Source of the DNA: Christensenellaceae bacterium
Lineage (GTDB): Bacteria; Bacillota; Clostridia; Christensenellales; Aristaeellaceae
Direction of reading: 5' to 3'
Length of the DNA stretch: 33,816 nucleotides
NCBI GenBank assembly: GCA_012797085.1
Contig: JAAZPT010000162.1
Location: 1 to 33,816, forward strand
A program made the translations under genes and the position numbers. The notes beneath the pieces are model-generated. The model made no database searches. It was given only the letters and a program-made list of their open reading frames with translations, and was not told where the DNA came from. Each line of letters opens with the position of its first letter. The stretch's first letter is position 1. Positions 1 to 33,816 of this stretch are shown here, one piece after another.

Positions 1-1070
1 AATTGTTTCGCCTACTGTTGAGTATGTGGGATTATTAGCTTCCTTCGTTGCCTCCATTGCAGGTGTTTGGGTTGCATCTACTGTCTTTTCAGCTGTTGCT
101 CCACCCGGAATCCTTATATGGTTGGCTGTAAATTCATTTGTAATTGAGCCTGCATCTATATCAGCTTGAGTTACTTCATATGTATACTCATATGTCCAGG
201 TCTCGCCTACTTCCAACTTACCGTCGGATGTCATTGATTCTGTAGGTGTTATTGTGCTTAAATCTACTAAAGTATCTTCTACCGTTACACCTTCAAGGGT
301 TAAGTTTCCTGTGTTCTTTAGTTTTACTGTGTAGGTAAGCACATCGCCTACTGTTGCGTATGTAGTCTTATTCGCTTCCTTATTTGCTTCCATTGCCGGT
401 GTTTGGGTTGCATTTATTGTATTTTGTGCTTTTACTTCATCCGTAATATCTGCATGAGTTGCTTCAAAGACGTTTGTAATAGAACCGCTATCTATATCAG
501 CTTGTTTTACTGCATATGTATATTCATATGTCCAGGTTTCTCCAACTTCAAGCTTGCCATCCGGATTTTTGGATTCGGTACGCATAGCATTTGTTAAAGT
601 TACCAAGCTATCTGTTACTGATACATTTTCAAGGGTTACGTTACCTGTGTTATTTAATTTTACTGTATAGGTAATTAATTCACCTGCTGTTAAGTAAGTG
701 GTCTTGTTAGCTTCCTTACTTACTTCCATTGCCGGCCCTTGTACAGCGTTTACTGTTTTTTGAGCTGTTACTCCTGCCGGAATATCTACGTGAGTTGCTT
801 TAAATGTGTTAGTAATTAAACTTGCATCTATATCATCTTGAGTTACTTCATGGGTATACTCATATGTCCAGGTTTCGCCTATTTCCAGAATGCCATCCTG
901 ATTCATAGATTCGGTAGGTGTTACCGTACTTAAATCTACTAAAGTGTCTGTTACTGATACATTCTCTAAAGGCACATTACCTTCGTTGTTTAGTGTTACT
1001 GTATAGGTAATTGTTTCACCTACTGTTGCGTAAGTATTCTTATTAGATTCCTTACTTGCCGTCATTACCG
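1..1070 (-). repeat. 336-bp (112-aa) DUF7507/DUF11-like tandem repeats
   Basis: cattgc/cattgccgg anchors at 55, 391, 727 and a diverged one at 1063, spacing 336. Confidence 0.85.
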
Positions 1071-4000
1071 GGTTTGGTGTAAATACGTTTTTAAATTCCA
1101 CGTTCGCCGGGAATGAAGGTGTAACTATTAGTGCACCGTTGCCACCATCTTCCACCTTAACGGTGAAAGTAATTGTCCTGCTATCATATGCCATTCCGCT
1201 TTCGCCAACGGCAGGAATTATTTCATTAATAGTATAAGTGTAGGTGTTTCCAATATCCGCTTGAGTATATTGAATAGCATCAAAGGTGATATTTCCATTT
1301 ACATCGTTAGACTTTTGTTGTAAAACAATGCCACCGGAGTCTTTAAGTTCAAAGCTGAACTCGTTAGCCCTTAATGTTCTACCGGTAAGTGATTTTGTAG
1401 CCCATGCGCCGGAAGCAAGTTCGCCACTGGCTACATAGCTATTATTAAATTCCGTATCAATAGAATATACAGGGGTTACAATGAGGTTTCCATCGTTTAG
1501 GAAATTATCGGTAATTGTAACATTAACTTCAACCACGGTCTGGTCATCATAGGTCATGCCTGTTTCCACTACAGCAGGTACAACTTCTCGTACAAAGTAG
1601 GTATAGGTTTTACCTATGTCAGCGGAAGTATATTCAATATCTGTAAAGCTTACATTACCTGATGCATCATTGGATTTGGTTTCGATAGTTCCGGTACCGT
1701 TATACAATTCAAAGTTGAACTCGCCATCCTTCAATGTACGGCCGGCCAGTTTTTTGGTCACCTGGGGCGTAAATATACCGGTAGCTTGATAAACGTTGCG
1801 TACAAGGGTATTTGTTTCCGTTTTTTCGTATCTGCTTGGAGTAAAGTCAACGCCGTTTGCGTTCACTTCCTTCACAAAGAAGTAGTATAATTTAGCTTTT
1901 TCATCTCTCTCGTGAATATCATTCCAGTTGAATGTGGTTGTAAACACTCTCTCGGGGTTTTCAGTATATACTGCTGTATTATCCAGATGATAGAGTGCAG
2001 CGTTCGGTACAGCTTCCCAATCAGCTTCTACAGCGTTAGCATCAGTGCTGCGATAAAGCTTCATATATACATCGGGACGATTGCTATTATTGCCATATAC
2101 CCAAACTTTTGTACCGCTTACCGTTATAGTAGGCTGTATATATTTGTTTGTTACTGCGGTTCCGGCAAGGCCATAATCGTTTTCATAGGGGCTTGCATAT
2201 ATGCGAGTATAGCCTGAAACAACATCCTCTTTGAAATAGTAGGTGTATACATTGCCGTTGATATCGGTTTTGTCAACACCGGTCCAAGTATAATCATACT
2301 CTATTTTGCCGCCAATTAATGTAGCAGGCCCAACAGTATAATCCTTTGAAACAAGCTGCAATGTTCCGCCATCTATCTTACGGTACAAGCTTAAAACTAC
2401 CGGTGTATGGTCAAGTATATCGCCGTTTTCCCAGATTTTTTTAGCTGTAACTTCTATTGTGGGTGATGTATAGGTATTGTAAGCAGTAGCGCCACTGGGA
2501 GCATAATCCTTTGTGCCGTCTGAAACGGAGGCACTATAAGTAAGCGCATACTCTACCGGTATGGTAGCATCTTCTTCAGTAAAGTAGAAGGTATACTCAA
2601 CACCGTTATTATCCTTGCGCTGCAAGTTGCTCCAAGTATATGTAAACGTATTTGACGGGCCGGCGGCCGGGTCAATTACAGGTGTGGTTCCTGTTACTTC
2701 TTCCATAGTTGCGCCGTTATCAAGTGAGCGCCACAATTTCATTGTTACAGGAACGTGTTCAGCAGAGCTGCCGTTTACCCATTGCTTGATAGCAGTAGCT
2801 GTACCATCTGTATTAGGTACATATGTGTTTGTAAATGTTAAGGGATTTGCCGGGTCGGTTAAGCTACCACTGGAAGTGGATACATAAACATTATCACCTT
2901 TATGCAATTCATAGCTACCGTTATTTTCAATTAGCCCTTCTTCTTTGGCTGAATAGATATAAGGTATACCGTAACTGTTATAAAGGGGCAAGTTATCCCA
3001 AGTATAAGTAAATTTGCTTTCGCCGGGATTTACAGGCGTTACAGGTGTTACTACAGGAGCATCTGTAACCTTTTGCAGCGTTTGCTGCCCTGCTATACCG
3101 CGATATAGATTAATTACAACATCATGATCGGACAGCGGACCGTTTACCCAGTTTTTATGTACAGTAAAGCCCGTAGTTGTCTGGTCTGTGTTGGTATTTG
3201 TAATTGTAACTAAAAGGGTTTCATCTTTTGTAAGGAAATATTCTTGGGCGGGAGAATAGCTTGGCGTATAACCGTGTGTTTCAATTTCTGTAATTTGATA
3301 CCAACCTTGCACCACGTTATTGAAATCCATGCTTTCGCCGGGCGCCAAGTAGAATTCATGTAACATTCCATAGGGGTCCACAGCGGAGAATTTGAACTTT
3401 AGCTTATCTGTTGCTGCCGGATTATCTACATCACCTGCAGCGGGAGCATCTCCGGCGCCGTTCAAATATGCCTTTGTAACTTTAATATTGGATGTGGGAG
3501 GGATCATTGTGTTGGTAACAGTCATGCCCTCTTCGGTTTTAATAAAGTTTAGCGGCATCCAAGTTTCATCGGACGCACCTGCTGAAGCCACTTCAACTAC
3601 CCAGAAAGTATAGGGTCTGCCGTCTATCCTTGTTAGAGGTAAATTGTTCCATGTTGCGGTACCGTCTGAAGCACCTGTAACAAGTATATCATCAGCGCCG
3701 GCCCCATGACCCATTTGCTTAATAGTAATACCGTCAATATTTACGAAACTGCGATATATTCTTAGGTATAAATCGGTGCGATATTTTGAATCGGTGGGTA
3801 AAGGAGTAACACCGTCAGGACCTATCCATACTTTGGTTCCGGTTTGGTTGGCACGAGGGATAGTGTAGGTGTTGGTTAACTCAAGAGTACCTACACCGCT
3901 TGCGGTAAAATTGGAACCTGCAGGCAAGCCTTCTGCAAAGGCTGTTCCTGTTCCCACACCTTCCTTGATGTAGTAGGTGTAGTCACGGCCCAATGTGTCA

Positions 4001-7000
4001 GTTGCGGGCAACTTGCCCCAGTTGTTTTGGAAGGTGAACTGAGCATCTGTTTCAGATCCGATACCGATTGTGGGTTCACTGCTTCCCTCTACAAATTCAT
4101 CTGTAACAGTAGCTCCGGCAACAACAACCTTGCGCCATAGCTGCATTGTAAGGTTGTTATGACGAGCAACTTGACCGTTTACCCATGTTTTTTTACCTAC
4201 AACGTCTTCCGCTGTAAGGGGTTGTTGATAGGTATTGGTCAAGGCTAAAGTGCCTTCGCCACTTACTGTAAAGTTTGAGCCGGCAGGCAAGCCTTCTGCA
4301 AAAGCTGCTCCTGTTCCCACACCCTCTTTGATATAGTAGGTGTAGGTGCGACCCTGAGAGTCGGTTACAGGCTGAGCCAACCATGTTTTTGATACTGTTG
4401 CCGTTTGCTCGCTACTTTCTGTAGGAATAGCAAAATCTGTACCGGAAACATATTCGTCGGTTACTGTTGTTCCGCCAACAACAACCTTGCGCCATAGCTG
4501 CATTGTAAGGTTGTCGTGGCGCACGGCTTGACCGTCCACCCAGGTTTTTGTACCGGTAACATCTGCATAGGTCATATTATAGGTGTTTGTTACCGTTAGA
4601 CCGTTTTCGGTGGAAGTAAAGGTGGGTGATAAATCTGTATACTCTTCAACAGTATATGTAATTGTATTTCCGTTAATATCTTTTAGCGGCTTATCTTTCC
4701 AAATATATCGCCAGGTATTGCCATCGGCGCTGGGCGCTAACTCACCGCTACCGGTTCCACTTGTTTCATCAACGTTTTGTGAGCCGTCAAGGATACCGTT
4801 TGTCCATGTAGTGCCATCAAAAAGCCTGATTACAACTTGCCCGCGCAAAGATTCACCGTCAACCCACTTTTTGGTACCTATAATATTACCGAGGGGCTGA
4901 TTATAGGTGTTTGTAATGGTATGTACTCCGTTTTCAAGTACCGGCCCGGAAGAAATATAGTTTGTTATAGCTGGTTCCGATACGGAATATTGATACTCTA
5001 CTTTTTCATTATTAAAGCGTGGTAAATCCATCCATTGGGCATTCCAAGTATTGCCGTCAGCTGAAGGAGCCGTCTCGCCTGTGGCTCCGGGAAGGGCATC
5101 GGCTGTTCCATCAAGAGTCAATTCGGAAGACCATGAATCAGCTACGCCATTGGCACTGCGGCTTAGTGTAAGGGTTATATTTGCCGGGCGATCATTTGCG
5201 CCGTCTACCCACTTTTTAGCTGCAAAAAAGTCTATAGTTTGTGCTTGGTTTACAACTTTTGTGCTGGCAGAAGACACTATATCATAATCGGCAGGTCCGT
5301 CTTTTTCCACAGCATAGAATATATAAATATTACCTTGGGGATCATCTCCATCCAAGTTTTGCCACACGGCAACCCAAGCCTGGTCTTCTGTAACACCGTC
5401 AAGCTGAATATCATAGGCTGTGCCCATGTATTCAAATTCCGGGTTTCCGGGTGGTGGACTTTGATAACTGTGATTAATTGTACGATATAGTCCAAATGTA
5501 ACGGTTGTTCCCGGATCGGGAAGAATATCCCATATCTTTTCGGCATAGAAAGAGCCTCTGTTAAATTGGTTGGTTACTTCCCACTGCCCCTCCGCCTGAT
5601 TGTATATAACAGATTCCCTTAGGAAGTTCGTAGGAATATTTTTTTCCGTAATGGTATATTGATGTTCATGAAGGGTAACATTACCTGTTGCTATATCAAT
5701 ATCCTGTTTATATTGCGGTAGATCAGTATACTCTTTTACCATGGGTGAAAGAGGAACGGTTACCGGGCTTGAAAGCTCAAAGCTATCATATTCTATTCCA
5801 TCCTGGTTCAGCTCCAAAGTGAAGCTTACTACTCCCAAATCAGCAGGAATTATCTCAGGATTAGATACAAATTTTACCGCTTTAAGGGGAACACCATAGT
5901 ATTTGTTTGTAATTATCGCATCATAGTTGGCTGTAGGACCACTTATTGTGCGTTGATAGCCATCGGGTACATTAGGCTCCTCAACACGGTAAGTATATGC
6001 AACACCCGTAGCATCATACATAGGTAGTCCTGTCCATGTATGCTCTGTATTGGTTGCAGTAAGTGTAGCTGTTTTGTACACAGCATCGTTTTGTAGCAGA
6101 ACAACTTCAGCGCCCTCTGTGGGGGGAGTTCCGCCATCCCAAACTTTTTGAACTTTAAAGTTACGGGTTTGCCAAGTGTTGGTTACGGTAGTACCAACTT
6201 CTTCTTTTTGATAGTTAACGGGCGTATAATCCGTACCGTCCACCCTGGTCTCTTTAACGCTGAAAGTGTAGGCGTTGCCTTGAGCATCCTCAGGTGCAAG
6301 GTTTCCCCAGCTTACGGTTTTTACCGTTTGCCCTGCTATATAGGGGATTAATTTAATTTGTGCACCGGGCACAGGCTCTGCAGCGGCCATGGCATCGGTT
6401 TTGCGGAATAGTTGGAAACAAACTTCCGGGAAGGGTTCAGGCCCATTGCCTGCCCAAACTTTTGTTGCTGTAACATTAGCTAAAAAGGTTGCAGTATAAG
6501 TTTGAGGTACAAACTGTGAAGGATCGCCTGTTGTGGCTGTGGTAGGTACAAAGTTAGGATCTGTACTTACAACATTACCACTTTCGTCTATCCAATTATT
6601 AAATACATAACCTGCATTGGCATTGGCAACAGAGCCGGCAGGTGTTCCCGTTTTTGCCAATACAGCCTCTTGGGTGTTGCTAACAGTACCAAAGGCATTG
6701 TTTTGGCTCTTGTATTTCAGTACGGGGTCGTAATAGAAGGTTATTGTGTTATCTTCAGGATTGGTTGTTAACATTGTTATTTGTTCATAAAGATTAACTC
6801 TGTTATAACCATTAATAATTCTTGAGTTATACTCGGTAACAATACGGTAAGAGGTTGGTGGACTGTCCTCATAGTAATGTGGAGGAGGTCCAAGTTCATC
6901 TATTGTTTCACGCTCTTTTAAATATACCCTGTAAACACCCTCCTGGGACGGTTTATACCAGAAAGTAACAACATTGTTTACATCCGCTACAGTGGAGGGT

Positions 7001-9348
7001 TTACTCAGTGCATCGGGCAAATAGCCGTAGAGCGTTTGAGCATCAAAAGTAGTAGTCTGCCCTTTAAGCACCACATAAGTTTGTGGGGAGACTATTTCAC
7101 TGCTGTCGCTTACCCTAAGGTGCCTTACTGTATATATAACTGTGCCGGAAGCGGCCCACTTTGCATAAACATTAGCATCTCTAGTAACGGGTGAACCAAA
7201 GACATAGCGTTGTTCCAAGCCATTCTCATCCGTAACATACCAGCCTAAGAAGGTACAATCGGCTTTTACGGGTTCTTCAGGTATGGCACTTGGCTTGCTG
7301 TATTCAACCGTTTGGCTACCCAAGTATGCGCCACCGGCATCGAGGGTCTCTTTGTCTATATACCAATTAATGTTGTAAGTTTGGGGCACCCAACCTGCAT
7401 ACAGTTGCACGTTGTTTGGCGGCATGCTAACTAAGTTGCCGTCAAAGTCATATAAATAAAATTGTGTTTCGCCATAGGTATCTATATACCAACCGGTAAA
7501 TGTATAGCCTGTACGCACAGGAGGTGCCGGCGGTATATTACCGGGTTGAATTTGAGTACCATATGGAACACTTTGGGGGCCAAAGCTGGTTGTTCCGTCC
7601 GGGAACTCCCCTCCGTTTGTGTTAAAGCCCAATTGGTATTCATTACGAGTGTAAACGAAAATATAGTTATAATAATTACCTGAACCTACAGGATATTCTT
7701 TTGTAGTAGTTGTGCTGGAATAGTTCATCGGGTCGCCGGAAGAATGGGTCAAACCATCAAACTCTTTGGCAACTAAAGATGAACCTGATAACTGTGAGGT
7801 AGTAAAAGTTGAGTGAGTGGTATATGTACCATTTGACTCCCTTATAAGATATATAGCATGACGAGTGTATAGTGTGGACGTAGTCCATTGGGCTTGTATT
7901 GTTGCGGTATTTCCGGCAGCGCTATCAATCATGCTTGTTGTAAGCATAAACTGCCTCGTAGCATAGCCGGTACCATTTGTATCTCTCCAGATATTAAAAT
8001 TCGCAAACGAATCAAAATTATAACTGGTTCTGTATCGTCCGGCCAGGTAGGTTGTGGATCCCTCCTGATACTTATACCCTGTAGAAACGTTTGTGCCGTC
8101 TGTAAGTTGTGGGTAGTCCAACCATAAAGAATCAATTTTTTGCCCTAAACGTACATTGGGCACCTCTTTATAGGTATAAGTACCATCCGGAGAATAAGTC
8201 CATGAACTTCCGGTCCAACGATATCTGTCGGTAATGAACCTTAAGTTATATAGTTTACGATTGTAACGCACATTAACAACGGTGCTTCCGTCACCGCTTA
8301 CTGTTTGTGTCTCTATTATTGGGTCTTGGAAATAGGCTCTAACATTCCAAAACTCTGTTTGGAAGTTAGCTGCCCTGTTTTGTAAATTTCCCCAGTAATA
8401 CGGGCTGCTTGTAGTAGCGGACAAAGCCTCGGCAGGAGCCGTACTTTCCGTTGGAACCGGACCTTTATCGAAAAATCCAAGGTAGGAATATCCATCATCA
8501 ACGGCATTTTGTGACCAATAAACAATTTTATAGTTAGCTGTTCCGGGGTTCCATATAGCTTTTACGGTTATATTGTTACCGGGCATTGTAGCAGGCGGAA
8601 CATCGCTGGAGTTATACACACCATCGTTGTTCCAATCCCAGCCTTGGAATACATAGCCGGGACGTGCCGGAACAGGCGTTGTGTTTATAGGTGCTTCAAA
8701 GCGTTCTGTAATAGGCGATACCGCAAAACCACCATTGCTGTTAAAGAATATGCTGTAGCTGTTACGGGTATAATAAAGATCTACTACAGCCTGACCATCA
8801 GCCGGAATTACCAAATCGGAATACGGTTGCAATGTAAACTCCGGGTAATCCTTAGGCAAGGCTCTGGTTAAAGAGCCTACAGAGCCACTTTGTGTATCTG
8901 TAGCAACAAGCACAAAGTTTGTGGGATTAAAATCAGCGCCACCTGTTACTGTTTGCTTCCAGTGACGTACTAAGTAGTTTTTATCGCTAAAATAATATGT
9001 AACTGTTCTTGTAACATCGGAGCCGTTTACCGTTCCTGTAATCACCTGATCACTAGGTAACGGAGCATGGCCGGTAACCGTAGGCGAGGGTATGCTATAC
9101 GATGTACCGTCCACATACTTTCCAAGGAACGAAGGGCTTGCCATTGTTCCATCCTCATATTGATAATGTATGTTTACATCATAAAAGGAAGGAGGGGGAT
9201 CCTCATTCAAACCTTTGGAATTTACTTGATTTTCAAGAGTGATAGGCGGGGAATAAAGGGTTTCCGCCAGCACCTGTAAAGGCAATAGCTGTATGATCAT
9301 CATAACCGCTAGGAACATTGCCATTATTCTTTTTCTTTTAATGAACAT
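1..9348 (-). CDS. Giant cell-surface adhesin-like protein, partial (C-terminus beyond left edge): signal peptide, InlB/Listeria-Bacteroides-type repeats, many CnaB-like repeats, two Spy0128/FctA-like pilin domains, then DUF11/DUF7507-like repeats
   Basis: Minus strand reads open from ATG at 9348 (MFIKRKRIMAMFLAVMMIIQLLPLQVLAE...) to window base 1. Frame checked by hand near 8662, 6871, 4558, 1981 and 1. RBS AGGAGG upstream. Repeated motifs: RPGYVFQGWDWN / RTGYTFTGWYID; VTGTKTWVDGQ..RHDNLTMQLWRK; YTQADIGNTYTYTINE; YATVGETITYTVTLNNEGNVPLENVSVTDTL. Confidence 0.9.
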   Translation of the reverse strand, partial: MFIKRKRIMAMFLAVMMIIQLLPLQVLAETLYSPPITLENQVNSKGLNEDPPPSFYDVNIHYQYEDGTMASPSFLGKYVDGTSYSIPSPTVTGHAPLPSDQVITGTVNGSDVTRTVTYYFSDKNYLVRHWKQTVTGGADFNPTNFVLVATDTQSGSVGSLTRALPKDYPEFTLQPYSDLVIPADGQAVVDLYYTRNSYSIFFNSNGGFAVSPITERFEAPINTTPVPARPGYVFQGWDWNNDGVYNSSDVPPATMPGNNITVKAIWNPGTANYKIVYWSQNAVDDGYSYLGFFDKGPVPTESTAPAEALSATTSSPYYWGNLQNRAANFQTEFWNVRAYFQDPIIETQTVSGDGSTVVNVRYNRKLYNLRFITDRYRWTGSSWTYSPDGTYTYKEVPNVRLGQKIDSLWLDYPQLTDGTNVSTGYKYQEGSTTYLAGRYRTSYNFDSFANFNIWRDTNGTGYATRQFMLTTSMIDSAAGNTATIQAQWTTSTLYTRHAIYLIRESNGTYTTHSTFTTSQLSGSSLVAKEFDGLTHSSGDPMNYSSTTTTKEYPVGSGNYYNYIFVYTRNEYQLGFNTNGGEFPDGTTSFGPQSVPYGTQIQPGNIPPAPPVRTGYTFTGWYIDTYGETQFYLYDFDGNLVSMPPNNVQLYAGWVPQTYNINWYIDKETLDAGGAYLGSQTVEYSKPSAIPEEPVKADCTFLGWYVTDENGLEQRYVFGSPVTRDANVYAKWAASGTVIYTVRHLRVSDSSEIVSPQTYVVLKGQTTTFDAQTLYGYLPDALSKPSTVADVNNVVTFWYKPSQEGVYRVYLKERETIDELGPPPHYYEDSPPTSYRIVTEYNSRIINGYNRVNLYEQITMLTTNPEDNTITFYYDPVLKYKSQNNAFGTVSNTQEAVLAKTGTPAGSVANANAGYVFNNWIDESGNVVSTDPNFVPTTATTGDPSQFVPQTYTATFLANVTATKVWAGNGPEPFPEVCFQLFRKTDAMAAAEPVPGAQIKLIPYIAGQTVKTVSWGNLAPEDAQGNAYTFSVKETRVDGTDYTPVNYQKEEVGTTVTNTWQTRNFKVQKVWDGGTPPTEGAEVVLLQNDAVYKTATLTATNTEHTWTGLPMYDATGVAYTYRVEEPNVPDGYQRTISGPTANYDAIITNKYYGVPLKAVKFVSNPEIIPADLGVVSFTLELNQDGIEYDSFELSSPVTVPLSPMVKEYTDLPQYKQDIDIATGNVTLHEHQYTITEKNIPTNFLRESVIYNQAEGQWEVTNQFNRGSFYAEKIWDILPDPGTTVTFGLYRTINHSYQSPPPGNPEFEYMGTAYDIQLDGVTEDQAWVAVWQNLDGDDPQGNIYIFYAVEKDGPADYDIVSSASTKVVNQAQTIDFFAAKKWVDGANDRPANITLTLSRSANGVADSWSSELTLDGTADALPGATGETAPSADGNTWNAQWMDLPRFNNEKVEYQYSVSEPAITNYISSGPVLENGVHTITNTYNQPLGNIIGTKKWVDGESLRGQVVIRLFDGTTWTNGILDGSQNVDETSGTGSGELAPSADGNTWRYIWKDKPLKDINGNTITYTVEEYTDLSPTFTSTENGLTVTNTYNMTYADVTGTKTWVDGQAVRHDNLTMQLWRKVVVGGTTVTDEYVSGTDFAIPTESSEQTATVSKTWLAQPVTDSQGRTYTYYIKEGVGTGAAFAEGLPAGSNFTVSGEGTLALTNTYQQPLTAEDVVGKKTWVNGQVARHNNLTMQLWRKVVVAGATVTDEFVEGSSEPTIGIGSETDAQFTFQNNWGKLPATDTLGRDYTYYIKEGVGTGTAFAEGLPAGSNFTASGVGTLELTNTYTIPRANQTGTKVWIGPDGVTPLPTDSKYRTDLYLRIYRSFVNIDGITIKQMGHGAGADDILVTGASDGTATWNNLPLTRIDGRPYTFWVVEVASAGASDETWMPLNFIKTEEGMTVTNTMIPPTSNIKVTKAYLNGAGDAPAAGDVDNPAATDKLKFKFSAVDPYGMLHEFYLAPGESMDFNNVVQGWYQITEIETHGYTPSYSPAQEYFLTKDETLLVTITNTNTDQTTTGFTVHKNWVNGPLSDHDVVINLYRGIAGQQTLQKVTDAPVVTPVTPVNPGESKFTYTWDNLPLYNSYGIPYIYSAKEEGLIENNGSYELHKGDNVYVSTSSGSLTDPANPLTFTNTYVPNTDGTATAIKQWVNGSSAEHVPVTMKLWRSLDNGATMEEVTGTTPVIDPAAGPSNTFTYTWSNLQRKDNNGVEYTFYFTEEDATIPVEYALTYSASVSDGTKDYAPSGATAYNTYTSPTIEVTAKKIWENGDILDHTPVVLSLYRKIDGGTLQLVSKDYTVGPATLIGGKIEYDYTWTGVDKTDINGNVYTYYFKEDVVSGYTRIYASPYENDYGLAGTAVTNKYIQPTITVSGTKVWVYGNNSNRPDVYMKLYRSTDANAVEADWEAVPNAALYHLDNTAVYTENPERVFTTTFNWNDIHERDEKAKLYYFFVKEVNANGVDFTPSRYEKTETNTLVRNVYQATGIFTPQVTKKLAGRTLKDGEFNFELYNGTGTIETKSNDASGNVSFTDIEYTSADIGKTYTYFVREVVPAVVETGMTYDDQTVVEVNVTITDNFLNDGNLIVTPVYSIDTEFNNSYVASGELASGAWATKSLTGRTLRANEFSFELKDSGGIVLQQKSNDVNGNITFDAIQYTQADIGNTYTYTINEIIPAVGESGMAYDSRTITFTVKVEDGGNGALIVTPSFPANVEFKNVFTPNPVMTASKESNKNTYATVGETITYTVTLNNEGNVPLENVSVTDTLVDLSTVTPTESMNQDGILEIGETWTYEYTHEVTQDDIDASLITNTFKATHVDIPAGVTAQKTVNAVQGPAMEVSKEANKTTYLTAGELITYTVKLNNTGNVTLENVSVTDSLVTLTNAMRTESKNPDGKLEVGETWTYEYTYAVKQADIDSGSITNVFEATHADITDEVKAQNTINATQTPAMEANKEANKTTYATVGDVLTYTVKLKNTGNLTLEGVTVEDTLVDLSTITPTESMTSDGKLEVGETWTYEYTYEVTQADIDAGSITNEFTANHIRIPGGATAEKTVDATQTPAMEATKEANNPTYSTVGETI
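3840..4560 (-). repeat. Two near-identical 363-bp (121-aa) tandem CnaB-type modules
   Basis: caggcaagccttctgcaaa at 3921 and 4284, offset 363. Flanking sequence through the whole module is highly similar, including ccttgcgccatagctgcattgtaaggttgt. Confidence 0.8.
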
Positions 9349-9393
9349 TTAAAGTAACCTCCTGTATTTGCAGTGCTTTAACGGAAAACGTCT

Positions 9394-11388
9394 TTAGTCA
9401 GTAATGGTAACGCCAACGCGCCAATATCCCCTAAAGTTTCCGGCAGTAAGTATAATATCTAAACGTGAACCGGTGGCACCGGTTACATCAATCCAATTTT
9501 GGTTGTCTCCGGAAAACTGCCATTGAAATTGCGGGTTTTCCCCACAGTTAACAGTTTCCGCTGTAAAGCTGATAGAATCGCCAAATTCCAGTTCTTGGTC
9601 AGCCTTAACATTCATATATACACGTACAACGGGAACTTCTTCATCGGAATAGGTGTGGGTGATTGTAACGGGAGCGGACTGTATTAGGGTTAAAGCCCCA
9701 TTCTCATCCTCAGTCACACTTACATTTATGGAATATATGGTTTGATCATACATATAGCCGTTCTGGGGAGCATCTACTACCGCTTGAACATTATATGTAT
9801 ATTCGCCAATTTGTTCTTTAGTAAATACAATATCAGGGAAGTTGAAGCTGTTGCCAACATTATGCACCTGAACGCTTGGTGCACCTTCGCCAATAAGTTG
9901 AGCAGCAAACTGACCATCCTCAACGGTTACGCCATCAACAGCAAGGCCAACAGTTAGAGAGAGGGTTACAGATTCGGGTTCGGCAACTTCTTCTGATTCG
10001 AGGTCTTCCTCGCCATCGGGGTCTTCTGATTCAGGGTCTTCTTCACCGTCGGTTTCTTCTTCTGATTCAGGATCTTCTTCACCGTCGGCTTCTTCTTCTG
10101 ACTCAGGATCTTCTTCGCCGTCGGCTTCTTCTTCTGACTCGGGGTCTTCTTCGCCGTCAGTTTCTTCTTCTGATTCAGGATCTTCTTCACCGTCGGTTTC
10201 TTCTTCACCGTCGGTTTCTTCTTCACCGTCGGTTTCTTCTTCACCGTCGGTTTCTTCTTCTGATTCGGGATCTTCTTCGCCGTCAGTCAACTCCTCAGAT
10301 TCCGGAGTTGCTTCGGGATCAGCTGTTTCTTCTATATCCGGAGTTGCTTCAGGATCAACTGTTTCTTCAGGATTCGAAGTGGCTTCGGGATCAACTGTTT
10401 CCTCGGGAGCCGGCGTTGCTTCGGTATTTTCCTGTGCAATGCGAACAAAGCAAGCCTTAATATATGTAAGACCTGTAATTGGGTTATTAAAATCATATGG
10501 AACTGAAGAATTACCACGTAGTTCCTCGTCTACCTGGTACCAGTGTAAAAATTCTCTGCCGCTTGGAGCTTCAGGGGTTGAATTAGGCTCTTTAACAGGT
10601 TGACCTTTTTCAACAACGGTACTCATCCACTCTTCGCCTTTGGAATCATAAAATCTAACAAGGTATTTAGTAACCACTGTTTCGGATATAAGTACACCGG
10701 GTTCTTCATCAGGTTCTTTCGTTGCTGAAGGAACAGGAGACGGTTTTACATCTTCTGCTTCTGTGCCCTGTTCAGGAACCGGTGTTTCTGATGTTCCTGC
10801 ACCTTCAGAGTCTGCATTTTCCTCAGGAGCTACAGTGTTTTCAGCATCTGCAGTGCTTTCCGGTGCTGCTGTATCAGCCGGTGCCACTGTGTTTTCCGGC
10901 GCTGCTGTATCAGCCGGTGCCACTGTATTTTCCGGCGCTACCGTATTTGCAGGCGCTACCGTATTTGCAGGCGCTGCCGTATTTGCCGGTGCCGCTGTAT
11001 TTTCCGGCGCTGCTGTATTAGCAGGTGCCGCTGTATTTGCCGGTGCTGCTGTATTAGCAGGCGCTGCCGTATTTGCCGGTGCCGCTGTATTAGCAGGTGC
11101 TGCCGTATTTGCCGGTACCGCTGTATTAGCAGGTGCTGCCTGTTGAGTTGTAACAGCATGGGAAACCGGTGTTGTAGCAGCTTCAGATGATGGAAGCTCA
11201 GCTACAGCCGTCGGTTTTGGAGCCGACGTCACTTGAGGAATAGGTGTCTCTTCTGTATTTTTGAGTGTCACATCCGAATCAAAATCAGATGTTGCACCTC
11301 CTGTTGTTATCATCGAAAAAACAAGGGTAAACACAACAAGATTTACCATGATCAAATTAAATAGATTTCTTTTTCTACTCCTAAACAT
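9394..11388 (-). CDS. Secreted low-complexity protein with PANTAA hexapeptide repeats, acidic ETDGEEDPESEE repeats, a Spy0128-like pilin isopeptide domain and a C-terminal Ig-like segment
   Basis: ORF track 9394..11397. The listed TTG start abuts GGAGG, so ATG at 11388 (GGAGG-9 nt-ATG) is preferred. Hydrophobic N-terminus NLIMVNLVVFTLVFSMITTGG. Pilin-like segment FNFPDIVFTKEQIGEYTYNVQAVVD. Confidence 0.85.
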   Translation of the reverse strand: MFRSRKRNLFNLIMVNLVVFTLVFSMITTGGATSDFDSDVTLKNTEETPIPQVTSAPKPTAVAELPSSEAATTPVSHAVTTQQAAPANTAVPANTAAPANTAAPANTAAPANTAAPANTAAPANTAAPENTAAPANTAAPANTVAPANTVAPENTVAPADTAAPENTVAPADTAAPESTADAENTVAPEENADSEGAGTSETPVPEQGTEAEDVKPSPVPSATKEPDEEPGVLISETVVTKYLVRFYDSKGEEWMSTVVEKGQPVKEPNSTPEAPSGREFLHWYQVDEELRGNSSVPYDFNNPITGLTYIKACFVRIAQENTEATPAPEETVDPEATSNPEETVDPEATPDIEETADPEATPESEELTDGEEDPESEEETDGEEETDGEEETDGEEETDGEEDPESEEETDGEEDPESEEEADGEEDPESEEEADGEEDPESEEETDGEEDPESEDPDGEEDLESEEVAEPESVTLSLTVGLAVDGVTVEDGQFAAQLIGEGAPSVQVHNVGNSFNFPDIVFTKEQIGEYTYNVQAVVDAPQNGYMYDQTIYSINVSVTEDENGALTLIQSAPVTITHTYSDEEVPVVRVYMNVKADQELEFGDSISFTAETVNCGENPQFQWQFSGDNQNWIDVTGATGSRLDIILTAGNFRGYWRVGVTITD
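9990..10300 (-). repeat. Acidic tandem repeat encoding E/D-rich units (EEETDGEEDPES)
   Basis: Repeated ttcttcttctgattcaggatcttcttcaccgtcgg units. Confidence 0.9.
10840..11140 (-). repeat. 18-bp tandem repeat encoding (PANTAA)n and variants
   Basis: Direct reading of gcaggtgccgctgtatttgc-type units. Peptide PANTAAPANTAAPANTAA... with PENTVA/PADTAA variants at the C-terminal side. Confidence 0.9.
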
Positions 11389-12389
11389 TAGTAGCAACCT
11401 CCAAATACTTTTAAACTAAATTTTTGCGAAATTCGTCGATATTAGTCAATAGTATATTATACGAAACAGTTATCATTTGTCAACACTTTTTTAACAATTT
11501 TTAATATTTTATAGGATTTTTATATTTTTTTGTTGAATTTCTAAAAATTTTTTGTCAAAAAAATAACCATTTAAGCTATTATAGCAATTGAGTTTTCTTT
11601 GACTTTTTAAAAGGCAAAGCGCTACATGCCTTGTATTTGTACGGATACAGCCGATATTTCGTCAAAATTCCACATTAAAAATTTCTAATTTTAACAAACT
11701 TAAAATATTTCTAATTTATTAAGTTTTCTTAATTAAAAATTATTTAATTTTAATAAGTTTCAGAATTTTTGCAAAATTTTCAATATGTAGTTCTTTGTTT
11801 TTTTCTATATACTACATATAGTTCTTTTTTTAAATATTCTACATGTAGCTTTTTTTATATAGTTGTAAAGTAAATATATTTTTCCACATCAATAAAAACA
11901 ACCCTATTAGAAAATGCTTTATTGGCTTGCTAAAGTCTAACAAAAAATAGCCGTCAATACTTAATGGTATTAACAGCTACCTTGTATACCTGCCCCCCCG
12001 AGTGTATATCTAGTATTACATAATATATATGTAGAAATAAATGCACTATAAAAACTACTATATGTAGTTTTGTCCCTTAATTTTAATTTTTTAATAAAAT
12101 TTTTAGTGTTCTTTCTATATAATATATAGAATAATATATAGAAATTATAAAAAACTAAAAATCACCCCTAAACATCGAGAGCGAAATCCGTATTAAATGA
12201 TTACTATAATATTTCGGGTTTGAATTTACCATGGGGATTTTGTAGTACTGTATATTTTTAGTTTTGAGCTCAAAATAAATCGTTTTTTGCTATTTTCTGT
12301 TATTCCTTCAGTATAAACAAAAACTTTTTCTGTTGAATTATATAAACTCAAAGGTTTCAACAACCCATTTGATATTTAAAGCAATAATA

Positions 12390-13340
12390 TCATCCTTGAT
12401 TTTTAGCTTTTTGTGCGCTGCTTATAGTTTCTTCCATTAACAATTTAAGCTGAAAATCAGCATCTTTCAAGCGTTCAAGTTCTGTGAGTATGTTTTCTCC
12501 CTCTTCGGCAGCAAGGCCTTTACCATCTTTTAGAGCCTGTTCGGTTTTGCCCATTACTTCCACTGTACGTTGGGCGGCTTCACGATAGGCACCTAAAGCT
12601 TCCTGCTGTTGCTTAATGTTCAGGGCCAGGGCTAACTGGCTTTTCCATAAGGGAAGAGCAACTTCCGTTATCTGTTTGAGCTTTTCAACCACCAGCTTTT
12701 GGTTATGCTGAGTTAAGCGAATTTGCACGGCTAACTGTAGGCTTACGGTTTTTGATTGCCTCAATTGATTAAGACGCTCTGAAAACAAAAAGGACTCTTG
12801 TTTATCTTGTATTGATTTTTCCTGTTGTGCAATGGCTAAAGCTTGCTCTCCTATTATAATTTTGCGTTCCAAAGCACGGTAATATTTCAGGTTGCTATCA
12901 TATAGAGTATCTAAAAGCCCAATTTCCTTCAGCAGTGCTAACCTTGCCATGCCTATTTGATTGGACAAACGATCCACCATAAAGGTAATTTCGGTATAAT
13001 CCCGCCGTAAATTGTTATACTTTCTTTTATTTGAGGAAAAAAGCTTAGCAAAAAAGCCCTTGGACGAGCCGAGGGAAACAATATCAAGGCTTGCAATCTG
13101 TTCCTGTAAATCGTTTATTGCAGCCACTGCATCCTCAAGGGCCGTACCGGAGGCTCTTTTAAGCAACATATCGGATACATCGCTCAATTCGCGCTGTTCT
13201 TGAGCGCCAAAAGCTGAAATAGTAAGAGAATCCTTTATGTTAATATTCTTTGCTTGCAAAACAAGCTCTTGTTTTTCTTCAGAAGAAAATTGAGTTTCAA
13301 AATCCCTAGCAATTTGAGCAGGATCAAAGGCTTGCTCCAT
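12390..13340 (-). CDS. TelA/KlaA-like toxic anion resistance family protein
   Basis: 316 aa, helical. NKRKYNNLRRDYTEITFMVDRLSNQIGMARLALLKEIGLLDTLYDSNLKYYRALERKIIIGEQAL resembles TelA/YaaN. Next to an XpaC-like gene. Confidence 0.8.
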   Translation of the reverse strand: MEQAFDPAQIARDFETQFSSEEKQELVLQAKNINIKDSLTISAFGAQEQRELSDVSDMLLKRASGTALEDAVAAINDLQEQIASLDIVSLGSSKGFFAKLFSSNKRKYNNLRRDYTEITFMVDRLSNQIGMARLALLKEIGLLDTLYDSNLKYYRALERKIIIGEQALAIAQQEKSIQDKQESFLFSERLNQLRQSKTVSLQLAVQIRLTQHNQKLVVEKLKQITEVALPLWKSQLALALNIKQQQEALGAYREAAQRTVEVMGKTEQALKDGKGLAAEEGENILTELERLKDADFQLKLLMEETISSAQKAKNQG

Positions 13341-13343
13341 TTT

Positions 13344-14405
13344 TTAATGCTCCAGGGACTTTATAAGTTTATCCATTACCTGAGAATCCGGCATTTGAAT
13401 AATCTGTGCTACAAGGGGTGCAACACCCGGCACGGCTATATTTGATACGTCCATATTGGCAGCACTTATGCCCGTGCGAAAACCATGCTTTTTCCATGCC
13501 AAATCCTGTATTTCCGGTGAAAGTAGCGCCTCCAAACCGATCTTTCCCTTTTCGTTAAGGGCAATATATACATGGCTGGACCATACTGTAGGCACAGGAT
13601 ATAACAGCACAACATCATCCTTTATTTGCTTATAGTCTTCAGGGTTGGTATGAGCAAATTCCAATATTTGGCTTTCATAACCTGCCACCAAGGGCCTTGC
13701 CCCAACGCCGGTTTTTAAAAACTGACTGAATATATCTGCAGAGCTCGTTTCCATATACCCCAAGCGTTCAATTAAAGCTTTAAGCCTTGGAATAACTTCG
13801 TTAACGCGATCCAATGTAACCACATTGCCGTCATTTATCATGTTGGCCAAAAGGCCTGCAAACATGTTACCTGAATTTGATTTTGTAGGGTTGGTGGTTG
13901 ATACAAGTACAGGCCCATATAAAGGTAGACCCAGACTCTCCCAACGCTCGCCTTGTTCCAGCACAGGCAGGAAGGCTTTCATATCCAGATAATGTACTCC
14001 ATCCTTCTTAGTTACATAACCGGCCTTAATTAAGGCATCCGAAACCATTTGCCTTGTATACAGCACAATAGGAGTGTTGAATACAATTTCGCTTTGTGGT
14101 GGTTTTCCATAGGTTTTTTCATATAATTCAAGCGCTGTTTGGCTGGAGGGCCAAAGGTAGTCCCTGCCCCCGTGGTCCAAACGAATCATATCCAACGATC
14201 CGGCTTTTTGATAATTCAAGGTCAATTTTTTCTTGTTCATCAAAATCTTTTTCACTTCCGGGTCATCTACCAAGCCAATCTTTTCACCACCGATATAACC
14301 TGTTATATCTACCTGTTCTCCCTGCCTGCCTTGAAACCAGGAATAAGCCCCGGCTACAAGTATTACAAGCACTAACAGCAACAATCCCCAATGTTTTGTT
14401 TTCAC
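13344..14405 (-). CDS. Extracellular solute-binding-like protein with N-terminal membrane anchor
   Basis: 353 aa. N-terminal TM helix; DYLWPSSQTAL, TTNPTKSNSG and KKHGFRTGI motifs parallel the SBP part of the 539-aa VWA protein in the same operon. Confidence 0.65.
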   Translation of the reverse strand: MKTKHWGLLLLVLVILVAGAYSWFQGRQGEQVDITGYIGGEKIGLVDDPEVKKILMNKKKLTLNYQKAGSLDMIRLDHGGRDYLWPSSQTALELYEKTYGKPPQSEIVFNTPIVLYTRQMVSDALIKAGYVTKKDGVHYLDMKAFLPVLEQGERWESLGLPLYGPVLVSTTNPTKSNSGNMFAGLLANMINDGNVVTLDRVNEVIPRLKALIERLGYMETSSADIFSQFLKTGVGARPLVAGYESQILEFAHTNPEDYKQIKDDVVLLYPVPTVWSSHVYIALNEKGKIGLEALLSPEIQDLAWKKHGFRTGISAANMDVSNIAVPGVAPLVAQIIQMPDSQVMDKLIKSLEH

Positions 14406-15010
14406 AGTCCTTCCTCCAGATGTAGTGTTTTCTCCAACAAGTTAATATCTGCCTCCACATCCATTACTTCATTCTGCATAAGCTTGTTAAACTGTTTCAT
14501 AAAGGCATCATGAAGTATATCCAAGGCCCGAGCCGTCTCAGGAGTTAAGCTCTGCACCTGTGGACTATCCGGATTGGAAGCGATAAGGTTCATATATTTA
14601 TTAAGAATGTTTGCGCCGGTATCCAGGTAAAAGCTGAAAAAACGCCTTGCGGAAGAAATCTTCTTGGGGTTGTTATCCAAATAAGTAAGCAAGCGATTTC
14701 CAAGCTCATGCAATTTTTTTGCCTTCTCGCTAATATCAGCATCCAAGCTGAGTTGGGATGCCTTGTATATTACCTGCATATCATCATGGGCATCGGACAT
14801 TATTTGCAGCAATTCCTGCCCTCCCTTAATATTATCTACAGGAGTGTTTCCTATGCGCTTAACAGGCTTAGTAAACAAAAATACCGCCCCATATATCAAA
14901 ACGGCAATTAGCCCGCTCACTATAATATGCCAATCGGCTTTAAAATATAGCAATGCAAAAACTATAATTCCTGCCAGAAAAGATATAAAGCTACGAAAGT
15001 TTTCTTTCAT
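14402..15010 (-). CDS. XpaC-like (5-bromo-4-chloroindolyl phosphate hydrolysis family) membrane protein
   Basis: 202 aa. Two N-terminal TM helices then a helical domain. Adjacent to TelA-like gene, as in known xpaC-yaaN pairs. Confidence 0.65.
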   Translation of the reverse strand: MKENFRSFISFLAGIIVFALLYFKADWHIIVSGLIAVLIYGAVFLFTKPVKRIGNTPVDNIKGGQELLQIMSDAHDDMQVIYKASQLSLDADISEKAKKLHELGNRLLTYLDNNPKKISSARRFFSFYLDTGANILNKYMNLIASNPDSPQVQSLTPETARALDILHDAFMKQFNKLMQNEVMDVEADINLLEKTLHLEEGL

Positions 15011-15026
15011 TTATACGCTCCTATTA

Positions 15027-16646
15027 TCAGTTATAGCCTTTAACTTTTTTAAAGGCGTCTATAAGATTCTTATCACCGTCAAAAACCCGCGCATGGGTCC
15101 ATTCCGCTAATTTGTTCAGAGTTTTTACATCCGCATCACCGAAGGAAATACAGAAGACGGGTACATCCTGCCCATGCTTATTATAGCTTCTTAAGAAGTC
15201 ATCTATGCTCATGCTGCCGTTGGCCTGGCCGTCTGTCATAACTATTATGGCCGGGGTATAGTTTTGAAGGTCATAACCCGCAACTATATCAAGGGCTTTA
15301 TCAAGGGCTTCAAACATGGAAGTTCCGCCACCCGGCTTTTCCTTGGATACTACAGTGTAAAGTTTTTCGATATCACTATTGCCTGTTTCTTTGCTTATGC
15401 TTATTATGTCACTACTAAAAAGAATTACAATGTTTTCTTCCTGTTGGGAAGCCTGCAGCAAGTTTTTAGCCGCCCTGTCCTGTAAAAGTATTTCTCCCAT
15501 GGCATCCTTTAGTTTTTCACTCGGATCACCATACATTGAGCCGGAAAAGTCCAAAACATACACCGTTAAAGAAGGCTTACGAAACTCGGTTTGATATAAG
15601 TTGAGAGCTTCCCAAAGCACATCGCTGTCGGGCATACGTATGGGTGATAGAATATTTTGAGTGTCGGCGCCCCATTCCTTTCGCCATACATTAAGGTTTT
15701 CTGGAAGTATACCCGCATAGCCCGTACGGCGACCATATTTTTGAATATCTGCCTGTATTTCGCTTGACATAAGAAAATCACGCAATTTTAAGAAAGCCTC
15801 TTCTTTTTTCTTATCACCCTGGTCTACATAGCCAAGGGGTGCATCGGATATGGAAAGTCCGTCATAGGGATATACCAAGTGCAAGGGTTCCCTCCCCTGT
15901 TTTAAAAGCTCCTCATTGGTGCTGAGAATAAGGCTTTCATAGTTGACCATGGCATCAAAGTCCCCTTCTAAAAACAGGGTTTTAAGCCACTCGCTGCTGC
16001 CGGAGGAACGGTCCACACCCTTGAGCAATGCCTGTATATCCGCCCTGAGCCCTTCCTGCTTAAGGCTTTCCGAAGTAATAATTTCAGGATTATCCAACAG
16101 AGCATATAAAAAGCCGATATAAGCCGAACAACCGGAGTTTGACTGTGTAGCACTGGTCATACAGAAGGACAGCTTTCCGTTTTGAATTTGATTAAGAATA
16201 TCCCGCACGGATACCTGTGTACCAACAAAGCCCAATTCCTTAGCCAAGGACTCCTTGATACCGAATACAACAGGAGTTATTGAAACGGACTCCATATACT
16301 TTACCCTATGCTTTGTATCCCCAATGGAAATCCACATGCTGTTAGCCGGCCATACCGCATCATAGGGTATATTATCTTGGCCCAATATTCTGGAAATTTC
16401 CACAGAGCCCTGATACTTCATATCAAGGGCAATTTTGTTTTCCTTGGAAAAGCGTTGCAACAAGGGTTCCAACTCTTTATTTTCAGAGCCGGATACAATG
16501 CGTAACGTTACCGGATAATTGCTTTCCCCTATAGTAGGGTTGCCGGTAGTTTCCTTTTTATCATCTGTACAGGAACTTAGGCACAAGGCTAAAGCTAAAA
16601 GTATAATAAAGATTTTTGAAATTTTTTTAATTGAATTAATTTTCAT
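15027..16646 (-). CDS. Lipoprotein: solute-binding-like domain fused to a C-terminal VWA domain
   Basis: 539 aa. Lipobox LALCLSSC; SBP-like middle; VWA MIDAS motif DFSGSMYGDP and VMTDGQAN. RBS GGAGGGG before ATG. Confidence 0.85.
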   Translation of the reverse strand: MKINSIKKISKIFIILLALALCLSSCTDDKKETTGNPTIGESNYPVTLRIVSGSENKELEPLLQRFSKENKIALDMKYQGSVEISRILGQDNIPYDAVWPANSMWISIGDTKHRVKYMESVSITPVVFGIKESLAKELGFVGTQVSVRDILNQIQNGKLSFCMTSATQSNSGCSAYIGFLYALLDNPEIITSESLKQEGLRADIQALLKGVDRSSGSSEWLKTLFLEGDFDAMVNYESLILSTNEELLKQGREPLHLVYPYDGLSISDAPLGYVDQGDKKKEEAFLKLRDFLMSSEIQADIQKYGRRTGYAGILPENLNVWRKEWGADTQNILSPIRMPDSDVLWEALNLYQTEFRKPSLTVYVLDFSGSMYGDPSEKLKDAMGEILLQDRAAKNLLQASQQEENIVILFSSDIISISKETGNSDIEKLYTVVSKEKPGGGTSMFEALDKALDIVAGYDLQNYTPAIIVMTDGQANGSMSIDDFLRSYNKHGQDVPVFCISFGDADVKTLNKLAEWTHARVFDGDKNLIDAFKKVKGYN

Positions 16647-16777
16647 GTTTTCCCCTCCAGGCGCTTTATACGCCCATATTGTCTTTTTTATTATAACATA
16701 AATCTATATTGCATTATAATAATAAGCTATAAAATTAAAATAAAATACATTAAAAACAGATTATAATTTTCTAATAA

Positions 16778-17161
16778 TCACCAAAGCCATGTCCATACTA
16801 TTGTAAAAACATTAAGGACCAAACTTAATACTATCAGCATTCTATCAAATAATCCGCTATAACCGGCAACCCCGAAAATATTAATTATAAATAGTATAAT
16901 AGCGCTGATTATTCCGGCCCATTTGGCAAAACCTTGGGGCAAGAAAACCATAGTAAGGGCCATTAGTATAGGAATTAACATCATAATAGCCGCCATCATT
17001 AAATGGGTTTGGGTCATGGGCTTTCCATCAATATATGCCGCTGCTTGACCTTTTTCGTATAGGCGCAGCACATCTCCAAGAAGGTACATAAGCATCAATG
17101 CTATCCAACATACCGCCAGTTGAATGCGTCTAGGGTCCATGGGAACAATATTTTGCATCAT
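16778..17161 (-). CDS. DUF6326-like small integral membrane protein
   Basis: 127 aa, four predicted hydrophobic segments, start MDPRRIQLAVCWIALMLMYLLGDVLRLYEKG. Start overlaps the upstream gene stop. Confidence 0.55.
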   Translation of the reverse strand: MMQNIVPMDPRRIQLAVCWIALMLMYLLGDVLRLYEKGQAAAYIDGKPMTQTHLMMAAIMMLIPILMALTMVFLPQGFAKWAGIISAIILFIINIFGVAGYSGLFDRMLIVLSLVLNVFTIVWTWLW

Positions 17162-18138
17162 TTAAATTCCTCCTCATACATATTTATAAGCACACTGCCT
17201 CGTTTATGACCCGTATCCACAATACGGTGGGCTTCCCGTATTTCTTTAAATGGTAATATATTATTTATAACGGCTTTGAGCTTTCCTTCTTCAAACCATT
17301 TTGCCAAGCGCTCTACCTGCTGACGGTTTTCCTTGGAAACATCACTGCCGCAAACATTAATAAAACTGCCATCAGCCTTGAGAGCCTTATTCGCCTGAGT
17401 TTTATTCAGCTTGCCAACGGTGTCCATAATAATATCATATTGAACATCGGGATTAAATATTTTGCCCGAAGTGTAATCAATAAAATGATTTGCACCAAGT
17501 TCAAGTACCAAAGCCTTATTTTTATCACTGGCAACTCCTGTTACATTAAGCCCCATGTTTTTTGCAATTTGTACAGCCATACTGCCTACCGCTCCTGCTG
17601 CACCGTTTATTAAAATAGACTCGCCCTTCTTTGCTCCGTGTTTTTCCAGAAAATAAAGGGCGGTGTTGCCTCCAAAGGGAAGGGCCGCAGCCTCATCAAA
17701 ATCCATAGATTGCGGCATAAGAGCCATAGCACTTGAGGCCGGAACAGCAACATATTGAGCATGACAACCATAGCTCATGCCGGGAGAGGAGCCGAAAACC
17801 GCATCCCCTACTTTAAAAGAATTTACTTCCGAACTTGTTGCAACTACTGTACCTGAAAATACCGTGCCCAATATCGGCTGACGGGGTTTACGAAACCCTA
17901 AAGCCAACCTCATCAATGTTTTAAGTGGTTCTTTCGCAAGCAAACTCCTTGTTCTAACATCCGCGGAGTTTACAGCACTGACCTCAACCCGAACCATCAC
18001 CATATTCGGCTTTAAAATCGGTAGAGGAACTTCTTTGATTTCTATTACTTCTGGCCCGCCGTAGCCTGTAACTAAGGCTGCCAACATTCGTTCCGGCAAG
18101 TCGTTTTTATTCATTGTTTTTTTCTCCTTTTTACTCAA
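17158..18138 (-). CDS. NAD(P)-dependent alcohol dehydrogenase / quinone oxidoreductase (MDR family)
   Basis: 326 aa. GYGGPEVIEIKEVPLP, ILINGAAGAVGSMAVQIAKNMG and LPFGGNTALYFL are characteristic MDR motifs. Confidence 0.9.
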   Translation of the reverse strand: MSKKEKKTMNKNDLPERMLAALVTGYGGPEVIEIKEVPLPILKPNMVMVRVEVSAVNSADVRTRSLLAKEPLKTLMRLALGFRKPRQPILGTVFSGTVVATSSEVNSFKVGDAVFGSSPGMSYGCHAQYVAVPASSAMALMPQSMDFDEAAALPFGGNTALYFLEKHGAKKGESILINGAAGAVGSMAVQIAKNMGLNVTGVASDKNKALVLELGANHFIDYTSGKIFNPDVQYDIIMDTVGKLNKTQANKALKADGSFINVCGSDVSKENRQQVERLAKWFEEGKLKAVINNILPFKEIREAHRIVDTGHKRGSVLINMYEEEFK

Positions 18139-18219
18139 AGTAAAACATCTTTTAAGGAACTTTATACCTTTGCGATAACAAAAGTAGGCAAGAAGTCTTT
18201 TAGTATCACAATATGTTTG

Positions 18220-19335
18220 TTAGTTATCTACCTTTAAATGTTTGTCAAAAAACTCCAAGGCTGCCTGATTTATTTGCCTTAAACCATCCTCCCCCGATAA
18301 TGTATAATTGCCGCCGATAATTTTGCAAAATAGGGGAGACTGTTGAACCAAATCGGTAAGGGTAAAATGGTTGGCGCCTTCAATGTGCAAGTAGTCCAGT
18401 TTATCATTATGTACCATATGTTTTTTGTTTTGGGCATACTTATGGTCCTTTTCCACCAAGGGCATGCCGGAATCACTGTATATATTCAAAATAGCTGCAT
18501 CATAGGGGGCTTGATTCCAGGTAAAATCTCCCTCCGAAACGCCGATAATATCTGCTAAGTAAGGGGATTCCAACACCAAGGCCGCCTTAATGTCAGGCCT
18601 TAAGCGAGCAACACCCAGGGCTGCACTTCCTCCCAAGGAATGCCCGCTTACACCGATTATATCAGGGGATATTATTGCAAAGGCTTTTTCTCCATTCATT
18701 GCCCTGTCTTTTAGATAATTTATTGCAGCATCTATATCCTTAACACGAATATCCATCCAACTCTGAAAACATTTAAAAGAGTTTTCAATATCCTTATGAG
18801 AATTCTCCCCCATCATTTCCTTGAAATATTCTCCATCCATCCAAGCCTTATGCCCATTTATTCTTGTAAACAGCGCTTGATAGGTATGATCCAAACTGGC
18901 CACAGCATAGCCGTGGCTGGCCAGCTCTGAAAACATGGAAACATTGCTTGTTTTGGAGCTTATGCCTCCATGGGAAAACATTATCAATGGCACGGAACGG
19001 TCGGCAATTTTATCGGACACAGGATAATAATAATCCATTACCAGAGTTCGATTTTTCTCAGGATGATACGGATCCTTACGGTCAGGCTGGGTAAACTGTA
19101 TTGTTTTAACCTGATAATCATAGGGCCCGCTTACCGGAACAGGCGGATAAAAGGGAAAAAATATTACAGTTAATATCAACAATATGGAAACTGACCATCC
19201 TAATATATAAACAACTTTTCGCTGCCAATTTTTTTGAATTATTTTGCTCTTTTTAATATTTGTTAATACAAAAAGAATTATAATTACAATAATTAAAAAC
19301 AGGTAGTTAATGAGACGCATTTTTTCTCCTTCCAA
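18220..19335 (-). CDS. Alpha/beta hydrolase, PAF-acetylhydrolase-like
   Basis: 371 aa. TM N-terminus; MFSHGG oxyanion region and GVSGHSLGGSAAL nucleophile elbow. Confidence 0.85.
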   Translation of the reverse strand: MEGEKMRLINYLFLIIVIIILFVLTNIKKSKIIQKNWQRKVVYILGWSVSILLILTVIFFPFYPPVPVSGPYDYQVKTIQFTQPDRKDPYHPEKNRTLVMDYYYPVSDKIADRSVPLIMFSHGGISSKTSNVSMFSELASHGYAVASLDHTYQALFTRINGHKAWMDGEYFKEMMGENSHKDIENSFKCFQSWMDIRVKDIDAAINYLKDRAMNGEKAFAIISPDIIGVSGHSLGGSAALGVARLRPDIKAALVLESPYLADIIGVSEGDFTWNQAPYDAAILNIYSDSGMPLVEKDHKYAQNKKHMVHNDKLDYLHIEGANHFTLTDLVQQSPLFCKIIGGNYTLSGEDGLRQINQAALEFFDKHLKVDN

Positions 19336-19466
19336 GTTTATGTTATATTTTGAATTTTATAAGCTTCTATATTTTATATTCAAACTACTTGACAAAGATT
19401 ATTATTCAAATTATACTGTTGATAACGCAATTAGGTAATATGTTACCTATTAAGGAGGGAATTTTT

Positions 19467-19859
19467 ATGAAAATCAAAAAGTTGCTTATAGGGTTTATTG
19501 CTTTGATTTTAGTTGTTGGCGGCATTGTTTTCTTTATAATGAGCAAACAGGTAAATCAACTTGCAAACCAGGATTTTGGCATGATTGATGTTGCCGACCT
19601 GCCTGACGGAATATATCAAGGCAGTGTATCTGCGCTATTGGTTAGTGCAAATGTAGAAGTTGCTGTATACGACGGACATATTAAAGAGGTAAAACTTATA
19701 GAGCATAACCATGGCAAAGATCATGGTGCCGAAGCACTCTGTGAAAAAATAGTTAGCGCAAACAGCCCGAATGTGGATATCATAAGTGGCGCAACAGCCT
19801 CAAGCATAGTTGTTAAAAGTGCTGTGTTGGATGCTTTGAAAAGGGGTATTACGCCATGA
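19467..19859 (+). CDS. FMN-binding domain protein (membrane-anchored)
   Basis: AAGGAGGGAATTTTT-ATG at 19467 (track ORF begins too early at 19350). DGIYQGSVSALLVSANVEVAVYDGHIKEVKLIEHNHGK...DIISGATASS fits FMN_bind with an S-G-A-T-x-S flavinylation-type motif. Confidence 0.85.
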   Translation: MKIKKLLIGFIALILVVGGIVFFIMSKQVNQLANQDFGMIDVADLPDGIYQGSVSALLVSANVEVAVYDGHIKEVKLIEHNHGKDHGAEALCEKIVSANSPNVDIISGATASSIVVKSAVLDALKRGITP

Positions 19860-20368
19860 ACCGGGAAAAACAACAAGCAGATAATGTTAATATGCCAGTT
19901 GACCTAAGTAATATAGATGATAGATATTATCTATTCGGTATGCTTACCGTATTTGCCAACCGCATGCAAACCGTGGGCGACACCGTATTTGAAGAAATAA
20001 CATGGAAACAATGGTTTGCCTTGCTTGGTTCCAGTGTTTTACAACCCTTGCCCTCCGTTTCCCAGGTGGCAAATTTTTTAGGGACTTCACACCAAAATAT
20101 GAAACAGTTGCTTTTACGCTTGCAATCAAGGGGTTTTATAAAACTGGAAAAGGATAAGGCCGACCTGCGCAGAACCCTTATTAAGCTAACCCCGGAATAT
20201 GAAGCCTTTGATAAAAAATACAGGGAGAGCAGCAGCATTTTTATGGATAGTTTGTTTGAAGGAATATCAAGCGAGTCTTTAGCTACAGCCCGTCAAGTAT
20301 TGTATCAGCTTGATAATAACTTAAAAGCCATAGCACAGGATATCAATAAACAGGAGGATAACATATGA
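19856..20368 (+). CDS. MarR-family transcriptional regulator
   Basis: 170 aa wHTH: PSVSQVANFLGTSHQNMKQLLLRLQSRGFIKLEKDKADLRRTLIKLT. ATGA overlap with upstream gene. Confidence 0.85.
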   Translation: MNREKQQADNVNMPVDLSNIDDRYYLFGMLTVFANRMQTVGDTVFEEITWKQWFALLGSSVLQPLPSVSQVANFLGTSHQNMKQLLLRLQSRGFIKLEKDKADLRRTLIKLTPEYEAFDKKYRESSSIFMDSLFEGISSESLATARQVLYQLDNNLKAIAQDINKQEDNI

Positions 20369-20901
20369 TAGTAATAATTTCAGATGACAGCAAAGATAAT
20401 TGGGGTGCGGCTTTTGAAGAAACATTACTACAAACGGAAAGTGAAGTTTTTCGTTTTTCCTCCAATAAGCTTGACATTAAACCTTGTGCAGCATGTGGCA
20501 GCTGTAGCGGAAAAACTTATGGCCGTTGCATTATTCCGGATGATATGCAGCAGGTATTAGTTAAAATTGCAGGTTGCTGTTCGCTCATTCTTATTTCCCC
20601 GATAGTGTTTGGCGGCGTCAGTCATCATATTAAAAAGATAATGGATCGTATGGCCTCCATAGGCGACCCTCGATACCGAATAAACAAGGGAGAAATAGTA
20701 AAAGGTATGAGCGGCCAAGGAATGAACTATTACATGGTAGGCACAGGAAACAATATTAGCGAGGCGGAGAAGTCAGCTTTTTTATACCTTCATGAAGAAA
20801 ACATAAACATAATGAGTGCCAAAGGGCGAGCTTTTGTACTTGATAAGGGATTTAACAGGGAATTGATTAATAAAACAGCACAGGAGATTTTACATGAATA
20901 A
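20365..20901 (+). CDS. Flavodoxin-family / NADPH-dependent FMN reductase-like protein with CxxCxxC
   Basis: 178 aa; KPCAACGSC...CIIPDDM...ISPIVFGGVSHHIKKIMDRM; RBS AGGAGG. Confidence 0.8.
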   Translation: MIVIISDDSKDNWGAAFEETLLQTESEVFRFSSNKLDIKPCAACGSCSGKTYGRCIIPDDMQQVLVKIAGCCSLILISPIVFGGVSHHIKKIMDRMASIGDPRYRINKGEIVKGMSGQGMNYYMVGTGNNISEAEKSAFLYLHEENINIMSAKGRAFVLDKGFNRELINKTAQEILHE

Positions 20902-21538
20902 GTCAAATATAATGCTCCTTTGCGCAAGCCCTAGAAGCAAAGGAACCAGTGCCATGTTGCTGGAACGCATACGTGTTGTAACAGGTGGGGAAATTGTTTT
21001 TCTGCCCCAAAAGGGCAGCTTGGATAAGTTGATACCGGCCATGCAACAGGCCTCAACCATAGTAATATCCGGGCCTTGTTACATAAATACATATCCGGCC
21101 AGGCTGGTGGAATTGTTGGAAACGGCATCGTCAGCAGGCGGTTTTACAGGGCAAAAGCTATATGGCATAATAAACGGCGGTATGCCTTATGTTCACACCC
21201 ATAGGCACGGTATTACATTGCTGCAATTATTTGCAGAGCGGAATAATATTGCGTGGCAAGGCGGCTTTGTATTGGGCGTTGGCGCCATGTTGGACGGCAA
21301 TCCCCTTGAAAAGCATATGGATCGCAAAACAATAGTTCCGGCTTTTGATATGTTTATACAGCACATCGCAGAGGGCAGCCCATCACCTGATAGCCTATAT
21401 GAACAGGCTCAAAAGCCTCCAAGTAAAATAATGACTTACGTTTTTTCAAAACTTCTGACTTTTTTAGTAGTAAAACGTATCAAAAAGCATGGTCATGACC
21501 CGGATGCTCCCAATTGGTATATAAGAGAGCAGAAGTAA
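20894..21538 (+). CDS. Flavodoxin-like NAD(P)H-dependent oxidoreductase
   Basis: 214 aa; CASPRSKGTSAMLLERI, VISGPCYINTYPARLVELLE. Overlaps the preceding gene. Confidence 0.75.
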   Translation: MNKSNIMLLCASPRSKGTSAMLLERIRVVTGGEIVFLPQKGSLDKLIPAMQQASTIVISGPCYINTYPARLVELLETASSAGGFTGQKLYGIINGGMPYVHTHRHGITLLQLFAERNNIAWQGGFVLGVGAMLDGNPLEKHMDRKTIVPAFDMFIQHIAEGSPSPDSLYEQAQKPPSKIMTYVFSKLLTFLVVKRIKKHGHDPDAPNWYIREQK

Positions 21539-21584
21539 AGTTGCATTTGTTTTAACTAATAATCGCTTTGTTCAAATACCGAAC

Positions 21585-22721
21585 TTAATTTTCTACTTGA
21601 TTTTTTAAATTAAGTAGAACTTTAATATAGTCATTAGGTAAATCTGCATGAATATCATGGCTGGATTTAAACCCTCCAATGTATTTGCTGTTTGGTATCA
21701 AATCAACAACTTTTTGTGCATCTGTTTCATCCATTGCGGCAAGCAAAATTCCATTTTTATCATAATAGCTCGGTTTGGTTAAATCACTAGGAGCTACATG
21801 CATAACAATGGTGGGCGATTTGATGTTTTTCAATATTTCTTCCTGGTCAAATCCGTCAAACCATGAAAAATCATAAAACTTTACACCAAACCGCAAATCA
21901 TAATTGCTTGTTCCATCCTGCAAGTTGGCATTTAATGCATAAATGGAGTTTATCCCCAACTCCGGCGGATAGAACCATATTTTAGGAACTTCTCCGGGAT
22001 GTTTATCCAAAAATGTTAAGGCGGAATTTTTTACTATTTTATTCCATGCTTGAGGGTTTTCAGCATTAAATACTTCCTGCATATAATCATTCTCTAAGGA
22101 ATATTTCATAAAGCTGTCTATTTCATTTTGGTTTAAATAGTCATACATATTTTTAAACCCCAACCATGAAATAGTCTTTTGTGCTCGCCCGGGGAGTGTA
22201 GCAAAAAAGGGACCATCTTCTAATACCGTGGCTATTATGCTGTCAGGCGCATTAGCGGAAATATAAGAAGCAAGCAAAGCCCCTGAAGAATGGCCGGATA
22301 TATATACCTTGTCCTTAATAATATTATCTATAAACCAAATAATATCATTACCTATGTTAACCGCATTATACTTATCTGGGTTTTTGGATGATTTTCCGTG
22401 ACCATAATAATCAAGGGCAAAAACATGAAATTCCTTTGATAATTTTGGCAACACCTTTGCATAATCATAGCAGCTTGCTTGTTGACCATGAAGTAAAAGA
22501 AGTTTAGGTCCATTATCGGGGCCTTCTATATAATATATCTCCGACCCGTCATCCAATTGAGCCATACCTTCCTTAAAACCCAGCTTGTATCCGTTTTTTT
22601 CTAAAAAATGCTCATTTAAAATATCGTAATGCATATTTCTATATGCAAAAAAGATTATGCCTATTATAATAAGCAAAATAATGATTCCTAAAGCAATAAG
22701 AATTTTATAGATTAAGCGCAT
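21585..22721 (-). CDS. Alpha/beta hydrolase (membrane-anchored)
   Basis: 378 aa; LLLHGQQASCYDYAKVLPKLSKEFHVFALDYYGHGKSS; YISGHSSGALLASYI. Confidence 0.88.
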   Translation of the reverse strand: MRLIYKILIALGIIILLIIIGIIFFAYRNMHYDILNEHFLEKNGYKLGFKEGMAQLDDGSEIYYIEGPDNGPKLLLLHGQQASCYDYAKVLPKLSKEFHVFALDYYGHGKSSKNPDKYNAVNIGNDIIWFIDNIIKDKVYISGHSSGALLASYISANAPDSIIATVLEDGPFFATLPGRAQKTISWLGFKNMYDYLNQNEIDSFMKYSLENDYMQEVFNAENPQAWNKIVKNSALTFLDKHPGEVPKIWFYPPELGINSIYALNANLQDGTSNYDLRFGVKFYDFSWFDGFDQEEILKNIKSPTIVMHVAPSDLTKPSYYDKNGILLAAMDETDAQKVVDLIPNSKYIGGFKSSHDIHADLPNDYIKVLLNLKNQVEN

Positions 22722-22773
22722 ATTCCCCTCCGTTTATTTTGATAACAATATTTATATAATATAAGTTACATAC

Positions 22774-23514
22774 TCAGGCCTTATTTTTCCAAGGAAAATT
22801 ACCGTCCAGCCATCCTTCTTTTTGCCAATACAGATAATCGCTGGTTACAGGTTGGCCTTTCTTTTGCAGCATGTCATGTATGCCTTTTTCAGCGAAAGCC
22901 ATAGCACGATACAGCAACTTTGTAATAAACCCCGGTGCGGTATCCTGTTGTTTTGAGATGATTTTACGGATTGTTTCCTCCATTTGCCGATTCAATTTAT
23001 CCTTTACGTTTTGTTCTACCAAATTATAATCGGTCATGGCTAAGCGTGCCTTAATGCTATATATGCGTTTTACACCCCAAAAACGCAGGCTGTACTTTAA
23101 GGGAGTAAGTGTGCTGCGAAAGCCTGCTCCAACAGCTTGATTGATTATAAGGGCTTGTTTGCCTATCATTTTGGGGCTTGGCTTATGCACAATCCATCGG
23201 CTGCCGAAGTGATCCAACAAGGTTTTCAACTGCCCGGGAACGCTGAATACATAGGTGGGAGTTATAAACACTATCAGGTTGGCATCCTCCATGGCCTGCC
23301 ATATTGTTTGTGTAACACTCAAGTGTGGGCAGGCGCTCATATCATTAGTAAAGCAGGCTTTACAGCCTAAGCAATATGCCGGGCCATCCTTTGGAAGAAT
23401 AAACTGTTTTATATTTGCCTCGGGTATAAGGCTTTTAACTTTATCTAAAAATGTTTTATGAATATGTTCAGTGCATCCTTTATTGGAAACAGCTAATATT
23501 ATGCATATATTCAT
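22774..23514 (-). CDS. Flavodoxin family NAD(P)H-dependent oxidoreductase
   Basis: 246 aa; YCLGCKACFTNDMSACPH; FITPTYVFSVPGQLKTLLDHFGSRW. Confidence 0.85.
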   Translation of the reverse strand: MNICIILAVSNKGCTEHIHKTFLDKVKSLIPEANIKQFILPKDGPAYCLGCKACFTNDMSACPHLSVTQTIWQAMEDANLIVFITPTYVFSVPGQLKTLLDHFGSRWIVHKPSPKMIGKQALIINQAVGAGFRSTLTPLKYSLRFWGVKRIYSIKARLAMTDYNLVEQNVKDKLNRQMEETIRKIISKQQDTAPGFITKLLYRAMAFAEKGIHDMLQKKGQPVTSDYLYWQKEGWLDGNFPWKNKA

Positions 23515-23575
23515 TGTAACCTCCTACAAGGGCGGTGTGGACAATTGTTTAACACAGTTGACATGCTGCCTTTTA

Positions 23576-24487
23576 TTATTTATCCGACAATTTCCCCTTC
23601 GCCTTGATATTTTTAAGCGCATAAAAATAACTGAATACACAAATCACTACCAACACCCAAAATCCCCAATTGCCTAATATGCTTAGCCATGGACTTTGCC
23701 CGTCCGTCAGTTCAGGTGGAATATAATGAGCAAAATTAAACACAAACAATAAAAAGCCTATAGTTCCCATAACAGCTAAACAAGCCAAATATACGCCATG
23801 TCCCTTTTTGGTTTTTTCCAGATAATCAGGAATAAAAACCATCATAAGGTTAAACAGCATATGGTAAACAGTGCATAATATTAGGCTGCCGCTACTCGCA
23901 TATACCCATGCCCATAGAAAGCCGGTATAAAGCATACCTACGGCTACCGCAATACGCCCGGTTTGCAGATGTAGTAAAGAAAACACTATGGCGGACAAGT
24001 ACAAATAAAGCCTTAAATCCACTGTACCCAGTATGTTGCTCGGCAGTTGTCTGTTAAGCAATTCTTCCAAAAAAGGCACCACCGCAAAAAGCAGTATGGC
24101 ATTTATACCTTTGTTGCTTTCCGTTGTTTGATTCTCCAATGTTTTAATCGACACCAAGCCAATTTTAGTTTCAATTATACCAAACAGGCCTATCAACGCA
24201 AAGGCAAAAAACTGTGCTATAAACACCACTATATAATCTAATACGGAAAAGTTCTTCGGAACAACTTGTAACACAGGCATATCCTTAATTAGCAACAGCA
24301 AAAGCCCCAGCCCCGGTATGTAAAGCAAGGCTGTATCTATCAAATTTTTGCTTTTGTTTGGCAGCTTACCTGCGGCAAAAAGCGGCGAAACAACAAGGCG
24401 CTTGCTCAACCAATAAAAGCTGAACATTAGGCTTATTCCAAGGGTGTATCGGGTAATAGGATCATACCACATAATTGTTCCTTTCAT
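23576..24487 (-). CDS. CPBP-family intramembrane protease (alternative start ATG at 24472)
   Basis: Multi-TM protein with EELLNRQ, FSLLHLQ and HMLFN, matching the EExxxR/FxxxH/HxxxN pattern. Confidence 0.75.
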   Translation of the reverse strand: MKGTIMWYDPITRYTLGISLMFSFYWLSKRLVVSPLFAAGKLPNKSKNLIDTALLYIPGLGLLLLLIKDMPVLQVVPKNFSVLDYIVVFIAQFFAFALIGLFGIIETKIGLVSIKTLENQTTESNKGINAILLFAVVPFLEELLNRQLPSNILGTVDLRLYLYLSAIVFSLLHLQTGRIAVAVGMLYTGFLWAWVYASSGSLILCTVYHMLFNLMMVFIPDYLEKTKKGHGVYLACLAVMGTIGFLLFVFNFAHYIPPELTDGQSPWLSILGNWGFWVLVVICVFSYFYALKNIKAKGKLSDK

Positions 24488-24559
24488 ATGGTGTAGCTTG
24501 TGTTGGTTTTTACAAGATTTTTAGTATTAACAAAGAGTTTTTTGTTATTATCCATTTTT

Positions 24560-25579
24560 TTAATATTGACTACCGCTGTTTACAACCGGTTGAGCATCCC
24601 TATTGCCACACAATACAACCAAAAGGTTGGATACCATGGCAGCCTTGCGCTCATCGTCCAAGTTTACAACATTGTTTTTAGCAAGTTTTTCAAGGGCCAT
24701 TTCAACCATGCCCACTGCTCCTTCGACAATCAACTTACGAGCATCCACAATGGCACTTGCCTGCTGGCGCTGCAGCATAACGGCGGCAATCTCCTGTGCA
24801 TAGGCAAGGTATGTAATACGTGCTTCTAAAATTTCAAGCCCGGCATCCGTTACCTTGCTTTGAATCTCGTCCTTTATACGCTGAGCTACCACCTCGCTGG
24901 AGCCGCGCAAGCTGCCTTCATCAGGCTCACCATCGCCTGTAGTATCAACATTGGGTGCCACATCATAGGGATATATGCGTACAATATTGCGCAAAGCGCT
25001 ATCACATTGCAAAGACAAGTATTCCTTATAATTATCCACGTTAAATACAGCCTTGGCAGTATCTACAACCCGCCAAATTACTGCAATTCCGATTTCTACC
25101 GGATTACCCAAACAATCGTTTACCTTTTGCTTGGCATTGTTGAGTGTCATAACCTTGAGGGAAACCCGCTTACCAAGGGAGTCTATATCCACCTTGGTAC
25201 TCTCACCGGATATTGTGATGGCTTGCTTAGCTGTTTTTACATCACCACTTTGCCCAAGCTTCGTTTTAGCTGCTGGATTAACCGCCACAGAAAAGGGATG
25301 AACAAAGTAGAAGCCCGCTTCACGCAAAGTTCCCGTATATTTACCAAACACGGTGAGCACCAATGCTTCGTTGGGTTTTAACACTTTAAGCCCAAAGAAA
25401 GGAACAAAACCTACAATCAACCAAAGAATGCCAACCACCAAAGGCAAAGTTCCAATGTTTCTTTCGTTTTCCAGTAGGATATCCCCCAATACAATAAGAC
25501 CTATGGCTGCAATATATAGCACAATGGATAATATCAAAACCGGCATGCCCGGCTTGGCTTTGAGTTCTTTTTCCTTCAT
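24560..25579 (-). CDS. SPFH/band-7 domain membrane protein
   Basis: 339 aa; two N-terminal TM helices; [82 protein letters not shown]. Confidence 0.9.
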
Positions 25580-25984
25580 AATATGAGCCCCCTTTTTTTA
25601 TATAAATATATCAGTATTATTATACTAAATTTGAATGCACTTTTAATTAAACGAATGTAAAATTATGGTAAGTTTTTCTTTTATTTATAACATCAAAATA
25701 ATATACTTAATACCTCAACTATTAAGAGAAATATAAAATGGCTTAATATTAAAAGAAGCTAAAAGTAAATATTTATTATAATAAGTAAATATAAATTTTG
25801 TTAAAAATAAAAATCGACCAACCCTGATGAGTTAGTCATATTTCCTTGCTGGTGACCAATTTGTTGCAACAAAAAACTAATTTTCAGTAATTGCTTACAA
25901 TTAAAAAAAGACCCCGTCATTATCCCTAAAAAGGGAAAAGTACCGGAAACAATATTAATTCTCCCCCGCAACACAGCTTTATTA

Positions 25985-26019
25985 AAAGGCTACAAGCTTT
26001 AAAAAAGTTTGTAGCCTTT
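25985..26019. terminator. Long stable hairpin, possible bidirectional terminator
   Basis: AAAGGCTACAAGCTT-taaaa-AAGTTTGTAGCCTTT, 15-bp stem with one G-U. Confidence 0.65.
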
Positions 26020-26083
26020 ACTAATTATCAGGCGAATATCTTAAATGGGTTTAAGGGTAATACAAAAAGCAATGGGAGCCCTA

Positions 26084-26587
26084 TCATTCCTTTTTCAACA
26101 CGTCTTTCCAGGCGTTTGTTTTGGGGCAGATGGAGAGTTTTTGATACTTTGCCAATACCTGCTCATCATTTACCGAAAGGACTTTGGCCTGCCCAATATC
26201 CTTTTTCCCTTTCCCTTTATCAAACACAAAGCGACTCACACCGGCCAAAACCATACCCAAAACACCACCCGCCACCATGGCAAGCTCTGTATGGCTGATA
26301 ATATAGCCAATTATTAGGCCGCAGGCAAAACCCAGACCATAAATCACATAGTTTTGCCACGCAGCTTTGTTGCTTTGTCCCTCGGGCATCTGTATAGAGA
26401 CAATATCTCCAACCTTGGCTGTTCCCAGAGCAAAAATAGTTTCCGTTTTTTGCTTGCCACGCAGACAGGCCCCGCAGCCCGTGCAGGATTCCGGGCGCTC
26501 AAACCTGACCATTACGCCCTGCCCCTCCCCACGTACCACCTTACCAATACGTGTAATGGGCTTGGTTTCATTTCCTTTTTGTGTCAT
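26084..26587 (-). CDS. RseC/MucC-like (SoxR-reducing system) protein
   Basis: 167 aa; ESCTGCGACLRG cysteine cluster, then VGDIVSIQMPEGQ and two TM helices. Confidence 0.8.
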   Translation of the reverse strand: MTQKGNETKPITRIGKVVRGEGQGVMVRFERPESCTGCGACLRGKQKTETIFALGTAKVGDIVSIQMPEGQSNKAAWQNYVIYGLGFACGLIIGYIISHTELAMVAGGVLGMVLAGVSRFVFDKGKGKKDIGQAKVLSVNDEQVLAKYQKLSICPKTNAWKDVLKKE

Positions 26588-26649
26588 TCACTATCACCTC
26601 ACGGGGTCTTTGTATTTCTTTCGCTAATTATAACAAGCTCGTAAACAAA

Positions 26650-27000
26650 AAGCAATGGAAACACAAAGCTAATGCTCTATTAGGAATTCTAGGGAAACCA
26701 TTATCAGATATGCCACACGGTACAGATTTATCAAATCCGACCGAAAAAGCAGTAGAAAGACGGGAATATTACATCAAGCAATGCAGAAAATATCGAATGT
26801 GCAATCGACAAGGCTTTAGATACGATTTGTACAACAAATACAAAAAAGCGTTAATACAAAATATGTGTTATGGAAAATCTATAAACATTTGGACAAAAAA
26901 ATATAACCATTTGGACAAAAATGCACTTTTTAAGATACGTCGCAAAGCCCTTTATTACCTTGATTTGATACTACTTGAAAACGACCTGAAAAAAATTTAG
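26650..27000 (+). pseudogene. Phage late transcription regulator (RinA/ArpU/DUF1492-like), probably N-terminally truncated
   Basis: Motif LSDMPHGTDLSNPTEKAVERREYY and C-terminal WTKKYNHLDKNALFKIRRKALYYLDLI. No good RBS/ATG at the ORF start, which lies inside the divergent RseC-like gene. Confidence 0.5.
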
Positions 27001-27040
27001 TAAATTGGGGCAATGCTTTTGTGTTATAATGTTATTAGTG

Positions 27041-27086
27041 AAAGTTATGCACAAGGGAAATTCCCTCAAAAGAAGTGCATAACTTT
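27041..27086 (+). terminator. Nested hairpin followed by a short T-run
   Basis: AAAGTTATGCAC ... GTGCATAACTTT (12 bp perfect) enclosing AGGGAAATTCCCT; followed by TTAT. Confidence 0.55.
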
Positions 27087-27089
27087 TTA

Positions 27090-27142
27090 TATTGTATTAT
27101 TCTTTTTGAGGTGGTATCATAGGTGGCAGAGGTTCTGCAGGC
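27090..27142 (+). repeat. 53-bp toxin-cassette header, copy 1 (RBS + GGRGSAG codons)
   Basis: tattgtattattctttttgaggtggtatcataggtggcagaggttctgcaggc, identical to 28532-28584. Confidence 0.97.
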
Positions 27143-27466
27143 GGTAAAAACAAACAAGCACCTGCATTAAACAAAAGCTTGTTAAAAGCAAATTTACAGT
27201 TTTTTGCCAGAAAACCTGCGGTAGATTTGGCAAAACAAAATAATAAACAACTATTAAAAGGAATCAAGAGTAATTTAAAAAACATAAAAGTACATGAGGA
27301 AAAAATAAGCAATCCAATGAAATATTATCCTAATTGGAACGAATTAAGTTCAAAAGTAAAACAGGGGCATATCAAACATTGGAAAAAAGAAATAGCAAAT
27401 TTTAAACAATCAATTCATGATTCCACAAATATTATAAAAAGGAGAAAAAACAATGAAAATAAATAA
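27119..27466 (+). CDS. Putative MGGRG-headed toxin-like protein 1 (apparent ATA start; TTG-start internal ORF in track at 27179)
   Basis: In-frame extension gives (I/M)GGRGSAGGKNKQAPALNKSLLKANLQFFARKP...YYPNWNELSSKVKQGHIKHWKKEIANFKQSI. Phage NLQFFA motif; C-terminus resembles short polymorphic-toxin tails. Confidence 0.5.
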   Translation: MGGRGSAGGKNKQAPALNKSLLKANLQFFARKPAVDLAKQNNKQLLKGIKSNLKNIKVHEEKISNPMKYYPNWNELSSKVKQGHIKHWKKEIANFKQSIHDSTNIIKRRKNNENK

Positions 27467-27695
27467 TTTTAATGGTGATTTGGAAGATTATTTATTGTAT
27501 ATGTTATCTCGAGTTTTAAAGCATATTGATGAAGAATATGACGAAGGCGAACAGAATGACGAGTTTTATGAGGGTAAGCGTTTAGCATATTTTGAGATAT
27601 TGAATATGATTAGAAATGATTTAGATGTTAGAGGGCTTACATTTAAACAATTAGGTTTAGATAACGAAAAAAGTTTAAAAAGAATACCAAATTAA
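27453..27695 (+). CDS. Small acidic protein, candidate immunity protein for toxin-like protein 1
   Basis: 80 aa; start overlaps end of the upstream ORF; RBS AAAAGGAGAAAA; same position as the CPCC-type gene in cassette 2. Confidence 0.5.
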   Translation: MKINNFNGDLEDYLLYMLSRVLKHIDEEYDEGEQNDEFYEGKRLAYFEILNMIRNDLDVRGLTFKQLGLDNEKSLKRIPN

Positions 27696-27696
27696 C

Positions 27697-27733
27697 CAAC
27701 CAAAAGCAAGACTAAACACCTTGCTTTTATATT
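27697..27733 (+). terminator. Cassette terminator repeat, copy 1
   Basis: caaccAAAAGCAAGactaaacacCTTGCTTTTatatt; 36/37 identical to 29190-29226. Confidence 0.8.
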
Positions 27734-27772
27734 TTGATTACAACACAAATAATAAAAGTTTTTAAAAAGCTA

Positions 27773-27809
27773 TTGACACATTTTTATAATTGTAATACAA
27801 TGTATTACA
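27773..27809 (+). promoter_or_regulatory. RelBE-type promoter with overlapping perfect dyad operator
   Basis: -35 TTGACA 27773-27778, 17-nt spacer, -10 TACAAT 27796-27801, overlapped by TGTAATACA-A-TGTATTACA (27791-27809). Confidence 0.75.
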
Positions 27810-27825
27810 CAAGGAGGTGTATAAA

Positions 27826-28038
27826 ATGGCTATATCTATCAGATTAAGTGAACAGGAGACACAGCTAATAAAAGATTATGCAGATTTAAAAGGCTATAGT
27901 GTATCGGAATTGGTACGTCGCAGTGTTATAGAACGCATTGAAGACGAGATTGACCTCGAGATGTATTATAAAGCAAAAGAGCAAGATGACGGCACACGCT
28001 ATACACATGAAGAAGTAAAGGAAATGCTGAATTTATGA
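27826..28038 (+). CDS. RelB/RHH-type antitoxin
   Basis: MAISIRLSEQETQLIKDYADLKGYSVSELVRRSVIERIEDE; RBS AGGAGG before ATG 27826. Confidence 0.85.
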   Translation: MAISIRLSEQETQLIKDYADLKGYSVSELVRRSVIERIEDEIDLEMYYKAKEQDDGTRYTHEEVKEMLNL

Positions 28039-28307
28039 TGTATAAGGTGGAATACACAAAACAAGCCTTAAAAGATTTAAAAAAGTTGGACAGGACAACG
28101 GCCGCATTGCTAATTGGGTGGATAGAAAAAAACCTGGTTAATTGTGAAAACCCCAGGCAACACGGCAAGGGGCTAAGTGCTAATTTAAGCGGACTATGGC
28201 GTTACCGTGTAAACGATTACAGGCTGGTTGCCGAAATATCCGACGAGCGAATATGTATTACAATGATTAACATAGGACATAGAAAAGAAATTTATAAAAG
28301 CCTTTAG
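28035..28307 (+). CDS. RelE/ParE-family toxin
   Basis: MYKVEYTKQALKDLKKLDRTTAALL...GLSANLSGLWRYRVNDYRLVAEISDERICITMINIGHRKEIY; overlaps the antitoxin. Confidence 0.92.
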   Translation: MMYKVEYTKQALKDLKKLDRTTAALLIGWIEKNLVNCENPRQHGKGLSANLSGLWRYRVNDYRLVAEISDERICITMINIGHRKEIYKSL

Positions 28308-28372
28308 GATTGCCTAAGGCTTTTTGTTTGGAAAAATTAGAATAAAATGAATAACGAACAATTATACAATTT

Positions 28373-28528
28373 ATGCAAGCCGATTATGGACTATTTGCAA
28401 GCAACAAAACCGAAGGATTGTTTGAAGTAAAGGAAACCTGCAATGTTTACACCAACTGGACGGGTACACAAACATTGATTACACCAAGAGGGCGTGAAGT
28501 GTTCAGGTTATTAACAAAGGGCTTGTAA
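28373..28528 (+). pseudogene. Fragment of phage antirepressor C-terminal domain
   Basis: Frame reads MQADYGLFASNKTEGLFEVKETCNVYTNWTGTQTLITPRGREVFRLLTKGL*, similar to KilAC-type antirepressor tails. No N-terminal part. Confidence 0.4.
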
Positions 28529-28531
28529 ATG

Positions 28532-28584
28532 TATTGTATTATTCTTTTTGAGGTGGTATCATAGGTGGCAGAGGTTCTGCAGGC
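28532..28584 (+). repeat. 53-bp toxin-cassette header, copy 2
   Basis: Identical to 27090-27142. Confidence 0.97.
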
Positions 28585-28955
28585 AAGCAAACAACGGTAT
28601 ACCCCATACATGCAAGGCTTGCTACTGCATATAAAGGTACACGCAATTATGCAAATGATTTTTACAAAGGAAAACTAATTAAAAATCATTTTGAAAGACA
28701 TAAAAACGAGTTTGGAGTAAAAACGGAAAGTGAATATGTAAATAAAGCAAGAAACTTTTTTGAAAGACCTATAACAACGGCAGACAGAAGTTTTACAACT
28801 GTACAAAATACATATTTTAATACAATGTTGTTACAAACGAGTTTGGCATAATTAACGAATATGGGGGTATATCAACTTATATGAAACCAGTTGAAAGATT
28901 TGAATACTGGTACAAACAAATGAATGATTATTATCTAAAGAGGAAAACAAAATGA
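28561..28955 (+). pseudogene. MGGRG-headed CdiA-C-like/phage nuclease-type toxin, frameshifted
   Basis: ATA-start frame: IGGRGSAGKQTTVYPIHARL...KNHFERHKNEFGVKTESEYVNKARNFFERP...TYFNT, premature TAA at 28849-28851. The shifted frame continues TNEFGIINEYGGISTYMKPVERFEYWYKQMNDYYLKRKTK* to a TGA at 28953-28955 overlapping the next gene. Confidence 0.65.
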
Positions 28956-29185
28956 TTGAAGAATATGCACGTGGTGAAAATTTTGAATGCCCCGTATGTA
29001 AGCAAAAAACAATTAGAATGATTTTTGATATTTGTGATGTTTGCGGTTGGCAGTATGATTTGGCATATCACGATATCCCCGACAGGATTGGAGCAAATAA
29101 AATCAGCTTAAATCAAGCAAAAGAAAATTATAAAAAATATGGGTATTTTGACCCAAAGTATTTACACGAAAAAACAAATAATTAA
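28952..29185 (+). CDS. CPCC-type cysteine-rich protein, candidate immunity protein
   Basis: CPVCKQKTIRMIFDICDVCGWQYD...GANKISLNQAKENYKKYG resembles PF14206-like CPCC proteins; ATGA overlap with toxin frame. Confidence 0.75.
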   Translation: MIEEYARGENFECPVCKQKTIRMIFDICDVCGWQYDLAYHDIPDRIGANKISLNQAKENYKKYGYFDPKYLHEKTNN

Positions 29186-29189
29186 AAAT

Positions 29190-29226
29190 CAACCAAAAGC
29201 AAGGCTAAACACCTTGCTTTTATATT
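29190..29226 (+). terminator. Cassette terminator repeat, copy 2
   Basis: caaccAAAAGCAAGgctaaacacCTTGCTTTTatatt. Confidence 0.8.
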
Positions 29227-29253
29227 GCGATAATTTAGAAAGGAAATAATAAC

Positions 29254-29649
29254 ATGGGCGGTAGAGGATCAAGTTCCGGAGTAAGTGTTAAGGGAATACC
29301 TTATGGTTCTGAGTATACATCTGTATTAAACATCATTAATATAAAATTTCTTAAAAAAAATGACGGCAGTTCAACGGCACCATTGGAAACTATGACAAAA
29401 GGGCGTGTTTATGTGACTATAAATGATGAAAACAGGTTAAAATCAATATCATACTATGACAATAACAATAAAAGAATGAAACAAATAGATTTAGACCATT
29501 ATCATAAAGTTAAAGATAAAAACGAAAAACCACATAAACATTTAGGTTATTATCATAACGAAAAAGGTGATAGTACATTATCTTATAAAGAAAGTAAAAT
29601 GGTTGACTTTGTTAATAGAGTATGGAATAATAGAACTAATAAGAAGTAG
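29254..29649 (+). CDS. MGGRGSSSG-headed phage-associated toxin-like protein 3
   Basis: 131 aa; MGGRGSSSGVSVKGIPYGSEYTSVL; conserved His-rich tail QIDLDHYHKVKDKNEKPHKHLGYYHNEKG; RBS AGAAAGGAAATAATAAC-ATG. Confidence 0.65.
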   Translation: MGGRGSSSGVSVKGIPYGSEYTSVLNIINIKFLKKNDGSSTAPLETMTKGRVYVTINDENRLKSISYYDNNNKRMKQIDLDHYHKVKDKNEKPHKHLGYYHNEKGDSTLSYKESKMVDFVNRVWNNRTNKK

Positions 29650-29690
29650 TTTAGGAGGAAAACAAAAGATTTTGTAATCTTTAAACTCCG

Positions 29691-29714
29691 GTGCGACTCC
29701 GGACTTTTTATTAA
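29691..29714 (+). terminator. Short hairpin + T-run (TCCGG-tgcgact-CCGGA-cTTTTTA)
   Basis: 5-bp stem followed by T5. Confidence 0.5.
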
Positions 29715-29779
29715 AAGCATTGTTGTATTTTACACAGTGCTTTTTTTATACAAAAATATTATAAATTAGGTGATATAAA

Positions 29780-30090
29780 TTGAGTGATAATTTAGTGCCT
29801 ATGTCGGAGCGAAGCAAGGACGAAGTTAGAAAGCTTGCAAGAACAGGCGGTATTAATTCAGGTAAAACACGCAGAAAGCAAAAAGCACTAAAAGAAATAT
29901 TTAAAACCTTGCTTGATGAAGAAGTTACCGACAACAAAGGCAACAAAAAAACGGTTAAAGAAGTCGGAGCAATCAAGATTGTACAGGAATATTTAAAAGG
30001 CGATTTTAAAGCCTTTGAACTTGTACGAGATATGATTGGTGAAAAGCCGGCAGATAAGGTTATCGTTGCCGAAGTTGCAAAAGCGCTAGC
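29780..30090 (+). pseudogene. Phage small-terminase / KGG-motif-like protein, 3'-truncated
   Basis: MSDNLVPMSERSKDEVRKLARTGGINSGKTRRKQKALKEIFKTLLDEEV...EYLKGDFKAFELVRDMIGEKPADKVIVAEV, then an unrelated tail AKALALVLLMSCLVLVP up to the stop at 30130. Confidence 0.6.
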
Positions 30091-30115
30091 CTTAGTATTG
30101 TTAATGTCTTGTTTA

Positions 30116-30151
30116 GTTTTAGTCCCATAACGGGGCTTTTCTATTTATAGT
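30116..30151 (-). repeat. Solitary degenerate copy of the right-edge CRISPR-like repeat
   Basis: GTTTTAGTCCCATAACGGGGCTTTTCTATTTATAGT against consensus GTTTTCGTCCCCTAACGGGGCTTTTGTATTTAGAAC, about 29/36 matches. Confidence 0.6.
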
Positions 30152-30206
30152 TAATCATTTTTAAAGCTCTAATCAAGGGCATTTAATAATATGCCCTCTA
30201 GGGAAG

Positions 30207-30755
30207 TCACTCCCATATATCCATGTCTTCTTTTTTAAGAGAATATCTTTTTTGCCCTTTAACTCCTATGATTAAAAATATAATGCCTGCGATTGTACAA
30301 GCTGTGCCGAATGCGGCATTTATCCAAAAGGCTGAACCTTTCTCACTTATATAACTAAACATTTGAATAAGGAAATATACACCAAGGAAAAATTGCGATA
30401 ACCCTATGCTTTTGAAATGTGAATAGCGTTTTTTCGCCTGTTTAATTAACTCCGCATTTTCCGTATATAGTTCAAAGGGGCCATCCGCTTTATTCTTGCG
30501 CAAGTAAATTTTTCCGGCATATTCCGTTACAACGCTGATTCCGCTCTGCTCTAAAAATGAAATATAGTCTTTTTTCTTGGAGCCGGAATAGTTTGGAATG
30601 TCGAGCTTATATTGAAATTCTACAGGTGAAACATCTTCAAACTCATATTCTCCGTTGCTGTAGCCTATGAGCATAAGGCCGTTATTGCCTTGCTGATTTA
30701 GCCATTCTTCCTCCTTGTTGAGGTCAAGAAAGGTCTTTTTAATTATGGTTTTCAT
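30207..30755 (-). CDS. DUF2812-family membrane protein
   Basis: 182 aa; N-terminal EEEWLNQQGNNGLMLIGYSNGEYEFEDVSPVEFQYKLDI, two TM helices; translationally overlaps PadR gene. Confidence 0.8.
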   Translation of the reverse strand: MKTIIKKTFLDLNKEEEWLNQQGNNGLMLIGYSNGEYEFEDVSPVEFQYKLDIPNYSGSKKKDYISFLEQSGISVVTEYAGKIYLRKNKADGPFELYTENAELIKQAKKRYSHFKSIGLSQFFLGVYFLIQMFSYISEKGSAFWINAAFGTACTIAGIIFLIIGVKGQKRYSLKKEDMDIWE

Positions 30756-31077
30756 TTTCTTTCTCCTTCATCTCATTTCCATTACGCAATAATTCTTCCA
30801 AACGGATGAGCTCAATCTCAAAAAATTGTTTTCCTAAATCTGTAATAATATACTCAATTTTTCTGTCATATGGCTCCCCCTCCAAGGGCTTTATCCATCT
30901 TTTTTTTTGCAAGCTGTCCAAGGCTCCGTATAAAGTTCCGGCTCCGAGCCTTACACGGTTATCAGTCATTTCCGCAATATCCTTCATAAGAGCATATCCA
31001 TGGGCCGGACGGTGAAGACGAAGCAAAATATAGTAGGTGGATTCCGTCATAGCTTTTGCATTTTTAAATTTACTCAT
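30739..31077 (-). CDS. PadR-family transcriptional regulator
   Basis: 112 aa; LHRPAHGYALMKDIAEMTDNRVRLGAGTLYGALDSLQKKRWI. Confidence 0.92.
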   Translation of the reverse strand: MSKFKNAKAMTESTYYILLRLHRPAHGYALMKDIAEMTDNRVRLGAGTLYGALDSLQKKRWIKPLEGEPYDRKIEYIITDLGKQFFEIELIRLEELLRNGNEMKEKENENHN

Positions 31078-31104
31078 TGTTCCTCCTTTGTATTACGATT
31101 TCTG

Positions 31105-31166
31105 ATATATCGTTTAACGTAATATATCGTCAAACATAATATATCGCAAACCGTAATAGTTGTCAA
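31105..31166 (-). promoter_or_regulatory. PadR-gene promoter with three 17-bp tandem direct repeats
   Basis: Plus-strand units atatatcgtttaacgta (31105-31121), atatatcgtcaaacata (31122-31138), atatatcgcaaaccgta (31139-31155). Minus-strand -35 TTGACA (31161-31166), 17-nt spacer, -10 TATATT (31138-31143). Confidence 0.75.
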
Positions 31167-31214
31167 TAGAAAATTTAAAAAAATTTTTGAAAATAAGAAG
31201 ACGGCTCCTTTTAA

Positions 31215-31256
31215 TATTATTATGACATCTTCATGTGGGAAGATGTCATAATAGTA
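31215..31256. repeat. Long perfect inverted repeat
   Basis: ATTATGACATCTTC-ATGTGG-GAAGATGTCATAAT (14 bp perfect, extendable to about 18 with one G-T). Confidence 0.85.
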
Positions 31257-31330
31257 CTCTTTATACACTTAACAAAAGCTTTTAAAATCAAGCTTTTCAA
31301 CATATTTTTGAAAGCGGGCCTTTGACATAT

Positions 31331-32080
31331 CTAAAAATTCTTGAATAAATATTGGCCATAGACCTTTTCCCCCAATACGGTTAAGGCTTTTTCGGGGCAA
31401 TTGTTTACGCAACGATAGCATAATGTACATCTATCATGGGAAATTGCTTTTTCTTCCACAAATATATTTTTTGTGGGGCAAAGTTTACTACAGAGGCCGC
31501 AGCCTGTACATTTATTTGTATTAATTACAGGCTTTTTCTTATAAGAGGATACTGCATTTCGGAACCATAGCCGCTGTAAAAGCAAGCCCGATACACGATT
31601 AAAAATGCTCAGCCCGTCCTTATGAGGATTGTTTTCTTTAAGCCTTGATACTGCAATACCAATTTTTTCCTTTGCCCTATTTATCATTTTTTTATTTGCT
31701 TTATAAGAAGTTTTCAATATTGGCGAATCCGAAATGGAATCCGGCATACGCAAATGTAAGCCTCCTAATATATGGGCAGAGTCAAATAAACGAGCGGCGC
31801 ACCCTGTACCGTCACCGCTAAAAAAAGCCATTGTAGCTATAATATATATCTTTTTTCCGTAAAAGCATTTTTGGTTATTCACTATAAAATCATGGACTAT
31901 TTTTGGTAAATTACTAAAATAAACAGGGTATCCGAAAACTATAATATCTTGACTTTTAATTTTATCAACTACAGAAGGATCCTCTATAGAAACAATATAC
32001 GCTGAAGGATCAAATTGCCTTACAAAAGTCTCAACACAATATTTAGTGTTCCCTGTTCCGCTGAAGTACACGCCTAACAC
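31331..32080 (-). CDS. EFR1-type flavodoxin-ferredoxin fusion
   Basis: 249 aa; MLGVYFSGTGNTKYCVETF flavodoxin start; two 4Fe-4S motifs CTGCGLCSKLCPTK and CTLCYRCVNNCPEKA. Confidence 0.92.
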   Translation of the reverse strand: MLGVYFSGTGNTKYCVETFVRQFDPSAYIVSIEDPSVVDKIKSQDIIVFGYPVYFSNLPKIVHDFIVNNQKCFYGKKIYIIATMAFFSGDGTGCAARLFDSAHILGGLHLRMPDSISDSPILKTSYKANKKMINRAKEKIGIAVSRLKENNPHKDGLSIFNRVSGLLLQRLWFRNAVSSYKKKPVINTNKCTGCGLCSKLCPTKNIFVEEKAISHDRCTLCYRCVNNCPEKALTVLGEKVYGQYLFKNF

Positions 32081-32191
32081 GATATTCTACCCACCTGTAA
32101 ATTAATACATTAACAATTTTATTTAGCATTATCCTCTAAGAAAAGATCGGGAATAAATTCCGTTTATTGTATAGAATAGTTTTTCTTAAAT

Positions 32192-32923
32192 TTATTTTTT
32201 AGCAAGCCAACCCCTAAAAAGGCCGCCTTGAAAGAAGGAAATAACGAAAAAGAACACACTTGCCATAGGTACAAAAATAAAGGAAGGAATCATAATACGG
32301 GTATATTGTTTGCCGAAAAAGGAGCCATTATTTATCGCAATACCCATACGAATTAGAAAGAACAAAACCCCCGCATTAAAAAACAAAAGAACACCCACAT
32401 TTTGCAAAATAGGCGAAAGATAACCGGTACCCCAAAAAACTCCGGTTTGTATTCCATTTATGATATACCGTGTTAAATACATTACTATTTGTATAGCAAA
32501 GACGATGCGGGTAACATTCAGCATTACACCGCCTCCTATTCCTACGCCGCCGCACCAATTAATTCCGGCTCTAAGGCAAAAGTTTTCAAGCACCTGCATA
32601 AGGGGTTCATTCTGCCGCCCTTCTATGAAACCGTTATTGGCAATACAATAAAGATTTGTGTGCAGATTATTCTCCAAAAAGAACTTTTCCGCCTCCTCTA
32701 AAAAAGCCAACACATGGGAGGGGACGCCATCTACATATAAAGGTAGGCAAAGCACTACGGAGTCCGCATCTTTAAGCTCTTCAAAAATAGGTGCATAATC
32801 GTTTTTGAGCCTCAGTTTTTTTATAACTTTATCACCCTTTAAAAACAGACTTTGCAGTGCAGCAAGGTATGATGAAGCACTCAGGCTTTTTTTAGGGCTG
32901 CAATTAATCAATAATGTTTTCAT
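32192..32923 (-). CDS. Flavodoxin-like NAD(P)H-dependent oxidoreductase with C-terminal TM segments
   Basis: 243 aa; MKTLLINCSPKKSLSASSYLAAL; SVVLCLPLYVDGVPSHVLAFLEE. Confidence 0.8.
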   Translation of the reverse strand: MKTLLINCSPKKSLSASSYLAALQSLFLKGDKVIKKLRLKNDYAPIFEELKDADSVVLCLPLYVDGVPSHVLAFLEEAEKFFLENNLHTNLYCIANNGFIEGRQNEPLMQVLENFCLRAGINWCGGVGIGGGVMLNVTRIVFAIQIVMYLTRYIINGIQTGVFWGTGYLSPILQNVGVLLFFNAGVLFFLIRMGIAINNGSFFGKQYTRIMIPSFIFVPMASVFFFVISFFQGGLFRGWLAKK

Positions 32924-33408
32924 AAAGCTGCCTCCGCTTCTGAAGCCGATTCGAAAAAAAGCACCTCGGTTTCCCTGTATCCATCGTTAATGGCATTCCT
33001 TTTTGCCATATAAGTGAAGGTGGCTTTTTCCTGCTCCGTAATATCGCCATATACAAGCACTTTCATAATATTATGCTTTCCATAGCGCAGTGTATGGTGC
33101 ATCTCCCCTTTTCGATATGTGCAAAGGGGTGTAGAAGAACCTATTGTTCTATCCATAACGTTTTTAATTTGCGTACTGTAAGCGCCGTAAAGATTTTTTG
33201 TGATAATAATCAGCTCATCCGCACGCCCCAAAATACGGCATGCCGTATGGAGTTTGTCTTTAATAAAACATTCCGCCGGATGCTTTGTCCAGCAGCCGAA
33301 ACAGCCTTTACAAGGGGCATATTTACCGTCCGCTTCAATAATAGCATCGCACTTTGTTAAAAGCCGTTCGCTATGGATTGTATCTAAATCGTGTAGTATA
33401 ACTTTCAT
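32920..33408 (-). CDS. Flavodoxin-family protein with CxxCxxCW motif
   Basis: 162 aa; YAPCKGCFGCWTKHPAECFIKD; LIIITKNLYGAYSTQIKNVMDR; overlaps next gene. Confidence 0.82.
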   Translation of the reverse strand: MKVILHDLDTIHSERLLTKCDAIIEADGKYAPCKGCFGCWTKHPAECFIKDKLHTACRILGRADELIIITKNLYGAYSTQIKNVMDRTIGSSTPLCTYRKGEMHHTLRYGKHNIMKVLVYGDITEQEKATFTYMAKRNAINDGYRETEVLFFESASEAEAAL

Positions 33409-33550
33409 AGTTTTTTACCTTTCAAGTTGTTAGTAAGCATTAACGCTGTGGTTCATTGCATATTATATTTTACTATGAATTATCTTGATTATTTGCAAAT
33501 TTTGTGTAAAAGATAGGTTAATACGAAATATGGCTATATAAAGTCATCAA

Positions 33551-33593
33551 AACAAGCCCTTTAGGCTTTACGGATGGGCTTAAAGGGCTTGTT
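33551..33593. repeat. Inverted repeat / hairpin
   Basis: AACAAGCCCTTTAggc ... gcTTAAAGGGCTTGTT, 13 bp perfect plus 2 bp after one mismatch. Confidence 0.8.
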
Positions 33594-33712
33594 GTAGCAG
33601 TTTATTATGGAAGCAGCAATATAACTTGGGTGCTGTTATAAAAATTAAATATTCAACAAAAAAACCTATACAATGCCTAAAGGCATAAAATAGGCTAAAA
33701 ATATTAGTTGGT

Positions 33713-33816
33713 TTTTTAGTCCCCTAGCGGGGCTTTTGTATTTAGAACATAGAAGCTTGTGCCAAGTTGGCGGATGCTGTAGTTTTCGTCCCCTAACGGG
33801 GCTTTTGTATTTAGAA
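33713..33816 (-). CRISPR. Candidate terminal end of a CRISPR array: two 36-bp repeats and one 33-nt spacer; array would continue past the right edge
   Basis: R1 33713-33748 TTTTTAGTCCCCTAGCGGGGCTTTTGTATTTAGAAC; R2 33782-33816 GTTTTCGTCCCCTAACGGGGCTTTTGTATTTAGAA (last base beyond window); spacer atagaagcttgtgccaagttggcggatgctgta. No cas gene in the window. Confidence 0.6.

What the first reader, a model, noticed from the sequence alone, without database searches (positions are those of the whole stretch)
33713..33816. CRISPR-like repeats begin at the right edge of the window
Two copies of a 36-bp unit (29 3'-most visible bases differ at one position) are separated by 33 unrelated nt. On the minus strand the consensus is GTTCTAAATACAAAAGCCCCGTTAGGGGACGAAAAC, with a CCCC/GGGG stem and an AAAAC end. 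R1 is degenerate at the end expected for a leader-distal terminal repeat, which puts the leader and any cas genes beyond the window. The GGGGAC(T)AAAAC end resembles type VI-A repeats (Cas13a), but CCC..AGGG stems also occur in type I/III repeats, so the type is not assignable here.
Basis: partly seen in the sequence, partly recalled or inferred. Interest (0 to 1): 0.68.

Follow-up and report, generated by a model that had tools for sequence, protein, structure and literature searches.

The report
Tail of a type III-A CRISPR array
The right edge of this contig holds the oldest end of an ordinary bacterial CRISPR memory array, very likely served by the type III-A (Csm) immune machinery found on another contig of the same genome bin, plus one worn stray repeat 3.6 kb away.

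Summary
Two 36-nt repeats (33713-33748; 33782-33816, cut by the contig end) flank one 33-nt spacer. The window is a whole contig (C435) of a fragmented genome bin (2.06 Mb, 441 contigs, about 80% complete), so the array cannot be extended.

The type can be assigned. The repeat core CCCCGNTAGGGGACNAAAAC occurs in 11 places in GTDB species genomes, mostly Clostridia. Eight of the ten genomes carry csm3 on the same contig within a few kb of the repeat, in cas6-cas10-csm2-5-cas1-cas2-csm6 loci. The window's own bin holds csm2-csm3-csm4-csm5-cas6-csm6 on a small contig (C200) cut inside csm6. No Cas13a, Cas1, Cas2 or Cas10 was found in the bin. The array is therefore most likely the leader-distal tail of a type III-A array, not type VI-A.

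The single spacer has no match in the collections searched.

A third, solitary repeat (30116-30151, 30/36 identical) lies just past a truncated prophage gene. It is most likely an array relic; an RNA anti-CRISPR is possible but unsupported. Overall ordinary.

The parts
33713..33748 (-). R1, leader-distal terminal CRISPR repeat GTTCTAAATACAAAAGCCCCGCTAGGGGACTAAAAA, degenerate at its 3' end (ACTAAAAA against ACGAAAAC)
   Evidence: terminal repeats of related arrays decay in a similar way
33749..33781 (-). Spacer, 33 nt (crRNA sense TACAGCATCCGCCAACTTGGCACAAGCTTCTAT); no protospacer found
33782..33816 (-). R2, CRISPR repeat (N)TTCTAAATACAAAAGCCCCGTTAGGGGACGAAAAC; its outermost base lies beyond the contig end; 8-nt handle ACGAAAAC; CCCC/GGGG hairpin
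30116..30151 (-). Solitary degenerate repeat ACTATAAATAGAAAAGCCCCGTTATGGGACTAAAAC, 30/36 identical to the repeat, innermost stem pair broken; likely array relic
29780..30079 (+). Truncated phage gene (phrog_2412; its relative in Streptococcus phage Javan254 sits directly upstream of the terminase large subunit); about 47 C-terminal residues missing; context of the solitary repeat. The end coordinate is estimated from where the phage similarity stops

Best explanation
The feature is the leader-distal tail (two repeats, one spacer) of a type III-A CRISPR array of a probable Clostridia species. The array would be transcribed leftwards on the minus strand from a leader beyond the right contig edge. 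Cas6 (encoded on contig C200 of the same bin) would cut each repeat near the base of the CCCC/GGGG hairpin, leaving the 8-nt 5' handle ACGAAAAC. The crRNA would then load into the Csm complex (Csm2-Csm5 on C200, Cas10 not recovered). Target RNA binding would trigger Cas10 and, through cyclic oligoadenylate, Csm6. Shown: the repeats, the shared repeat core with csm loci elsewhere, and the csm-cas6-csm6 genes in the bin. Inferred: that C200 and this array are one locus, the cut position, and all activity. The stray repeat at 30116-30151 is best read as a decayed relic of the same array family.
For: Repeat, spacer and chance level. Eleven stretches in GTDB species genomes share the core, mostly Clostridia arrays of 36-nt repeats with spacers of about 33-38 nt. 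csm3 is over the cut-off in 9 of 10 of these genomes, in 8 of them on the same contig within a few kb of the repeats. Cas6, Cas10/Csm1, Csm2-5, Cas1, Cas2 and Csm6 identified around the relatives' arrays. Own bin contig C200: Csm2, Csm3, Csm4, Csm5 over curated cut-offs, Cas6 (PADLOC Cas6_IIIa 3e-34) and the first 102 aa of Csm6, homologous and largely colinear with those loci. The handle ACGAAAAC differs by one base from the staphylococcal type III-A crRNA tag ACGAGAAC (PMC5687920). In Clostridium sp. MD294 the order csm6, then array, then unrelated genes matches the geometry expected here.
Against: C200 is not physically linked to the window, and its GC is 33% against 39.5% for the window (though the phage-like stretch of the window is also 33%). 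No cas10, cas1 or cas2 was found in the bin, which at 80% completeness and 441 contigs is weak. Cas6 is below the NCBIfam cut-off (48.6 against 58.65 bits). No protospacer was found.
Confidence: 0.88

Rival explanations
1. The array belongs to a type VI-A (Cas13a) system, as the GGGGACTAAAAC-like end suggested to the first reader.
For: R1 and the solitary copy end in GGGACTAAAA; from my own knowledge, many VI-A repeats end in GGGGACTAAAAC.
Against: No Cas13a in the bin. The same repeat core is beside csm genes in 8 of 10 genomes. The hairpin loop is 4 nt, and the less decayed R2 ends in GGGGACGAAAAC.
Confidence: 0.02
2. The array is a stand-alone or orphan array (or uses another Class 1 effector), and the Csm contig is unrelated or contamination.
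For: No physical link between C200 and C435; C200 has a lower GC; bin contamination 2.46%; cas1, cas2 and cas10 not found.
Against: Repeat core and Csm genes co-occur on one contig in eight other genomes; the tetranucleotide correlation of C200 with the window (0.94) is in the range of pieces of the window itself.
Confidence: 0.08
3. The units are a dispersed intergenic or terminator repeat and not a CRISPR array.
For: On the + strand the unit looks like an intrinsic terminator (stem plus T-rich tail, for the solitary copy), and a solitary copy lies between convergent genes.
Against: Only three copies in the bin above chance, all in this window. Conservation extends over all 36 nt with 33-nt spacing, and near relatives are long arrays next to cas genes.
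Confidence: 0.01
4. For the solitary copy only: it is a prophage-borne solitary repeat unit acting as an RNA anti-CRISPR (Racr) against the host's type III-A system, by mimicking the repeat and occupying Cas6 or Csm proteins.
For: Solitary, essentially full length (36 nt, 49 bits over 34 nt), next to phage genes, in a host bin with a matching III-A module. Solitary repeat units of all CRISPR types except VI are reported in phages and plasmids, and 83% match the host subtype (PMC10651486).
Against: The phage gene beside it is truncated and the neighbouring terminase large subunit is missing, so the copy lies at or past the breakpoint rather than in an intact phage intergenic region. No promoter-like site around it. 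Its stem has lost a pair. No copy in IMG/VR viral contigs.
Confidence: 0.1

Closest known systems
Type III-A (Csm) CRISPR-Cas loci of Clostridia, e.g. Clostridium sp. MD294 (ASF356), Catonella morbi, Mogibacterium pumilum, Lachnospira sp. MAG
   Same: 36-nt repeat with a conserved CCCCGNTAGGGGAC core and an AAAC end, spacers of about 33-38 nt, csm2-3-4-5 order, cas6 and csm6; decayed terminal repeat in some
   Different: The 5' half of the repeat differs between species; in the bin cas6 sits between csm5 and csm6, whereas in MD294, Catonella and Lachnospira it is upstream of cas10; cas10, cas1, cas2 and the rest of the array were not recovered
Staphylococcal type III-A crRNA tag (ACGAGAAC, PMC5687920)
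   Same: 8-nt 3' end of the repeat, ACGAAAAC, differs at one base
   Different: different host and a different repeat body
Solitary repeat units / RNA anti-CRISPRs in prophages (PMC10651486)
   Same: the copy at 30116-30151 is solitary, essentially full length, near phage genes, in a host bin with the matching system
   Different: next to a truncated phage gene, no promoter-like site, decayed hairpin, no viral relative found; more easily read as an array relic

Membership tests
CRISPR array | Direct repeats of 23-47 nt with regular spacing and unique spacers | tested here: met
   2 repeats, 33-nt spacer; only 2 in register because the contig ends
CRISPR array | Three or more regularly spaced repeats and a leader | not testable with these tools
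   contig ends in R2; no other contig of the bin carries the repeat
Type III-A CRISPR-Cas | Repeat family shared with csm loci | tested here: met
Type III-A CRISPR-Cas | Csm2-Csm5 effector genes in the genome | tested here: met
   C200, (same bin, not same contig)
Type III-A CRISPR-Cas | Cas10/Csm1 | tested here: inconclusive
   not found in the 80% complete bin; C200 ends in csm2, where cas10 lies next in relatives
Type III-A CRISPR-Cas | Csm6 CARF-HEPN accessory ribonuclease | tested here: met
   first 102 aa of Csm6 at the end of C200, 109 bits, E 2.2e-31; below the full-length cut-off because it is cut
Type III-A CRISPR-Cas | Adaptation genes cas1 and cas2 | tested here: inconclusive
   not found in the incomplete bin
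Type VI-A CRISPR-Cas | Cas13a effector | tested here: not met
   no match in the bin; bin incomplete
RNA anti-CRISPR (Racr), solitary copy only | Solitary full-length repeat in an intergenic region of a phage or plasmid | tested here: inconclusive
   solitary and full length, but at the broken end of a prophage remnant
RNA anti-CRISPR (Racr), solitary copy only | Expression from its own promoter and inhibition of the host system | not testable with these tools
   no promoter-like site; needs RNA-seq and an interference assay

The most novel reading that the evidence does not exclude
The solitary repeat at 30116-30151, at the broken end of a prophage remnant, is (or was) a phage-borne repeat mimic that interferes with the host's type III-A system, an RNA anti-CRISPR aimed at Cas6 or Csm.
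Probability: 0.08. Interest if true: 0.45.

Novelty: new member of a known kind. Interest (0 to 1): 0.15.

Why it matters
It adds one more probable type III-A locus in a Clostridia-like genome and shows that a repeat core (CCCCGNTAGGGGACNAAAAC) that resembles a type VI-A end goes with Csm loci in Clostridia. That is useful for typing arrays stranded at contig edges. The spacer and the stray repeat are of local interest only.

Tried and rejected
Type VI-A: Cas13a search of the bin negative. Dispersed repeat: only three copies in the bin above chance. Full-length repeat with up to 3 mismatches in 200 family genomes: no other carrier; exact longer patterns in GTDB and IMG/VR contigs: none. Spacer against phages and plasmids (best phage match E = 1), viral contigs by exact 19-mer and by degenerate codons, and 308 family genomes with 3 mismatches: nothing but itself. 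Phage relatives of the gene beside the solitary copy in IMG/VR: none confirmed. A possible fourth repeat-like stretch near 26593-26617 at the other edge of the phage-like region matches 20 of 24 core positions (simulated P about 0.02) but overlaps the ribosome-binding region of the rseC-like gene and is not found by the covariance model, so it is treated as probable chance.

Full report
The window is the whole of contig C435 of a fragmented genome bin with 2,058,368 bases in 441 contigs, about 80% complete. The right edge of the window is therefore the end of the contig.

Observation. R2 lacks only its outermost base. A 27-nt core with up to three mismatches occurs only there and in none of 100 shuffles. 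A third copy in the same orientation at 30116-30151 matches 30 of 36 positions, where shuffled windows reach at most 23. A profile of the repeat finds these three copies in the whole bin and nothing else above chance, although the three copies also helped to build it. The unit is therefore not a dispersed genomic repeat.

Type. An exact scan of one genome per species in GTDB with the core CCCCGNTAGGGGACNAAAAC gave 11 stretches, most of them clear arrays in Clostridia: Catonella morbi, Mogibacterium pumilum, Lachnospira, Brotaphodocola, Clostridium sp. MD294 and several MAGs. Around them lie Cas6, Cas10/Csm1, Csm2-Csm5, Cas1, Cas2 and Csm6. Csm3 is over the curated cut-off in 9 of the 10 genomes, and in 8 it is on the same contig within a few kb of the repeats. 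The two exceptions are a single-copy match in a cyanobacterial MAG, whose csm3 is on another contig, and one MAG with a short array but no csm3.

The bin itself carries a matching module. Contig C200 (3,791 bases) encodes Csm2, Csm3, Csm4, Csm5, Cas6 and the first 102 residues of Csm6 before it ends. These proteins are homologous to those beside the related arrays, for example Csm3 at 45-53% identity. Cas10, Cas1 and Cas2 were not found. That is uninformative for an 80% complete bin, because C200 ends where cas10 would come next. Cas13a was not found either. The last eight bases of R2, ACGAAAAC, differ by one base from the published staphylococcal type III-A crRNA tag ACGAGAAC (PMC5687920).

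Orientation. The hairpin and the handle put crRNA sense on the minus strand, so the leader lies to the right, beyond the contig. R1 is decayed at its 3' end (ACTAAAAA), as is the last repeat of the related array in Brotaphodocola, which ends ACTATAAT. In Clostridium sp. MD294, whose repeat is similar to the window's in part of its 5' half, the order is csm genes, csm6, about 220 bp, array, unrelated genes. Reading C200 and then C435 on their minus strands would give the same order. That join is inferred, not shown.

Spacer. The one spacer has no convincing match among phages, plasmids, IMG/VR viral contigs or 308 genomes of the family. Read on the strand opposite to the crRNA it is an open frame (IEACAKLADAV), which would suit an RNA-targeting guide, but 11 open codons are unremarkable.

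The solitary repeat. It lies about 35 nt past the point where similarity of a phage gene ends. That gene (29780 onwards, phrog_2412) has a relative directly upstream of the terminase large subunit in Streptococcus phage Javan254, and the window copy lacks roughly its last 47 residues and the terminase. The solitary repeat is thus at the broken end of a prophage remnant. It shares the ACTAAAA end with R1, the oldest repeat. The simplest reading is a relic of the same array family left by rearrangement. A phage-borne RNA anti-CRISPR (solitary repeat unit, PMC10651486) is possible, but no promoter-like site is nearby, one stem pair is lost, and no viral relative was found.

Verdict. Interest is low.

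Noticed in passing
window 30116-30151: Solitary degenerate copy of the CRISPR repeat, 3.6 kb from the array, just past a truncated phage gene; it also looks like an intrinsic terminator on the + strand.
   Followed up: yes
window 26593-26617: Weak repeat-like stretch (20 of 24 core positions) upstream of an rseC-like gene at the other edge of the phage-like region; simulated P about 0.02, probably chance.
   Followed up: partly
window 29640-29711: tRNA-like gene (Rfam tRNA 48.9 bits) that ARAGORN reads with a four-base anticodon TTGT, i.e. an 8-nt anticodon loop, inside the prophage remnant.
   Followed up: no
window 27826-28307: Toxin-antitoxin pair of the RelBE/ParDE kind (toxin 28035-28307, PF05016) in the prophage remnant.
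   Followed up: no
window 31331-33408: Cluster of flavodoxin/ferredoxin and FMN-reductase-like genes between the array and the solitary repeat, next to a PadR regulator and a DUF2812 gene.
   Followed up: no
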